This document shows positions 1 to 64,000 of a stretch of DNA of 64,000 bases, piece by piece. The notes under the pieces were generated by a model. It was not told the origin of the DNA, made no database searches, and saw nothing but the letters and a program-made list of their open reading frames with translations. How positions within the stretch are numbered: position 1 is the stretch's first letter; each line of letters opens with the position of its first letter. The position numbers were made by a program, and so were the translations under genes. The DNA is taken from positions 992,001 to 1,056,000 of the forward strand of contig NZ_JAGQCW010000001.1 in assembly GCF_024346395.1 (NCBI RefSeq). Reading direction: 5' to 3'. Source of the DNA: Cyanobium sp. AMD-g. GTDB taxonomy: Bacteria > Cyanobacteriota > Cyanobacteriia > PCC-6307 > Cyanobiaceae.

Positions 1-711
1 ATCGATGTGGCCGAACAGATCCGGGACGTGCTGCTCGGCCTGCCGGCCCGCAGCGCCGTGAACATCCCTGGCCTGACCCCCGAGGTGATGGAGCTGCTCA
101 AGCCCCATCTGCAGCTGGCCGAAACCCTCGGCCTGCTGCTCAGCCAGCTGGCCGGAGGCCAGATCAGCGAGCTGGAGGTGCGGCTGCAGGGGGAATTCGC
201 CTCCCATCCCGCCCAACCCCTGGTGGTGGCGGCGCTGAAGGGGATCCTCTCGGCCGCCCTGGGCGACAGCATCAACTACGTCAACGCCACCCTGGAGGCC
301 AAGGAGCGCGGCATCCACGTGCTCGAGGTGAAGGACGACGCCAGCCGCGACTTCGCCGGCGGTTCGCTGCAGCTCAGCTCCCGCAGCCCGCGGGGCAACC
401 ACAGCGTCACCGGGGCGGTGTTCACCGACGGGGAACTGCGCATCACCACCATCGACGAATTCCCGGTGAACGTGACGCCGAGCCGTCACATGCTGTTCAC
501 CCGCCACCGGGACATGCCGGGCATCATCGGCCAGCTGGGCTCCCTGCTCGGCGAGCACAACGTCAACATCGCCTCGATGCAGGTGGGGCGCCGCATCGTG
601 CGGGGCGACGCCGTGATGGTGCTGAGCCTGGACGACCCGATCCCCCCCAGCCTGCTGGCGGTGATCCACGACATCAACGGCATCCAGGCCGCCCATCCGG
701 TCACCCTCTGA
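1..711 (+). CDS. serA: D-3-phosphoglycerate dehydrogenase, C-terminal part (5' end outside window)
   Basis: The reading frame is open from base 1, so the gene begins upstream and only about 236 C-terminal residues are visible. The last ~75 residues form an ACT domain (HMLFTRHRDMPGIIGQLG, then a GEHNVNIASMQVGR strand-helix). It is preceded by the allosteric substrate-binding type domain of long-form SerA. SerA oxidises 3-phosphoglycerate in the first step of serine synthesis, and the ACT domain normally senses serine. The NAD-binding and catalytic domain is not in the window, so the call rests on the C-terminal architecture. The stop overlaps the prmA start by one base (TGATG), which suggests co-transcription. 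Confidence 0.88.
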   Translation: MDVAEQIRDVLLGLPARSAVNIPGLTPEVMELLKPHLQLAETLGLLLSQLAGGQISELEVRLQGEFASHPAQPLVVAALKGILSAALGDSINYVNATLEAKERGIHVLEVKDDASRDFAGGSLQLSSRSPRGNHSVTGAVFTDGELRITTIDEFPVNVTPSRHMLFTRHRDMPGIIGQLGSLLGEHNVNIASMQVGRRIVRGDAVMVLSLDDPIPPSLLAVIHDINGIQAAHPVTL

Positions 712-1655
712 TGGGCCTGGTCTGGTGGCGGCTGGAGATGGCCGCCCCGGCCGAACTGGAGGAATCCCTGCTCTGGAAATTGCCGCTGCTGGGGGTGCCC
801 CGTGTGGCCCTGCAGCATCCCCCCGAGGCCCCGGAGCGCCGCCAGTTGCTGGCCTGGCTACCCGAAAGCGACTGGCCCGCCGACCAGCGGCAGGAGCTGG
901 AGCGGGCCCTGGCCCCGCTGGGGGAGCCTTTCAACCTGGCGCTGCCGCCCATCCACTGGCAGCGCCAGGCCGATGAGGACTGGAGCCTGAGCTGGAAGAG
1001 CCACTGGCGGCCCGATCCTGTGGGGGAGCGGCTGCTGGTGCTGCCGGCCTGGCTGGAGGTGCCGCCTGAGCAGGCCGATCGCCTGGTGATCCGCATCGAT
1101 CCGGGCAGTGCCTTCGGCACCGGCAGCCATCCCACCACACGCCTCTGCCTGGAGGCGCTCGAAACCCTGGCCGGCGAGCGCGAGCGCGCCGGCCAGGGGC
1201 CGGGCCTGCAGGGCCTGCGGGTGGCCGATCTGGGCTGCGGCAGCGGCATCCTGGGCCTGGCCGCCCTGCGGCTGGGGGCGGCGACCGTGGCGGCCGCCGA
1301 CTGCGATCCCCTGGCGGAGCGGGCGACCCGCGAGAACACCGCCCTCAATGGCCTGGACGGCGCCCAGGCGCTGACGGTGACCACAGGGTCGGCGGAGGCC
1401 CTTTCAGAGCTGCTGGCGGGGCGCGGCGCCGATCTGCTGCTGTGCAACATCCTGGCGCCGGTGATCGAAGCCCTGATTCCCTGCTTCCCGCGGCTGCTGG
1501 GCCCCGGCGGTATGGGCCTGCTCAGCGGCCTGCTGGTGGATCAGGCCCCAGGTCTGGAGCGGGATCTGCAGGCCGCGGGCTGGCGGGTGGAGCAACGGGT
1601 CGAGCAGGACCGCTGGGGCCTGCTGCGGATCCGTTCGGCCTCGGATGTTGCATAA
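711..1655 (+). CDS. prmA: Ribosomal protein L11 methyltransferase
   Basis: A 314-residue cytoplasmic methyltransferase. Motif I for S-adenosylmethionine (VADLGCGSGILGLAA) lies near residues 171-185, and the catalytic-loop motif LLCNILAPVI is near residue 244. Just before the SAM fold is the PrmA signature DPGSAFGTGSHPTTRLCLEAL. The N-terminal ~100 residues correspond to the L11-recognition domain. PrmA trimethylates lysines and the N-terminus of ribosomal protein L11. The ATG shares its first base with the serA stop, so translation is probably coupled. Length and motif order are normal for the family. Confidence 0.93.
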   Translation: MGLVWWRLEMAAPAELEESLLWKLPLLGVPRVALQHPPEAPERRQLLAWLPESDWPADQRQELERALAPLGEPFNLALPPIHWQRQADEDWSLSWKSHWRPDPVGERLLVLPAWLEVPPEQADRLVIRIDPGSAFGTGSHPTTRLCLEALETLAGERERAGQGPGLQGLRVADLGCGSGILGLAALRLGAATVAAADCDPLAERATRENTALNGLDGAQALTVTTGSAEALSELLAGRGADLLLCNILAPVIEALIPCFPRLLGPGGMGLLSGLLVDQAPGLERDLQAAGWRVEQRVEQDRWGLLRIRSASDVA

Positions 1656-1797
1656 GGCACGCTGATCTGTGTCCTGGCTTTGATTGGCCTTCCCGGCCTG
1701 CGAGCCCAAGAACGCCGGGAATGCCCCCTGTCGGATGTAGGAAGGGCGGGTCCTACAGGCCCTGGCTGCCGGGTGTCTGTGAGCTCCAATCTCTTCC

Positions 1798-2097
1798 ATG
1801 GCTTCCTACAAGGTCACCCTCGTCAATGAGAGCGAGGGGCTGAACAAGACCATCGAGGTTCCCGACGACCAGTACATCCTCGACGCCGCCGAAGAGCAGG
1901 GCATTGACCTGCCCTACTCCTGCCGCGCCGGCGCCTGCTCCACCTGCGCTGGCAAGCTCACCGCCGGCACCGTCGACCAGTCGGACCAGAGCTTCCTCGA
2001 CGACGACCAGATCGAGGCCGGCTTCGTCCTCACCTGCGTCGCCTACCCCACCTCCGACTGCACCATCAAGACCCACACCGAAGAAGAGCTCTACTGA
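1798..2097 (+). CDS. petF: Plant-type [2Fe-2S] ferredoxin
   Basis: A 99-residue soluble ferredoxin. The cluster ligands are Cys42, Cys47, Cys50 (in [13 protein letters not shown]) and Cys80 (FVLTCVAYP), which is the classic photosynthetic spacing. It has the acidic surface and the ...HTEEELY C-terminus of PetF, the acceptor of electrons from photosystem I and donor to FNR, nitrite reductase and thioredoxin reductase. It stands alone, 142 nt after prmA, and is followed by its own hairpin terminator, so it is probably monocistronic. A second, different ferredoxin lies at 39090-39509. Confidence 0.95.
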
Positions 2098-2151
2098 GCT
2101 CCTCGCCGGGCGATTCGCGCGGATCGCCCCTTGAACCCCGTGTTCTTCTCC

Positions 2152-2174
2152 GCCACCCTCAGGGGTGGCTTTTT
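2152..2174 (+). terminator. Rho-independent terminator of petF
   Basis: A 7-bp perfect stem (2152-2158 with 2163-2169, GCCACCC/GGGTGGC) with a 4-nt loop is followed by five T. It sits 54 nt after the petF stop and ends one base before the ATG of the next gene at 2176. Confidence 0.8.
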
Positions 2175-2175
2175 C

Positions 2176-2571
2176 ATGTCACTCCAGGTGGACACCGTGC
2201 TGGCCTCCGGCAGCGAGCATCCCAGCCCCGGCGGTCAGTACAGCTACCGGGTCCTGGGGCCCTGCTGCCGCCTGTTCGATCGGGAGGAACTGCCCTGGCC
2301 CTGCTGCCGGCTGGCCTGGCGCAGCAAGGAGCCCAGCTGGCGCCGCGTCGGCCGCCGCTTCGTGGCCGACCTGGCCGCCCGCCGCTGCCCCTCCTACGCC
2401 GTGGAGCTGCTCCAGCCCGGGGCCCGACCCACCCGCACCGTCATCACCCTCTTCCCCCAGCGGCTGGCCCCTGGCCTGCAGGAGTGGTGGTACAGCAAGC
2501 TGCCCGGCTCCCTGGAGGCCGGCAACCTGGCGCCACCTCCACCGTCACCTGCAGCCGCACCGGCCCCCTGA
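2176..2571 (+). CDS. Conserved-looking small protein of unknown function
   Basis: 131 residues from the ATG at 2176. An alternative TTG at 2131 would read through the petF terminator. The protein is rich in Trp, Arg and Pro, has two CC pairs (PCCRLF, PCCRLAWRSKEPSW) and ends in a Pro/Ala tail. There is no signal peptide or membrane segment. Codon use matches its neighbours, and composition in the first ~105 residues is that of a folded protein. I do not recognise a family. The start codon directly abuts the petF terminator, so there is no room for a conventional leader unless transcription reads through; the true start could be the GTG at 2188. Confidence 0.6.
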   Translation: MSLQVDTVLASGSEHPSPGGQYSYRVLGPCCRLFDREELPWPCCRLAWRSKEPSWRRVGRRFVADLAARRCPSYAVELLQPGARPTRTVITLFPQRLAPGLQEWWYSKLPGSLEAGNLAPPPPSPAAAPAP

Positions 2572-2590
2572 GACGCGGGCGTTCAGCCAC

Positions 2591-2622
2591 AAAAAAACCG
2601 GCCCGTCCTGAAGGACGGCCGG
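2591..2622 (-). terminator. Terminator of psbV
   Basis: Read on the minus strand: a GC-rich stem of about 10 bp with one bulged base (2613-2622 pairing with 2598-2608), a 4-nt loop and then a run of seven T. It lies ~20 nt past the psbV stop, between two convergent genes. Confidence 0.8.
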
Positions 2623-2641
2623 CTCTGGGGTGGGTGGGGGC

Positions 2642-3184
2642 TCAGAAGTAGATCTTGCCGCCGCCCCACTGGATCCCCTGGACCTTGGGGGCCACCAGGA
2701 TGTAGCCGGCGATCAGGCGCAGGTCCTCGTCGTCCAGGTCGCGCATCTTCACGAACACATCGCTGCTGCGCAGGCTGGGATGGACGTCGGAGATGCTGTA
2801 CTCCCCGTCGTAGGAGGTGGGGTCCTTCATGTAGTCGACCAGGGCTTCGACCGAATCGCGGGCCGGGGTGGCCAGGGCGAGGGTCTCGGGATCCAGGCCC
2901 ACGTTCTGGTTGGTCTTGGTGATGCCGCCGGCATGGCAGGTGCCGCAGCTGTCGTTGAAGAGCTTGCGGCCGGTCTTGACCTCCTTCTCGGTGAAGGTCA
3001 CCAGGGTGCCGTCGGGGGACACCGGCACGGTGAGGTCCTCGGCGCTCCACTGGGCCGCCGCCGCGGGACCCGCGAAGCAGACCAGCAGGGCCAGGGGAAG
3101 GATCAGCAGGGTCCGGGCGACGGCACGGACAAGCGAGCGGCGGACGGCTGAAACGGGGGCGGCTGAGAGAAAGAGGGGGGCCAT
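2642..3184 (-). CDS. psbV: Photosystem II extrinsic protein PsbV, cytochrome c-550
   Basis: 180 residues from the ATG at 3184; an upstream start at 3241 would add 19 residues before the signal. A twin-basic N-region plus the hydrophobic stretch ARTLLILPLALLVCFAGPAAAA is a Sec signal for the thylakoid lumen. The heme motif CGTCH is at residues 80-84. Downstream are the PsbV landmarks TKTNQNVGLDPE, YDGEYSISDVHPSLR and the C-terminus WGGGKIYF. PsbV stabilises the Mn4CaO5 cluster from the lumenal side of photosystem II. It follows RNase Z on the same strand with a 97-nt gap and has its own terminator. Confidence 0.95.
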   Translation of the reverse strand: MAPLFLSAAPVSAVRRSLVRAVARTLLILPLALLVCFAGPAAAAQWSAEDLTVPVSPDGTLVTFTEKEVKTGRKLFNDSCGTCHAGGITKTNQNVGLDPETLALATPARDSVEALVDYMKDPTSYDGEYSISDVHPSLRSSDVFVKMRDLDDEDLRLIAGYILVAPKVQGIQWGGGKIYF

Positions 3185-3280
3185 GGAAGAAGCCGGCGAA
3201 ATGGCGGTGGGACCGCAACTGAGACCTTGTATCACGGGCAACGGGTCCCCCGCAGCGGAATCACGCGAACTGTTGCAGGC

Positions 3281-4228
3281 TCAGCCCGCCTCCCCCACCT
3301 CAAGGCTGAGGAAGTCCCTGGCCACGAGCGTCTCGGGGAAGATGGCCCGCGCTTCGGCCACCAGGTCGTCGGGGGTCATGGGATTGCCGGCCACGTAGCG
3401 GGGACTCAGGTGGGTCAGCACCAGCCGCTTCACCCCCGCCTCCAGGGCGGTCTGGGCGGCCATGGTGCTGGTGGAGTGCTGGCGGGCGATGGCCAGGTCC
3501 GCCTCGCCGTGGGAAAAGGTGGATTCGTGGATCAGCAGGTCGGCGCCCTGGGCCAGGGCCACCGCCGCCTCGCTGAACACCGTGTCGGTGCAATAGACGA
3601 CGCTGCGGCCAGGGCGCGGCGGCCCGCACAGGGCCTCGCCGCGGATCACCCGGCCGTCGTCGAGGGTGACGCTGCGCCCCGCCTTGAGCTCGCCATAGAC
3701 CGGCCCGGGGGGAACGCCCAGGGCCCTGGCCCGCTCCACGTCGAAGCGGCCCGGCCGCGGCTTCTGATCCACCCGGTAGGCATAGGCCGGCACCCGGTGG
3801 GTGAGCGCCGTGCAGCGCACCGTGATGTCGTCGTCATCCAGCACCAGGCTGCCCCGGGCCGCGGCCTCCTTGACCCGGTGGGTGCGCAGCGGATAGCCGA
3901 TGCGGGTGGAGGAGGTGCGCATCACCCCCTCCAGGTACTCCCGCAGCGGATCCGGTCCGTAGAGATCGATCCCGCCACAGCTGCCGGCCAGGCCCAGGCT
4001 GGCCAGCAGCCCCGGCAGACCGAAGACGTGGTCGCCATGCATGTGGGTGACGAAGATGCGGCGCAGCTGCGACACCCGCAGCTCGCTGCGCAGGAACTGG
4101 TGCTGGGTGCCCTCGCCGCAGTCGAACAGCCAGAGCTCAGCCCGCTGGGGCAGACGCAGGGCGACGGCGGAGACGTTGCGGGCGCGGGTGGGAACGCCGG
4201 AGCTGGTTCCCAGGAAGGTGACCTGCAC
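3281..4228 (-). CDS. rnz: Ribonuclease Z
   Basis: 315 residues. The metallo-beta-lactamase zinc motif THMHGDH is at residues 61-67, and the N-terminal [14 protein letters not shown] is typical of RNase Z. Further zinc ligands appear in the conserved YCTDT, LIHESTF and [10 protein letters not shown] segments. The enzyme cuts the 3' trailer from tRNA precursors in the cytoplasm. The start is GTG at 4228; an overlapping ATG two bases upstream is out of frame. It is divergent from the SpoIID-like gene across 87 nt. Confidence 0.93.
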
Positions 4229-4315
4229 ATCCGGGAGGCCTCAGCGCGCATGCTGCCACGCCGCCAGCCGGTGTGGTGGCCGGCGCCATGGCCAACCCCG
4301 GTGGCGCCGTCCAGA

Positions 4316-5641
4316 ATGACCCGTTGTCGCTCGCGCCCACCCGTGTCCTTGCTCCGCTTCGGATGGCGCGCCGGCCTGCCCCTGGCGCTGCTCCCAGCCG
4401 CCGTGGCGGCGCCGATACCCCTCGAGGCCAGGGCGCCGGCCCCTGTGGTGCGGGTGCTGCTGCAGGAAGCCCCCAGCCTGGAGCTGGAGGCCGGCAGCGC
4501 CGCCCTGCGCCTGGGCGATGGGGCTGGACGCACCCTGCTGGAGCTGGCCCCGGGGGACCGGCTGCAGTTGGTCCGCAGCGGCGCGGCCCTGGAGGCAAGG
4601 CTTCAGGGACGGGCCGGCAGCCCACGGCGGTTGTCGTTGCCATCGGGTCAGGCCTGGATCGAACCCACCCAGTCCCAGGCCGGCGGCAGCGAGCCCATGC
4701 TGACCCTGCAGCAGCGCCGCTACCGCGGCCGGCTGCTGGTGCGCAGCGAGGGCGATCGTCTGCAGGCGATCAACCTGATCGATGTCGAGAGCTACCTGCC
4801 CAGCGTGGTGGGCAGCGAGATGCCGGCCAGCTGGCCGCTCGCGGCCCTGCGGGCCCAGGCGGTGGCGGCCCGCACCTATGCCCTGCGGCAGCGCCGACCG
4901 GCGGCCCCCTTCGACCTCAAGGCCACGGTGGCCAGCCAGGTCTACAAGGGGGTCGAGAGCGAAACCGACTCCACCCGTGAGGCGGTGCGCAGCACCCGCT
5001 CCCAGGTGCTGGTGCACGGTTCCGCCCTGATCAACGCGGTCTTCCACAGCAGCAGTGGTGGCCTGACCGAAAACAGCGGCGAGATCTGGCGCCAGCAGCT
5101 CCCCTATCTGGTGAGCGTGCCCGATTTCGACCAGGCCAGCCCGGTCCACGCCTGGCAGTTGCGCATTGAGCCCGACAGGCTGGCCAGGGCCTTCCGGGAA
5201 ATCGATGGGGCCTTCCGCATCGAGGTGCTCGCCACCACCAGCTCCGGCCGCATCCGCCAGGCCCGGGTGACGGGACCTGGCGGCACGCTGCTGCTCACCG
5301 GCGCCGAACTGCGGCAGCGGCTGGGGCTGCGCAGCACCCTGGCCCGCTTCGACTTCGAGGCCCCCAGGTCCGCCCCCTTCCCTCCCCCGCTGCCCTCCCT
5401 GCAGGGGATGTTCACCCCCGAGGGGATCCGCTCCCTGGCCTCCGGCCTGGTCCAGGCCCCCTGGCAGAGTCCCCGGCCACCGGCGGCGCCAACGCTGCTG
5501 GTCAGCGGCCGCGGCTATGGCCATGGGGTGGGCATGAGCCAGTGGGGCGCCTACGGGCTGGCCCTGCGCGGCGAGGATTACCGCCAGATCCTGCAGCACT
5601 ACTACCAGGGGGCCCGGATCCTCCCCTACACCTCCCTTTGA
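4316..5641 (+). CDS. SpoIID/LytB-domain secreted protein
   Basis: 441 residues from the ATG at 4316. Another in-frame ATG at 4250 is possible, and the frame stays open further upstream only because it is opposite rnz. The N-terminus (RCRSRP, then GLPLALLPAAVAAP) looks like a signal peptide. The SpoIID core is clear: LINLIDVESYL-like INLIDVESYLPSVVGSEMP, AVAARTYAL, FHSSSGG, and the C-terminal GRGYGHGVGMSQWGAYGLA. Family members include peptidoglycan-binding and lytic transglycosylase-type proteins of sporulation. In a non-sporulating cyanobacterium the role is probably in cell-wall remodelling. Its stop overlaps the TTG start of nagB. Confidence 0.85.
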   Translation: MTRCRSRPPVSLLRFGWRAGLPLALLPAAVAAPIPLEARAPAPVVRVLLQEAPSLELEAGSAALRLGDGAGRTLLELAPGDRLQLVRSGAALEARLQGRAGSPRRLSLPSGQAWIEPTQSQAGGSEPMLTLQQRRYRGRLLVRSEGDRLQAINLIDVESYLPSVVGSEMPASWPLAALRAQAVAARTYALRQRRPAAPFDLKATVASQVYKGVESETDSTREAVRSTRSQVLVHGSALINAVFHSSSGGLTENSGEIWRQQLPYLVSVPDFDQASPVHAWQLRIEPDRLARAFREIDGAFRIEVLATTSSGRIRQARVTGPGGTLLLTGAELRQRLGLRSTLARFDFEAPRSAPFPPPLPSLQGMFTPEGIRSLASGLVQAPWQSPRPPAAPTLLVSGRGYGHGVGMSQWGAYGLALRGEDYRQILQHYYQGARILPYTSL

Positions 5642-6411
5642 GGCACGGCTCCCCCTCTTCCACCAGCTCCTCCATCACGCCCGTCGTTCTGACCGATGCG
5701 GCGGGGGTGGCCGAACGGGTGGCGACCCTGCTGCTGGCGGATCGGCTGCACCCACAGCGGCCCCTCGGGCTGGCGACCGGACGCACCATGGAGCCCGTAT
5801 ATGGGGCCCTGGCCCGTCGGATGGCTCGGCTGAAAGCCCCTCAGGCGGCCATGGTGCGCGACAGCTGGTGCAGCTTCAACCTGGACGAGTACGTGGGGCT
5901 GGCGCCGCAGGATCCCACCTCCTTCGCCGCCACCATGGCCCGCCAGCTGGTGGCGCCCCTCGGCCTGGACCCCGAGCGGGTGCGGCTCCCCGATGGTCAG
6001 GCCGCCGATCCGGAGGCCGAAGCCCGTCGTTATGGCGCCGCCGTGAGCGCGGCCGGTGGCATCGGCCTGCAACTGCTGGGCCTAGGCCTCAACGGCCACG
6101 TGGGCTTCAACGAACCCCCCTCGGACCCTGCGGTGGCCTGCCGCTGTGTGGTGCTCAGCGGCCACACCCGCCGCCAGAACGCTGGCGGCTTCGGCGGCGA
6201 CCCCGGTGCCGTCCCCCGGCAGGCCATCACCCTGGGACTGGCCGAAATCCTCTCGGCCCGCCGGGTGCTGCTGGTGGTCACCGGGGCCGAGAAGGCGGCC
6301 ATCCTGCGCCGCACCCTGGAGGAGCCCCCTTCCGCGGAGCTGCCCGCCAGCTGGCTGCAGCACCATCCCGCCCTCACCGTGATCGCCGACGCCGACGCCA
6401 TGCTCAGCTGA
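5638..6411 (+). CDS. nagB: Glucosamine-6-phosphate deaminase
   Basis: About 257 residues. No ATG exists in the N-terminal region; the best start is TTG at 5638, which overlaps the stop of the SpoIID-like gene (TTGA). NagB signatures are [11 protein letters not shown] (phosphate loop), FNLDEYVGL (catalytic Asp/Glu), [13 protein letters not shown] (catalytic His) and an ITLGLAEIL segment. The enzyme converts glucosamine-6-phosphate to fructose-6-phosphate and ammonia. Its coupling to a peptidoglycan-type protein fits amino-sugar recycling. 6-phosphogluconolactonase shares the fold, but the GHVGFNEP loop favours NagB. The 3' end overlaps the convergent yebC gene by 8 nt. Confidence 0.88.
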
Positions 6412-7180
6412 GCAAGACCGCTTCCATCAGGGCCTCGTCCGCTTCGAGATTGGTGGTGACGCTGCGCACGTCGTCGAGATCTTCGAGCACATCCAGCATG
6501 CGCAGACAGGCGGCCAACACGCCCCCGTCCTCGAGGCGGCAGGGCAGCGAGGCGATCCAACGGTGCTCCCAGCCCGCCAGCGGCAGGCCCAGATTTCTCA
6601 GTCCGTCCTGGAGGACTTCCAGGTCGGCAAAGGCCCCGAACACATCAACTCCGTCCGCGTCGATGGCGTAGCCCGCCGCCGCCGTTCCGTGCCGCTCCTC
6701 CAGGGCCAGCAGCCGCTCCAGCAGGCTCTCCTCGTCAGCTTCGGGCAGGGCCAGCCGCACCACGGCCCGCTGCTCGAACAGATAGCTGACGCAACCGGTC
6801 TCGCCGAGATTGCCGCCATGCTTACCAAAGGCCAGCCGCAGGTCGGCGGCGGTGCGGTTGCGATTGTCGGTGAGGGCCTCCACCAGCACGGCAACGCCGC
6901 CGGCGCCATAGCCCTCGTAGCGCACCGCCTCAAACAGGTCGGCGCCAGCACCACCCTGGCCGCTGCCCTTGGCCACGGCCCGGTCGATGTTGGCGTTGGG
7001 CAGTCCCGCCACCTTGGCCTTCTCGATGGCGGTGCGGAGCTGGAAGTTACCGGCGGGGTCGGCACCACCGCGGGCCGCCACGGTGATCTCCCGCCCCAGC
7101 CGGGTGAACAGGGCCCCCCGCTTCGCATCCACCACCGCCTTGGTGCGTTTGATCTGGGCCCATTTGCTGTGGCCGGCCAT
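6404..7180 (-). CDS. YebC/PmpR-family regulatory protein
   Basis: 258 residues with the family hallmark N-terminus [14 protein letters not shown], then [15 protein letters not shown], and [17 protein letters not shown] mid-protein. The family includes DNA-binding regulators (PmpR) and translation factors that relieve ribosome stalling (TACO1/YeeI type). Which applies here cannot be told from the sequence. It follows truB on the same strand after 18 nt, so the two probably share a transcript. Confidence 0.92.
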
Positions 7181-7198
7181 CGCGATCTGGGGAGAGGT

Positions 7199-8122
7199 TC
7201 AACCGGTGGCGTCGAACACCAGCCGGGGCAGGAGCAGGCCCTTGCCGTCGGCACGGGCAATGCCCGCCAGACTGCCATCCGGCGTGAGCACGGCGACCGC
7301 CCCCTCAGGCAACTGTTCCACCGTACGGGGCAGCGCACGGCCGCAACGCCATGGCGAGAGCTGGGCCGGATCAAGACGCTGCCGCGGCAGATCCACCAGC
7401 ACATCGAGGGGATTCAGCAGGGGGGGCATGGGGCCGCTCGCCAGGCGCTCCATGGAAATGGCCTGGTGCAGGCCGAAACCGAGGGCGGCGGTGCGGCGCA
7501 GGCTGGCCAGGGCTCCGCCGCAGCCCAGGGCCTCCCCCAGGTCCCTCGCCAGGGCGCGCACATAGGTGCCGGCGGAACAACGCACCTCCAGGTCCAGGCG
7601 GCCGCTGGCGGCATCCCAGCCGAGCAGGTCGAGGCCATGGATCACCACCGGTCGGGCCGCCAGGGCCAGCGCTTCCCCCGCCCGCACCCGGGCGTAGGCC
7701 CGCTGGCCATCGACATGGACGGCGGAGACCTGGGGGGGAACCTGCAGGATCTCCCCCCGGAAGGCCGCCAGGGCCCGCTCCAGCTCCTCGGGGCCGAGAG
7801 GTGGCACGGGCAGCTGCGCCAGCACCTCACCCTCGAGGTCGTCCGTGCTGGTGCACAGCCCCAGTTGCACCGTGCCGCGGTAGGTCTTGTCGCCGGGGAG
7901 ATAGGGCAGCAACCGGGTGGCCGGCCCCAGGGCGATCGGCAACACGCCGGTGACCGCCGGATCCAGGGTGCCGCCATGGCCAACCCGGCGCAGCCCGGAG
8001 GCCCGCCGCACCCGGGCGACGACGTCGTGGGAGGTCAGGCCGGCAGGTTTGTCGAGCACCAGGAAGCCGCAGCCGTGGCGTGACGGGGGCGAAGGCGGCA
8101 GCCTGGTGGAACCTTCCTTCAT
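7199..8122 (-). CDS. truB: tRNA pseudouridine(55) synthase
   Basis: 307 residues. LVLDKPAGLTSHDVVARVRR (residues 21-40) and VGHGGTLDP with the catalytic Asp54 are the TruB active-site signatures. VRCSAGTYVRALARDLG, near residue 190, is the second conserved block. The enzyme makes pseudouridine-55 in the T-loop of tRNAs. The start ATG at 8122 is only 12 nt from the ATG of the divergent transporter at 8135, so both promoters must overlap the opposite coding regions or the leaders are very short. Confidence 0.95.
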   Translation of the reverse strand: MKEGSTRLPPSPPSRHGCGFLVLDKPAGLTSHDVVARVRRASGLRRVGHGGTLDPAVTGVLPIALGPATRLLPYLPGDKTYRGTVQLGLCTSTDDLEGEVLAQLPVPPLGPEELERALAAFRGEILQVPPQVSAVHVDGQRAYARVRAGEALALAARPVVIHGLDLLGWDAASGRLDLEVRCSAGTYVRALARDLGEALGCGGALASLRRTAALGFGLHQAISMERLASGPMPPLLNPLDVLVDLPRQRLDPAQLSPWRCGRALPRTVEQLPEGAVAVLTPDGSLAGIARADGKGLLLPRLVFDATG

Positions 8123-8134
8123 GCCCAGACGCCG

Positions 8135-8890
8135 ATGACCCTGCAGGACCGGCGCGAGGTGGCCTTTCTGGTGCTGGCCGGCATCTTCCTGGGGACCATG
8201 GGCATGCTGAACATCCTCGGTCTGACCCGGTTCCTGACCCTGGGCAGCATCGGCTCCTTCCCGATCATCGTGGCGATCGGGGCCCTGCCGTACCCCGTGA
8301 CCTTTCTGTGCACCGACCTGATCAGCGAGATCTGGGGCGAGCGACGCGCCTCCCAGGTGGTGTGGGTGGGTCTGATGCTCAACGGCTGGATCGTGCTGGT
8401 GCTCTGGCTAGGGGGCATCCTGCCGGGTCTGGACGGGTTCGGTGGGGTGGCGGGGCTGCCTCTCGACACCCAGGCCGACGGGGTGCCGGTGTTCTTTGAG
8501 GTGCGGCGGCTGGCTTTCGGGGCGGTGGGGGCCTCCATGGCCGCCTACATGGCCGCCCAGTTCACCGACGTGCGCCTGTTCCATTTCTGGAAGCGCTTCA
8601 GCAACGGCAAGGCCCTGTGGCTGCGCAACAACGGCTCCACCCTGATCAGCCAGATCGTGGACACCTCGGCCGTGGTGCTGATCAGCCACTACGCCGCCCA
8701 TGTGCTGCCGATCAGGGCCGGTGAGCCCGTGCTGCCCCAGCTGGGCGTGTTCATCGCCAGCGGCTATGTGTTCAAGCTGGTGGCGGCCCTGGCGGACACC
8801 CTGCCCTTCTACCTGCTGGTGGGCTGGCTGAGGAGATATCTGGAGGTGCCTGGCGACGGCACCGAACTGGGAGAGGTGCCCCTGACCTAG
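8135..8890 (+). CDS. VUT-family (YhhQ-like) queuosine precursor transporter
   Basis: 251 residues with about six hydrophobic segments. The family block [29 protein letters not shown] is characteristic of the VUT/YhhQ group (an acidic residue in TDLISE within a membrane segment), with [14 protein letters not shown] and [13 protein letters not shown] further on. Members import preQ0/preQ1 for the queuosine tRNA modification. This window also has queF (61697-62113), which makes preQ1 from preQ0. Cyanobacterial substrates are inferred. The 3' end overlaps the convergent rpmA stop by 4 nt. Confidence 0.82.
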
Positions 8891-9153
8891 GCGGCCACGG
8901 CGATGTTGATGCGCTTGCGGTTGCGCAGGCCGCGCTTGATCGATTCGAAGCTGACCACGCCGTCCACCAGGGCGAACAGGGTGTCATCAGAACCGCGACC
9001 GACGTTGACGCCGGGGATCACGGAGGTGCCGCGCTGACGGATCAGGATCGAACCGGCGCTGACGGTTTCGCCGCCGTAGCGCTTGACGCCGAGGCGCTTG
9101 GAGTTGGAGTCGCGGCCGTTACGGGTGGAACCTGTGCCTTTCTTGTGGGCCAT
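8887..9153 (-). CDS. rpmA: 50S ribosomal protein L27
   Basis: 88 residues beginning [22 protein letters not shown], the L27 N-terminus that reaches the peptidyl transferase centre. It continues with [22 protein letters not shown]. Normal length. It lies 55 nt after rplU, in the usual rplU-rpmA order. Confidence 0.97.
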
Positions 9154-9208
9154 GGGGAAAGCGAGGGGTGGAAGGGGGAAATGAGAACGAAACGCAGGGG
9201 GGACCCGA

Positions 9209-9610
9209 TCAGACGATCGCCTTGCCGCCCACCTTGATGGACTGAACCATCACGCGGGTGAGTTCCTGGCGGTGACCGTTCTTGCGGCGGGTCTTCTTCT
9301 TGGGACGCATCTTGTAAACGATGATCTTCTGGCCGCGGCGATGGGCCATCACCTTGAGTTCCACGGTGGCGCCCGCCACGTAGGGCTGGCCCAGGGTGGT
9401 GCCGGACGCGTCCTTCACAAGAAGCACGTTCTCCAGAGTGACGGTGCTGTCGACGTCGGCGCTGAGGCGGTCGAGATCGACGTAGCGATCCGTCTGCAGC
9501 CAGAATTGCTGACCGGAGGCTTCAACGATGGCGTAGGCACCGGTGGTGTCCGTCGTCGCGGCTCCTGTCGCGGCGGCGCTGGGGAGGTCCTGCTGGGGGG
9601 CTTGGGTCAT
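9209..9610 (-). CDS. rplU: 50S ribosomal protein L21
   Basis: 133 residues from the ATG at 9610. The L21 core starts at [14 protein letters not shown] and includes [20 protein letters not shown] and [13 protein letters not shown] ~24-residue Ala/Thr/Gln-rich N-terminal extension precedes the core and is not needed for the fold. It is divergent from kaiA across 150 nt. A small hairpin (9635-9651) lies in its presumed leader. Confidence 0.95.
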
Positions 9611-9760
9611 CACGTCAAGGGGCGTGGCCAGGCTGGCGGCAGGGAGCCGCCATTGGGCCTGGGCGCACGGAATCGAAAGACAGAACAAAGATCCTCCCGT
9701 CTGGGACCTCCTTCCGTCAAGAATCAGCTCGACCAGGGGACGTCCCCGCCGCAGCGGTCG
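9611..9760. promoter_or_regulatory. Divergent intergenic region between rplU and kaiA
   Basis: This 150-nt stretch must hold the promoters of rplU-rpmA (minus) and kaiA (plus). An inverted repeat (9635-9640 with 9646-9651, GGCGGC/GCCGCC) lies 25 nt upstream of the rplU ATG and would form a hairpin in its leader. I see no confident -35/-10 pair for kaiA. Confidence 0.4.
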
Positions 9761-10609
9761 ATGCCCCAACCCGTCCTCAACATTCTCACCCTCATCCAGA
9801 CCCCTGCCCTGGCCGAGGCCTGCGCCCAGTTGCTCAAGGGCGGGCGCTACCAGTTGGTGGCTCTCGACCCCACCACCGACCCCCTCGCCCAGCTGGAGCA
9901 GCGCTGTGAGGACGTCGACGGACTTTTGCTCGAGGAGGGTGCCGTGGTGGAAAGCTTTTTCGGGACCATGCACGAACGGGGGCTCGAGCTGCCAGCCGTG
10001 CTGATCGGCCCCGTCAGGGGCGACGTGTTGTTCCATGGGGCGGAAGTCCGCCTGCCCCCCGATCAGTTGGAGCAGCTGAGCTACAGCCTCGATGCGGCCA
10101 TTTCCCGGTTTCTGCGCAGCCACACCCCGCCGTCCAGCAGCGAACGACAGGCCACCACCCCCGATGGCTGGAAACTGTCAAACCGGCTGAACGGTCGTCT
10201 CGGGTATCTCAGCGTCTACTACAAGCGGGACCCCTCCCGCTTCCTGCGCAACCTGGAAGCCGAGGAGCGCAAGGAGCTGCTCGACTCGCTGCGACGCAGC
10301 TATCGGGATCTGCTGATCAGCTACTTCAAGAATCCGGCTGCGGCCAACCAGGCGATCGAAAGCTTCGTAAACACAGCCTTCTTTGCCGATCTGCCGATCA
10401 CCAAAATGGTCGAAATCCACGTGAATCTGATTGAAGAGTTCTGGAAACAGCTCATGCTGAAAGGACAGAAGAACGATTTCCTGCAGGACTACCGCCTGGC
10501 CCTCCTTGACGTCATGGCCCACCTCTGCGAAATGTATCGGCGCTCCATTCCTGCGGACGTGCCGATCGTGCCGGCCCCCATGCCCGAAGCCACCAGCCCC
10601 TCCGCTTAA
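9761..10609 (+). CDS. kaiA: Circadian clock protein KaiA
   Basis: 282 residues, full length for KaiA. The N-terminal half (residues ~1-135) is the pseudo-receiver domain (LNILTLIQTPALAEACAQLL). The C-terminal half is the four-helix dimer domain that binds the KaiC tail (LGYLSVYYKRDPSRFL, YRDLLISYFKNP, FVNTAFFADLPITKMVEIHV). KaiA stimulates KaiC autophosphorylation. The ATG at 9761 is chosen because the open frame upstream runs opposite rplU. kaiB follows after 9 nt. Some Prochlorococcus lineages have lost kaiA, so its presence implies a self-sustained rather than hourglass clock. Confidence 0.95.
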   Translation: MPQPVLNILTLIQTPALAEACAQLLKGGRYQLVALDPTTDPLAQLEQRCEDVDGLLLEEGAVVESFFGTMHERGLELPAVLIGPVRGDVLFHGAEVRLPPDQLEQLSYSLDAAISRFLRSHTPPSSSERQATTPDGWKLSNRLNGRLGYLSVYYKRDPSRFLRNLEAEERKELLDSLRRSYRDLLISYFKNPAAANQAIESFVNTAFFADLPITKMVEIHVNLIEEFWKQLMLKGQKNDFLQDYRLALLDVMAHLCEMYRRSIPADVPIVPAPMPEATSPSA

Positions 10610-10618
10610 GCCACTGCC

Positions 10619-10981
10619 ATGACTTTTCGCAAGACTTACATCCTCAAACTTTATGTGGCTGGCAACACGCCCAATTCCATGCGGGCCCTGAAAACGCTCC
10701 GCGACATCCTCGAGTCCGAGTTCCGTGGGGTCTATGCCCTGAAGGTGATCGACGTCCTCAAGAATCCGCAATTGGCGGAGGAGGACAAGATCCTGGCCAC
10801 ACCCACCCTGGCGAAGATCCTGCCCCCACCCGTGCGCCGGATCATCGGCGATCTGTCCGACCGGGATCGGGTGTTGATCGGCCTCGATCTGCTTTACGAA
10901 GAACTCTCGGACGAGGACTTCAAACTGGACATCGACGATCTCGAAGCAGGCGGTGAAGCTTCTCCGCCCGAATCCTCCTGA
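10619..10981 (+). CDS. kaiB: Circadian clock protein KaiB
   Basis: 120 residues. The core ([61 protein letters not shown]) is typical of the fold-switching KaiB that binds the CI ring of KaiC and sequesters KaiA. An acidic C-terminal tail ([20 protein letters not shown]) extends beyond the ~100-residue core, as in other Synechococcus. It lies in a kaiABC operon, with kaiC 59 nt downstream. Confidence 0.97.
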
Positions 10982-11040
10982 AGCCGTCCTGGCCAGGCCA
11001 AAGCAGCAGCCACCCAGCCCTTTCCCTTTCCACCCCTTCG

Positions 11041-12585
11041 ATGCCGGATCCCAACGACCACGACCTCAGCACCAACCGGATGCAGATGCAGAAGCTGCCC
11101 ACGGGAATCGAAGGCTTTGATGACATCTGCCATGGCGGTCTGCCGATTGGTCGATCGACCCTGATCAGCGGCACCTCAGGAACCGGTAAAACGGTCTTTT
11201 CGTTGAATTTTCTCTGCAACGGGATCCGCCAGTTCAACGAACACGGCATCTTCGTCACCTTCGAGGAATCGCCTCTCGACATCCTTCGCAATGCCTCCAG
11301 CTTCGGCTGGAATCTGCAGGAGATGGTGGAGCAGAACAAGCTGTTTGTGCTGGATGCTTCCCCGGATCCCGACGGCCAGGAGGTTTCCGGAAGTTTCGAC
11401 CTTTCCGGCCTGATCGAACGCATCCATTACGCGATTCGCAAATACAAAGCGAAGCGGGTGGCCATCGACTCCATCACTGCCGTCTTCCAGCAGTACGACG
11501 CCATCTCCGTGGTGCGCAGGGAGATCTTCCGGTTGATCTCCCGGCTCAAGGAGATCGGCGTCACCACCGTGATGACCACCGAACGCATCGACGAATACGG
11601 GCCCATCGCCCGCTACGGCGTCGAGGAATTCGTCTCCGACAACGTGGTGATCCTGCGCAACGTGCTGGAAGGGGAACGGCGCCGCCGCACGGTGGAGGTG
11701 CTCAAGCTCCGTGGCACCACCCACATGAAAGGGGAGTTTCCCTTCACCATGGGTGGCCACGGCATCAGTGTGTTCCCACTGGGGGCGATGCGCCTCACCC
11801 AGCGCTCCTCCAATGTGCGCCTGAGCTCCGGTGTGCCCCGGCTCGATGAGATGTGCGGCGGCGGATTCTTCAAGGACTCCGTCATCCTGGCGACCGGTGC
11901 CACCGGCACCGGCAAGACCCTGCTGGTCAGCAAGTTCGTCGAGGATGCCTGCCGCAGCAAGGAACGGGCCATCCTGTTTGCCTACGAGGAATCCCGCTCC
12001 CAGCTACTGCGCAATGCCACCAGCTGGGGCATTGATTTTGAGCAGATGGAGCAGGACGGTCTGCTCAAGATCATCTGCGCCTATCCGGAGTCCACCGGCC
12101 TGGAGGATCACCTGCAGATCATCAAGACGGAGATCAGCGAGTTCAAGCCGTCCCGGATGGCGATCGATTCCCTCTCCGCCCTCGCCAGGGGCGTCAGCCA
12201 CAACGCCTTCAGACAGTTCGTGATCGGCGTGACGGGGTATGCGAAGCAAGAGGAGATTGCAGGCTTTTTCACCAACACCTCCGAGGAGTTCATGGGCAGC
12301 CACTCGATCACCGACTCCCACATCTCCACCATCACCGACACCATCCTGCTGCTGCAGTATGTGGAGATCCGCGGCGAAATGGCCCGGGCCCTGAACGTGT
12401 TCAAGATGCGCGGTTCCTGGCATGACAAGGGCATCCGCGAGTTCGTGATCACCGGGAACGGTCCGGAGATCAAGGATTCCTTCGCCAACTTCGAGCGCAT
12501 CATCAGCGGTGTTCCCCATCGCATCACCACCGATGAAAGGGCCGACCTCGGGCGCATCATGCGCAGCGTGGACGGGGAGCGCTGA
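11041..12585 (+). CDS. kaiC: Circadian clock ATPase/kinase KaiC
   Basis: 514 residues with two RecA-like domains. CI has Walker A GTSGTGKT (Lys50) and the catalytic Glu75-Glu76 (VTFEESP). CII has ATGATGTGKT and the matching AYEESRSQ. The dual phosphorylation pair is Ser429-Thr430 in SHISTITD, two residues earlier than S431/T432 of the S. elongatus protein. The hexamer sets circadian time through ordered autophosphorylation controlled by KaiA and KaiB. All key residues are intact. It is convergent with nblS, with 18 nt between stops and no clear terminator. Confidence 0.97.
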   Translation: MPDPNDHDLSTNRMQMQKLPTGIEGFDDICHGGLPIGRSTLISGTSGTGKTVFSLNFLCNGIRQFNEHGIFVTFEESPLDILRNASSFGWNLQEMVEQNKLFVLDASPDPDGQEVSGSFDLSGLIERIHYAIRKYKAKRVAIDSITAVFQQYDAISVVRREIFRLISRLKEIGVTTVMTTERIDEYGPIARYGVEEFVSDNVVILRNVLEGERRRRTVEVLKLRGTTHMKGEFPFTMGGHGISVFPLGAMRLTQRSSNVRLSSGVPRLDEMCGGGFFKDSVILATGATGTGKTLLVSKFVEDACRSKERAILFAYEESRSQLLRNATSWGIDFEQMEQDGLLKIICAYPESTGLEDHLQIIKTEISEFKPSRMAIDSLSALARGVSHNAFRQFVIGVTGYAKQEEIAGFFTNTSEEFMGSHSITDSHISTITDTILLLQYVEIRGEMARALNVFKMRGSWHDKGIREFVITGNGPEIKDSFANFERIISGVPHRITTDERADLGRIMRSVDGER

Positions 12586-12603
12586 TCAGGCAGGTGTGAT
12601 CCC

Positions 12604-14658
12604 TCAGGCCAAGGCGGTGCGCCGTTCCTTGTCCATGTCGGCCATGGAGGAAGAGCGCTCCACCTGGACCTGCAATTCATCGCCGTCGGCATCCTCCAGC
12701 GGCAGGTCGAACCAGAACGTGGTGCCCACCCCGGGCTCACTGGCCATGCGGGCCTGGCTGCCGTGTTTCTCGAGAATGCCGCGCACGATCGACAGTCCCA
12801 GCCCGGTGCCAGCCTCGGTGTGAACGGCGTTCTCCACCCGGAAAAACCGCTCGAAGATCCGCGCCTGGTCGGCTTCGGAAATGCCGCAGCCGGTGTCGGC
12901 GATCTCGACCCGCAGCCGGGGCAGGGGGGAGGTGAGCGCACAGGAGGGGTTGTCTCCCGGGCTGGCGCCTGGATCCAGCGGGCAGTGGTCGGGCCAGGGG
13001 TAGGCGCGCAGCAGCAGCTGGCCGCCGTCACGGGTGAATTTGAGGGCATTGCCCACCAGGTTGTCGAACACCTGCAGCAGCAGATCCCAGTTGCCGCGCA
13101 CCCGGGGCAGGTGCTGATCGCCGGCGAAGATCAAGGTGACCCCCTTTTCCTCGGCGTTCAGCCGGTAGGTGCGCAGGGTCTGTTCGATGGCCGGGGCCAG
13201 GTCCATGGGCTCCAGCTGCCAGACCCGGTCGGATTCCAGCCGTGACAGGTCGAGCACGTCGGTGACCAGCCGTGACAGCCGGTCGGTCTCGGCGTTGGCG
13301 ATGCTCAGGAATTCCTTCTGTTCCTCGGGGCTGAGCAGGTCTCCCATGTCGTGGAGCGTCTCCACGTAGCTCTTGATGTTGCACAGGGGGGTGCGCAGCT
13401 CGTGGGAGACATTGCTGATGAAGCGGCTCTGGGCCGCATTCAGCTCCACCTCCCTGGTGAGGTCCTGGATGGTCATGGCGATGCCTTTGAGGCTCTCGCC
13501 GCTGGCATCCCGCACCGACTGGAGCACGATGCGAAGGGTGCGGGAGGGATCACCGAAGCTGCAGCGCACCTCGGTGTTGTCCCGCTCGTTCAGGATCAGG
13601 CTCTCCAGCGGATCGTGCAGTTCCATCGCCAGCCGGTCGGGCAGTTCGCCGGCCAGCTCGCTGCCCTCCAGATTGCGCCCTTCCCAGCGGAACAGACGCC
13701 GGGCGGTGGGGTTGGCGAGCACGATGTGCCCTTCCGCGTCGAGCAGCACAGCCCCATCGGCCATGGTGGCGATCAGCGACTGCTGCTTCACCTGGGCGGC
13801 GGTGAGTTCCTCGATGTTGGCCGCCTTGTAGACCTCCAGCTGGGAGGCCATGGTGTTGAAGCCGTTGAGCAGTTCGCCGAGTTCACCCCCCACAGGCAGG
13901 GCGATGCGGGTCTCGAAATTGCCGCCGGCGATCGAGCGCACCCCCCGCAGCAGCTCCTTCACCGGCTGGGTGATGGTGAGGGCATTGAACACCGAGCCCA
14001 GAATCACCAGCACCCAGATGGAGATGAACACCGCCACGGTGACTTCACGGGTGAGGGCAGCACTGGCCAGCAGCGTTTCGTTGGGGTTGATGCCCAGGGC
14101 CACCACCCCCAGATAGCGGCCGTCGCTCACCATCGGCACGAACACATCGGTGACCTGGCCGTCCGGGGTGAGGTGCTGGCGGATCAGGGGGTTGTCGGGG
14201 CGACGCTGGATATCGGCCGGCAGCTCCAGGCGGCGGCTGAGCAACCGCTCACCCATGCCGGTGCTGCCGCCCATGGGAATGCCCAGATAGATCACGCCGT
14301 CGGAGTCGGCGAAGAAGATGTAGCGAAGGCTGCGGCTGGACTGCCAGAAGCGTTCGGCCACCGAGGCCAGTTCGCGGTCGTTGCCCTCGGCCACCAGGGG
14401 AGTGACGTTGGCCGAGAGCAGCAGCCCGAGATCGCGGGCAAAGCGGGTGTCGCTCATGCGGGCATCGCGCTGGATCCCATTCAGGGCAAGGAAGGTGATG
14501 CCCGTCATCAACAGGCTCACCACGAGAGTGGCGACCGCCAGCAGTTTCGTCTGCAGGCTGAATTCGGCCCACCAACGCCGCAGGCGCGCCCGCCACTGGT
14601 TCAGGGAGTCCTCTGGTGCCGTGCCGGTGCGTGCTTGGCCTGGGTCGCTGAGCGTCAT
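12604..14658 (-). CDS. nblS: NblS/Hik33-type membrane histidine kinase
   Basis: 684 residues. Membrane segments are at about 39-61 and 205-230 and flank an extracytoplasmic sensor region. Then come HAMP (~230-283), PAS (~295-400, MADGAVLLDAEGHIVLANPT), HisKA with His419 (SNVSHELRTPL) and HATPase_c (FDNLVGNALKF, ADTGCG, GTGLGLSIVRGI). This is the NblS/Hik33/DspA architecture. The family controls high-light, cold and nutrient-stress responses and phycobilisome turnover through RpaB-type regulators. Its ATG overlaps the purD stop (ATGA), so it is translated from a purD transcript. The symbol is inferred from architecture and the purD neighbourhood. Confidence 0.85.
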   Translation of the reverse strand: MTLSDPGQARTGTAPEDSLNQWRARLRRWWAEFSLQTKLLAVATLVVSLLMTGITFLALNGIQRDARMSDTRFARDLGLLLSANVTPLVAEGNDRELASVAERFWQSSRSLRYIFFADSDGVIYLGIPMGGSTGMGERLLSRRLELPADIQRRPDNPLIRQHLTPDGQVTDVFVPMVSDGRYLGVVALGINPNETLLASAALTREVTVAVFISIWVLVILGSVFNALTITQPVKELLRGVRSIAGGNFETRIALPVGGELGELLNGFNTMASQLEVYKAANIEELTAAQVKQQSLIATMADGAVLLDAEGHIVLANPTARRLFRWEGRNLEGSELAGELPDRLAMELHDPLESLILNERDNTEVRCSFGDPSRTLRIVLQSVRDASGESLKGIAMTIQDLTREVELNAAQSRFISNVSHELRTPLCNIKSYVETLHDMGDLLSPEEQKEFLSIANAETDRLSRLVTDVLDLSRLESDRVWQLEPMDLAPAIEQTLRTYRLNAEEKGVTLIFAGDQHLPRVRGNWDLLLQVFDNLVGNALKFTRDGGQLLLRAYPWPDHCPLDPGASPGDNPSCALTSPLPRLRVEIADTGCGISEADQARIFERFFRVENAVHTEAGTGLGLSIVRGILEKHGSQARMASEPGVGTTFWFDLPLEDADGDELQVQVERSSSMADMDKERRTALA

Positions 14659-16013
14659 GGCCGCACCGGCGGACGCGTCCGCACCTGGTGGCCGATGTCA
14701 CGGCGGAAGACCATGCCCTCAAAACCCACCCGCCCAAGGCCGGCATAGGCCCGATCGAAGGCCGCATCGAAATCCTCGGCCTGGGCCACCACCGCCAACA
14801 CCCGCCCGCCGGCCGTGACCACGTGGCCATCCTCGCCGCGGCGGCTGCCGGCATGAAACAGCTGCAGGTCGGGGTCGTCGGTCAGTTCGCCATGGATCGG
14901 ATCCCCTCGACGCACCTCGCCGGGGTAGCCCTCGGCGGCGGCGATCACACAGGCGCTGCAGCGGGGCTCGATCGTCAGGGGCGGGGCCTCCTCCAGACGG
15001 CCGGTGGCACAGGCCAGCAGCACCCTGGCCAGCTCAGGGCCGAGCAGGGGCATCAGGGTTTCGCACTCCGGGTCCCCGAAGCGGCAGTTGAACTCGATCA
15101 CCCGCAGACCGTCCTCGGTGAGCATCAGGCCGGCGAAGATCACGCCGCGGTAGTCGATGCCCCGGGCCCGCAGGGCCGCCAGGATCGGCTCCAAAACCAG
15201 CCGGCGCACCTGCTCCAGTCCCGCCCCATCCAGCAGAAGGGCCGGGGCATAGGCCCCCATGCCGCCGGTGTTGGGACCGGTGTCCCCCTCACCGATGCGT
15301 TTGTGGTCCTGGGCCGGGGGCAGCAGCACCATGCTGCGGCCGTCGGTGAGGGCGAACACCGACACCTCCGGGCCGTGCAGGCGCTCCTCCAGCACCAGGG
15401 AGGGGGCGGCGGCGGCGCCGCCGGGTGCGGTGCTCTGGAAGCGGCCGGCGAACACCTCCTCGATGGCGTCGCGGCACTGCTCGAGGCTGTCGGCCACCGT
15501 CACGCCCTTGCCGGCCGCCAACCCATCGGCCTTCACCACCAGGGGGCGGCCGTGCCGCTCCAGGGCCTCCAGGGCCTCCTGGCGGGACGTTGCCGCCCAG
15601 TAGCCCGCCGTGGGCACACCCGCTTCCTGCATCAGGTCCTTGGCCCAGCGCTTGCTGGCCTCCAGCAGGGCCCCGTCCGCCCCGGGGCCGAAGACCGCCA
15701 GCCCCTCCGAGCGCAAACGATCCGCCAGACCGGCCGCCAGCGGCGCCTCCGGGCCCACCACCACCAGATCGATGGCGCGCTCGCGGCAGGCCGTGGCCAA
15801 GGCCTCCTGGTCGGATTCGGCGATCGCGAGCTGGACGCAGTCCGCCAGGGCCGTGGTGCCACCGTTGCCAGGGGCCACCAGCACCTGCTCGACCCCCGGA
15901 CAGCGCGCCAGGGCCCAGCCAAGGGCGTTCTCGCGGCCACCACCCCCCACCACCAGGATCCGTGCGGGCACCGGGCCAGCGTCGGCAGCATCAGTGGGGG
16001 AGGGTGAAGCCAT
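14655..16013 (-). CDS. purD: Phosphoribosylamine-glycine ligase
   Basis: 452 residues from the ATG at 16013; the frame stays open ~1.2 kb further upstream, but that is antisense to the next gene. ATP-grasp [21 protein letters not shown] at the N-terminus, [48 protein letters not shown]. It catalyses the second step of purine synthesis (PRA + glycine + ATP to GAR). It is divergent from the purC unit and coupled to nblS by a 4-nt overlap. Confidence 0.95.
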
Positions 16014-16127
16014 GGGCGGACGAGGGGAGCAGGACGGGGGGTGGATCGGGGAGGAGAGCTCCCCTAGGTTGAGCGCCGGCACGGGTGCTGCACCGGTTGC
16101 CCTGACCTGCCTTGCTGCCACTCCCCT

Positions 16128-17264
16128 TTGCCATTCTCTCCGACCGCCGCCTCGACCGCTGCCCCCCCCCGCGGATCCGGCCCGACCACCGGCCAGCCCG
16201 AGCGCCGGCAGCGGTGGCCACTGGAATGGCGATCGACGCTCCTGGGGACCCTCGGAGCCCTGGCCCTCCTGGCCCTGGGCACGCCGCTGGCGGCTGCGGC
16301 AGCCACCCCCACGACCGCTGCCCCTGCGCCGGCATCCGGATCCACCGGGGCGACGGCGGAGTCTGAAGAAGCGCCACCCCTCCTCAGTGACGAGGCCTTC
16401 GCCGAGCTGCTGCGCAAGGGCGACCTGGAGCAGCTCGACGCGGCCTGTCGCCAGAGCGCCGAGGCCGATCTGGGCGAGCGGCTGCGGCAGCTGCAGCAGC
16501 GGCTGCTGACGCTCCATCCGGCCCCCCAGCCCCTGGAGGTGGTGCTGGCCAACGCCGACGTGCTGCTCAGCTGCCGGGCCCCCAGCGAGGCGATGGACGT
16601 GCTCAACCGCTTCGGACCGGCCGCCGGAGCCGAGCGGGTGCAGTGGTTGCAACTGCAGTGGCGGGCCGCCTCGGCGGGACTGGACCACCGCCGGGCCGCC
16701 CTGGCCCTGGAGCGGCTGCGGCAGGAGAGCGGCACATCCCTCGATGGCATCGCCCTGCCGCTGCAGCGTCGGGAGGATGGCAGCGTGATCAGTCGCTCCG
16801 CCTTGGAGTTGCTGGCCCTGCACCTGGAATCGCGGGGCTTTCCCGCGGTCGGCGGAGCACTGCTGGTGCGGGCCCGTCAGGGCGGCCTGGCGGGAGCCCT
16901 GCGGCTGCAGCAAGCGGTGGGGCTGCTGGCGGAACTGCCGGCGCCGGAGCGGGAGGCTCTGCTGGAGGCGGCCCTCGACCAGGCGGCCGCGGCGGGAGCC
17001 TGGGGTCTGGTGGCGGAGCTGTTGGACACCCAGGCCTCCCTGCCCTCCGGGCGGGCCGTGGAGAGGCGTCTGCGGCTCAGCGGCCGGATCGACGACGCCT
17101 ATGGGGAATGGCGCTGGCGGCGCGAGGATCCGGCTTCGGCCCCGCGCACCCGCCAGTTGGAGATCCAGCTGCGCTCCCCCCGTGACCCCGGCGGCCATGC
17201 CGCCGATCTTCCGGTACCGGCAACGGACCCGGGCCCGACCACGCCCACGACACCCGCCCCATGA
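16128..17264 (+). CDS. Membrane-anchored or secreted protein of unknown function, coupled to purC
   Basis: About 378 residues. No in-frame ATG occurs before the hydrophobic stretch; TTG at 16128 is the first start after a stop. A basic Pro/Arg-rich N-terminus leads into [23 protein letters not shown], a signal peptide or anchor. It is followed by an Ala/Thr/Pro linker and a helical Leu/Ala/Glu-rich region (residues ~85-340) that may be tetratricopeptide-like. The C-terminal tail is Pro/Thr-rich. The stop overlaps the purC ATG (ATGA). I do not recognise the family; a link to purine synthesis is suggested only by position. Confidence 0.65.
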
Positions 17265-18019
17265 CCCACACCCCTGGCACCGGCCCTCTCCTCTACGAAG
17301 GCAAGGCGAAGCGGGTGTACGCCACCGACCAGGACGACCTGGTGGCCGTCGAATACAAGGACGACGCCACGGCCTTCAATGCCCTCAAGAAGGCCCAGCT
17401 GCTCGGCAAGGGGGCCCTCAACTGCCGCATCTCCGCCCTGCTGTTCGAACACCTGGAACGGCTGGGGGTGCCCACCCACTACCTGGGCCTGCAGGGGGAC
17501 CACTGGATGATGGTGCGGCCGGTGCGGGTGGTGCCGGTGGAGGTGGTGGTGCGCAACGTGGCGGCCGGTTCCCTCTGCCGCCAGATGCCGATCCCCGCGG
17601 GCACCCCCCTGGAGCCGCCGCTTCTCGACTTGTACTACAAGGACGACGCCCTGGGGGACCCCCTGCTCAGCGAAGCGCGGCTGGAGCGGCTCGCGCTGGT
17701 GACGCCCGCCCAGATGGAGTCGATCAGGGAACTGGCCTTCCGCGTCAACGGCGCCCTGCGCGACCTGTTCGCCCGGGTGGAGCTCGAACTGGTGGATTTC
17801 AAGATCGAACTGGGGTTCACCAGCACCGGTGAACTGGTGGTGGCGGACGAGATCAGCCCCGACACCTGCCGCCTCTGGAACCAGGCCGTGAGCGATGCCC
17901 AGGAGCGAATTCTCGACAAGGACCGATTCCGCCAGGACCTGGGCGGCGTTGTCGAGGCCTACGGGGAGGTCCTCAAACGGGTCCAAGGGGTCTGTCCCGA
18001 ACCGCGGGTCTACGGGTAA
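17261..18019 (+). CDS. purC: SAICAR synthetase (phosphoribosylaminoimidazole-succinocarboxamide synthase)
   Basis: 252 residues. [31 protein letters not shown] is split over the first 45 residues. The family blocks [15 protein letters not shown]-like [24 protein letters not shown] and [14 protein letters not shown] follow. The enzyme joins aspartate to CAIR in purine synthesis. It is translationally coupled to the preceding unknown gene, while bamA starts 43 nt downstream. Confidence 0.95.
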
Positions 18020-18062
18020 GGTCAGCGCAATTTGCGGCCTGGCCGCTCTGCAGACGACATCC

Positions 18063-20459
18063 ATGATTGGCGTTCGCCTCGGCAGGCCCCACACCCTTCG
18101 AAGCGTCACGCCCCGGGCGGCGACCGCCTCCCTGCCCCTGCTCGTGGCCCTGCTGCTGACCGGCGGCCAGGCCGGGGCGGCCGAGACTCCCCCCACCAAG
18201 CGGGAGGGGCAGGCCCCGGTGCCCTCGCTGGCCCAGGCCGGCGCCGATCCTTTTGCCGCCCCGGCCGACGTCGCCCCTGCCCCCGCCGGCACCCCAGCGG
18301 CACCGGGCCCGGAAGCCACACCTGCCAGTCCAGCCGTTCCGGCCACCCCAACCCCTGGCGCCCCCGCCGCCAGCGACGACCGGCCCGGCAAACCCACCCT
18401 GGGTCCAGCCCCCTCGCCTGCGGCCACGGCCGAGCCGAGGGTGCTGATCAGCGAGGTGGTGATCGAAGGCCTGGCCGACCATCCCGAGCGAGAGCGGCTG
18501 GAATTGGCGGCCTACGCCGCCATGGCGGTGACCCCCGGCAACGCCATCACCCGCAGCGAACTGGAAACGGACCTGCAGGCCATCTACGCCACGGGCTGGT
18601 TCTCCGATGTCCGGATCCAGCCCCAGGACGGCCCTCTGGGGGTGCGGCTGGTGGTCTCGGTGGTGCCCAATCCGGTGCTCACCAAGGTGAGCCTTGACCC
18701 CGCCGACGCCAAGGTGCCGGAAACGGTGGTGCAGGACACCTTCGCCGGGGATTACGGCAAGACCCTCAACCTGGTCACCCTGCAGGGCCGCATGCAGGAA
18801 CTGCAGAAGTGGTATGCCGACCAGGGCTTCTCCCTGGCCCGCGTCACCGGCCCCTCCCGCGTTGGCCCCGATGGCGACGTGCAGCTGCTGGTGCGCCAGG
18901 GCACGGTCAAGGGTGTGGAGGTGCAGTTCCTCAACAAGGAAGGATCGGCCACCAACGACAAGGGCCAGCCGATCAAGGGCAAGACCAAGGAATGGGTGAT
19001 CACCCGAGAGATCTCCATCAAGACCGGCGAAGTCTTCAACCGCCGCAACCTGGAGGACGACCTCAAGCGCCTCTACGGCACCGGCCTGTTCAGCGACGTC
19101 AAGGTGACCCTGCGGCCCGAACCGGAGGATCCCGGCTCCGTGGTGATCGTGCTGGGGGTCGTCGAGCAGTCGACCGGGTCCCTCTCCGGCGGTCTGGGCT
19201 ACAGCCAGAGCCAGGGGGTCTTCGGCCAGATCCAGGTGCAGGACAGCAACCTGTTCGGCCGCGCCTGGGACCTCTCGACCAGCTTCACCTACGGCCAGTT
19301 CGGCGGCCTCGCCGACATCTCCTTCAGCGACCCCTGGATCAAGGGGGACAAGTACCGCACCGCCTTCCGCTTCAAGGCCTTCATCAGCCGGGACGCCCCC
19401 CAGGTGTTCCAGAGCCAGGAGGGAGGCAACATCTTCACCGTCTCCGACTTTTACCAGGCCCCTGGCACCCAGGTTGCCTACAACATTTTTTCGCCGTTCA
19501 ACCCCCTCCTGGACGTCTTCCCGTCGGTGACGGCCGCCCGCATCGCCGCCGAAACCACCGGTCAGAACCTCAGCTGGTTCCAGTTCGACGGCAACAGCGT
19601 CCTGATCCAGCGCGTCGGCGCCAACGTTCAGTTCGTGCGGCCCCTCAACGGCGGCAACCCCTTCAAGCGGGCCCCCTGGACCGTTCTGGTCGGTCTCACC
19701 GGCCAGGTGGCCACGCCGATGGATTTCTCCGGCACCTCCCGCCGCTTCGGTCTGGCCACCCCGAACGAATCCACCGCTCTGTTCACCGCTCCGACCAACT
19801 CGATCATCTGCCTGGCCTACAACTGCGCCGCCCGCAACCAGTTGCTGGGCCTGCGGCTGGCGGCGACGATGAGCACCCTCAACGATCCCCGCAACCCCAC
19901 CAAGGGCAACTTCCTCAGCCTCGGCACCGAACAGTTCTTCTCGGTGGGTCCCGATTCCCCCACCTTCAACCGGCTGCGGGGCAGCTTCACCCACTACATC
20001 CCGGTGCGCTGGCTGAAGTTCTACAAGGGGTGCCGGCCCAAGGCCGGCGAAACCGAGGACTGCAAACAGGCCCTGGCCTTCCAGGTGTCCGCCGGCACGG
20101 TCATCGGCGACCTGCCGCCCTATGAGGCCTTCTGTATGGGTGGTGGCAACTCGGTGCGGGGTTACTTCGACTGCGACCTCGGTGTGGGCCGCAGTTTCGG
20201 TGAGGCCACGATCGAATACCGGTTCCCCCTGTTCAGCATCGTCAGCGGTGAGCTGTTCATCGATGGCGGCACCACCTTCGGCAGCCAGACGAAGGTCCCG
20301 GGCAACCTCGGCGGCCTGCTCAACAAGCCCGGGTCCGGCTTCTCGATCGGCACCGGTCTGATCGTCACCACCCCGGTCGGCCCGCTGCGGCTTGAAGTGG
20401 CCAGCCAGGACTTCACCGGCGAGTGGCGCTTCAACCTCGGCGTGGGCTGGAAGTTCTAG
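18063..20459 (+). CDS. bamA: Outer-membrane protein assembly factor BamA (Omp85)
   Basis: 798 residues from the ATG at 18063. A Sec signal (SLPLLVALLLTGGQAGAA) is followed by a ~90-residue Ala/Pro-rich linker. Three POTRA repeats come next (VLISEVVIEGL; LTKVSLDPADAKVPETVVQD; KGVEVQFLNKEG) and a beta-barrel from about residue 375 (SGGLGYSQSQGVFGQIQVQD, GNSVRGYF near 700). The final strand ends ...FNLGVGWKF, an aromatic C-terminus typical of outer-membrane proteins. It inserts beta-barrel proteins into the outer membrane. The stop overlaps the lpxC GTG start, linking barrel assembly to lipid A synthesis in one operon. Confidence 0.93.
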   Translation: MIGVRLGRPHTLRSVTPRAATASLPLLVALLLTGGQAGAAETPPTKREGQAPVPSLAQAGADPFAAPADVAPAPAGTPAAPGPEATPASPAVPATPTPGAPAASDDRPGKPTLGPAPSPAATAEPRVLISEVVIEGLADHPERERLELAAYAAMAVTPGNAITRSELETDLQAIYATGWFSDVRIQPQDGPLGVRLVVSVVPNPVLTKVSLDPADAKVPETVVQDTFAGDYGKTLNLVTLQGRMQELQKWYADQGFSLARVTGPSRVGPDGDVQLLVRQGTVKGVEVQFLNKEGSATNDKGQPIKGKTKEWVITREISIKTGEVFNRRNLEDDLKRLYGTGLFSDVKVTLRPEPEDPGSVVIVLGVVEQSTGSLSGGLGYSQSQGVFGQIQVQDSNLFGRAWDLSTSFTYGQFGGLADISFSDPWIKGDKYRTAFRFKAFISRDAPQVFQSQEGGNIFTVSDFYQAPGTQVAYNIFSPFNPLLDVFPSVTAARIAAETTGQNLSWFQFDGNSVLIQRVGANVQFVRPLNGGNPFKRAPWTVLVGLTGQVATPMDFSGTSRRFGLATPNESTALFTAPTNSIICLAYNCAARNQLLGLRLAATMSTLNDPRNPTKGNFLSLGTEQFFSVGPDSPTFNRLRGSFTHYIPVRWLKFYKGCRPKAGETEDCKQALAFQVSAGTVIGDLPPYEAFCMGGGNSVRGYFDCDLGVGRSFGEATIEYRFPLFSIVSGELFIDGGTTFGSQTKVPGNLGGLLNKPGSGFSIGTGLIVTTPVGPLRLEVASQDFTGEWRFNLGVGWKF

Positions 20460-21331
20460 TGACCAACTGGCCCAGCGACTACCGCCAGGCCTGGACCCTC
20501 AGCTCCAGCGTGGAGCGCACCGGGGTGGGTCTGCACAGCGGCGCCGTTTCGCGGGTCCGGCTCGGCCCTTCGGAGCGTCCGGGCTACTGGCTGGGCTGGC
20601 TGGACGCCCCACAACGACCCCTGCAGCAACTGGGCCCTGACCAGGTGAGCGACACCCGCCTCTGCACCTGCCTGCAGCTGGGGGATCGGCGCCTGGCCAC
20701 GGTGGAGCACCTGCTGGCGGCCCTCGCCGGCACCGGCGTCAGCCAGGCGGAGCTCATGGTGGACGGGGAGGAGATCCCCCTGCTCGACGGCTCGGGGCTT
20801 CCCTGGGTCGAAGCGATCGGTGAGGCGGGGCTCAGCAGCCGGGGGGAGCGCCTCGAGCCCCCTTTGCCGGCCCTGCCCCTCACCCTCCAGCAGGGTCAGA
20901 GCTTTGTGGTGGCCCTGCCGTCCGACCGCTTGCGTCTGGCGGCGGCCATCGACTTTCCCCAGGCGGCCATCGGCCGCCAGCTCTACAGCCTGGATCTCAC
21001 CCCCGAACGCTTCGTTGCGGAGATCGCCCCGGCCCGCACCTTCGGCTTCCGGGAGCAGGTGGAGCAGTTGCTGGCCGCGGGTCTGATCCGTGGCGGTGCC
21101 CTCGACAATGCCCTGGTGTGTGACGGCGACGGCTGGGTCAATCCGCCGCTGCGCTTCAGCGACGAACCGGTGCGCCATAAGCTGCTGGACCTGCTGGGAG
21201 ATCTGGCGTTGGTGGGCCTGCCCAGGGCCCACGTCTTCGCCTACCGCGGTTCCCATGGCCTGCACACCGCCATGGCCGCGGCCCTTGCGGCCCAGGCGTC
21301 CCGCCTGCCCGTGCCCGTTCCGACCCACTGA
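20459..21331 (+). CDS. lpxC: UDP-3-O-acyl-N-acetylglucosamine deacetylase
   Basis: 290 residues from a GTG start that shares its first base with the bamA stop (TAGTG). Zinc-site motifs are [10 protein letters not shown] (His), the H-x3-D pair in [13 protein letters not shown], and [10 protein letters not shown] (catalytic His). [12 protein letters not shown] near the N-terminus is the LpxC signature. It performs the committed step of lipid A synthesis in the cytoplasm. fabZ starts 4 nt after the stop. Confidence 0.94.
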
Positions 21332-21335
21332 TTCC

Positions 21336-21839
21336 TTGACCGTTCTTCCTTCCGCCGCTCCTGAGGCCGCCACGGCGGCCTGCCCCGACGCCGATACGGC
21401 ACGGGCCGTGGTGCTCAGCAGCGAGCAGATCCTCAACCTGCTCCCCCATCGCTATCCCTTCGCCCTGGTGGATCGGGTGGTGGAGTACGTGCCCGGCAAG
21501 CGGGCGGTGGCGCTCAAGAACGTCACCTTCAACGAACCGCAGTTCCAGGGCCATTTCCCCGGCCGTCCGCTGATGCCAGGCGTGCTGATCGTCGAAGCCA
21601 TGGCCCAGGTGGGAGGCCTGATCGTCACCCAGATGCCCGATCTGCCCAAGGGCCTGTTCGTCTTCGCGGGCATCGACGGTGTGCGATTCCGCCGGCCTGT
21701 GGTGCCCGGCGACCAGCTCCTGATCACCTGCGAATTGCTCAGCCTGAAGCGCAAGCGCTTCGGCAAGGTGCACGCCACTGCCACGGTCGATGGCGAGCGG
21801 GTCTGCTCGGGCGAGCTGATGTTCTCGCTCGTGGACTGA
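21336..21839 (+). CDS. fabZ: 3-hydroxyacyl-ACP dehydratase
   Basis: Up to 167 residues from a TTG at 21336; a later GTG at about 21408 would leave a minimal FabZ. The hotdog-fold core is clear: [17 protein letters not shown] (catalytic His), [30 protein letters not shown] (catalytic Glu) across two blocks, and [19 protein letters not shown]. It dehydrates 3-hydroxyacyl-ACP in fatty-acid elongation and competes with LpxA/LpxD for the same acyl donors, which fits its place between lpxC and lpxA. Confidence 0.92.
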
Positions 21840-21843
21840 CGCG

Positions 21844-22665
21844 ATGTCGAGTACTGCCATGACGACATCCGTGCATCCCACGGCCCTGGTCGATCCCCGG
21901 GCCCGGCTGGCCCCTGGCGTGGAGATCGGCCCCTATTCGGTCATCGGTCCGGAGGTGGAGATCGGCGAGGGCAGTCGCATCGGCCCCCATGTGGTGATCG
22001 ACGGGCGGGTGCGGATGGGCAAGGGCAACCGGATCTTTCCGGGGGCCTGCATCGGCCTTGAGCCCCAGGACCTCAAGTACGGCGGTGCCCCCACCGAAGT
22101 GGTGATGGGGGACGAGAACACGATCCGCGAGTGCGTCACCATCAACCGCGCCACCGCCGAAGGGGAGAGCACCGTCCTGGGCAACGGCAACCTGCTGATG
22201 GCCTACAGCCACATCGGTCACAACTGCCAGCTCTCTGACCGCATCGTGATCGCCAACGGTGTGGCGGTGGCGGGCCACGTGGTGATCGGGGAGCGGGCCG
22301 TGATCGGTGGCGTGCTCGGCATCCACCAGTTCGTCCACATCGGCAGCCTGGCGATGGTGGGCGGCATGAGCCGCATCGACCGCGACGTGCCCCCGTTCAT
22401 GACGGTGGAGGGCCATCCCGGCCGCCTCCGGGGGCTGAACCGGGTCGGGCTGCGCCGCAGCGGCGTGGCCCAGCTCGACGATGGCGCCCAGTTCCGCCAG
22501 CTGCAGGATCTCTGGACCCTCATCTACCGCAGCGATCTGGTGCTGGCGGCCGCCCTGCGGCAGGCGCGGGAGCGGCCCCTGCTGGCGGCGGCCGACGAAC
22601 TGTGCGCCTTTCTGGAGGCCTCGGTGGGGCCGGGCCGGCGCGGACCGTTGCCGGCCCAGCGCTGA
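21844..22665 (+). CDS. lpxA: UDP-N-acetylglucosamine acyltransferase
   Basis: 273 residues. The N-terminal two thirds is a left-handed beta-helix of hexapeptide repeats ([41 protein letters not shown]). LpxA landmarks include [11 protein letters not shown], the catalytic His in [10 protein letters not shown], and [13 protein letters not shown]. The enzyme adds the first acyl chain to UDP-GlcNAc. It starts 4 nt after fabZ. An in-frame ATG at 21859 is an alternative start. Confidence 0.95.
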
Positions 22666-23864
22666 TGGTGCGACTCCTGGTCAGCACCGGAGAGGTCTCC
22701 GGTGATCTGCAGGGTTCCCTGCTGGTCAAGGCCCTGCACGAGGAGGCGGCCCGCCGTTGCCTGCCCCTTGATGTGGTGGCCCTCGGGGGCAGTCGGATGG
22801 AGCGGGCCGGCGCCCAGCTCCTGGCGGACACCACCAAACTCGGGGCCATCGGCCTGTGGGAACCGATCCCCCTGGTGATCCCCACCCTCAAGCTGCAGGC
22901 CAGGGTCCGCCGCTGGCTGAAGCAGCACCCCCCCGACGCCGTGGTGCTGATCGACTACATGGGGGCCAACGTCAATCTGGGCCTGCGCCTGCGGCGGCTC
23001 TACCCCGATGTGCCCATCACTTACTACATCGCTCCCCAGGAATGGGCCTTCCGCCTCGGCGACGGCGGCACCACCCGGCTGATCGGCTTCACCGATCGCA
23101 TCCTGGCGATCTTCCCGGAGGAGGCCAGCTTCTACGCCGCACGGGGAGCCCAGGTCACCTGGGTGGGCCATCCCCTGATCGACACCCTGCAACAGCGACC
23201 GACGCGCCAGGAGGCCCGCCAGCAGCTGGGCCTGCCCCAGCAGGCCCCGGTGCTGCTGATGCTGCCTGCCTCACGGCGGCAGGAGCTGCGCTACGTGTTG
23301 CCGCCCATGGCCGAGGCGGTGGCCAAGCTGCAGCGGCAGCGTCCTGATCTGCAGGTGCTGCTGCCGGCTGGCCTGCCGGGGTTCGAGGCGGTGCTTGCCG
23401 AGACCATGCACGCGGCCGGAGCCACGGCGGTGCGGGTGATCCCGGCCGGTGAGGCCGATGCCCTGCGGCCCCTCCTCTGTGCCGCCGCCGATGCCGCCCT
23501 GACCAAGTCCGGCACCGCCAACCTGGAACTGGCCCTGCGGGGAGTGCCCCAGGTGACCGGCTATCGGGTCAGCCGGCCTACGGCGTTTCTGGCGAAACAT
23601 GTGATCCACTTCAATGTGGCGCACATTTCTCCGGTGAACCTGGTGCTGGGGGAACGGCTCGTGCCGGAACTGCTGCAGGACGACTTCACCCCGGACGCCA
23701 TCCTGGCGGCCCTGCTGCCCCTGTTCGATCCCGCCTCCGGGGCACGGGAGCGGGTGCAGGAGGGCTACGTTCGGCTAAGGCAGAAGCTGGGGGAGCCGGG
23801 CGTCACCCGCCGGGCAGCGACGGCGATCCTCGAACCGTTCCAAGGACAAACGCCATGCGACTGA
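22665..23864 (+). CDS. lpxB: Lipid-A-disaccharide synthase
   Basis: 399 residues from the ATG at 22665, which shares a base with the lpxA stop. GT19 family signatures: [93 protein letters not shown]. It condenses UDP-diacylglucosamine with lipid X at the inner membrane. The 3' end overlaps msrA by 10 nt. Confidence 0.95.
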
Positions 23865-24481
23865 TCGCGCTGCTGCTGGGGCTGCTGCTCGCCCTGGGGG
23901 GGCCGGTGGCTCCCGCCCTGGCGGCCACGGAGGAGGCCGTTCTGGCGGGAGGTTGTTTCTGGTGCCTGGAGCACGATCTGGAGGTGCTCCCCGGCGTCCT
24001 GGACGTGGAGAGCGGCTACAGCGGCGGCAAGAGCGCCAACCCCACCTACAAGCAGGTCTCGGCAGGGGGGAGTGGCCATCAGGAGGTGGTGCGGGTGCGC
24101 TTCGACAACACCGAAATCCGCTACGAGACGCTGCTGCGGGCGTACTGGCGCAACATCGACCCCCTCGACGGCGGCGGTCAGTTCTGCGACCGCGGCGATT
24201 CCTACCGGCCCGTGATCTTCACCACCAGCGCCAACCAGGCCGTGGAGGCCCGCAACAGCCTGGTGGCCGCAGCGCGGGAACTGGGCAAGCCGGCGGCCGC
24301 ACTCAAGGTGGCGATCCGGCCCCTGGCCAAGTTCTGGCCGGCGGAGGGATATCACCAGAACTACGCCAAGCGCAATGGCGTCCAGTACAACTACTACCGC
24401 TGGTCCTGTGGCCGCGACCGGCGCCTGGACACGGTCTGGGGACGGCGGGCCCGCAGCAGCCAGCGCTGGCAGGGCAGCTGA
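23855..24481 (+). CDS. msrA: Peptide-methionine (S)-S-oxide reductase with signal peptide
   Basis: 208 residues. A Sec-type signal ([24 protein letters not shown]) precedes the MsrA catalytic motif GGCFWC (Cys34 nucleophile, Cys37). [32 protein letters not shown] and [12 protein letters not shown] are family blocks. The signal implies repair of oxidised methionine in the periplasm or thylakoid lumen rather than the cytoplasm. It overlaps lpxB by 10 nt, so it is the last gene of the envelope operon. Confidence 0.93.
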
Positions 24482-24579
24482 GCCGAACCCGGCCGGATGA
24501 TGCAGACACGGTGCTTTTCCACCCTGTCGCGACCCCGAAGAATGCCCTAGCGTTTGTTCGTTCACGGGAGGGCTTCTGT

Positions 24580-24783
24580 ATGTATCTGCTGACCATCCGT
24601 GACGGTCTGCAGACGCGGCATATCGGGCCCTACGCGAGCCCCAGGCAGGCGTCCGACGACCTCGACAAGCTTCAGGCCAGCTGTGGTGAAAAGGCCACCT
24701 GGCAGATCCACCGCCTGGAATCCCCCGCCGAGCTGCACGTCCACGTGAGCGGCAGGGGCGACACCGAGCCGGTGGCGGTCTGA
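24580..24783 (+). CDS. Small protein of unknown function (67 aa)
   Basis: The ATG at 24580 is preceded by a purine-rich GGGAGGG at good spacing. The product is 67 residues, soluble and slightly basic (MYLLTIRDGLQTRHIGPYAS, then SPAELHVHVSGRGDTEPVAV). It reads like a compact alpha/beta domain. I cannot assign a family. It stands alone after the msrA operon and is convergent with the next gene, with 3 nt between the stops. Confidence 0.6.
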   Translation: MYLLTIRDGLQTRHIGPYASPRQASDDLDKLQASCGEKATWQIHRLESPAELHVHVSGRGDTEPVAV

Positions 24784-24786
24784 ACC

Positions 24787-25062
24787 TCAGGCCCGGGGCG
24801 GGGTGCGGGGGTAGCCGCGCAGCAGGCCGCTCTCGACCATCAGTCCGACGCCTGCATTGATCAGGATCAGCCCCAGGGCTCCGTACCAGACCCAGGGGCC
24901 GGCCTCCGGCAGAGACTGTCCCTGATCGGCCGCAGCCGCCAGGGCCGACCAGGTCTGGATGCCCTTGCGGATCACCCCCTCCCCGAACAGGCACAGTCCG
25001 GCGGGGAGCAGAAGCACACCGAGCTGGGCCTTCACGTACCAGCGGATCTTGTGAACGGCCAT
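24787..25062 (-). CDS. Small membrane protein of unknown function (91 aa)
   Basis: From the ATG at 25062 (an upstream start at 25092 adds ten residues). There are two hydrophobic segments, AQLGVLLLPAGLCLFGEGVI (~12-31) and WVWYGALGLILINAGVGLMV (~57-76), with a basic N-terminus and C-terminus. It is probably a two-pass inner- or thylakoid-membrane protein. No family recognised. It follows pepA on the same strand after 83 nt. Confidence 0.65.
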   Translation of the reverse strand: MAVHKIRWYVKAQLGVLLLPAGLCLFGEGVIRKGIQTWSALAAAADQGQSLPEAGPWVWYGALGLILINAGVGLMVESGLLRGYPRTPPRA

Positions 25063-25145
25063 GGGGCGATGCGTTGTCTGGTCTGGAAGCAAACCTAGGC
25101 CTCAACCTTCAGCCTCCAGGGCCGGCGGGGCCGGTGGCGAAAGGA

Positions 25146-26648
25146 TCAGCTGGCGGCACCGGCCACCAGCCAGGCCACCAGGGTGCGAACCCCAAAGCCG
25201 GTGGCCCCGGCCGGATCCTCCCCGCGGGCTTTGTCGCTCCAGACGGTCCCGGCAATGTCGAGGTGGGCCCAGGGCAGCCCCTTGGTGACAAAGTCCTGCA
25301 GGAAGAGGGCGGCGGTGATGGAGCCCCCCGGCCGGGGACCGGTGTTCTTCAGGTCGGCGATGTGGCTCTTGAGCCCCTTCTTGTAGGAAGAGCGCAGGGG
25401 CATGCGCCAGAAGGCCTCCCCAGCGGCGTTGCCGGCGCTTAGCAGGGCCTCGGCCAGGCCGTTGCTGGGGGACCAGAGCCCGGCGATCTCCTCGCCGAGC
25501 GCAATCACGCAGGCACCGGTGAGGGTGGCGAGATCGACGATGGCATCCGGCTCCAGGCCGCAGGCATAGACGAGGGCATCGGCCAGGGTGAGCCGCCCTT
25601 CCGCATCGGTGTTGTTGATCTCGATGGTCTTGCCGTTGGAGGCGGTGAGCACATCGCCCGGGTGGATGGCGCCGCCGCTGATCATGTTTTCGCAGCTGGC
25701 TACGATCACATGCACCTCCAGGCCGGCGGGCCGGATTTCGGCGATGGCACGGGCGGCCCCCAAGACCGCGGCGCTGCCGCCCATGTCGTACTTCATCATC
25801 TCGATCTGGGAGCCGGCCGTCTTGAGGTTGTAGCCGCCGGAATCGAAGGTGAGCCCCTTGCCCACCAGTGCCACCCGCCGGCTCACCTCCCCGGCGGGCC
25901 GGTAGGTGAGATGGATGAACTTGGGGGGCAGGTCTGAGCCCTGGGCCACCCCCAGGTAGGCCCCCATGCCCAGGGCCTCGCAGTCGTCCCGCTCCAGCAC
26001 CTTGAGCTCGAGGCCGAAGGCGTCGGCCATGGCGGCGGCCTCCTCGGCCAGGGACTGGGGGGTCGCCTTGTTTGGCGGTGCCGCCACCAGCCGCCGGGCC
26101 AGTTCCACGCCGCTGCAGGTGGCCGCCACATGGGCCAGGCCCGCCTCGGCGCCTGCCGCAACGCCGAGCAGGCTCACCAGGGAGGGAAGGGATGAGGGTT
26201 CCGCCTCGCTTTTGAAGCGCTGGTCGGCATAGAGCCCAAGCCGCACCGCTTCGGCCATGGCGGCGGCGGCCGCCGCCGGCTCCAGCCCCTCCACCGGAAG
26301 CCAGAGACCGAGGTCCACGGCACCGGCGGCGGCGGCACTGCGGGCCGCTCCGGCACTGGCCTGGCGCAGGGCCTCGAGGCCGAAGTCGGCCGGTTCCCCC
26401 AGGCCCACCAGGATCAGGCTGGACGGGGAGCCACCCGGCCGCTCCAAGGTGATGGTCTGGCCAGGCTTGGCCTCGAAGCGGCGGCGCTGCAGCAAGGCTT
26501 CGAGCCCCTCGCCCACCAGCTCCTGGGCCAGGGCCCGACCGCTGCCCGCAGCGGGTGTGAACAGGCCCACCACCAGGGTGTCACCCGTCCAGGTCTCCTG
26601 GAGAGCACCTGGACCGGCAGGGGTGGCGGCAAGACAGCGAAACTCCAT
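25146..26648 (-). CDS. pepA: Leucyl aminopeptidase
   Basis: 500 residues, M17 family. The C-terminal catalytic domain carries VGKGLTFDSGGYNLK (metal ligands Lys and Asp), MKYDMGGSAAVLGA and the signature NTDAEGRL near residues 345-352. The N-terminal ~180 residues form the PepA regulatory domain. It is a di-metal exopeptidase that removes N-terminal residues in protein turnover. PepA homologues can also bind DNA; nothing here shows that. Confidence 0.95.
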   Translation of the reverse strand: MEFRCLAATPAGPGALQETWTGDTLVVGLFTPAAGSGRALAQELVGEGLEALLQRRRFEAKPGQTITLERPGGSPSSLILVGLGEPADFGLEALRQASAGAARSAAAAGAVDLGLWLPVEGLEPAAAAAAMAEAVRLGLYADQRFKSEAEPSSLPSLVSLLGVAAGAEAGLAHVAATCSGVELARRLVAAPPNKATPQSLAEEAAAMADAFGLELKVLERDDCEALGMGAYLGVAQGSDLPPKFIHLTYRPAGEVSRRVALVGKGLTFDSGGYNLKTAGSQIEMMKYDMGGSAAVLGAARAIAEIRPAGLEVHVIVASCENMISGGAIHPGDVLTASNGKTIEINNTDAEGRLTLADALVYACGLEPDAIVDLATLTGACVIALGEEIAGLWSPSNGLAEALLSAGNAAGEAFWRMPLRSSYKKGLKSHIADLKNTGPRPGGSITAALFLQDFVTKGLPWAHLDIAGTVWSDKARGEDPAGATGFGVRTLVAWLVAGAAS

Positions 26649-26696
26649 GGACCCAGCGCAGGCGACCAGTGATCGTAGCCAGCCTGGCCCTGGCCT

Positions 26697-27305
26697 TCAG
26701 GCGGGGTCGGCCGTGAATGGCGTGGCCCAGCGCTCCCTGGTTTCCTTGTTGAAAGGCGGCAGCCAGCGCCGGATCAGGGCCTGCTCCAGGGCCCGGCGCG
26801 GCGACACCGCCGCCGGCACGTCGCTCCAGAAGCGGATGCTCGGCCGCGCCTCCAGCCCCACCCGGCCCAGCGCCTCGCCATAGGCCGCCAGGTACCCCTT
26901 GCAGTCGTGGTCGCCCTTCCAGCGCTGATCAGCCCGCCCCGTCTCACCGACGTAGAGCAGGAGCGGCACAGGCAGCCCCGCAGGCCGATCCATCACCAGG
27001 TAGAGGGCCGCCCCCCGCTGGGGCAGCCGGGGCCAGCGCCAGAAGGAGAGGCTCTGGGGACTGAGGCTGAGGGGATCGAAACGGAGCGCCACGGCGTCGG
27101 GATCGCCGGGGCCTGTCGCCATCGGGAAGAGCTGACCCTGCAGCAGGGGGGCGGCCCCGCCGGCCGCGGCTTCGGCATAGAGCGGCCCCTGGTGCTCGGC
27201 CAGCCGGCCCTGCCAGGCGAGCAGCTGCTGCCGCAGCAGGGGGAGCTCCACCAACGGTGAGGCGCCGGCCGCTCCTGCCATGAAAAGGTCCCCCTGCCGG
27301 CTCAT
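26697..27305 (-). CDS. GIY-YIG nuclease-domain protein
   Basis: 202 residues. The C-terminal half matches the GIY-YIG fold: GAALYLVMD (GIY strand, ~100), LLYVGETGRADQRWKGDHDC (YIG strand, Arg, His), and ALEQALIRRWLPPFNKETRERW (the metal-binding Glu and the PxxN end motif). The N-terminal ~95 residues are a Leu/Gln-rich helical region with no known domain. The ATG overlaps the stop of the upstream HhH gene (ATGA). The family includes UvrC-type and homing nucleases, so this is probably a structure-specific DNA or RNA nuclease of unknown target. Confidence 0.72.
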   Translation of the reverse strand: MSRQGDLFMAGAAGASPLVELPLLRQQLLAWQGRLAEHQGPLYAEAAAGGAAPLLQGQLFPMATGPGDPDAVALRFDPLSLSPQSLSFWRWPRLPQRGAALYLVMDRPAGLPVPLLLYVGETGRADQRWKGDHDCKGYLAAYGEALGRVGLEARPSIRFWSDVPAAVSPRRALEQALIRRWLPPFNKETRERWATPFTADPA

Positions 27306-27973
27306 GGGGCCGGCCGCCGGGACGGCGGCAGCACCGGTCCGGGGGCGGCGGCGTAGCGGAACCGACCGATCCAGCGTTCGGCCTGGTCGGCGGAAAGCTG
27401 CAGCCGCTGCTGCAGATCAGCCAGGTCCCGGAAGGGCTCGCGGGCCCTCTCCTGCAACATCCGCCTGCAAGGCTCCGGCCCCAGGCCGAGACGCTCCCGC
27501 AGCAAGCCCTCGGAGGCCTGGTTGATCGCCAGGGGCACCGGCACCTGGGCAGACGCCGGCTGCGCGGATCGGGCGAAACGCAGCACCGGCATCCAGATCA
27601 GCACCTGCTCGGGGGGGACCTGCAGCGCTTCAGCCAGTTCCCCGGGGCCGCGCCACTGAAGGCCGTCGCGCTGCAGACGGATCAGCCGATCCACCAGATC
27701 GGGCCAGCAGCCCGGCAACCGCAGCCAGTCGCCGGCAGCGGCAACGTTCACCTCCAGCGTCCAACCCAGGTCGGCCGCATGCCGCACTTCAGCGGCATCG
27801 CGCAGCCGCAGGTTGGGGTTGTGGGCCAGCTTGAGGGCAAGCAGCTCCCGCTCCACCGCGTCGTCGGCTCCACCGGCAAGGGGGGCGGGGGCGGCCGGTG
27901 GGGGCGGCGGCAGCTGCCCGGTGGCCACCAGCAGCCGGCGGGCCAAGGGATCGAGCCAGTGGCGCCCTGCCAT
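27302..27973 (-). CDS. Helix-hairpin-helix domain protein of unknown function
   Basis: 223 residues. The C-terminal region has a ComEA/PsbU-like HhH pattern: LAINQASEGLLRERLGLGP, then CRRMLQERAREPFRDLADL and QRLQLSADQAERW. The middle contains a second possible helix pair (NVAAAGDWLRLPGCWPDLVD). The N-terminus is Pro-rich, with no signal peptide. HhH motifs bind DNA non-specifically or mediate protein contact. It is translated first in a two-gene unit with the GIY-YIG gene (4-nt overlap), suggesting a DNA-binding partner for the nuclease. Confidence 0.68.
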   Translation of the reverse strand: MAGRHWLDPLARRLLVATGQLPPPPPAAPAPLAGGADDAVERELLALKLAHNPNLRLRDAAEVRHAADLGWTLEVNVAAAGDWLRLPGCWPDLVDRLIRLQRDGLQWRGPGELAEALQVPPEQVLIWMPVLRFARSAQPASAQVPVPLAINQASEGLLRERLGLGPEPCRRMLQERAREPFRDLADLQQRLQLSADQAERWIGRFRYAAAPGPVLPPSRRPAP

Positions 27974-28005
27974 CGAGGCCCACCTGCATCACGTCGGGCC
28001 TGAAG

Positions 28006-28809
28006 CTAGCGGGTGCTTCCGGGTCGGGGCCACTCGACCAGGCCCAGCCGCAGACCGGTGACCACCGCCTGGATGCGACCGCTGACCCGCAGCTTGAGCA
28101 GCACATTGCGCACGTGGGTCTTCACCGTGTCGACCGACACCATCAGCTCCCCGGCGATCTCGGGATTGCTCAGGCCCCGCACCACCCGGTCGAGCACCTG
28201 CCGTTCACGGGCACTGAGCCGCTCGTGCCCGGCGCCGGGCTCCTGGCCGGCGCGGAAGGCGCCGGTCAGGGAACGGTCCAGGTACATCCCGCCACCGATG
28301 ACGGTGTGCAGGGCCTGCAGACCGGAGCCGTGCAACAGACGCGACTCCGGCACGATGGCATCGCAACCCGCGCGCAGGGCCGACTGGATCAAGGCCAGCT
28401 GGTGCTCCTGGGATACCACCAGCAGGGTGCGGACCTCGGGATGGCGGCGCTTGACCTGCACCACCAGGTCGACGCCACAGCCTTCCTCCAAGCGGTCGCT
28501 GACCAGGAGCAGGCTGGGTTGGTGCTGGCGCACCAGGGCCAGGCCCTCGACGGCGGTGGTGGCGGCAGCCAGGATCCGGGCGGGGGTGCCCATCAGCAGG
28601 GCCACCTGGGCCCGGCTGCCCAGGCAGAGCACCAACCGGACGCCCTTCAGCAGAACCTGTCCCTGGCTGACGTCGTCACGCACCTGGGGCAGCAGGGGGG
28701 TGAGGTCCACGGGAACAGGGGGCTCGACCGCCCCAGCGGATGGAGATCCATCTTCAACAGGTGCTGCACATCCGTTCGGTAGCGGCCATGGCGATACGTG
28801 GATCCGCAC
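28006..28809 (-). CDS. LuxR/NarL-type response regulator with atypical receiver
   Basis: About 267 residues from a GTG start (start uncertain). The C-terminal HTH is canonical LuxR: LSARERQVLDRVVRGLSNPEIA then VSVDTVKTHVRNVLLKLRVSGR. The receiver (residues ~57-175) keeps an Asp in LLLVSDRLEEGCG, but the beta-1 acidic pair is replaced (RLVLCLGSRAQ) and the beta-5 Lys is missing (CDAIVPES). It may therefore not be phosphorylated in the usual way. It is probably a DNA-binding regulator. It is divergent from the DUF1825-like gene, 62 nt away. Confidence 0.8.
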   Translation of the reverse strand: MRIHVSPWPLPNGCAAPVEDGSPSAGAVEPPVPVDLTPLLPQVRDDVSQGQVLLKGVRLVLCLGSRAQVALLMGTPARILAAATTAVEGLALVRQHQPSLLLVSDRLEEGCGVDLVVQVKRRHPEVRTLLVVSQEHQLALIQSALRAGCDAIVPESRLLHGSGLQALHTVIGGGMYLDRSLTGAFRAGQEPGAGHERLSARERQVLDRVVRGLSNPEIAGELMVSVDTVKTHVRNVLLKLRVSGRIQAVVTGLRLGLVEWPRPGSTR

Positions 28810-28871
28810 TCCCCAGGCGCCCCCGGCCTCTGCAGAATTGTTGTCTTCAGCAGACCGGAGCCAACCTCCCC

Positions 28872-29195
28872 ATGGCTTTCTTCGAGTCCGAGATCGTCCA
28901 GGACGAGGCGAAACGGCTGTTCACCGATTACCAGCAGCTGATGCAGCTGGGCAGCGAGTACGGCAAGTTCGACCGCGAAGGCAAAAAGCTTTATATCGAA
29001 AGGATGGAGGAGATGATGGAGCGCTACCAGGTGTTCATGAAGCGCTTCGAATTGTCCGAGGACTTCCAGGCCAAGCTCACCGTTGAGCAGCTGCGCACCC
29101 AGCTCGGCCAGTTCGGCCTCACCCCGGAGCAGATGTTCGAGCAGATGACCCTCACCCTGGAGCGTATGAAGAGCCAACTGGAAGCCGCTGGCTGA
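28872..29195 (+). CDS. DUF1825-like small cyanobacterial protein
   Basis: 107 residues, soluble and helical, beginning MAFFESEIVQDEAKRLFTDY and rich in Met/Glu/Gln (ERMEEMMERYQVFMKRFELS). The pattern matches the cyanobacterial DUF1825 family from memory; its function is unknown. Heptad-like spacing suggests a coiled coil or helical bundle. The amine oxidase gene starts 6 nt downstream, so the two are likely co-transcribed. Confidence 0.8.
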   Translation: MAFFESEIVQDEAKRLFTDYQQLMQLGSEYGKFDREGKKLYIERMEEMMERYQVFMKRFELSEDFQAKLTVEQLRTQLGQFGLTPEQMFEQMTLTLERMKSQLEAAG

Positions 29196-29201
29196 ACCCC
29201 C

Positions 29202-30578
29202 GTGAACGATGTCGTCGTTGTCGGAGCAGGGCTGGCGGGGCTCGTTGCCGCACGGCAGCTGCGCAGGGCCGGCCTCTCGGTGGGGGTGATCGAGGCGGCG
29301 CCCTCGGTGGGGGGCCGCATGGTGCGCGCCAGCCTGCAGGTGGAGGAGGCCCGGAAGCCGGCCTGGGTCGACCTGGGCGGGCAGTGGGTGGGGCCGAGCC
29401 ATTCCCGTTTCCTGGCCTTGCTTGACGCCCACGGTCTGCGCCGTTTCCCCTCCCCCCACGGCGGTGAGACCGTCCTCTGCTTCGGCTCCCAGCGCTGCAC
29501 CTTCAGCGGCTTCTTCCAGGGGTTCCCGGAGGGTCAGCCGCCGTCGGTCCCCAGCCACGACTGGGACGATGCCATGGAAGCCCTGAAGCAGTTCCAGGCC
29601 CTGGTGGCGTCCCTGCCCGAGGGCCATCCCCATCACCACCCCGATGCCGCCGCCCTCGACCGGCTGAGCTTCCAGGACTGGATCGATGCCCACACCCACA
29701 CCCCCTTCGCCGCCTGGTACTTCGCCTATTTCTGCCGCGCCGTCGGCTTTCTCGGCCCGGCGGAACCGGATCAGGTGTCCTTGCTGCATGTGGCCTGGGG
29801 ACAGCGCACGGCGTCCCAGGGGGACCACCCCGAGGAGGATCTGATCCACGGCGGTGCCGGCCAGTTGCCGGCGTTACTGGCCAGGGAGCTGGGGGACGCC
29901 CTGGTGCTGGGCGAGCCCGTGCGGGCCATCCATCAGCCCGAGGGAGAGGGGGCTGTCGCGGTGATCACCGATCGCGCCAGCCACCACTGCCGGGCTGTGA
30001 TCGTGGCCATGCCGCCGGCGCTGGCGGGCGCCATCCGCTTCACGCCGGAATTGCCGGCCGACCGGCTCGCCCTGCAGGAGGGGATGGCCATGGGGAACTG
30101 CACCAAGGTGCTGATCGCCTATGGGCGGCCCTGGTGGCGTGAGGCGGGGCTCTCCGGCATCGGCATCGGCGACCGTCCCTGGGTCGAGTTGTGCGCCGAC
30201 AGCTCCGATCCGGAAACGGGTCTGGGGGTGCTGGCCGCCTTCGTGGTGGGTCGCCGCCGGGAGCGCTGGGCTGCCCTGGCAGCGGACCAGCGACGGGCCG
30301 CGGTCCTGGAGGATCTGGCCGCCTACTTCGGCCCGATGGCCCTGGAACCGCTGGCGTACGTGGAGAAGAACTGGCCCGAGGAACCCTTCGTCGGCGGCGC
30401 CTTCGCCGCCTGGATGCCCCCTGGCCTGTGGACCCGCAGCGGCGACGCCCTGCTGCGGCCCCACGGCCGGGTGTTCTGGGCCGGCACCGAGGTGGCGGAA
30501 CGCTGGCCTGGTTTCTTCGAGGGTGCCGTGGACAGTGGCGAGAGGGCGGCGGCCGCCGTGGCCGCCCTGCTGGGCTGA
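29202..30578 (+). CDS. FAD-dependent amine oxidase-like flavoprotein
   Basis: 458 residues from a GTG start. The N-terminal FAD-binding Rossmann motif VVVGAGLAGLVAARQLRRAG is followed by VIEAAPSVGGRM. The C-terminal FAD contact is GRVFWAGTEVAERWPGFFEGAVDSGERAA. The architecture is that of flavin monoamine oxidases and phytoene-desaturase-like proteins. The mid-protein LDLGGQWVGPSHSR-like stretch (DLGGQWVGPSHSRFL) favours the amine oxidase branch. The substrate is unknown. No membrane segment. Confidence 0.8.
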   Translation: MNDVVVVGAGLAGLVAARQLRRAGLSVGVIEAAPSVGGRMVRASLQVEEARKPAWVDLGGQWVGPSHSRFLALLDAHGLRRFPSPHGGETVLCFGSQRCTFSGFFQGFPEGQPPSVPSHDWDDAMEALKQFQALVASLPEGHPHHHPDAAALDRLSFQDWIDAHTHTPFAAWYFAYFCRAVGFLGPAEPDQVSLLHVAWGQRTASQGDHPEEDLIHGGAGQLPALLARELGDALVLGEPVRAIHQPEGEGAVAVITDRASHHCRAVIVAMPPALAGAIRFTPELPADRLALQEGMAMGNCTKVLIAYGRPWWREAGLSGIGIGDRPWVELCADSSDPETGLGVLAAFVVGRRRERWAALAADQRRAAVLEDLAAYFGPMALEPLAYVEKNWPEEPFVGGAFAAWMPPGLWTRSGDALLRPHGRVFWAGTEVAERWPGFFEGAVDSGERAAAAVAALLG

Positions 30579-30632
30579 TCAACCGGTGCACCGTGGCTGC
30601 CTACCATCGGCCCAGGCAGGCAGCTGGCGTTG

Positions 30633-31937
30633 ATGGGCGAAGCATTCCCGGCGAAGCAGGCGGAACCACAGGCCCTGGCGCCACTCCCCGAACCCCTGGC
30701 CAGGGGCATCGCCGACCTGTTCCCCGCCGGCCGGGATCCCGACCCTGACCAGCGCCTGGAGGCCCGGCTGGCGGAGTCGGCGTGCCAGGGGCGGCCGCTG
30801 CGGGTGAAGCTGGGCATCGATCCCACCGGCAGCGACATCCACCTCGGCCACAGCCTGCTGTTCCGCAAGCTGCGGGCCTTCCAGAACGCCGGCCACACGG
30901 CGGTGCTGATCATCGGCGACTTCACGGCCCGCATCGGCGATCCCACCGGCAAGAGCAGCACCCGCGTGCAGCTGGACGCGGCGGCGGTGGAGGCCAATGC
31001 CGCCACCTACCTGGCCCAGCTGGGCCAGGGCCAGCCCCCCGAGCGCTCCCTGCTCGATTTCGACACCCCCGGCCGGCTGGAGGTACGGCGTAACTCCGAG
31101 TGGCTCGCCGGCCTGGCGCTGCCGCAGGTGATCGAGCTGCTGGGCATCAGCACCGTGGGCCAGATGCTGGCCAAGGAGGACTTTGCCAACCGCTACGGCT
31201 CAAGCACCCCCATCAGCCTGCACGAGTTCCTCTATCCCCTGCTGCAGGGCTATGACTCGGTGGCCGTCGCCGCCGACCTGGAACTGGGCGGCACCGACCA
31301 GAAGTTCAACGTGGCCATGGGGCGCGACATGCAGCGCCATTTCGGCCAGCGGCCCCAGTTCGGGCTGCTGCTGCCGATCCTGCCCGGCCTCGACGGGGTG
31401 CAGAAGATGAGCAAGAGCCTGGGCAACACCGTGGGGCTGATGGAGGATCCCCTCTCGATGTATTCCAAGCTCGAGAAGGTGCCGGACGCGGTGGTGGAGG
31501 ACTACCTCACCCTGCTCACCGATCTGGACACAGCGACGCTGCCCAGCAACCCCCGGGAGCGGCAGAAGGCCATGGCCCTGGAGGTCACCGCCAGCCGCCA
31601 TGGCCGCGACGCCGCGCTGCAGGCCCAGGCCGATGCGGCCGGGCTGGTGACCGCCGGCATCACCGGAACAGGGACGTCATCGGGGGAATTGGGCGCGGAC
31701 AGTGTGCCTGAGGCCTCCCTGGCGGGACTGGCTTTCCCGTTGAAGGCCTTTTATCTGCTCAGTGCCCTCCAGGTCTGCGCCAGCAGCAGCGAAGGGCGGC
31801 GCCAGATCCAGGGCGGCGGCGTGAAGCTGGACGGCGAGAAGCTGAGCGACCCGAACCAGGAATTCAGCAGTCCCCAGGAACTGGCCGGCAAGGTGCTGCA
31901 GCTCGGCAGGAAGACCTTCCGGCGGCTGGTGGCCTGA
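30633..31937 (+). CDS. tyrS: Tyrosyl-tRNA synthetase
   Basis: 434 residues from the ATG at 30633 (a TTG immediately precedes it). Class I signatures: HLGH at residues 70-73 ([20 protein letters not shown]) and KMSKS at about 258 (QKMSKSLGN). [13 protein letters not shown] is the tyrosine-recognition block. The C-terminal ~75 residues are an S4-like RNA-binding domain ([18 protein letters not shown]). This is the TyrRS type that uses HLGH. The stop overlaps the pyrF ATG. Confidence 0.94.
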
Positions 31938-32689
31938 TGGCGGGCACTGAGGGCAGCACGGTGACGTCCGACCCCGCCGAGCGAATCATCCTGGCCCTCG
32001 ACCGCAGCACGGCCGAAGAGGCGCTGGCACTGGCGATGGCCATTCCTGAGCTGCGCTGGGTGAAGGTGGGCCTGGAGCTGTTCACGGCCGCCGGGCCAGG
32101 TGTGGTGCGGGAGCTGCGGCAGCGGGGTCTGCGGGTGTTCCTGGACCTGAAGTTCCACGACATCCCCGCCACGATGGCCGGCGCGTGCCGCAGTGCCGCC
32201 CGCCTGGGGGCCGAACTGATCACGGTGCACGCCTGCGCCGGGGGTGAGGCCCTGGCCGCCGCCCAGGCCGCGGCCGTGGAGGGGGCCGCCAGTGAAGGCC
32301 TGGTTGCCCCCACCCTGCTGGCGGTGACCGTGCTGACCAGCTGGGATCCCGACCGCTTCCGGCAGGAACTGGCCATCGCAACACCCCTGGCCGCCTACGC
32401 GACCCAGCTGGCGGCGATGGCTGCGGCGGCGGGACTCACCGGAGCGGTGTGCTCCCCCTGGGAGGTGGCGGGACTGCGGGCCGCCCATCCCCGACCCTTC
32501 ACCCTGGTGACCCCCGGCATCCGCCCCACCGGCAGCGCCGCAGCCGATCAGAAGCGGGTGATGGCACCGGCGGCGGCGGTGACGGCGGGTGCCAGCCAGC
32601 TGGTGATCGGTCGGCCGATCAGCGCCGCCATCGATCCGGCGGCGGCCTTTGCGGCCTGTTGCGCCGAGCTCCACGACGCGCCGGGCTGA
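31937..32689 (+). CDS. pyrF: Orotidine 5'-phosphate decarboxylase
   Basis: 250 residues. [15 protein letters not shown] is the first strand. The catalytic [11 protein letters not shown] motif has Asp70, Lys72 and Asp75 in place. Later blocks are [11 protein letters not shown] and [20 protein letters not shown]. The enzyme forms UMP in pyrimidine synthesis. Its ATG shares one base with the tyrS stop. It is convergent with the PAS-GGDEF-EAL gene, with 6 nt between. Confidence 0.95.
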
Positions 32690-32695
32690 ACAGCT

Positions 32696-34882
32696 TCAGA
32701 ACGGAAGCGGGCCAGTCGTCTCCAGCTGCAGGGGGGCCGCCTTGCCGTAGAGCCAGCCCTGACCGTGCAGCCAACCCTGGGAGGTGAGCAGACGGGCCTC
32801 CTCGATGGTTTCGACCCCTTCGGCCACGGTGTCCAGCTCCAGCCCTTCAGCCACCCCCACCAGCGCCTGGGCCAGCCGCAGGCTCTTGGTGTCCTTGGCG
32901 CGCATCGCACAGGTGAAGGAGCGATCCAGCTTCAGCCCGGCGATGGGCAGATCGCGCAGATGGCTGATCGAGGAATAGCCGGTGCCGAAATCATCCACAT
33001 ACCAACGGACGCCGCTGGAGGCCAGCTGCTGGATCTGCTCGCCGATGCGGTCGGTCACGGTGAGCAGGGCCGTCTCGGTGACCTCCAGATGCAAACGCTC
33101 CGGGAGCACCCCAGCGGCCCGCAGGGCTTCGTCAACCAGCAGGGGGTAATCGGGCAGGGCGAGGGTGGCCGCCGACACGTTCACCGCCATGGTGACCGTG
33201 GGGGGCAGCCTGGAGAGCGCCGCCAGGGCCTGGCGCAGCACCAGCAAGTCGATGCGGACGATCAGGCCACGGCACTCGGCACAGGGAAGGAACTCGGCCG
33301 GTGACACCTCGACGCCATCGGGCCGCACCCAGCGGGCCAGGGCCTCGTAACCGCTGACCTGGCCGGTATCGAACGCCACGATCGGCATGAACCAGGCGGC
33401 GAACTCCCCCATCACCAGCCCCCGCTGGATCTCGGCCGCAAACAGCAGCAGGTTGTGGGCTTCGGTGGCCAGGGCGTCGTCGAGCAGGGCAAAACCATTG
33501 CGGCTCCGGCCCTTGGCCTGCCGCATGGCGAGGCTGGCGTCCCGCAGCAGTTCATCGGGACGTGCGCCAGCCCGGGCCGTGGCGATGCCGATGCTCACCG
33601 TGGGGTCGATGGGCTGGCCACCGATGCTCACCGGCGCACGACAGGCCCGCAGGATCCGCTCGGCCGTGAGGGTGGCCGCAGCTGCGGCATCCGGATCACT
33701 CAGCAGCACGATGAATTCATCGCCGGTGCCGCGGCCCACTTGCTCGGGACGGCCGATCGCCCTGACGATCCGCGCCGCCAGCAACGCGATCAGCTTGTCG
33801 CCACCGGCATGGGTGAGGGCATCGTTGACCTGGGTGAGGCCATCGATGCCGATGCTGAGCACCGCGAGCGTCGAATCGGTGCCCTCCAGGCCATCAAGGG
33901 CGCTCCGGATCCGATCCAGGGCCACAGAGCGGACCGCCAGGCCACTGATGGCGTCGAGCTGGCGGCTGTGGTCCAGTTCGGCGCGGATCCGCACCTGGTC
34001 GTGGATGTCGCGGAACGACAGCACCAGGCCGCCGGCGTCCTCCCCCGGCAGGGGATGGGCGGTGCCCACCATCCAGCGCCAACCGCCGTCGGCGCAGAGG
34101 ATCCGCAGGTCTTCGCGGAACGATCCCGGTCCTGCAAGCCGGAGACCGGCGCGCAGGACCTGGTTCCGGTCGTTCCGGTGCACAAGGTCGATGGCCCGCT
34201 GGCCCAGCAGGACGTCAGGCCGCCAGCCCAGCCGCGTTTCGATCGACTCGGAGACCCAGACGATGCGGTGATCGCTATCCAGTTCGACCACCACATCCGA
34301 GGCGTGACGGGCCAGAAGACGGTATCGCCGTTCCGCCTCCACCAATTTTTGCTGCACCGCAAGGCGATGGGGAGGCTCCCGCCAGAGACAGCAGAGCAGA
34401 CCGTTGGCAAGGAACAGGCGGACCTCGGGCGGGTGCCTGGGGCGCTGGCCACCATGGTCGGAAACGTCAAGGCCTCCAATAACAACAGCCTGCCCCTGTT
34501 CCAAGACCTGCAGGCCATGGGGAAACAGGGCACTGGAAGGCTGGACATCCAGCAGACGGACACCAAGCATCCCGCGCGGCGTGCGGCCGTGCATGGCGCT
34601 GGCCGGGCCGTTGGCGTACACACAGACAAAGTCGATGATGGCGCCGGTGGGGCCTTTCTCGGGCACCAGAAGCAGAAAGGGATCCGGCAGGGACTCGAAG
34701 ATCGACTGGCTGCTGGCCCAGGCCGGAGGGCCGGTTTCTATCGCTCCCTTACCAGTGAACCCTGACGAATCGCGCCCGCCAAGGAGAGGCTCCTGACCTG
34801 TTCCGGTATCGGTGGTCACCTCTCTGTGGCGCCGCTGCCGGGAAACCGAATGCAGGAAAGGAAACGTGTCTGAAAAGCCCAT
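32696..34882 (-). CDS. PAS-GGDEF-EAL cyclic-di-GMP signalling protein
   Basis: 728 residues, no membrane segment. PAS-like sensor segments lie at ~60-170 and ~180-300 (RYRLLARHASDVVVELDSDHRIVWVSE is one strand set, with a PAC-like region after it). The GGDEF domain (~325-470) has a TGDEF variant in its active loop near residue 385. The EAL domain (~480-725) keeps YEALARW (Glu513), HLEVTETALL, VDDFGTGYSS, KLDRSF and TVAEGVET. The EAL half therefore looks catalytically complete as a cyclic-di-GMP phosphodiesterase, while cyclase activity is uncertain. It is cytoplasmic; the signal sensed is unknown. Confidence 0.87.
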   Translation of the reverse strand: MGFSDTFPFLHSVSRQRRHREVTTDTGTGQEPLLGGRDSSGFTGKGAIETGPPAWASSQSIFESLPDPFLLLVPEKGPTGAIIDFVCVYANGPASAMHGRTPRGMLGVRLLDVQPSSALFPHGLQVLEQGQAVVIGGLDVSDHGGQRPRHPPEVRLFLANGLLCCLWREPPHRLAVQQKLVEAERRYRLLARHASDVVVELDSDHRIVWVSESIETRLGWRPDVLLGQRAIDLVHRNDRNQVLRAGLRLAGPGSFREDLRILCADGGWRWMVGTAHPLPGEDAGGLVLSFRDIHDQVRIRAELDHSRQLDAISGLAVRSVALDRIRSALDGLEGTDSTLAVLSIGIDGLTQVNDALTHAGGDKLIALLAARIVRAIGRPEQVGRGTGDEFIVLLSDPDAAAAATLTAERILRACRAPVSIGGQPIDPTVSIGIATARAGARPDELLRDASLAMRQAKGRSRNGFALLDDALATEAHNLLLFAAEIQRGLVMGEFAAWFMPIVAFDTGQVSGYEALARWVRPDGVEVSPAEFLPCAECRGLIVRIDLLVLRQALAALSRLPPTVTMAVNVSAATLALPDYPLLVDEALRAAGVLPERLHLEVTETALLTVTDRIGEQIQQLASSGVRWYVDDFGTGYSSISHLRDLPIAGLKLDRSFTCAMRAKDTKSLRLAQALVGVAEGLELDTVAEGVETIEEARLLTSQGWLHGQGWLYGKAAPLQLETTGPLPF

Positions 34883-35200
34883 CGAACCCGTTCACAGTCT
34901 CCAAGGGGGCACTACCGATCTGGGGCAGAAGCGGGAATGGTTATCGAGCGCTTCTGCGGCAAATCTACTGCAAGTTACCGCAAAAGGTTAGCTGATTCCC
35001 TCCCGAAAAGCAGCGAATGCGGCGTACGTTTGGCGGGGAGTTCGGTTCGCTTCCAGGGAGATGTTGCCGGCGGGTGAACGTTGGCCCTTCGGACATCGAA
35101 ACAGCGAAGGCCTTCACCTGGAAGGCCATCAGGCGGGGTGAATTGTCGACTCGAACATGGAGGATCTGACCATCCGCCTGGAGGCGCAACCAGGGATTGG
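34883..35200. other. Intergenic stretch without a recognisable gene
   Basis: 318 nt between the PAS-GGDEF-EAL start and the end of the frameshifted gene, AT-richer than its surroundings. It contains a short inverted repeat (GGCCTTC/GAAGGCC, near 35109-35127) without a T-run. The promoter of the minus-strand PAS-GGDEF-EAL gene should lie in its left part. I find no tRNA-like cloverleaf and no convincing small ORF. Confidence 0.5.
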
Positions 35201-36425
35201 TCAGTTGTCAGGCCGCTGCTCTGGCCCCCTGGCCCCGGCCGCTTCGGCCCGATCGAGCTGCTGGGCCGCCCAGCGGCCCAGGCGCCCCGAGGCGGCCAAC
35301 TGCAGTCGCAGCCGCTCCATCTCCGCGGCGCGTTGCTGGTGCCGCTGCTCCTCGCTGGGCACCCGATCCTCGAACGGCACATGGACCCGCGCCGCCAGCC
35401 AGGCCCCCAGCTGGCGCAGGGAAGACGGATCACCGCTTTGCTGATCGACCAGCAAGGGCTTGCCACCCGGGGGCCTGGTGGCCTGCAACCGATAGGAGCG
35501 GTCGCCATCGGAATCAACCAGCTCGACCAACTCCAGGGCCCGGGCTTCGCCCAGGGTCCGCAGGCTGTGGCCGAAGCGGCGCTGCAGTACCAGAACCCGC
35601 GGCTCCAGACGCCATTCGCGGTGCCCGAAGGCCAGCCACACCTGGGCCCAGCCGCAGGCCAGAGCGACAAGCGCCAGCGGCATCCCCATCACCCAGAACC
35701 CTGGCCCGGCCAGGCCGCCACGCAGCAGCAGAGCCAGCAGGCCCCAGAGCACCAGGTTGACCAGGCCCATCCCCAGGCGATGGCGCCGCCGCAGGGCCAG
35801 GTCGGGCACCAGCAGGGAACTGCCGAAGGAGGGAGTCAGCTCCTTCCAGCCCGCCGGCAGGACGGCTGGGGCTGCTGGCCGATCGCCTGGCGCGGCCGGA
35901 CGCAGACCCAGAAGCCGGTTGAGCTGACCGGCGGCCTCCTGGCGCTGGCTCAGGCTGCCGAGCCGGGTGATCTCGAGGCTGCCGCCGGTAAGCTCGGCCA
36001 CCAGCGGCCCCCCCGAGGCCGCCATCGCGCACATGAACGCGCAGGATGGCGCCCTTGGGCAGGGCACGCCGGTGGCGGAAAGGTCCCAGCTGCACCTGCC
36101 GCTCCAGTTGGCCGTCGCCTGTGACGGTCAGCCGATCTTCCGACCAGAGCGCCCGCAGCAGATGCTGCAGGGCGGCGGCGCCACCGACACTCCAGAGGCT
36201 CACCCAGACCAGCAGGAACAGGGCCGCCGGCACGGCCCCCTGGCCCGTGGTCAGGAACGTGCCCAGAAATGTCCACAGGAACCAGAGGGCGAAGATCTCT
36301 CCCGCCAGCCAGCCGCAGAGCCAGAAGGCCAGGAACGCCGCCACAACGAAACGGGCCGGACCCTGGGGCCGGAAGCGAAAGGTTGGGGTTGCCGTCTCCA
36401 GCTTCACCGCCTCAACCACCAGCAT
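35201..36425 (-). pseudogene. Membrane protein gene interrupted by a frameshift in a G7 run
   Basis: Two overlapping minus-strand frames make one coherent product if one G is removed from the seven-base run at 36008-36014. The first frame gives residues 1-139 (two membrane segments: ARFVVAAFLAFWLCGWLAGE and VPAALFLLVWVSLWSVGGAA). The second gives ~268 more, with another hydrophobic pair (GLVNLVLWGLLALLLRGGLA; FWVMGMPLALVALACGWAQV) and a charged C-terminus ending in a helical QRAAEMERLRLQLAAS tail. The joined protein would be ~407 residues. It could be a sequencing error, a real null mutation or slippage. No family recognised. Confidence 0.72.
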
Positions 36426-36479
36426 CCGTTGGGCCCATGCTGGCCGGCAGAAGCCGGTTGGGCATCGTTTCGACGCATG

Positions 36480-36510
36480 AAAAACCCCGCGCCGGTGACG
36501 GAGCGGGGTT
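36480..36510 (-). terminator. Terminator of the peroxiredoxin gene
   Basis: On the minus strand an 8-bp stem (36503-36510 with 36483-36490, AACCCCGC/GCGGGGTT) with a 12-nt loop is followed by a run of T. It lies 45 nt past the peroxiredoxin stop and separates it from the next minus-strand gene. Confidence 0.75.
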
Positions 36511-36554
36511 GGGAGGCAGGGGTGGATCCTGACCGGGCCAGCCCTGGGGCGGCT

Positions 36555-37127
36555 TCAGCCGACGAACTCGCGGCTGGGGGCACAGACGCCGGCGGGGGCG
36601 GTGCCCTTCAGGTAGGCCAGCATGGTGTCGGCATCTGAGCACTCGAAGGGGTCGGTGGGGCAGTTGTCTTCGAGCCCGGGCTCCACGAACATCTTCTCGA
36701 TCGTGCCGTCGTTGACGAGCATCGAGTAGCGCCAGGAACGCGCACCGAAGCCCAGGTTGCCCTTCTCAACGAGCATGCCCATCTTGCGGCTGAACTCACC
36801 GTTGCCGTCGGGGAGCAGGAACACCTTGTCGGCGCCCACCTGCTTGCCCCACTGGAACATCACGAAGGCGTCGTTGACAGACACGCAGACGATGCTGTCC
36901 ACACCCTGGGCTTTGAACTCCTCATAAAGGGCCTCGTAACGGGGCAGGTGGTTGGAGGAGCAGGTGGGGGTGAAGGCACCGGGGAGGGAGAAGACCACGA
37001 CCTTCTTGCCTTTGAAGATGTCGTCGGTGGTCAGGTCCTGCCAGCGGAAGGGGTTGGGGCCTCCCACGGACTCATCGCGCACACGGGTCTTGAAGACGAC
37101 GCTGGGGACCTTTTCGATGGCAGCCAT
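36555..37127 (-). CDS. Peroxiredoxin, Prx5/type II family
   Basis: 190 residues from the ATG at 37127; a start at 37178 would add 17 residues. The peroxidatic Cys56 sits in [34 protein letters not shown] and the C-terminal half, with Cys in [16 protein letters not shown], complete the Prx5 pattern. It reduces hydrogen peroxide and alkyl hydroperoxides using thiol donors (glutaredoxin or thioredoxin). It is a single gene with its own terminator, divergent from the DUF1993-like gene across 185 nt. Confidence 0.92.
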
Positions 37128-37312
37128 GTGAATGCGTGAAGAACGACTTGACGACGCGCCGCCCAGAGCAGCGATCACTTGGAGCTTAACTCATAATCGG
37201 TCCGCCTTAGGGTGGAAACCGGCTGAGTGTTTGTACTCAACACCTCTTCGAACCTGGCCGGACCATCGCCCTACAGTCCGGCTCGCCAGCACCTCGGCCC
37301 CCCGCCCCAGCC

Positions 37313-37819
37313 ATGACCCTCTCGATGCACGGGGCGGCCGTTCCGCCCCTGGCCCGCAGCCTGAGCAACCTCAGCGGCATCCTGGCCAAGGCGGCCGCCC
37401 ATGCCGAAGCCAGGGGCATTGATCCAGCCGTGCTGTTGCAGGCGCGCCTCTACCCCGACATGTTCCCCCTGGTGCGGCAGGTGCAGATCGCCACCGACAT
37501 CGCCCGCCGCGGCCTGGCCCGGCTGGCCGGGGTGGAGAGCACGGCCATGGACGACAACGAAGCCAGCTTTGAAGAACTGATCGAACGCGTCGCAACAACC
37601 CTCGCCTGCCTGAAAGGTTTCTCCGCCGAGCAGATCGACGGCACCGAAACCAAGCCGATCGAGCTGACGATCCGCAGCGAGACACTTCACTTCAGCGGCC
37701 AGAGTTTCCTGCTGTTCTTCGTTCTGCCCAACGTCTATTTCCACGTCACCACCACCTACGACATCCTGCGCCACAACGGCGTGGAGCTGGGCAAGCGGGA
37801 TTTCCTCGGCGAGCCCTGA
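37313..37819 (+). CDS. DUF1993-like protein
   Basis: 168 residues. MTLSMHGAAVPPLARSLSNL, then LYPDMFPLVRQVQIATDIAR and LPNVYFHVTTTYDILRHNGV at the end, resemble DUF1993, a DinB-like four-helix family seen in bacteria and fungi. His residues near the C-terminus could bind metal. The function is unknown. It stands alone and is convergent with the DUF3326-like gene, with 9 nt between. Confidence 0.8.
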   Translation: MTLSMHGAAVPPLARSLSNLSGILAKAAAHAEARGIDPAVLLQARLYPDMFPLVRQVQIATDIARRGLARLAGVESTAMDDNEASFEELIERVATTLACLKGFSAEQIDGTETKPIELTIRSETLHFSGQSFLLFFVLPNVYFHVTTTYDILRHNGVELGKRDFLGEP

Positions 37820-37828
37820 GCCCCTGGC

Positions 37829-38887
37829 TCAGCCCTGGCCCACGGTCTGGGGCAGGGGGCGCCGCAGGACCACCGGGTCCAGGCCCTCGCGCAGGGCCAG
37901 AACGATCCCGGCCGCCTCGGCATAGGTGGCGGCCGGGATCACCGGCAGCCCCAGGGCCTCACCGCCGACCTGCAACAGACACGGATTGCCTTCCACGGCG
38001 ATCACGGGCACGCCCCGCTCGGCGCAGGCCAGCACCGCCTCACCCCCCAGGGCTCCGGCCGGGGCCACCACCGCCCCCACATCGGCGCCGTGCAGCAGCC
38101 CGTTGCCGCTGGCCGGCTCGGGCCGCAGGGAAGGGGCCCGGCTCAGGCCCACCAGCACACAGGGCAGGAAGGTGTGGCCCAGCTCCTCGGCCGCCGCCCG
38201 CGGATCCAGCCCGGGGTCGGACGGCAGGGGCGCCAGGGCGGGAGCATGGGCGCAGGGCACCACAAGATGGCGCACCAGCAGGTGGCTGATCACCGCCTCC
38301 GCCCCGGCCAGGGCGTCCACCCCGATGCCGTGGCGGTAGGCCGCCAGGGCATCGCTGCCGGGCTCCTCAGGGAAGCGGGCCACCACGGCGATGGCCGTGG
38401 CCCCGGCGGCCAGCAGCGCTTCACCGCCCCGCAGCAGCGCATCCGCCCGGCCCAGGGTGCCCCAGCTGCTGCCGCTGGGCCCGATCGACAGGCTCACCTC
38501 CAGGGGCACGTCGCTGCTCAGCACCGGGCCGATCGTCAGCCCCAGGCTGGCGCGGCAGGCCTCAATCACCTGGCGGTGGCGCAGCAGCAGCTCCGCTTCG
38601 ATGCCCGCATCCAGCAGCACCCCCACCCGCTGACTGGGCACCGGCGCCAGGGCCAGCTCGCCGGCGGCGAAGCGGTCCAGGCTCCAGCCCTCCACATAAT
38701 GCAGGCGCCGGTCGCTCCAGTAGAGGGAGGCGGCGTTCATCACGTTGGGGTGGGTGATCAGGCAGCCGCTGGCCGCCGCCAGCAGCCGGGCCGCCGGCAG
38801 GCCGTCGCCGGCGAAGCCGCCCACGGCGCATCCCACCCCGGTGGGGATCACCAGCAGGGTGGGCAGGGGCGGGGCTGACGCGCTCAA
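37829..38887 (-). CDS. DUF3326-like protein
   Basis: 352 residues from a TTG start at 38887 that overlaps the stop of the preceding small gene (TTGA). TLLVIPTGVGCAVGGFAGDGLP opens the protein, and LITHPNVMNAASLYWSD and GHTFLPCVLVGLSRAPSL are recognisable blocks of the DUF3326 family as I remember it. It is a soluble, Gly/Ala-rich alpha/beta protein with a pattern like a sugar or nucleotide-binding fold. No catalytic assignment can be made. It is the last gene of a four-gene overlapping operon. Confidence 0.75.
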   Translation of the reverse strand: MSASAPPLPTLLVIPTGVGCAVGGFAGDGLPAARLLAAASGCLITHPNVMNAASLYWSDRRLHYVEGWSLDRFAAGELALAPVPSQRVGVLLDAGIEAELLLRHRQVIEACRASLGLTIGPVLSSDVPLEVSLSIGPSGSSWGTLGRADALLRGGEALLAAGATAIAVVARFPEEPGSDALAAYRHGIGVDALAGAEAVISHLLVRHLVVPCAHAPALAPLPSDPGLDPRAAAEELGHTFLPCVLVGLSRAPSLRPEPASGNGLLHGADVGAVVAPAGALGGEAVLACAERGVPVIAVEGNPCLLQVGGEALGLPVIPAATYAEAAGIVLALREGLDPVVLRRPLPQTVGQG

Positions 38888-39093
38888 CGGCCGGGGGTCG
38901 GTGCCGGCCCCACCACGATCCCCTCCAGCCGCAGGCCGCGGCGGGGATCCACCGCCGTGATCGCCCAGCGCAGCGGTTCAGCGCCCGCACCGGCCAGGCG
39001 ATGGGCTTCCCGCGTTAGCGCCTGCCGCAGCTGGGGAAGCAGGGGGCCGGGGGCGGCCTGCAGCCAGAGCTCCAGGGGCACCAGGGAACTCAC
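38884..39093 (-). CDS. Small protein of unknown function between ferredoxin and DUF3326 genes
   Basis: 69 residues from a GTG that overlaps the ferredoxin stop (GTGA). Its own stop overlaps the next start (TTGA). The sequence begins MSSLVPLELWLQAAPGPLLP and has RWAITAVDPRRGLRLEGIVV near the end, which reads like a compact beta-rich domain. The two 4-nt overlaps argue that it is a real gene. No family recognised. Confidence 0.68.
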   Translation of the reverse strand: MSSLVPLELWLQAAPGPLLPQLRQALTREAHRLAGAGAEPLRWAITAVDPRRGLRLEGIVVGPAPTPGR

Positions 39094-39509
39094 TTCTGGA
39101 ACTGACCGAACTGGGCTTCGTAGAGGGCGTCCTCCTGGCCGGCCAGCAGGTCGAGGTCGGCACGCGGGTAGGAGACGCAGAGCAGGGCGTAGCCCTTGGC
39201 CTGGAGTTCGGCCTTCACGCCCATGGCATCGGGCTGGTGCACCGTGCCGCTGCGCAGCAGGGCGGCGCAGGTGGTGCACACCCCCGAGCAGCAGGAGCTG
39301 GGCAGGGGCACGCCGGCGGCCTCAGCGGCGCTCAGCACCGTCTGGTCGCTGCGGCAGGAAAAGCTGTGGGCAACGCCATCCAGGCTGGCGCTGATCTGGA
39401 AGACGGTGGGCTCTGGGCTGGTCGCTGGTGTGGTCTCGGGCACGGGGGGGTGGGGGTCCGGGAGGGGCGGCGGTGGCAGGGGCGGCTCAGGCTCCCGACG
39501 CCTTGCCAT
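39090..39509 (-). CDS. [2Fe-2S] ferredoxin with Pro-rich N-terminal extension
   Basis: 139 residues. The first ~34 residues are Pro/Glu-rich (PLPPPPLPDPHPPVPETTP) and not part of the fold; a later start is possible. The ferredoxin core has cluster ligands in SSCCSGVCTTCAALL and ALLCVSYP, a variant of the plant-type CxxxxCxxC...C pattern with an adjacent extra Cys. It is not the photosynthetic type at 1798. It overlaps the oxygenase-like gene by 23 nt and is followed by the small gene, which suggests a dedicated electron carrier. Confidence 0.88.
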   Translation of the reverse strand: MARRREPEPPLPPPPLPDPHPPVPETTPATSPEPTVFQISASLDGVAHSFSCRSDQTVLSAAEAAGVPLPSSCCSGVCTTCAALLRSGTVHQPDAMGVKAELQAKGYALLCVSYPRADLDLLAGQEDALYEAQFGQFQK

Positions 39510-40215
39510 CCTCCCCGATCACCAGCCAGCGGCCGGGATGGGGGGCGAGGTACTCCCCCGGGTGGCCCGCCATCTCAGGGGCCGTGAGAACGAAGTCGAT
39601 GCTGAGCGAGAAGCGGGTGTCGTCGGGGTCGTCGTTGGGCAGCACCGCATGGTCGACCGAGGAGGGGAACAGCAGCAGCAGGCCGGCCCGGGGCGCCACG
39701 TCGTGCCAGGGCTGGTTGAGGGCCGCCGCGGCGTCGATCGGGCCGTCCTGGCCCAGCGCCAGGCCCGGCACCAGCTCATTCACCTGCCGGGGGGCGAACA
39801 GACGCAGGCAACCGCTGCGGCCACGGCCATCGCCGTTGAGATAGTAGACGGCGCTGAGGTGGGCATTGGGGTGGTGATGGCGCCCCACCTGCTCACCGGC
39901 GTCGCTGAGCACCGGCCAGCTGCGCTGCACATGCAACGCCACGCGCCGGCGATCAAACCCCAACGCCTCCAGGTACTGCCAGGCATGGCCTGCCAGGCGG
40001 GCGATCAGGGGGGCGAACAGGGGGTCACGGTGCAGCTCGCCGGCACCACGCACATCCCCGGTCCAGGCCACACCCTCCTCGCTGGGGGCCTGCTCACGCA
40101 GGGCCAGGGCCCTTTGCAGCCACAGGGCAGTGTCGAGCGGATCGGGCGCCAGCTGCACCCGGCCCAGGGCCATCGGGAACAGGGGCTGGATCGCAAGGCT
40201 GGCGGGGGCGGCCAT
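39487..40215 (-). CDS. 2OG-Fe(II) oxygenase-like protein
   Basis: 242 residues from the ATG at 40215. The double-stranded beta-helix signature is GRHHHPNAHLSAVYYLNGDG, then an LRLFAPR strand, and the distal metal/2-oxoglutarate segment GLLLLFPSSVDHAVLPN. This resembles the uncharacterised 2OG-Fe(II) oxygenase family often called TIGR02466. It probably hydroxylates a protein or small molecule. It is first in the four-gene unit; the ferredoxin downstream overlaps it by 23 nt. The substrate is unknown. Confidence 0.78.
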   Translation of the reverse strand: MAAPASLAIQPLFPMALGRVQLAPDPLDTALWLQRALALREQAPSEEGVAWTGDVRGAGELHRDPLFAPLIARLAGHAWQYLEALGFDRRRVALHVQRSWPVLSDAGEQVGRHHHPNAHLSAVYYLNGDGRGRSGCLRLFAPRQVNELVPGLALGQDGPIDAAAALNQPWHDVAPRAGLLLLFPSSVDHAVLPNDDPDDTRFSLSIDFVLTAPEMAGHPGEYLAPHPGRWLVIGEDGKASGA

Positions 40216-40442
40216 GGATAAAGGCGACGGGAGTCGCGGCGACTGGGAACCGAATGGGCCTGAGCGGAAACTCTGGGACCATGCCGTCCCGTGCCTGGTC
40301 GTGGCCGATGGTGTTCGAGCGGCAGGCCTGGTGCCGCCGCGCCCCAGGGGCGTGCACAACCCTGCCGACGGATGGAGAGGCCCATGCGGGCACAACAGGC
40401 GACCATGTCAGAATCCATCCAGCGAATGATGGAGGAGAGGAA

Positions 40443-40724
40443 ATGAAGAAGATACTGAAAGTGATCGGCCTATTGTTTCTCTCAATCGATACAGTTGTTA
40501 CCCTCTCCTTTCTCTACTGGGCTCTAACAGCAAGCACTCGAGATGGCGAGGTTGCCTATGCCTTTGTCTTTCTCCTGTTCTCCTTGGCGTACATTGGCAT
40601 TGGCGGTGGAGCGTTGGTCTTCAGCGCCAAACGTGGGTCCGTCTTGGGACTCTGGTTTTCGACCGTCTTCCTGGGCCTTCCACCTGTCCTCTTCGCCGCC
40701 ATACGGATCAGCAACTCCCTCTAG
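40443..40724 (+). CDS. Small membrane protein of unknown function (93 aa)
   Basis: Starts at ATG 40443 with a strong Shine-Dalgarno (GGAGGAGAGG) just upstream. It has three hydrophobic segments: LKVIGLLFLSIDTVVTLSFLY (~5-25), YAFVFLLFSLAYIGIGGGAL (~39-58) and GLWFSTVFLGLPPVLFAAIR (~69-88). Codon use and base composition are clearly AT-richer than the flanking core genes, which suggests transfer. No family recognised. First gene of the 40.4-45.9 kb accessory stretch. Confidence 0.72.
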   Translation: MKKILKVIGLLFLSIDTVVTLSFLYWALTASTRDGEVAYAFVFLLFSLAYIGIGGGALVFSAKRGSVLGLWFSTVFLGLPPVLFAAIRISNSL

Positions 40725-40850
40725 CGCACCAACGGAGATGGCGGCCTGGTTCGCTCTGATCGGCGCAACAGCCCGGCCTGGCAAGCGCGGAGGGATGAAT
40801 GATTCATCCGACACTGACATCCAGACAGGCAGCGTCCGGGAGCTGACACC

Positions 40851-41315
40851 ATGACAGCACGTCGTCTCTGCTGTGGTCTGGCAGTCCTGCTTCTCAGTGG
40901 CTGCAAATCACTTTGGACGATCACCAATCGCTCGGGGCTCGAAGCCGATGTTCGCGAACTCCTGAAGACGGCTGCCGTCGAACCGCAGCATCTGGACTGC
41001 CGCATGGTCGGCAGCACACGACATGCCTCTTGCTCCCTTCGCCTGTCTCCGCCAGAGGCCGCATCTGTGATTCGGGCTCTGGCGCTCGAGGGCATCCAGA
41101 CATCTTCAGAACCCTCCTCTCCCCAGGCACGGCTGATCGCCGATACTGGCCCCAGCTGCGTGGCAGACACATCCAGGCCCATCGTCACATACGGCCGAGG
41201 GAATCGCCCCACCTCGCTGCGGCTTGCCAGTGGCACGGCCTTCGATTATCTCCTGCTCAGCATCAATAAGTCGACGGCCCAGGCGTGCGTCCAGATCTCC
41301 TACTCCTACGGGTAG
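40851..41315 (+). CDS. Putative lipoprotein of unknown function
   Basis: 154 residues. The N-terminus MTARRLCCGLAVLLLSGCKS contains a lipobox (LLSGC), so it is probably processed and lipid-anchored at Cys18. The mature part has four more Cys (DCRMVG, ASCSLRL, PSCVADTS, QACVQISY), which could form disulfides in the periplasm. It is AT-richer than the core genes, as are its neighbours. No family recognised. Confidence 0.7.
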   Translation: MTARRLCCGLAVLLLSGCKSLWTITNRSGLEADVRELLKTAAVEPQHLDCRMVGSTRHASCSLRLSPPEAASVIRALALEGIQTSSEPSSPQARLIADTGPSCVADTSRPIVTYGRGNRPTSLRLASGTAFDYLLLSINKSTAQACVQISYSYG

Positions 41316-41499
41316 GCCGCGTTGGACCGACTGCAAAGGTGACCACGATCTGCCTGGCTGCAGCTCCCCCTGCAACGACCATGCATTCGTTCCCAGAATC
41401 TCACGGCCTCGCTCCGAGAAAAAGGCCTTCGCAGCAGCGGACCAATGGTATGGTGCGCCAATGAACCGTTGAGACAACGACATTCAGGAGAAAGAAGAG

Positions 41500-41895
41500 A
41501 TGATTCGAGCCTCGATCACAACGACAGTTTCCATACGGGCGTCTGCCGAAAAGGTGTTTGAGTTCCTATCCAATCCTGCGAACTGGCCTCTGTGGGCGAT
41601 TGTCAATGTCAAGGCCATTCGGCCATCTGAAGATGAGTGGTGGGACGTGGAGACGCCCATGGGTCAAGCCAAGCTTCGGATCAGGCCTGATGCCTCCACA
41701 GGACTTCTGGACCACGATTTCCATGCTCCCGACGCCAGTTGGACGGTACCGGCACGGGTTGTTCCGAACGGAGATGGCAGTGAGTTTATGCTTACATTCT
41801 TTCAGCCTCCGACATTTGGCGATGACTTTTTCAAGCAACAAGTGAACCTTGTAGATAGCGAACTGGCGAAGCTCAAAGAGATCATGGAATCCTAG
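41500..41895 (+). CDS. SRPBCC-superfamily protein
   Basis: 131 residues, with a good purine-rich leader (AGGAGAAAGAAGAG) before the ATG. The pattern SVSIRASAEKVFEFLSNPANWPLWA is the START/Bet v 1-like opening (strand, then helix with FxFLSNPxNWPxW). It is followed by antiparallel strands and a C-terminal helix (VDSELAKLKEIMES). Such domains bind hydrophobic ligands; no enzymatic residues stand out. Base composition is AT-richer than in core genes. Confidence 0.75.
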   Translation: MIRASITTTVSIRASAEKVFEFLSNPANWPLWAIVNVKAIRPSEDEWWDVETPMGQAKLRIRPDASTGLLDHDFHAPDASWTVPARVVPNGDGSEFMLTFFQPPTFGDDFFKQQVNLVDSELAKLKEIMES

Positions 41896-41948
41896 ATGCC
41901 ACTCCTTTTCGCCATTCCGCCTATCCTCGGAATCCGAGATCTGCATTG

Positions 41949-42668
41949 ATGGCCTCCCCTGCTGACCCATCCTGGGCTGCCCCAGCCCTGCTCACTGGGG
42001 TCATCGCTGCCCTGGGTTATGTGGGCAAAACGGTCGCCGAATTGGTTCTTCAGCTGCGCGGAACAGCGCTGGAACGCAGAAGTCGACTGGTCGAGCTACA
42101 TGCGCTGCTGCGCGCCGGCGACGCGGCCTACGCAGCCCAAAGGAGACTGTTGAAACGGCTGGCAGTTCGGCTGAGAAGTCGTGTACCTGAGGCCGCTGAG
42201 CTGCCCCCTGGATTTGATCGACTCCTTCTGGAGACCTACGCGGTCATGAACGGGGAGGAAAGGCAGCTGCATGGATTGATTCGGGCGATGACCATTCACA
42301 CGTTCCGCCCGCTGAACCAATCACTGCTGCAGTGGCTGCGCGCAGATTGCTACTTTCGGGCTGCACCGCCTTCCCACCGCCGTTTGGGTGAACTGGCGCT
42401 GTTTCTGGCTGAGCTGGAGGCACACCTGGTGATCTGGGTCGCCAAGTATGAAGCCTGGATCCCGGACCAACCCGACCATGCCCTGGTGTACCTGGCCGAT
42501 GAGAACAAGCATGGCGTGGCTTTCCCCAAGCATGGGGCTGCCATCCTTGCCAGGGTGCTATATCATCCACTGCCAAGAAGAAGGCGGCCCAACTGGATGC
42601 CCACGGCTGGATTTCCCCATCACTTAAAGCGTCCGCGTTCAAAGTATGGGAGCAGAACACACACTTAG
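41949..42668 (+). CDS. Protein of unknown function with N-terminal membrane segment; C-terminus may be frameshifted
   Basis: 239 residues from the ATG at 41949. One hydrophobic segment is near the N-terminus (AALLTGVIAALGYVGKTVAE-like, ~14-32). A helical, Arg/Leu-rich domain follows (LERRSRLVELHALLRAGDAA; LAVRLRSRVPEAAELPPGFD). The last ~35 residues (PRRRRPNWMPTAGFPHHLKR...) are unlike the rest. The frame one base over reads STAKKKAAQLDAHGWISPSL, which looks more like protein, so an indel near 42550-42575 is possible. No family recognised. Confidence 0.55.
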   Translation: MASPADPSWAAPALLTGVIAALGYVGKTVAELVLQLRGTALERRSRLVELHALLRAGDAAYAAQRRLLKRLAVRLRSRVPEAAELPPGFDRLLLETYAVMNGEERQLHGLIRAMTIHTFRPLNQSLLQWLRADCYFRAAPPSHRRLGELALFLAELEAHLVIWVAKYEAWIPDQPDHALVYLADENKHGVAFPKHGAAILARVLYHPLPRRRRPNWMPTAGFPHHLKRPRSKYGSRTHT

Positions 42669-42693
42669 ATCAGGAGAACCTCCGTCCTCAGCC

Positions 42694-43452
42694 ATGCTCC
42701 ACCGCCTTGCCGATGATCTCTGGGTTGCCGAACAACCGCAGACCTACTTCGGCCTGAGCATCGGCACAAGGATGACGGTCATCCGCCAGCGGAGCACCAA
42801 CAAGTTGGTGCTCCTTTCACCGATCCAGCCATCTGCTGAGCTCGAAAAGGGCCTGGCCGAACTCGGTGTCGTCGGCGATATCGTGGCGCCCAACGTCTTC
42901 CACCATCTCTATCTCCAGGCGTTCAAGCAGCGCTTCCCTTTGGCAACCACCTGGGGGCCGCCCGCCCTCAGACAGAAATGTCCCCATCTGGAGCTGGATC
43001 GTCCGCTCAGCGCTGACGCCCCTTCCCCATGGCCAGAGCTGTTGCTTTGCAGCCTCACCGGACTCCGCACCTTGGGGCCGACGGGGCCATCCCCGCTGCA
43101 CGAGGTGGCCTTCTGCCACAGGCCAAGCAGGACCCTGATCCTCACAGACAGCGCCTTCCATTTCGATGCCTCCGCGTCCTGGCTCACCCAGTGGATCACG
43201 CGAATCGGCGGCGGTTTCAATCGCCTGGAGCCCACGATTCTCGAGCGCCTGGCCACTTCAGACAGGACTTCCCTCGCCAGGGCCGTGCAGGTTGTGCTGC
43301 AGTGGGATTTCGACAGGGTCATCGTGGCCCACGGCGCCGTCGTTGAACACGGCGGCAAGGAAGGCCTCACCATGGCCTATGCGGCATTCCTGGACGGCGC
43401 TCTGGACACTTGCGCCGGCGACGAATCCTTCACCCACGACCCTCACGCATGA
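42694..43452 (+). CDS. DUF4336-like protein (metallo-beta-lactamase-related fold)
   Basis: 252 residues. ADDLWVAEQPQTYFGLSIGTRMTVIRQ at the start (two blocks), VGDIVAPNVFHHLYLQAFKQ with paired His, and a C-terminal DFDRVIVAHGAVVEHGG match the DUF4336 family as I know it. Members resemble metallo-beta-lactamase folds but lack the full HxHxDH set; here the paired His and the later His are the only candidate ligands. Its stop overlaps the oxidoreductase ATG (ATGA), indicating one operon. Confidence 0.75.
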   Translation: MLHRLADDLWVAEQPQTYFGLSIGTRMTVIRQRSTNKLVLLSPIQPSAELEKGLAELGVVGDIVAPNVFHHLYLQAFKQRFPLATTWGPPALRQKCPHLELDRPLSADAPSPWPELLLCSLTGLRTLGPTGPSPLHEVAFCHRPSRTLILTDSAFHFDASASWLTQWITRIGGGFNRLEPTILERLATSDRTSLARAVQVVLQWDFDRVIVAHGAVVEHGGKEGLTMAYAAFLDGALDTCAGDESFTHDPHA

Positions 43453-44435
43453 AAGCCGTTGTCGCTGAACGCTATGGACCGCCCGAGGTGCTGCGCCTCA
43501 AGGAGATCCCCACCCCCACGCCCAAAGACAACGAGATCCTGATCCGGATCAACGCCACCACCGTCACCTCAGCAGACTGGCGGATTCGAAGCCAGACGGT
43601 CCCGACGGGCTTCGGGCTGATCATGCGGCTGGTGTTCGGCCTGCGGAAGCCCAGGCAACCGATCCTCGGCTCGGAGCTGGCCGGGCTTGTCGCGGCGATC
43701 GGCAAAGACGTCACCCGGTTCAAGGAGGGGGAGCGGGTCTTCGCCTTAAGCGACGTCCGCATGGGCTGCCATGCCGAGTACATCGTCCTGCCCCAGGACG
43801 GCATGGTGGTGGCCACCCCGCCTGGCCTCAGCGATGAAACGGCCGCCGCCCTCTGCTTCGGCGGAACGACGGCCCTCGATTTTCTGCGCCGGGGCAAGGT
43901 TCAGCCCGGGGACAAACTGCTGGTGAATGGGGCCTCAGGGGCGGTAGGCACCGCCGTGGTGCAACTGGCCCGGCACCTCGGGGCTGAGGTCACCGTGGTG
44001 TGCAGTGGAGCCAACAGCGATCTGGTGCGCTCCCTGGGTGCGGCCCATGTCATCGACTACACCCAGGCCGACTTCACCAGGAACGGTGAAACCTATGACG
44101 TGATTGTCGATACGGTCGGCACGGCCCCCTTCTCTCGCTGCAGGCGATCGCTGAGGGATGGGGGGCGGCTGTTGCTGGTGCTGGCCGGGTTGCCGGACAT
44201 GCTGAAGGGCGTTTGGGTGTCGCTGACGAGCCGGCACACGGTCATCGCCGGGCCCGCTGCCGTGAAGCTTGACGATCTGATCCATCTGGCGGCACTGGCT
44301 GCAGCGGGCGACGTCCAACCGGTCATCGATCGACGTTATCCGCTTGAGCAGATCGTGGAAGCCCATCGGTATGTCGACACCGGACGAAAAAAGGGCAATG
44401 TCATCATCTCCATGCGCAACCCACCTGCAAGCTGA
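43449..44435 (+). CDS. Zinc-less MDR-family NAD(P)H-dependent oxidoreductase
   Basis: 328 residues. MKAVVAERYGPPEVLRLKEI and LGSELAGLVAAIGKDVTRFKEGERVF are the GroES-like half. The coenzyme-binding Rossmann motif is LLVNGASGAVGTAVVQLARHLGA-like, near residues 160-180, followed by VIDYTQADF and VDTVG. The structural and catalytic zinc cysteines of alcohol dehydrogenases are absent, so it fits the quinone oxidoreductase/zeta-crystallin branch. The substrate is unknown. It is coupled to the DUF4336-like gene by a 4-nt overlap. Confidence 0.85.
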   Translation: MKAVVAERYGPPEVLRLKEIPTPTPKDNEILIRINATTVTSADWRIRSQTVPTGFGLIMRLVFGLRKPRQPILGSELAGLVAAIGKDVTRFKEGERVFALSDVRMGCHAEYIVLPQDGMVVATPPGLSDETAAALCFGGTTALDFLRRGKVQPGDKLLVNGASGAVGTAVVQLARHLGAEVTVVCSGANSDLVRSLGAAHVIDYTQADFTRNGETYDVIVDTVGTAPFSRCRRSLRDGGRLLLVLAGLPDMLKGVWVSLTSRHTVIAGPAAVKLDDLIHLAALAAAGDVQPVIDRRYPLEQIVEAHRYVDTGRKKGNVIISMRNPPAS

Positions 44436-44798
44436 CGACCGATCCGTCATTCGGTGCGCATCTGGCTGAGATGCGCAGGTCTGTCGCCGTAATCCTCTGC
44501 CCGTTGGACGACGCCGCAAGACAGGAGGACCCATCGGATTTTCGTATCGTGTGAGGGAATGGCTGCCTGATCGTGCCCAATCGGGAGAGCATTGAGGCTT
44601 TCTTCCTCCCAGGCGAGCTGAGCAACGGGATCCCCAGGCAAGGGCGCCCTGCAGCGACGCCATCCATCCCAGTGGATGTAGGGGAGTGGAACGCATGCGG
44701 GATTGCTGACATGGGTGTACGGTGAAGAAGACAGATAGGCACCGACCACCGTTGCAGGTGCTTCCGTGCTGGTCTGCTCCTCTCAAAGAGAAGGCCTG
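44436..44798. other. Intergenic stretch without a recognisable gene
   Basis: 363 nt between the oxidoreductase and the HD-GYP gene. Short open frames exist on both strands but have no plausible start context and overlap one another. I see no hairpin-plus-T terminator and no tRNA. It could be a decayed gene or contain the HD-GYP promoter. A Shine-Dalgarno-like AAGAGAAGG precedes the ATG at 44799. Confidence 0.5.
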
Positions 44799-45887
44799 AT
44801 GAAGCCTGTCATCAAAAAGAGATATGGGCCCAATGGCAGAGGGGAAGCGGCCCTTCTTGTGGCAACCAATGCCCTGGCCAGCTTGCGAATGCCTCTGGAG
44901 TTGGCGCTGACGGAGCGCAGGAAGCAACTGCACTGCCTCCAGCAGATTGAGCAGATCATTGGCGCCAGCCAGGGCAGCATCGACGACATTCTTCAGCAGA
45001 CCGTCGACACCATCCCGCACGCCTGGCTGCATGCCGCCCACACCGTGGCCCGAATCTCCCGGGGCAGCAAGGTGTATCAGACGGGCAATCTTGATCATTG
45101 CCGATCCGTGCAGTCGTCGCCAATCAAGGCCAATGACACCATCTATGGCCGGGTGGATGTTGGCTACACCGAAACGTTTGCCGAGGCCATCGAAGGGCCG
45201 TTTCTGACGGAAGAACGGCTACTGCTGGACACGATCGCCAGCCGGCTGGGCAGCCTGATCGCCAAGGCGATCGCCGAGGAGGGGTTGAACAGAACCCTCG
45301 ACGAGAACGAGAAGCTGTACAAGCAGTTGCTCACGGTTCTGGGCGGGATGGCAGAGATGCGGGATCCCTATACCGCTGGCCACCAGCAGCGTGTGGACCA
45401 ACTGGCCCTGGCCATCGGGGTGGAACTGGGGCTGCCCGTGCGGCAGTTGGAGGGCCTGCAACTGGCCGCTTCTGTCCACGACATCGGCAAAATCATGATC
45501 CCGGCGGAGCTCCTGTGCAAGCCGACGACACTGACCCGCCATGAATACGACCTGATCAAGGACCATGCCGAGGCTGGCTACAACATCCTCAAGGACGTGG
45601 ATTTTCCCTGGCCGATTGCCCGCATCGTGCACGAACACCACGAACGGATGGACGGCAGTGGCTATCCCAACGGCCTGCGGGGGGATGAGCTGCTGCTTGA
45701 ATCCCGGATCGTGGCCGTCGCCGACGTGGTGCAGTCCATGTGCGCCCATCGCCCCTGCCGTGCCGGCCTTGGCTGTGATGCCGCCTTGGCGGAGATCAGC
45801 AAGAACCGAGGCAAGCTCTACGACGCCGACGTGGTGGACGCCTGTCTACGGCTGTTCAACGAGAAGCGCTATGTCTGTGGATGTTGA
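44799..45887 (+). CDS. HD-GYP domain signalling protein
   Basis: 362 residues from the ATG at 44799; a GTG at 44766 is an alternative. An N-terminal GAF-like region (~40-170) ends in LLLDTIASRLGSLIAKAIAE. The HD-GYP domain follows: HDIGK with His227-Asp228, EHHERMDGSGYPNGLRGDEL with the GYP signature near 288, and SRIVAVADVVQSM. HD-GYP proteins hydrolyse cyclic-di-GMP, and all motif residues are present. It lies alone; the sensed signal is unknown. Together with the PAS-GGDEF-EAL protein it implies cyclic-di-GMP turnover in this cell. Confidence 0.87.
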   Translation: MKPVIKKRYGPNGRGEAALLVATNALASLRMPLELALTERRKQLHCLQQIEQIIGASQGSIDDILQQTVDTIPHAWLHAAHTVARISRGSKVYQTGNLDHCRSVQSSPIKANDTIYGRVDVGYTETFAEAIEGPFLTEERLLLDTIASRLGSLIAKAIAEEGLNRTLDENEKLYKQLLTVLGGMAEMRDPYTAGHQQRVDQLALAIGVELGLPVRQLEGLQLAASVHDIGKIMIPAELLCKPTTLTRHEYDLIKDHAEAGYNILKDVDFPWPIARIVHEHHERMDGSGYPNGLRGDELLLESRIVAVADVVQSMCAHRPCRAGLGCDAALAEISKNRGKLYDADVVDACLRLFNEKRYVCGC

Positions 45888-45907
45888 GGCCTGAACCGGA
45901 TCACCTG

Positions 45908-46348
45908 ATGTCAGGCGCCTGCCACCGCCCCCTGCGTCTGCCGCCAGGGGTGGATCTGCGCGGGGAACTCGAAGCCCTGGCCCTGCAGGATCAGGGGCTC
46001 AGCGGCTTCATCGTCTGCGGTATCGGCAGCCTTGAGCGTGCGGTGCTGCGCTTTGCCGATCAGGACGAAGGGACCGTGCTGGCCGGTCCGCAGGAGGTGC
46101 TCACGCTGACGGGCAGCTTGAACGGGGATGGCGCCCATCTGCACGTGATGGTGGCCGACGTCACAGGTCACGCGCTGGGAGGTCACCTATGCCACGGCAG
46201 CCGGGTTCGCACGACCATGGAAATCCTGCTGCTCTGCCCGGAGGGCTGGCAGCTGGGCCGGGAGCGGGATGCCGCCACCGGCCACCTGGAGCTGACGATC
46301 AGCCCATCGCGGCCGCGCCACCCACCACTTCCAGGATCTCCTGGGTGA
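45908..46348 (+). CDS. PPC/DUF296-domain protein
   Basis: 146 residues from the ATG at 45908. The PPC fold signature is visible: [62 protein letters not shown] and [20 protein letters not shown], with the conserved His in HLHV and GGHL. In bacteria such proteins form trimers of unknown function; in plants the domain is in AT-hook proteins. Its last 50 nt overlap the 3' end of the convergent atpG gene. Confidence 0.82.
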
Positions 46349-47249
46349 TGGCCGCCTGGCGGGCTTTGTTGTAGTCGAGGGTGAGCGTCTTGGCGAGTGC
46401 CTTGGCGTTGTCGCTGGCGTTGTTCATGGCCGTCATCCGGCTGGCCAGTTCGCTGGCGGCCGCTTCCTGGAGGGAGCGCAGCAGCTGGTTGGCCAGATAG
46501 AGGGGCAGCAGGGCATTGAGCAATTGCTCGGGGCTCTGCTCGAACACGAAGTCGGGCTGAAGGGCCGGCTCAGCATTCTCCACCTTGCCCACCTCCACGC
46601 CAAGGCGGCCGTCGCGGGTGATGAGACGGAAGATCTCGTCATCCGAGCTGGCAATGCCCTGGGGGTCGAGGGGCAGCAGGGTCTGGACGACCGGCTGGGA
46701 GCTCACCAGGTTGATGAAGCGGGTGAAGACGATCTCCACCCGATCGGTGCTGGCCGAAAGGAACTCGGCGAGCACTTCGTTGGAGATTTCGTTCGCCTCC
46801 TGAGAGGTGGGCACCTGCTCCAGGCCGGTGAAGGTGGCCCGGATCGGGTAGGAGCGGTTGGTGAAATAGGTGATGGCCTTGCGGCCCATCAGCACCATGT
46901 CCACCGCAAAGCCCTGACCCTTGAGTTCAGCGAAGCGCTGCTCGGCGCGGCGGATGACGTTGGCGTTGTAGCCGCCGCAAAGGCCCCGGTCACCGGTGAC
47001 CACCAGCAGCGTGATGGTGCCCACCGGGCGGCGCTCGGCCAGCAGGGGGGAATCGGCCCCCTCGAAGCCCATGCGGGATTCAAGGTTCTGCAGCACCCGG
47101 GCCAGGCGATCGGCGAAGGGGCGGGTGCGCAGCACCTGCTCCTGGGCACGACGCACCTTGGCGGCGGCCACCAGCCGCATGGCTTCGGTGATTTTGCGTG
47201 TGTTCTTGACCGAACTGATCCGGTCGCGGATTGCCTTGAGATTGGCCAT
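46299..47249 (-). CDS. atpG: ATP synthase F1 gamma subunit
   Basis: 316 residues. [21 protein letters not shown] at the N-terminus and [20 protein letters not shown] at the C-terminus are the coiled-coil shaft. The cyanobacterial/chloroplast insert is present mid-protein ([20 protein letters not shown]) but lacks the regulatory Cys pair of plants, as in other cyanobacteria. It is the central rotor of F1. The cyanobacterial name is atpC. It follows atpA by 13 nt and is the last gene of the operon. Confidence 0.96.
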
Positions 47250-47262
47250 GGGTGGAGAGTCC

Positions 47263-48780
47263 TCAGGCGGCAGCCAGCATCGAGGAGGTGACCTCGCGGA
47301 TGGCCTCCTTGAGCATGGCTTCGGATTCGTCGCTCAGCACCTTGTCGGTCTGAACCTTGCTGATGTACTCGGGCTTGCTGCTCTTGAGGTACTCACGCAG
47401 TTCGCGGGCGAACTGGGGCACCAGCTCCACGGGCACATCGTCGATCAGACCCTTGACGCCCGCATACACCACCGCCACCTGCTCAGCCAGGATCAGGGGG
47501 CTGAACTGGGGCTGCTTGAGCAGCTCACGCAGACGCTTGCCCCGGGCCAGCTGGGCCTGCGTTGCGGCATCGAGGTCGGAGGCGAACTGGGAGAAGGCGG
47601 CCAGTTCGTCGAACTGGGCCAGCTCCAGCTTCAGGGTGCCGGCGATCTTCTTGATGGCCTTGGTCTGGGCCGCGCCACCCACCCGGCTCACCGAGATGCC
47701 CACGTTGATGGCGGGCCGCAGGCCGGAGTTGAACAGGTCGGAGCTGAGGAACACCTGGCCGTCGGTGATCGAAATCACGTTGGTGGGGATATAGGCCGAG
47801 ACGTCACCGGCCTGGGTCTCGATGATCGGCAGGGCGGTCATGCTGCCCTTGCCCATGGCGTCGGAGAGCTTGGCGGCCCGCTCCAGCAGGCGGCTGTGGC
47901 AGTAGAAGACGTCGCCGGGGTAGGCCTCACGACCGGGGGGACGGCGCAGCAGCAGGGACATCTGGCGGTAGGCCTGGGCCTGCTTGGTGAGGTCGTCGTA
48001 CACCACCAGGGTGGCCTTGCCCTTGTACATGAAGGACTCGGCGATGGCCGCGCCGGTGTAGGGGGCCAGGTACTGGAGGGCGGCCGCCTCCGAGGCGCTG
48101 GCTGCCACCACAACGGTGTAGTCGAGGGCGCCGCGCTCGCGCAGCACTTCCACCACGTTGGCCACCGAGGCGTTCTTCTGGCCGATGGCCACGTAGACGC
48201 AGACGACGTCCTCACCTTTCTGGTTGAGGATCGTGTCGATGCAGATGGCGGTCTTGCCGGTCTGGCGGTCGCCGATGATCAGCTCCCGCTGGCCGCGGCC
48301 GATGGGGATCATGGCGTCGATCGCCGTGATGCCGGTCTGCATCGGTTCATGCACCGACTTGCGCTGGATGATGCCGGGCGCCATCGACTCGATCAGGCGC
48401 GTCTCGGAGGTGGGGATCTCACCCTTGCCGTCGATCGGCTGGCCCAGGGCGTTCACCACCCGGCCGAGCATGGCGTCACCCACGGGGACCGCCGCGATGC
48501 GGCCGGTGGCCTTGACGGTGCTGCCTTCCTGAATACCCAGGCCCTCACCCATCAGCACGACGCCGACGTTGTCATCTTCGAGGTTCAGCGCCAGGCCCTC
48601 GGTGCCGTCCTCGAACAGCACCAGCTCGCCGGCCATCACCTGCTCCAGGCCGTAGACCCGGGCGATGCCATCACCGATCTGCAGGACGGTGCCGACGTTG
48701 CTGACAGACACCGACTTGTCATAGTCGGCGATCTGCTTCTTGAGAATGGCGCTGATCTCGTCGGGGCGGATGGAAACCAT
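47263..48780 (-). CDS. atpA: ATP synthase F1 alpha subunit
   Basis: 505 residues, full length. The Walker A motif is [10 protein letters not shown] (near residue 170). [20 protein letters not shown] begins the protein, and the regulatory-nucleotide segment [20 protein letters not shown] is the family signature. It forms the non-catalytic sites of the alpha3beta3 head. It lies between the delta and gamma genes, the typical cyanobacterial order; beta and epsilon are elsewhere. Confidence 0.97.
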
Positions 48781-48842
48781 GGGTGGGAGTCCCCGGAGGG
48801 GAGGCGATGAAGTGAGAAGAAGAGGGGAAAGGGAGCGAAGCG

Positions 48843-49391
48843 CTAGCTCACGTTGGCGAGCGTCAGGCCGAGGCGCCGCACCTGACCGGCGAGGCTGGCG
48901 TCGATCACCCGGGAGCCGACACTGAGGACGAACCCACCGATCAGGGCAGGATCCACCGCGAGGCTGATCTCCACCTTGTCGGTACCAGCCACGACCTTGG
49001 CCTTCTCGGCGAGCAGGGCCTGCTGGGCGTCGCTCAGGGGGCTGGCGGAGGTCACCGTCGCCAGGGCGATCTGGTTCTGCTCGCGGTAGAGGTCCAGGAG
49101 CCGCTCCAGAACGGCATCGAGGAAGCCGATCCGCTGGCGGTCGGCCAGCAGCTTGAGCAGGTTGAGGAAGGAGGGGGAGATGTCCTTGCCGAAGAGCTTC
49201 TCGAGGGCCGCCTTCTTGCCTTCGATCTCCAGGACCGGGGAGGCCATCGCCTCACGCAGGTCGCTGGAGTCGTGCCAGAGGGACAGGATCGCCCGGGCCT
49301 GGTCGATCACCGCATCGGTGTCCCCGTTGGCGTCGCAGACCTGGAGGAAGGCGTCGGCGTAGGGGGTGGTGATGGTGTTGAGCAGAGGCAT
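48843..49391 (-). CDS. atpH: ATP synthase F1 delta subunit
   Basis: 182 residues. [20 protein letters not shown] and the C-terminal [20 protein letters not shown] match the delta (OSCP-like) family, which connects the peripheral stalk to the top of F1. Its ATG overlaps the last base of the b subunit gene. In cyanobacterial naming it is atpD. Confidence 0.95.
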
Positions 49392-49918
49392 CAGGCGTTC
49401 CCCATCGATTGAATGGACTGATCGATCAGCTGGGCCTGGGTGCTGGCATCGAGGCGGCCGGGCAGGCTGGCGAGGGCCTTGGCGATCGCCATCTCGGCAG
49501 CTTCGCGCTGCAGCAGTTTGCTGACGCGGGAGACCTCCGAATCCAGATCGGACTGGGAGTCCTGCTTGAGCCGCGCCATCTCCTCGACGGTGCGCTTCTC
49601 GTTCTCGAGGCGGATGGCCTCGGCGCGGACCTTGCCGTCGGCGCGGATCTGCTCGGCGCGGGCACGGGCCTCACCCAGGTTGTTCTGGGCAACGGCGAGG
49701 GACGCGGTGGCGACGCTCAGGCGTCCCTCGGCGTCCTTGAGCTCGCCGAGGATGCGCTCGCGGCGACGCTCCAGGATGCCGCCGAGGAAGCCCCGCAGGA
49801 ACCACACCAGACCGGCGATCACGATCGCCAGGTTGATGATGTTGGTCTCGAAAATGTCGAGGTTGAGGCCGAAGGTGCCGTGGCTGGCGAACAGCGACGG
49901 GGGGGTGAAGGTCATCAT
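49391..49918 (-). CDS. atpF: ATP synthase Fo b subunit
   Basis: 175 residues (two consecutive ATG at 49918 and 49915). One membrane segment at about 24-46 ([20 protein letters not shown]) is followed by a long charged coiled coil with [20 protein letters not shown]. It forms the peripheral stalk with b'. The start overlaps the b' stop; the 3' end overlaps delta by one base. Confidence 0.95.
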
Positions 49919-50397
49919 GAGGCGGGCAGAAGACGGTCGACGATGAGGTCGGCGAGCCTGTCGGCATCGGCCTCAAGAAGGCTCAGGGCATCGGCCCGCT
50001 GGCCATCGATCTTGCTGCGGGCGCTTTCGCGACTGGCGATGGCTTCGGCCTGGGCCACCGCCATGGCCTCGCGGTAGAGGCGGTCGGAATCCTGCTCGGC
50101 CTCGAGGATCACTTTCTGGGCTTCGAGCCTGGCTCCCTTCAGTTGCTCCTTGAGGTCGGCCTCGAGGCGCACGGTCTGGGCGATCTTCTCCTTGGCCTGG
50201 GTACGGCTGGTGGTGATGTACCCCTCACGGTCCTCCACGGCCTTACCGACCGGTCGGAAGAAAAGGCTGTTGAGGATGAAGGTGAGGAGGACCACCTGCA
50301 GCGCCATGAGCGGCAGGGTGGCATCGAGGTCGAACAGACCTCCCTCGGGCGACCCTGCGGTCGCACCTGCCTCGGCAAGCAGAAGCCAGCTGGTCAT
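49915..50397 (-). CDS. ATP synthase Fo b' subunit
   Basis: 160 residues, the photosynthetic-type second b subunit. Its membrane segment ([20 protein letters not shown]) is followed by a charged coiled coil ([20 protein letters not shown]). Heterodimeric b/b' peripheral stalks are found in cyanobacteria and chloroplasts. It lies between the c and b genes, overlapping b by 1-4 nt. The cyanobacterial name is atpG (b'). Confidence 0.95.
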
Positions 50398-50497
50398 GGG
50401 GCAATAAGGCGGGCGGTGGTAGAGGCGTGGATGGAGCCGGGGGTGGAGAAGGGCCGCGACGAACGTGCGGCCCGCTCATCCCCGCGACGGCCTCCGA

Positions 50498-51626
<1,129 letters not shown>

Positions 51627-51652
51627 CGGGGATAGGACCTGGCGGAACGTCT

Positions 51653-51694
51653 GGGCCGCCGGAGCGGCTGAAGAGGGCCGCCGGAGCGGCTGAA
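51653..51694 (-). repeat. Tandem 20-bp direct repeat of a small hairpin
   Basis: Two exact copies of a 20-bp unit occupy 51653-51672 and 51675-51694, separated by two bases. Each unit contains the inverted repeat GCCGC-CGGA-GCGGC, so the minus-strand RNA would form two identical adjacent stem-loops. They lie in the 75-nt gap between atp1 and atpB, 8 nt after the atp1 stop. No T-run follows, so they are not ordinary terminators. Confidence 0.75.
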
Positions 51695-51701
51695 ACAGGT
51701 A

Positions 51702-52175
51702 TCAGGTGTCGAGGACGGCCTGAACGATCAAGGCGGGCTTGTAGAGGAGGAATCCCACCAGGGCCGGCAGGATCTCGACAACGGGGAGCCTGGCGGCCGC
51801 GAGTACCAGCACCACAGGCACCAGCAGCTGGGCCTTGCCCACCCCCTTGGTTTCGACGCCGAAGCGGGTGACGCTGCGGGCCAGGAGGCGGAGGTACAGG
51901 AGACCCGCCAGGGCTCCCACCAGCAGGCTGAAAGCGGTGGGAAGGTCGAACCACAGGGCCGTGAGGGGCACCGCCAGGGCGGTGGCACAGATCGTGGAAA
52001 GAAGCATCCGGCGCTGCAGCCGCAGGTAACCATCCATGCCGTTGTTCACCGACGACGAAGCGTCGGCGTCTTCAGGCAGGGGAGGGGCTTCGTTGGTCGG
52101 ATGACCTGCGACCTCTTCGGCCGACGTCTCCGCGGGGGGAGCGGCATCCGGAGAGGGGGTCAGGGCAGCCTGCAA
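51702..52175 (-). CDS. atp1: ATP synthase protein I-like subunit
   Basis: Up to 157 residues from a TTG start at 52175; an internal ATG at 52037 would give a 111-residue form. The first ~45 residues are acidic and disordered. Four hydrophobic segments follow (MLLSTICATALAVPLTALWF; AFSLLVGALAGLLYLRLLAR; LLVPVVLVLAAARLPVVEIL; LVGFLLYKPALIVQAV). It is the first gene of the operon, as in other cyanobacteria. The product helps assemble the c ring or transport Mg2+ in related bacteria. The exact start is uncertain. Confidence 0.82.
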   Translation of the reverse strand: MQAALTPSPDAAPPAETSAEEVAGHPTNEAPPLPEDADASSSVNNGMDGYLRLQRRMLLSTICATALAVPLTALWFDLPTAFSLLVGALAGLLYLRLLARSVTRFGVETKGVGKAQLLVPVVLVLAAARLPVVEILPALVGFLLYKPALIVQAVLDT

Positions 52176-52221
52176 CCGTCGAGGCTCTGTCTTGGCGTGC
52201 GGACTTTATCACTCGGCCCGT

Positions 52222-53445
52222 TCAGGCTCTAAGCAACAGAAGCACCTGCTCGGCCAGCAGTCGCCGCACCGCCGCCACACGCTCATCGGGGCCCTGGTCC
52301 AGCGCAAGCGCCCCGATCGGGGTGCCGGCGGGGGCTGCCTCCAGGGCCTCCATCAGGGCGAACTCGGGCTCGGTGATGGTCAGGGGCCGCAGCTCCGGCC
52401 CCAGCAAGGCGGTGGACGGCCAGCCCCACAGACAGCGGTTGCGCTCGCCGCCGGCCGCCAGCAGGGCCGCATCGCTCCACGGCTCCGGCACCCCCTCCGC
52501 TGCCCCGTTGCCGTCCTGGCGCCGCAGGAAGAACTCGAAATGGCTGATGTCGGGATCGAGGCTCTCCACCAGGGCCCACTGCTGCGCCGGCGGCAGGGCC
52601 TGGGCCCGCTCCAGCAGTTCCCCCTGCAGCAAGCGGGCCGGATCCCAGACCTCCGGATTGGAGAAACCGGCAAAACGGACCCCGGGCTGATCGACGAAAC
52701 GGAACAGGCGCTCCAGGTCGTAGCTGGTCTCCTGGGGGTGGAGGTACATGTCGGCGAAGTTGGCATCGGCGGCGGTGTCGAGGGCCCAGCGCTGCTCGTG
52801 GTGCCGCCGCAGGCGGTTGGTCTCGGGGAGGGTGGTGAACAGTTCGCGCCCCAGCCGCAGGCCCGCCGGCCCGGTGCCGACCCCCATCAGGGCCAGGGCC
52901 CGCTGGGCGCGGTGAATCTCCCAGCGGCCGCCATCGGCATACAGAAAGAGGTGCAGCAGTCCCCCCGGCCGCAGCAGGGGGACCAGGGCGCGCAGACCCA
53001 GCTCGGGTTGGTCGAGGTGATGCAGCACCCCCACCGAGTTGATGTAATCAAAGGGTCCCTCCCCCGCCAGATCGAGCAGGCTGCGCTGCTCGATGCGCAG
53101 CTCCGCCACCCGGGCGGCGGCCCCGGAGCGGCCGGTGCGCTCCCGGGCCACCCCCAGGGCACCGGCGCTGATGTCCACCGCCAGCACGGCGGCCCCCGGA
53201 TTGAGATGGCAGAGGTAATCGGTGCTCACCCCAGTGCCGCAGCCGGCATCGAGGATCCGCCAGGGGCGCGGCCCCGGTGGCAGGGCCCCGTCCACGGCCG
53301 CCACGACGCTGTCCACGCACCAACGCCAGTTGTATCCAGGCGGCGGGCCGTCCTGGAGAGGATCCCCGGGATAGGGGAAACGGTCGTAGAAGGCGCTCAC
53401 CACCGGCGTGGCGGCATCCAGCGGGGCCTCCGGGGGGTGATCCAT
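52222..53445 (-). CDS. SAM-dependent methyltransferase
   Basis: 407 residues from the ATG at 53445; a start at 53526 would add 27 residues and intrude into the apcE upstream region. Class I methyltransferase: VSAFYDRFPYPGDPLQD, ILDAGCGTGVSTDYLCHLNP (motif I), VLAVDISAGAL, YINSVGVLHHLDQPELGLRA and LRPGGLLHLFLYA. The C-terminal ~170 residues resemble nothing I know. FPYP-type N-termini occur in tRNA- or small-molecule methyltransferases, but the substrate is unclear. It is divergent from apcE. Confidence 0.82.
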   Translation of the reverse strand: MDHPPEAPLDAATPVVSAFYDRFPYPGDPLQDGPPPGYNWRWCVDSVVAAVDGALPPGPRPWRILDAGCGTGVSTDYLCHLNPGAAVLAVDISAGALGVARERTGRSGAAARVAELRIEQRSLLDLAGEGPFDYINSVGVLHHLDQPELGLRALVPLLRPGGLLHLFLYADGGRWEIHRAQRALALMGVGTGPAGLRLGRELFTTLPETNRLRRHHEQRWALDTAADANFADMYLHPQETSYDLERLFRFVDQPGVRFAGFSNPEVWDPARLLQGELLERAQALPPAQQWALVESLDPDISHFEFFLRRQDGNGAAEGVPEPWSDAALLAAGGERNRCLWGWPSTALLGPELRPLTITEPEFALMEALEAAPAGTPIGALALDQGPDERVAAVRRLLAEQVLLLLRA

Positions 53446-53594
53446 CAGTGCCTTGGTGCAGGGTCCGGCAGCATTCCACGGCCCCGGCCGCCGTTCAGCC
53501 TGAGCCCCGGGGAAGGCTGCAAACATTTGTTCATCCGCCGCCGGGGGGCCAGGGGGGCAGCCGTAACGTGACCCAGCCCGGCTCGCTCTCGTTC
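53446..53594. promoter_or_regulatory. Divergent intergenic region upstream of apcE
   Basis: 149 nt between the methyltransferase start and apcE. It should contain the apcE promoter, expected to be strong in this organism, and the methyltransferase promoter. I see no clear -35/-10 match in this GC-rich stretch. A CATTTG/AACATTTG patch near 53521-53528 is the most AT-rich part. Confidence 0.35.
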
Positions 53595-56500
53595 ATGACC
53601 GTGACCGCCAGCAGCGGCAGCACCAGGGTCGCCCCCCAGCGCTACGACACCCTGCCGCTCTCCAGCGTCCGGAAGGCGGAGCAGCAGGACCGTTTCCCCG
53701 ACGGCGGCGAACTGGACGCCCTGACCACCTTCTTCCGCAGCGGCCAGATCCGCGTCGAAGCCGCCCGACGGATCTCCGCCAACGCCGACGCGATCGTGGC
53801 CCGGGCCGCCAACCGCATCTTCACGGGCGGCACCCCCCTCTCCTATCTCGACGCCCCCCTCAGCACCCCCAGCGCTGGACCGGGCGATGGTGTCGCCCTC
53901 GCCGCCGACCAGGCCGCGTTCCAGCGCTCGGTGCGCACCTTCGCCCAGGGCTCCGGGGGCAGTGGCCTGCTCGGCCGCATCCTCGAGGGCGTCCAGGCCG
54001 ACGCCGACGTGCGGGTCGTGCTGCCCAGCGGCTTCAACCCCATTTCGGTGGCGATCTACGGCAACGCCCGCATGCGCAAGTCGCTGCGGGACATGGCCTG
54101 GTTCCTGCGCTACGTGGGCTACGCGGTGATCGCCGGCGATCCCAGCATCCTGGCGGTGAACACCCGCGGCCTTCGCGATGTGCTTGAGAAGGCCTGCTCC
54201 CTGTCCGCCACCAACGTGGCCCTGCAGGAGATGCGCGCCGCCGCTGCCAGTCTTTTCAAAGGCGAGCCGGAATCCCGCCAGCTGGTGATCGACTGCTTCA
54301 ACGTGCTCCTCAAGGAGCTTGAGGTGGCCACCCCCTCCACCCGGGCCCGCCTCGGCAGCCCCGTCACCCAGGGCCTGCAGCTGCCGGCCACCTATGCCCT
54401 CGCCGCCGAAGGCGCCCAGCGCTTCGTGATGCGGCCACGTCTTTCCGGCGCGGAGAAGGCCGAGATCATCCGGGCCGCCTACCGCCAGGTGTTCGAGCGG
54501 GACATCGTCAAGGGCTACTCCCAGGTCGTCTGCCCGGTGGAGGCCACCCAGGTGCGCCAGGGCCAGCTCTCGATGCGGGAGTTCATCCGCGCCCTCGGCC
54601 GCAGCAAGGTGTACCAGCGGCAGTTCTATGGCCGCTTCTCCAACAGCCGGGTGGTGGAGCTGGCCTTCCGCCACTTCCTCGGCCGCGGTGTGAGCTCGAT
54701 CGAAGAGTTCCGCCAGTACTTCGCCATCGTCAGCGCCAAGGGCCTGGGCGGCCTCGTTGACGCCCTGGTCAACGGCATGGAGTACGCCCGGGTCTTCGGT
54801 GAGGAAACGGTTCCCTATCTTCGCGACATCGGCGAGGAAGCCCAGGAGAGCGCCGGCTGGGGGTCCAACCGCAACCTCTTCCGCTTCAGCGCCCCGTTCG
54901 AAGGTGCGCCCCAGTACATCACCCTCTACGCGTCCTACCGCCAGCCGCTCGCCGACCAGCACCCCTACGGCGGCGGCAATGACCCCCTGGCCCTCACCTA
55001 CGGGGCGATCTTCCCCTCCAGCACAGCTTCGGTGGCCACCCGCCCGGCGCCCTTCAGCTACGACAGCCGTCGGATCCTGATCGGCAACGGCATGGCCCAG
55101 CCCGGGCCCATGGACAGCGCCCAGTTCCGCAAGGCCACCCCACGCCGGGTGGGCCCGAAGGTGGTGCGTCTGCGCCAGATCGCCACCGGCGGCAGCTCCA
55201 CCCCCCGCCGGGGCGGCCAGCCCAGCATCCGCGGCACCGAATCCAGCACCCAGGCCGTCATCAATGCGGTCTACGTGCAGGTGCTGGGCACCGCCGGCTA
55301 TGCCGGCGAGCGCAACAAGGTCGAGGAGATCAAACTCGAGAACGGCGATATCAGCCTGCGGGAGTTCGTGCGCCAGGTGGCCCGCTCCAACGCCTTCCGC
55401 CGTCGTTACTGGAGCGGCCTCTACATCACCAAGGCCATCGAGGTGATGCACCGCCGCATTCTCGGCCGGCCCACCTTCGGCCGCTGGGAGATCAACGCCT
55501 ACTTCGACACCGCCGCCCGCAAGGGCTTCTACGGCGTCGTCGACGCCATGCTCGAAGGCCGCGAGTACAACGACTGCTTCGGCGAGGACACGGTCCCCTA
55601 CGAGCGCTTCATCACCCCGGCCGATCGCAACGCTCGCCGGGTGCCCGGCCTGGTGCGGACCCTGGAGACGGTCGCCGACATCACGCCCCTGCAGCGTCCC
55701 ATCGTTCCGGTGGCCCAGGCGCTGCGCACCGTGGGCGACCTGGTGCCCCGCAACCTGACGGACCGACCGAAGGTGCGTGGACAGTGGAAAGCGGATGTGG
55801 CCGGTGGCCAGAGCGCCACGGTGTCTTCCGGCGTCCCCACCGGTCCCCAGACGGTCAAACAGCCTCCGGCCCCCACCCGCAGCTGGAGCCAGTCCCGCTG
55901 GCAGCCCGGCGGCGGTTCCGCCCCGGTCTGGCGCAGTGGTGTCTCCACCGCGGGCGGCAGCAATGGCTATGTGGCCCCCGCCAGCATCGGCATCGCCGGC
56001 AGCTGGAAGGCCACCGTGGGCACCAGCCTGCTGAGTGGCGCCGCCATGGCGCCCGATGGGGCGATGGCCAAGGCCCTGCTGCCCGGCTCTCCCCAGGGCT
56101 TCAACCGCCGCCAGAGCCTGCCGCGTCCCGTGCAACTGCTCCGGGATCCCAGCGAAACCCAGGTCCAGGAGGTGGTGCAGGCGGTCTACCGCCAGCTGCT
56201 CAACCGCGTGCCTTTCGCCGCCGAACGGCAGATGGATCCGGAATCCCAGCTGCGGGATGGCCAGCTCTCGGTGGCCGAGTTCGTCTCCCAGATCGCCGGC
56301 AGTGATCTGTTCCAGCAGCGTCTCCAGCGGATGGCCCCCCTGCGGGCGGCCTCGGCCGCCTACCTGGCCCTGCTCGGCCGTGCCGCCATGCCGGCGGAAG
56401 TGAGCCGATTCCTCGCCACCCGCGCCACCGCCGGCCAGCAGGCCGCAGTGGCCGAACTGCTCAACGCCCGGGAGTACGCCTCGGCCTTCGGCCGGGACAC

Positions 56501-56621
56501 CGTGCCCTATCTTCGCGGCCTGGCCACCGAAGATGGCGTCCCCCTCACCACGGTGAACCGCACGGCCTCCCTGTACGGCGGCAATGGGGGTCTCACCCCC
56601 TCGGTGCGGGGTGCGATCTGA
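53595..56621 (+). CDS. apcE: Phycobilisome core-membrane linker ApcE (L-CM)
   Basis: 1008 residues from the ATG at 53595. Residues ~1-240 form the phycobiliprotein-like domain, with the bilin-binding Cys201 in LEKACSLSATNVAL and the usual loop insertion. Three REP linker domains follow at about 280-410 (EKAEIIRAAYRQVFERDIVK), 547-675 (QAVINAVYVQVLGTAGYAGE) and 852-985 (VQEVVQAVYRQLLNRVPFAA). Arms between them are Pro/Ser/Gly-rich. The number of REPs suggests a tricylindrical core. It anchors the core to the thylakoid and funnels energy to the reaction centres. It heads the apcE-apcA-apcB-apcC cluster. Confidence 0.96.
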   Translation: MTVTASSGSTRVAPQRYDTLPLSSVRKAEQQDRFPDGGELDALTTFFRSGQIRVEAARRISANADAIVARAANRIFTGGTPLSYLDAPLSTPSAGPGDGVALAADQAAFQRSVRTFAQGSGGSGLLGRILEGVQADADVRVVLPSGFNPISVAIYGNARMRKSLRDMAWFLRYVGYAVIAGDPSILAVNTRGLRDVLEKACSLSATNVALQEMRAAAASLFKGEPESRQLVIDCFNVLLKELEVATPSTRARLGSPVTQGLQLPATYALAAEGAQRFVMRPRLSGAEKAEIIRAAYRQVFERDIVKGYSQVVCPVEATQVRQGQLSMREFIRALGRSKVYQRQFYGRFSNSRVVELAFRHFLGRGVSSIEEFRQYFAIVSAKGLGGLVDALVNGMEYARVFGEETVPYLRDIGEEAQESAGWGSNRNLFRFSAPFEGAPQYITLYASYRQPLADQHPYGGGNDPLALTYGAIFPSSTASVATRPAPFSYDSRRILIGNGMAQPGPMDSAQFRKATPRRVGPKVVRLRQIATGGSSTPRRGGQPSIRGTESSTQAVINAVYVQVLGTAGYAGERNKVEEIKLENGDISLREFVRQVARSNAFRRRYWSGLYITKAIEVMHRRILGRPTFGRWEINAYFDTAARKGFYGVVDAMLEGREYNDCFGEDTVPYERFITPADRNARRVPGLVRTLETVADITPLQRPIVPVAQALRTVGDLVPRNLTDRPKVRGQWKADVAGGQSATVSSGVPTGPQTVKQPPAPTRSWSQSRWQPGGGSAPVWRSGVSTAGGSNGYVAPASIGIAGSWKATVGTSLLSGAAMAPDGAMAKALLPGSPQGFNRRQSLPRPVQLLRDPSETQVQEVVQAVYRQLLNRVPFAAERQMDPESQLRDGQLSVAEFVSQIAGSDLFQQRLQRMAPLRAASAAYLALLGRAAMPAEVSRFLATRATAGQQAAVAELLNAREYASAFGRDTVPYLRGLATEDGVPLTTVNRTASLYGGNGGLTPSVRGAI

Positions 56622-57005
56622 TCGCCCCCCACCCGATCGAGGCTCGCCCCTGAAGGCAGCGGATTCCATGCTTTAGCGATCCCCCGGGTCAGCCCCGGGG
56701 GGTTTCTTTTGGCCCGTCTCTACAACGAGACGGGGAGATTGGGCTGCCAATGCGCTTGCGGTGCGTCAGAGGGCGACAACAAGAGATGAACTATTGCTGC
56801 GCTGGAATGGTGTTAAGAACTCCCGTGAAAGCCGTTGCAAGCCAAGGGATCTCGCCAACTCATCCGCCGTGAAGAACTGTTACCGGCCCCCATGGGAGCG
56901 CGGGGCCTTGCCACAGAATGATGCGACGGTCGGCCAAGCCGATCACCCTTACCCACCGGATACCGGTCTCCTTCACGGTGACCGCTTGTTTCGAGGCAGA
57001 ACTGC
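56622..57005. promoter_or_regulatory. Spacer between apcE and apcA: apcE terminator and apcA leader
   Basis: 384 nt. The left part holds the apcE terminator (56681-56710). The remainder is AT-richer and should contain the apcA promoter and a ~200-nt leader. A weak Shine-Dalgarno-like GAGGCAGAA precedes the apcA ATG at 57006. Open frames in this stretch have no coding character. Confidence 0.55.
56681..56710 (+). terminator. Terminator of apcE
   Basis: An 8-bp GC stem (56681-56688 with 56694-56701, CCCCCGGG/CCCGGGGG), a short loop and then TTTCTTTT. It lies 60 nt after the apcE stop. Confidence 0.8.
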
Positions 57006-57491
57006 ATGAGCATCGTCTCCAACTCGATCATCAACGCGGACGCCGAAGCCCGCTACCTCAGCCCTGGCGAACTTGACCAGATCAAGTCGTTCGTGGCAGG
57101 GGGTCAGCGTCGTCTGCGCGTCGCCCAGGTCCTGGCTGAAAGCCGGGAGCGCATCGTGAAGCAGGCCGGAGGCCAGCTTTTCCAGAAGCGCCCCGATCTC
57201 GTTTCCCCCGGCGGCAACGCCTACGGGGAGGAGATGACGGCTTCCTGCCTGCGCGACATGGACTACTACCTGCGCCTGGTCACCTACGGCGTGGTCGCCG
57301 GGGATGTGACCCCGATCGAAGAGATCGGCGTCATCGGGGCCCGCGAGATGTATCGCGCCCTCGGCACCCCCCTCGAAGCCATGGCGGAAGCCGTGCGCGA
57401 GATGAAGACCGCAGCCACAGGGCTCCTCACCGGCTCCGATGCCGAAGAGGCCGGCTTCTACTTCGACTACGTGGTCGGCGCCCTCTCCTGA
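57006..57491 (+). CDS. apcA: Allophycocyanin alpha subunit
   Basis: 161 residues, full length. The phycocyanobilin-binding Cys81 lies in [39 protein letters not shown] and the C-terminus [13 protein letters not shown] are family-typical. It pairs with ApcB to form the (alpha-beta)3 discs of the phycobilisome core. apcB follows after 43 nt, and the apcE-to-apcA spacer holds a terminator, so apcA-apcB-apcC probably has its own promoter. Confidence 0.97.
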
Positions 57492-57534
57492 GGTTTCACC
57501 TCCCTCCCGTCCATCGCCATCAAACCCAGGATCC

Positions 57535-58023
57535 ATGCAAGACGCCATCACCAACGTCATCAACCAGGCCGACGTCCAGGGGCTCTATCTCGACGGCGGC
57601 TCCATGGGGCGCCTCGAGCAGTACTTCGCCAGCGGTGAGCTGCGGGTGCGTGCCGCCGCCACCATCAGCGCCAACGCTTCGGCCATCATCAAGGAAGCCG
57701 TCGCCAAGGCCCTGCTCTACTCGGACATCACCCGTCCGGGCGGCAACATGTACACCACCCGTCGGTACGCGGCCTGCATCCGCGACCTCGACTACTACCT
57801 CCGCTACGCCACCTACGCCATGCTGGCCGGTGACACGTCGATCCTCGACGAGCGCGTGCTGAACGGCCTCAAGGAGACCTACAACTCCCTGGGTGTGCCC
57901 ATCGGCGCCACGGTGCAGTCGATCCAGGCCATGAAGGAAACCACCGCCTCCCTCGTCGGCCCCGATGCCGGTCGTGAGATGGGCGTCTACTTCGACTACA
58001 TCAGCTCCGGCCTGGGCAACTGA
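57535..58023 (+). CDS. apcB: Allophycocyanin beta subunit
   Basis: 162 residues. The bilin-binding Cys81 ([19 protein letters not shown]) and the normally methylated Asn71 (GGNMYTTRR) are both present. [20 protein letters not shown] is the ApcB N-terminus. It is the partner of ApcA in core discs. apcC starts 46 nt downstream. Confidence 0.97.
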
Positions 58024-58069
58024 TCCCCAGCAACGCCCCCACCACGGCACGTTTTCCGAGGATCACCCC

Positions 58070-58270
58070 ATGCGCCTGTTCAAGATCACGGCCTGCATCC
58101 CCTGCCCCGATAAGGCGCGCAGTCAAAGGGAACTGCAGAACACCTACTTCACCAAGTGGGTGCCTTATCACAGCTGGTTCGCTGAGCAGCAGCGGATCAT
58201 GAAGCAGGGCGGCAGGATCCTGAAGGTGGAACTGGCCACCGGCCGTCGTCAGCAGAACTGCGGCAACTGA
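58070..58270 (+). CDS. apcC: Allophycocyanin-associated core linker LC
   Basis: 66 residues, too short to be noticed easily, with the pattern MRLFKITACIPCPDKARSQR then QGGRILKVELATGRRQQN. It is the small 7.8-kDa linker that fills the centre of the peripheral allophycocyanin trimers. It ends the apc cluster and is followed by a strong terminator. Confidence 0.95.
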   Translation: MRLFKITACIPCPDKARSQRELQNTYFTKWVPYHSWFAEQQRIMKQGGRILKVELATGRRQQNCGN

Positions 58271-58295
58271 GTGCCCCTGGCACCATCGCTTCAGC

Positions 58296-58321
58296 GCCCG
58301 GCCCATGGCCGGGCTTTTTTG
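58296..58321 (+). terminator. Terminator of the apcABC operon
   Basis: An 8-bp perfect stem (58296-58303 with 58307-58314, GCCCGGCC/GGCCGGGC), a 3-nt loop and six to seven T. It lies 26 nt past the apcC stop, as expected for a highly expressed operon. Confidence 0.88.
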
Positions 58322-58398
58322 TGCCTCGACCCACGCCAACCCGCAGAGAAGGAGAAATGTTCGGCGTGACTCGACAAACCCGCCCTCGTCACGGCTGA

Positions 58399-59625
58399 AT
58401 GGGCCATTCCCGGATCCGTGCCGCGGCCTTGTCCACTTCTTCGCCACGCCTGCTCCACGGCCGCCCCGGCGCCGGCTTGATGCCGCTGCCCTGGCAGCAA
58501 TGGCCGGCAGAAGCCCGCCTGCTGCTGGGCCTGGTGGCCCTCTGGAGCCTGCTGGGCCTGCTGGTGCTCACCTCCGCCAGCTGGTGGGTGGCCGAACGGG
58601 AGATGGGAGACGGGGCCTACTACGTCAAGCGCCAGGCCATCTGGCTGGTGGCCAGTTGGGGGCTGCTCTGGCTGGCCATGCGCACGACGATGCGGCGCTG
58701 GCTGCACCTGGCGGCACCGGCCCTGCTGGTGGGCGCCCTGATGGTGGCCGCCACCCTCGTCGTCGGCACCACCGTCAACGGGGCCAGCCGCTGGCTGGTG
58801 CTCGGCCCCGTGCAGTTGCAGCCCTCGGAGCTGATCAAGCCCTTCATCGTGCTGCAGGGCGCCGTGATCTTCTCCCACTGGCGCCGCATCGCCCTTGACC
58901 AGAAACTTCTCTGGATCGGCATCTTCGGGGTGGTGATCCTGCTGATCCTCAAGCAGCCCAACCTGAGCACCGCCGCCCTGCTCGGCCTGCTGCTCTGGCT
59001 GATGGCCCTGGCCGGCGGACTGCCCCTGACGCTGCTGCTGGGGGCCGCCGGCGGCGGTGTCGTGCTGGGCAGCGTCAGCATCATGATCAACCCTTACCAG
59101 CTGGCCCGGGTGAGCTCCTTCCTGGATCCCTGGCGGGTCGCCCAAGGCGACGGCTACCAGCTCGTGCAGAGCCTGCTGGCCATCGGTTCGGGGGGGGTGC
59201 TCGGCTCGGGCTTCGGGCTGTCCACCCAGAAACTCCAGTACCTGCCGATCCAGACCACCGACTTCATCTTCGCCGTGTTTGCCGAGGAGTTCGGCTACAT
59301 CGGCTCGGTGATGCTGCTGTTGTTCCTGGTGATCTTCGGTTTCGTGGGTCTGAGGGTGGCCCTGGCCTGCCGCAGCAACCAGCATCGGCTGGTCGCCATC
59401 GGCTGCACCACCTTGCTGGTGGGCCAGTCGATCCTCAACATCGCCGTGGCCAGCGGCTCCATGCCCACCACCGGCCTGCCCCTGCCGATGATCAGCTACG
59501 GCGGCAACTCCCTGCTGAGCAGCCTCTTCCTGGCCGGGTTGCTGCTGCGCTGCTCCCTGGAGTCCTCCGGTCTCGAGCCGGTCCGTCCCCGGCGCCGGGC
59601 CCAACGGCCTGCCCCGATAGGCTGA
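58399..59625 (+). CDS. ftsW: FtsW/RodA-family cell division protein (SEDS)
   Basis: 408 residues from the ATG at 58399; an internal ATG at 58480 is an alternative start. About ten membrane helices. SEDS signatures: GASRWLVLGPVQLQPSELIK, VVILLILKQPNLSTAALLGL, TTDFIFAVFAEEFGYIGSVM and TTGLPLPMISYGGNSLLSSL. SEDS proteins are peptidoglycan glycosyltransferases for septum or elongation. The FtsW name is more likely than RodA in this genomic setting, but it is an inference. Confidence 0.88.
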   Translation: MGHSRIRAAALSTSSPRLLHGRPGAGLMPLPWQQWPAEARLLLGLVALWSLLGLLVLTSASWWVAEREMGDGAYYVKRQAIWLVASWGLLWLAMRTTMRRWLHLAAPALLVGALMVAATLVVGTTVNGASRWLVLGPVQLQPSELIKPFIVLQGAVIFSHWRRIALDQKLLWIGIFGVVILLILKQPNLSTAALLGLLLWLMALAGGLPLTLLLGAAGGGVVLGSVSIMINPYQLARVSSFLDPWRVAQGDGYQLVQSLLAIGSGGVLGSGFGLSTQKLQYLPIQTTDFIFAVFAEEFGYIGSVMLLLFLVIFGFVGLRVALACRSNQHRLVAIGCTTLLVGQSILNIAVASGSMPTTGLPLPMISYGGNSLLSSLFLAGLLLRCSLESSGLEPVRPRRRAQRPAPIG

Positions 59626-59650
59626 GCCCTGCTGCCACACCTGACCGGCC

Positions 59651-60379
59651 ATGCTCAGTTCCGGGCTGCCGTTCGCCGACTGGGCCCGCAGCAGTGAACT
59701 GCTGCTCCAGGGCTCCCTGTCCCACCCCGGCCCCCTGACCCTGGCGGTGGTGTTCAGCGGCGGCCTGCTGACCAGCCTCGGCCCCTGCTCCCTCTCGCTC
59801 CTGCCGGTCACCCTGGCCTACCTGGCCGGTTTCGGCACAGAGCCGCAGGGCCGTGCCCCCTGGCAGCGCAGCGTCAGCTTCGCCGCCGGCATCGTGGCGG
59901 CCCTGGTGCTGCTGGGCCTGGCCAGTGGCCTGATGGGTCGCCTCTACGGCCGCATCCCCGGCCAGCTGCCCCTGCTGGTGGCCGTCGTGGCCGTGGTGAT
60001 GGGGCTCAATCTGCTGGGCCTGGTGCGGCTGCCCCTGCCGGCCGGGCCCGACCCCGAGCGCTGGCGGCGGCTGGTGCCGGCGCCACTGGCCCCCCTGGCG
60101 GCTGGCCTGGCCTTCGGCCTGGCCGCCACTCCTTGCACCACCCCGGTGCTGGCCGTGCTGCTGGCCTGGATGGCCCAGAGCGGCCAGCCCCTCGTCGGCA
60201 TGCTGCTGCTCTGCAGCTTCGGTGCCGGCCAGGTGCTGCCCCTGCTGCTGGCCGGCACCGTGGCCGCCTCCCTGCCAGGCCTGCTGCAGCTGCGCCAACT
60301 CGGCCAGTGGGTGCCACCGATCAGTGGCGTGGTGCTGCTCGCCAGCGGCGGCCTCACCCTGCTGTCGGTGCTGCCATGA
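59651..60379 (+). CDS. ccdA: Cytochrome c biogenesis thiol-transfer protein CcdA
   Basis: 242 residues with six membrane segments. [20 protein letters not shown] carries the first redox Cys near residue 46, and [20 protein letters not shown] the second. It passes reducing equivalents across the thylakoid membrane to keep apocytochrome c thiols reduced. The stop overlaps the ccs1 ATG (ATGA), so the two are coupled. Confidence 0.94.
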
Positions 60380-61695
60380 CCAGCACCACCACCGCCCCCT
60401 GGCGCCCCCTGCAGCGCCTGGCCGGCTGGATCTCCGACCTGCGCCTGGCCATCGGCCTGCTGCTGATCATCGCCCTGGCCAGCGGCGTCGGCACGGCCAT
60501 CCCCCAGAAGGAGGAGGCGGCCTTTTACCACCAGCTCTACGACCCCAAACCCTGGCTGGGCCTGCTGGGCGGCGACGGGGTGCTGCGCCTGCAGCTGGAC
60601 CACGTCTATTCCAGTGGCTGGTTCCTGGGCCTGCTGGCCTGGCTGGGCCTGTCCCTGATCCTGTGCAGCTGGCGTCGCCAGTGGCCCGCCCTGCAGGCCT
60701 CCCTGCGCTGGATCGACTACAGCAGCCCCCGCCAGCTGAGCAAGCTGAGCGTGGCCGAAACCTTCGTCACGGCCGAGCCCGTCGCCGGCCTGGAGCGGCT
60801 GGAGGCCGATCTGCGCCGTTCGGGCTGGCAGATCCGCCGCCAGGACGATCGCCTGGCGGCCCGCCGCGGCGTGCTGGGCCGGGTGGGCCCATTGCTCGTC
60901 CATGCCGGCATGGTGGTGCTGATGGTGGGGGCGGCCTGGGGCGCCCTGGGCGGCCAGCGCCTGGAGCGCTTCCTGGCCCCCGGCCGGGAGCTGGAACTGC
61001 TCGACAGCCGCGGCAGCACCCAGGTGACCCTGGCCCTCGACGACTTCCGCATCCAGCGGGATCCGGCCGGCCGGCCGGAGCAGTTCTCCTCCAGCCTGCG
61101 GCTGATCCCCCCCAGCGCCACCGCCCCCCCGACCACAGCCGCCATCAGCGTCAACCATCCCCTGCGTTACCGGGGCATGACCCTGTACCAGGCGGACTGG
61201 TCCCTGGCAACGATCAGCCTGCAACTGGGGCGCAGCCCGGTTCTTGAGCTGCCCCTGCAGAGCTTCCCCCAGCTTGGCGATCAACTCTGGGGGCTGGTGC
61301 TGCCCACCCGCCCCGATGGCTCCGAGCCGGTGCTGCTGAGCCTCACCAGCGAACAGGGGCCGGTGCAGGTATTCGGCCCCGACGGCGAGGCCCTGGCCCA
61401 GCTGGTGCCCGGTGGGGAGGCCCAGGAGGTGAAGGGTCTGCCGATCCGGGTGGCGAGCGTGCTGCCGGCCAGCGGCATCCTGCTCAAGCGCGATCCCGGC
61501 GTGCCCCTCGTCTACACCGGCTTCGCCATCGCCCTGCTGGGCGGCGGCCTCAGCCTGGTGGCCACCCGCCAGCTCTGGGCGATCGCCGATGGGTCCGGCG
61601 GCCGGCTGCACGTGGCGGGCCTCTGCAACCGCAACCTCACGGGCTTCGCCGCAGAGCTGCCGGCCCTGCTGCAGCAGCTCGAACCCCAGCCCTGA
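60376..61695 (+). CDS. ccs1: Cytochrome c maturation protein Ccs1/ResB (CcsB)
   Basis: 439 residues. ResB family: [81 protein letters not shown] large lumenal domain follows, then a final helix ([20 protein letters not shown]). With CcsA it forms the system II heme-attachment complex for c-type cytochromes such as PsbV. It is coupled to ccdA by a 4-nt overlap and is convergent with queF, with 1 nt between the stops. Confidence 0.93.
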
Positions 61696-61696
61696 C

Positions 61697-62113
61697 TCAG
61701 CAGGGCTGGCGCACCCCATGGCTGACCCGCACCACGGTGTGAACGTTGCCGCGGGGGTTGAAATCGGCCTCCAACTGCATCCAGGCCGGATCGCAGGCGG
61801 CCACCAGGTCGTCGAGGATCCGGTTGGCCGCCTCCTCGTGGGAGATCGAACGGTTGCGGTAGCTGTTGATATACAGCTTGAGCGCCTTGAGTTCCAGCAC
61901 CCGGGGCCCCGGCTGATAAAGCAGCCGCAGGACGGCGAAATCGGGATAACCGGAGAAGGGGCAGGTGCAGGTGAACTCCGGCAGCTCGATCGCCACTTCG
62001 TAGGGCCGCCCCAGCCGCGGATTGGGGAAACAGATCAGCTGCGCCTCGGCGATGGCCCGCTCGCCGTAGGGGGGCGTCACGGTCTGGGGCTCGTCGGCGA
62101 CACCGGAAGCCAT
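61697..62113 (-). CDS. queF: NADPH-dependent 7-cyano-7-deazaguanine reductase (QueF)
   Basis: 138 residues, the single-domain type. The catalytic Cys51 is in EFTCTCPFSGYPDFA, with Asp58 in place. LELKALKLYINSYRNRSISH and PRGNVHTVV are further family blocks. It reduces preQ0 to preQ1 in queuosine synthesis. It is divergent from glnB across 215 nt, a region that includes an NtcA box. Confidence 0.95.
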   Translation of the reverse strand: MASGVADEPQTVTPPYGERAIAEAQLICFPNPRLGRPYEVAIELPEFTCTCPFSGYPDFAVLRLLYQPGPRVLELKALKLYINSYRNRSISHEEAANRILDDLVAACDPAWMQLEADFNPRGNVHTVVRVSHGVRQPC

Positions 62114-62216
62114 GGTCAGGGGGACAGGGAAACGGATTTTGACCGTACAGGAGCTGTCGGATGGCGCGGAGACCCCTTCGGTGCTCCGGCCCGCCCGTCA
62201 GCAGCCCGGAGTTCAC

Positions 62217-62667
<451 letters not shown>

Positions 62668-62704
62668 GCCCGCTCCTGCCGGCCTGACCCTGGCCGAGGG
62701 CCCC

Positions 62705-63565
62705 TCAGCCCTCGGCCAGACTGTCCTTCGATGGTCTGTCCTTGGCAAGGGTGTCCTTCACCAGGGCTGCGATCCTGCCTGACCAGTCCGTCCCTTCGGC
62801 AGGAGGTTCGCCGCTTGCCCCGGGCGGGACCAGCCACAGCAGATATTCGTGGTTGCCGGCTGGCCCGGTCAGGGGTGAGGCCACCAGTCCGGCCGGATGC
62901 CAGGACAGCTCCCGGGCCGCCGCGATCACGGTGGCGATGGCATCGGCATGGGCGGCCGGATCCCGAACCACCCCCCCCTTGCCCACCCGCTGGCGGCCCA
63001 CCTCGAACTGGGGCTTGACCAGCAGCAGCGCTTCGCCGCCCTGCAGCAGCAGGGCCCGCAGGGCCGGCAGCACCCGGGTGAGGGAAATGAACGACACATC
63101 GGCGACGGCCAGGTCGGGCCACGGGTCCGCTTCGCCATAGAGGGCCTCCGGAGTGAGGTGGCGCAGGTTGGTGCGCTCCCGCAGCACCACCCGTTCATCC
63201 GTGCGCAGGCTCCAGGCCGTCTGGCCGTAGCCCACATCGATCCCGTATACCCTCACAGCCCCGTGCTGCAGCAGGCAGTCGCTGAAGCCGCCGGTGGAGA
63301 TGCCGCCGTCGAGGCACACCCGGCCTTCCACCTGGATCGGCAGGACCGCCAGGGCCCCCTCCAGCTTCTCGCCCCCCCGGGAGACGAACCGGGGCGGCTG
63401 CTCCACCTCCAGCACCAGGGAGTCGGCCACCTCGGTGCCGGGCTTGTCGAGCACTTCGCCGCCACCGCGCACCCGGCCCGCCCGGATCAGCTGCTGGGCC
63501 TGCTGGCGGCTGGCGACCAGCCCCAGATCCACCAGGCGGCGATCGAGCCGTTCCTTACGGGCCAT
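62705..63565 (-). CDS. TlyA-family RNA 2'-O-methyltransferase (S4 + FtsJ-like)
   Basis: 286 residues from the ATG at 63565. An N-terminal S4 domain (RLDRRLVDLGLVASRQQAQQ, LIRAGRV) is followed by an FtsJ-like Rossmann domain with VCLDGGISTGGFSDCLLQHG and VADVSFISLTRVLPALRALL. The motif DGGISTGGF is a variant of the usual DxGxSTGGF. TlyA enzymes methylate 16S/23S rRNA; some are annotated as hemolysins, which is probably misleading. It is convergent with glnB, 37 nt away. Confidence 0.9.
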   Translation of the reverse strand: MARKERLDRRLVDLGLVASRQQAQQLIRAGRVRGGGEVLDKPGTEVADSLVLEVEQPPRFVSRGGEKLEGALAVLPIQVEGRVCLDGGISTGGFSDCLLQHGAVRVYGIDVGYGQTAWSLRTDERVVLRERTNLRHLTPEALYGEADPWPDLAVADVSFISLTRVLPALRALLLQGGEALLLVKPQFEVGRQRVGKGGVVRDPAAHADAIATVIAAARELSWHPAGLVASPLTGPAGNHEYLLWLVPPGASGEPPAEGTDWSGRIAALVKDTLAKDRPSKDSLAEG

Positions 63566-63706
63566 GCTGCGTTTCGGCCATGGGTGCTGCCGCTCCACCG
63601 GCATGTTGTCATCGAACTGCCACCCAAACCGAACAAAAACCGATGACCGGAGGGTTCGACGCGGAACAGTCGCAGGATGGCTCCAGTCTTCCTCCGGTTT
63701 CATCCC

Positions 63707-63901
63707 ATGGCAGCCCCCGGATCCAACGTGGTGGAGCTGCTCCACCCCGGAAGCTTCGTGAGGCTGCGGGACCATCCGGAGGATCTGCCCCCCTTCCAGC
63801 TGATCCGCCGCCGCGGCACCCGCTGCTGGGTGCGGCAGCAGGCCTGGGGCTCGATGGTGCACCTGGAGCTCCCCTACCGTCGCCTCACCGCCGCCGCCTG
63901 A
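63707..63901 (+). CDS. Small conserved-looking protein upstream of purB
   Basis: 64 residues from the ATG at 63707; another in-frame ATG at 63677 adds ten residues. VVELLHPGSFVRLRDHPEDLPPFQL then RCWVRQQAWGSMVHLELPYR reads like a compact beta-barrel (SH3/Tudor-like). I believe similar short proteins occur in marine Synechococcus, but I cannot name the family. It lies between tlyA-like (divergent) and purB. Confidence 0.65.
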   Translation: MAAPGSNVVELLHPGSFVRLRDHPEDLPPFQLIRRRGTRCWVRQQAWGSMVHLELPYRRLTAAA

Positions 63902-63953
63902 GCCGGAGGGGGCGGCTCGATAGGTTGGTGGATCCTTCGCCACCGCCCGGCCC

Positions 63954-64000
63954 TTGATCGAGCGTTACACCCTCCCGGAGATGGGCGGCCTCTGGAGCGA
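63954..64000 (+). CDS. purB: Adenylosuccinate lyase, N-terminal codons only
   Basis: The window ends 47 nt into this gene. TTG at 63954 is followed by codons for IERYTLPEMGGLWS, which matches the N-terminus of cyanobacterial PurB (MIERYTLPEMGxLW). The call rests on only ~15 residues. PurB acts in purine synthesis, like purC and purD in this window. Confidence 0.72.
   Translation, partial: MIERYTLPEMGGLWS

Follow-up and report, generated by a model that had tools for sequence, protein, structure and literature searches.

A ferredoxin gene, a gene for a small SHS2-like protein and a DUF3326 gene are linked in Cyanobium sp. AMD-g and other cyanobacteria, with an oxygenase gene as a lineage-specific addition

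On the minus strand of a 64,000-nucleotide stretch of DNA from Cyanobium sp. AMD-g, which was analysed as a whole and is called the window here, four genes follow each other closely at positions 37829-40215, and the question is whether their products belong to one system. The first gene of the set encodes a 2OG-Fe(II) oxygenase-like protein of 242 aa (39487..40215), and it is followed by genes for a [2Fe-2S] ferredoxin, a 69-aa protein (38884..39093) and a DUF3326 protein of 352 aa (37829..38887). All four ORFs were confirmed at these coordinates and on this strand. The families assigned to three of them in a first-pass annotation were all matched by profiles: the oxygenase by PF13759 (E 4.8e-20) and TIGR02466 (E 6.5e-18; 65.3 bits, the NCBIfam cut-off being 62.5), the ferredoxin by PF00111 Fer2 (E 2.8e-16, 59.6 bits, cut-off 21), and the DUF3326 protein by PF11805 (E 4.1e-138, 460.4 bits against a cut-off of 25, profile positions 2-336 of 337). 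A convergent DUF1993 gene on the plus strand (37313..37819) bounds the set on the DUF3326 side, the two stops being 9 nt apart.

Since the gaps between the four genes are short or overlapping, they are probably one transcriptional unit. The promoter scan found 0 sites where 0.1 were expected, and two terminator-like sites were found against 0.9 expected, none of them between the four genes. Every junction had been described as overlapping. This holds for the 4-nt overlaps GTGA (ferredoxin/small gene) and TTGA (small gene/DUF3326), both present in the window: in 25 chosen loci, which comprise the window's own genome and 24 relatives, a start codon overlaps the ferredoxin stop by 4 nt in 24 and the stop of the small gene in 25. 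The 23-nt overlap of oxygenase and ferredoxin hinges on an ATG at 39509 and is doubtful, because the equivalent of this ATG is missing in nine of the 11 nearest relatives (L002-L012), being found only in L005 and L010. An in-frame GTG located 33-52 nt past the oxygenase stop is present in all 11, and in the window it lies at 39443 (+43 nt). The ferredoxin is probably a protein of 117 aa that starts at this conserved GTG (39090..39443; 139 aa if the ATG were used) after a gap of 43 nt, and the proline-rich in-frame stretch from the ATG to the GTG (39444..39509) is probably untranslated as a part of it. A fixed ratio of the four products, which had been read from the overlaps, does not follow from them.

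The same annotation had proposed that the four products form an oxidative tailoring pathway: the ferredoxin would hold the iron of the oxygenase in the reduced state, and DUF3326 would act on the substrate. The oxygenase shows a motif HxHPN...H...RxS and no plain HxD among 67 aligned relatives, H113, H115, H189, R201 and S203 being kept in at least 97% of them; it is a putative enzyme of the TIGR02466 2OG-Fe(II) oxygenases with this motif instead of the plain HxD. It is also related to the phage family phrog_81, whose phage members are 24-31% identical to it among the matches listed (12 of 20 records). As such a pathway would have it, the four genes adjoin each other in the window, and 55 of the 70 lineage loci whose sequence reaches far enough have the oxygenase gene at most 2.5 kb upstream of DUF3326. 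However, DUF3326 was found in 142 of 146 genomes of the phylum (64/64 with PsaA/PsaB and 78/82 without), whereas oxygenase homologs (E <= 1e-6) were found in six of the 146. These six are close homologs only, because the second PF13759 gene of the window's own genome was absent from the output of that protein search, which misses distant members; moreover, the window's own family makes up only six of the 146 genomes, so that its lineage is thinly sampled there. Even among the six homolog-bearing genomes the oxygenase is on the DUF3326 stretch in just two (G000, G139). Seven loci (L018, L019, L026, L056, L063, L064, L069) have their nearest oxygenase at a distance of 3.0-6.6 kb from DUF3326, L052 has none within 8 kb upstream but retains the other three genes, and four Prochlorococcus loci have the small gene and DUF3326 only, with no Fed3-type ferredoxin nearby. 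To our knowledge, known 2OG oxygenases need no ferredoxin to keep their iron reduced. We consider the tailoring pathway very improbable: the oxygenase is a passenger or a lineage-specific addition in Synechococcus/Cyanobium and not a required part.

The remaining three genes are linked far more widely. Of 81 loci of the Synechococcus/Cyanobium/Prochlorococcus type, among them the window's own (L001), 75 have a ferredoxin gene no more than 1.5 kb upstream of DUF3326; in other cyanobacteria, for which only 1.5 kb were covered, this holds for 23 of 30 loci. Of the two genes whose co-occurrence with DUF3326 was in question, the ferredoxin gene does occur with it and the oxygenase is no core member. 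The 69-aa ORF is a real gene, since 80 of the 81 lineage loci have an ORF of the same family at most 1 kb upstream of DUF3326. Of the 64 genomes with PsaA/PsaB, 57 have the small gene no further than 1.6 kb from DUF3326 (54 of them no further than 300 nt) and seven have the two apart; two loci where they are apart, L172 and L176, retain the ferredoxin-small gene pair. In G114 the ferredoxin search gave only two matches, the better one of the Fed2 type (L197).

This combination had been taken as unfamiliar, but ferredoxin, small protein and DUF3326 correspond to the known 'cluster d' of Cassier-Chauvat & Chauvat 2014 (PMC4284462), where fed3, a 'DUF650' gene and DUF3326 are described in the order that the three genes have on one strand of the window. 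The middle gene is labelled DUF650 in that description, whereas the small protein of the window has no Pfam or NCBIfam match at E <= 1. The passages of that paper on the cluster do not mention the oxygenase, nor the nearby atpG, the gene fusions or the presence in non-photosynthetic genomes, which are described below.

DUF3326 is present in 78 of 82 genomes without PsaA/PsaB. In 20 loci chosen by hand, namely 18 from genomes of this kind and two paralog loci, the 6 kb upstream of DUF3326 contain no Fed3-type ferredoxin; the ferredoxin is therefore not obligatory for DUF3326. In the 18 loci examined from genomes without PsaA/PsaB, the small domain is directly upstream of DUF3326 in four (L112-L115), joined to it in a single, profile-supported ORF in two (L123, L124) and not beside it in 12. 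It had at first been supposed that every long N-terminal extension of DUF3326 is the small domain, but this was given up, as the extensions of L125, L126, L128 and L129 and those of the paralogs L130/L131 are not supported as that domain. In genomes without PsaA/PsaB, the listing of genes frequently found near DUF3326 shows no cluster, apart from DUF3326 itself, that reaches four such loci.

The position of the set in the genome offers another explanation, namely a conserved gene order after the atp genes in which the proteins have separate jobs. The gene for the ATP synthase gamma subunit (atpG), close upstream of the set in many relatives, lies about 6 kb off in the window (46299..47249, minus strand), beside the matched stretch of the alpha subunit gene (47266..48783, minus strand), and the interval between atpG and the four genes (40216..46298) holds mostly plus-strand ORFs. 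Of the 81 lineage loci, 55 have atpG upstream on the same strand at a distance of up to 6 kb, and this arrangement was also found in the other cyanobacteria L082, L093 and L143, as well as in L172 by eye; in the Synechococcus/Cyanobium lineage the oxygenase gene sits between atpG and the ferredoxin. This, together with the separation of the pieces of the set in several genomes, agrees with a neutral neighbourhood. Against it, the small gene and DUF3326 are adjacent or fused in six of 18 loci without PsaA/PsaB, where no atpG match was obtained (E <= 1e-20), both 4-nt overlaps are conserved within the lineage, and the ferredoxin-small gene pair persists without DUF3326 in L172 and L176. We regard mere shared location as somewhat unlikely.

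The ferredoxin contains the motif CX4CX2CX29C and a tail of nine residues past the Tyr where the Fd1 of the same genome (L152) ends. It had been described as unlike the photosynthetic ferredoxin near position 1798, and this was confirmed, L152 being of the plain Fd1 type and the protein studied here having a C-type tail; in its 139-aa version it stays below the cut-off of fdx_plant TIGR02008 (69.2 bits vs 81.15). The Fed3-type ferredoxins form one side of a tree branch (support 96/94), apart from Fed2/FdC2, whose 12-row Fed2 group was labelled by its long tail. Both types have a Y-x-x-QF-type tail, which is shorter in the Fed3 type. An identity with FdC2/Fed2 was rejected, given that a long-tailed protein of the Fed2 type (L155) is encoded separately in the genome and that the two fall apart on the tree; the C-terminal extension of FdC2/Fed2 is long, 27 aa in plants, in contrast to the nine residues here. 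Nine residues is also the length of the extension of FdC1, another [2Fe-2S] ferredoxin, as stated in passages of PMC5893904 and PMC10947542, an agreement of length only; FdC1 first appears in green algae according to the former. The ferredoxin may be the ortholog of Synechocystis slr1828, going by gene context and by the tree separation from the Fed2 and Fd1 rows. On Slr1828 (Fed3) itself the literature conflicts: it is given as essential in a passage of PMC4284462 and as fully deletable in PMC8887894.

A ferredoxin of this kind might also be a redox sensor or a reporter of iron status that controls DUF3326 and the small protein instead of donating electrons. No Cys is invariant across the DUF3326 family, which fits such a role, and direct electron transfer into DUF3326 would consequently need an unseen cofactor. 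Moreover, in Synechocystis the related Fed2 has been tied to the response to low iron (Schorsch 2018, cited in passages of PMC8408499 and PMC10947542), although the Fed2 phenotype is put down to chlorophyll synthesis instead in a passage of PMC8408499. Control by a sensor appears to us quite improbable.

The small protein is conserved around a PLRWAIT...E core, Arg42 and Trp43 being invariant across 43 aligned rows. It is predicted to fold as strand-helix-strand-strand (E2-11 H18-34 E39-49 E53-63, pLDDT 94), which is the SHS2 topology. In the fold search, rows of Rpb7-type proteins, PilM, dodecin and FtsA, taken as SHS2 proteins in part after the title of Anantharaman & Aravind 2004, scored Z 4.6-5.8 and were mixed with unrelated proteins in that range. 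A search of solved structures with its profile returned only matches at E >= 0.07, to unrelated chains. Dodecin uses a Trp to bind flavin, and a Trp on the second strand of the small protein had prompted a reading as dodecin; this was dropped, with no PF07311 match at E <= 1 and no dodecin in 59 genomes of the phylum. One copy of the small protein is present in 64/64 genomes with PsaA/PsaB, and of the 82 without, 45 gave no match to it at E <= 0.01. Its match persists in two of three g70 genomes that lack DUF3326, and it is not strictly bound to DUF3326.

The DUF3326 protein has an alpha/beta model and 24 invariant columns, 15 of which are polar residues or Gly, including the enzyme-like D28, N48, E66, E197, H214 and E234. 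When its single sequence was compared with solved structures, nothing matched at E <= 10, and the model (pLDDT 82) had no match at E <= 0.001 with Foldseek and VIA-align. These fold searches yielded no convincing relative: at Z about 8-9.5 there was a tie between LacI-type, Argonaute, lumazine synthase, racemase and UDP-GlcNAc epimerase rows, the racemase and UDP-GlcNAc 2-epimerase rows (Z 8.3-8.8) standing among unrelated ones of equal score. Kinship with Asp/Glu racemases (hhalign P 0.043 over 50 columns) or with UDP-GlcNAc 2-epimerases (P 0.3 over 24 columns) was rejected at the sequence level, and the Asp_Glu_race (0.031) and Dehydratase_LU (0.096) Pfam matches of single members among 30 were taken as noise. 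The family was found in at least one plant, potato, and gave no match in phages at E <= 1e-5. In the literature searched PF11805 was not found and DUF3326 is named only rarely.

Two rare DUF3326 paralogs adjoin genes of Orn/Lys/Arg-decarboxylase-like PLP enzymes, in one case together with those of an NRPS and a B12 radical SAM protein, which suggests that DUF3326 is probably a small-molecule enzyme. Its substrate could then carry an amino group and come from amino-acid-derived or amino-sugar metabolism. In favour of this, OKR_DC-like genes follow both paralogs, and a glmS-like gene (SIS and GATase domains, Pfam-checked for four of the nine) precedes the small gene in nine of ten family f24 loci examined. 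However, a close paralog (E <= 1e-80) occurs in only two of 388 genomes, the glmS link belongs to the small gene and not to DUF3326, and nothing of the kind was seen by eye among the listed frequent neighbours of DUF3326. A role in amino-substrate metabolism is in our opinion unlikely.

The explanation that we favour, with moderate confidence, is that the set was built in three evolutionary layers. DUF3326, the small protein and Fed3 are linked in the genomes, and the functions proposed for them here are those that gene context and conserved residues suggest. The oldest layer would be DUF3326 with the SHS2-like protein, DUF3326 being phylum-wide and the pair occurring also in some lineages without photosystem I. 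Given the adjacency, the two fusions and the invariant residues, the small protein would most likely be a subunit or an activator of a DUF3326 enzyme. Archease is an SHS2 protein. It is found in an operon with RtcB and activates that enzyme (a passage of PMC3973293). In the present case a small protein of SHS2-like topology likewise stands beside an enzyme-like partner or is joined to it; the likeness is an analogy only, with no sequence relation. The second layer would be the dedicated Fed3-type ferredoxin, a C-type [2Fe-2S] protein whose gene is linked to those of the pair in oxygenic cyanobacteria and which would most likely couple the use or control of the DUF3326 enzyme to photosynthetic electrons. 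The third would be the 2OG-Fe(II) oxygenase gene of the Synechococcus/Cyanobium lineage. More tentatively, DUF3326 may be older than the photosynthetic branch and form a two-component enzyme with the Arg-Trp SHS2-like protein, which was later wired to light through a short C-type ferredoxin.

Several of these observations are new. The small protein belongs to a conserved SHS2-like family with an invariant Arg-Trp, is encoded beside DUF3326 in most genomes with PsaA/PsaB, and is adjacent or fused to it in some genomes without photosystem I. The ferredoxin is of a short C-type that stands apart from Fed2/FdC2 on the tree, the gene set commonly follows atpG, and rare DUF3326 paralogs lie beside PLP-enzyme genes, once with an NRPS. 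With a candidate partner, two natural fusions, invariant residues and a paralog in a biosynthetic cluster, the function of DUF3326 can now be put as testable questions, and the ferredoxin link bears on the role of the low-abundance cyanobacterial ferredoxins.

The gene set lies on the minus strand, from 40215 down to 37829, and consists of a gene encoding an oxygenase-like protein (TIGR02466/PF13759, by family profile match), followed by those encoding a [2Fe-2S] ferredoxin, a 69-aa protein (the small protein) and, last, a DUF3326 protein (PF11805). This last gene is convergent with a DUF1993 gene, with a stop-to-stop distance of 9 nt. Overlaps at every junction were described in the first-pass annotation. 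Conservation in the lineage extends to both 4-nt overlaps, with a start codon at exactly -4 in 24 of 25 hand-chosen loci for the ferredoxin and small genes and in 25/25 for the small and DUF3326 genes; the 23-nt overlap between oxygenase and ferredoxin genes, however, depends on an ATG at 39509 that is absent from nine of the 11 nearest relatives. Since this ATG is so often missing and an in-frame GTG is found 33-52 nt past the oxygenase stop in all 11, the ferredoxin is likelier to start at 39443, which would give a protein of 117 aa. An in-frame Pro-rich stretch, also present in some relatives, precedes the ferredoxin core (39444-39509) and is likely to be a start-codon trap for annotation.

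The neighbourhood of DUF3326 was compared in 81 lineage loci, namely the window's own and the best 80 DUF3326 relatives, all close to the window's lineage. Of these, 80 have the small gene within 1 kb upstream, and 61 have the oxygenase gene within 2.5 kb upstream (55/70 when limited to loci with 2.5 kb or more of upstream sequence). The association of oxygenase, ferredoxin and DUF3326 proposed earlier stands for the ferredoxin, located within 1.5 kb upstream in 75/81 loci, whereas a close oxygenase homolog is placed on the DUF3326 stretch in only two of 146 phylum genomes, the window's own and G139. The six lineage loci without such a ferredoxin are four from Prochlorococcus, one truncated (L068) and one with the ferredoxin at 1.6 kb (L075). 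One Synechococcus-like locus (L069) is inside a record titled Bifidobacterium breve MAG, probably a mislabelled bin.

Upstream of DUF3326, on the same strand and within 6 kb, atpG is present in 55 of the 81 loci, 61 of which have 4 kb or more of upstream sequence. Its distance from DUF3326 is 1.3-1.5 kb in many, leaving space for little beyond the oxygenase, ferredoxin and small genes, and 355 nt in a Prochlorococcus locus (L059). The atpG gene of the window ends at 46299, and the ~6 kb between it and the oxygenase gene hold mostly plus-strand ORFs. This region (40216-46298) includes, as judged by eye, a quinone-reductase-like and an HD-GYP-like ORF.

Close oxygenase homologs (E <= 1e-6) occur in six of the 146 genomes, a sample in which the window's family is thinly represented (6 of the 146); this count concerns close homologs, as a second PF13759 oxygenase-like gene, more distantly related, lies outside the operon in the window's own genome (G000:C2:67491-67778). 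The family is also found in cyanophages (phrog_81; 20 phage records, each <60% identity). We infer that the oxygenase is not required for the gene set.

Among other cyanobacteria, 30 loci with flanks of ~1.5 kb per side, too short to judge oxygenase presence, contain the small gene in 27 cases and the ferredoxin in 23. Twenty further hand-picked loci (L132-L151), some sharing genomes with these 30, gave 15 small, five ferredoxin and one oxygenase gene. One of the first two ORFs after DUF3326, on its strand, encodes a CPBP/Rce1-like membrane protease, an assignment verified on one gene, in 27/30 of the loci L082-L111 and in 9/20 of L132-L151.

Across the phylum, DUF3326 is present in 142/146 genomes and PsaA/PsaB, the marker of the photosynthetic branch, in 64/146. 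The small protein (E <= 0.01) was detected in 101/146, that is, in all 64 genomes with PsaA/PsaB and in 37 of the 82 without, and was undetected at this threshold in the other 45 of these 82. The small gene and DUF3326 are within 1.6 kb in 57 of the 64 PsaA/PsaB genomes (within 300 nt in 54) and further apart in seven (G105, G116, G083, G058, G089, G011, G085). The loci of all seven were retrieved, and in two of them (L172, L176) the ferredoxin still directly precedes the small gene.

Eighteen loci (L112-L129) were opened from genomes without PsaA/PsaB. In four (L112-L115) the small domain immediately precedes DUF3326, and in two (L123, L124; 471 and 497 aa, no internal stops) the pair is fused in a single open frame, both fusions being profile-supported; no supported small domain was found beside DUF3326 in the other 12. 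Extensions in L125, L126, L128 and L129, and in the DUF3326 paralogs L130 and L131, were considered as the same domain, a reading unsupported by the profile. In genomes of family f24, without PsaA/PsaB, the small gene is away from DUF3326; in nine of ten loci opened (L161-L163, L165-L170) it is an open frame of 52-95 aa behind or overlapping a glmS-like gene; four of these nine glmS-like genes were checked and have SIS and GATase domains. Moreover, the small gene is kept in two of the three genomes of group g70 that have no DUF3326. From this placement and retention it follows that the small protein has uses apart from DUF3326. The f24 arrangement was also seen in two genomes without DUF3326.

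Alignments of the small protein (42 lineage and 43 broad rows) have a common PLRWAIT...E core, in which Arg42 and Trp43 do not vary across the broad set. Its model (beta-alpha-beta-beta, pLDDT 94) matches Rpb7-type domains best; PilM, dodecin and FtsA rank lower, among unrelated rows (Z 4.6-5.8). The predicted fold has the SHS2 arrangement and, as these Z values are low, the assignment is limited to topology, with no kinship claimed.

The window's genome encodes two Fd1-type ferredoxins (L152, L153), a long-tailed Fed2-type one (L155) and that of the operon. The first-pass annotation correctly distinguished the latter from the ferredoxin at 1798, which is plain Fd1 (L152), the operon ferredoxin being of a separate type. 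In a 34-row tree without a true root, a branch supported at 96/94 has the 20 operon-type rows, labelled by motif and tail, all on one side, the bootstrap being not fully settled. PMC4284462 names a cluster d as fed3-DUF650-DUF3326 and lists slr1828, the Synechocystis fed3 gene, as essential; PMC8887894 reports that it was completely deleted and that photomixotrophic growth was then impaired. Two further papers, PMC8408499 and PMC10947542, deal with Fed2/FdC2, a different type. In the literature searched, DUF3326 appeared in two papers, a ferredoxin review and a listing of a potato gene, and no mention of PF11805 was found. Because of this review the gene set is already known in outline; new relative to the DUF3326 literature covered are the SHS2-like assignment, the fusions, the non-photosynthetic occurrence and the paralog clusters.

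The DUF3326 model is alpha/beta (pLDDT 82, pTM 0.84). A phylum-wide alignment of 30 rows has 24 invariant columns, including G23 G24, A26 G27 D28, P47 N48, Y64, E66 G67, Y184, E197, H214, P216 and E234, with no invariant Cys, and the protein looks like an enzyme. A diverged paralog occurs in two of 388 genomes of the class (E <= 1e-80), in apparent natural-product clusters (L131:2967-11999; L130:771-5177). Orn/Lys/Arg-decarboxylase-like PLP enzymes come after both paralogs; in addition, one cluster encodes an NRPS together with a B12-binding radical SAM protein, and the other a cupin with two methyltransferases. The adjoining PLP-enzyme, NRPS and methyltransferase genes support a small-molecule reaction for DUF3326, without naming which.

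The comparisons establish the linkage, the conserved overlaps, two fusions, the invariant residues and the distribution, and the mechanism is proposed from these. We hypothesize that Fed3 may couple DUF3326 to the redox state; this electron-transfer step is the weakest of the proposed mechanism, since DUF3326 occurs without a nearby Fed3 in many genomes. DUF3326 itself would be a small-molecule enzyme, and the small protein would act as its subunit or activator.
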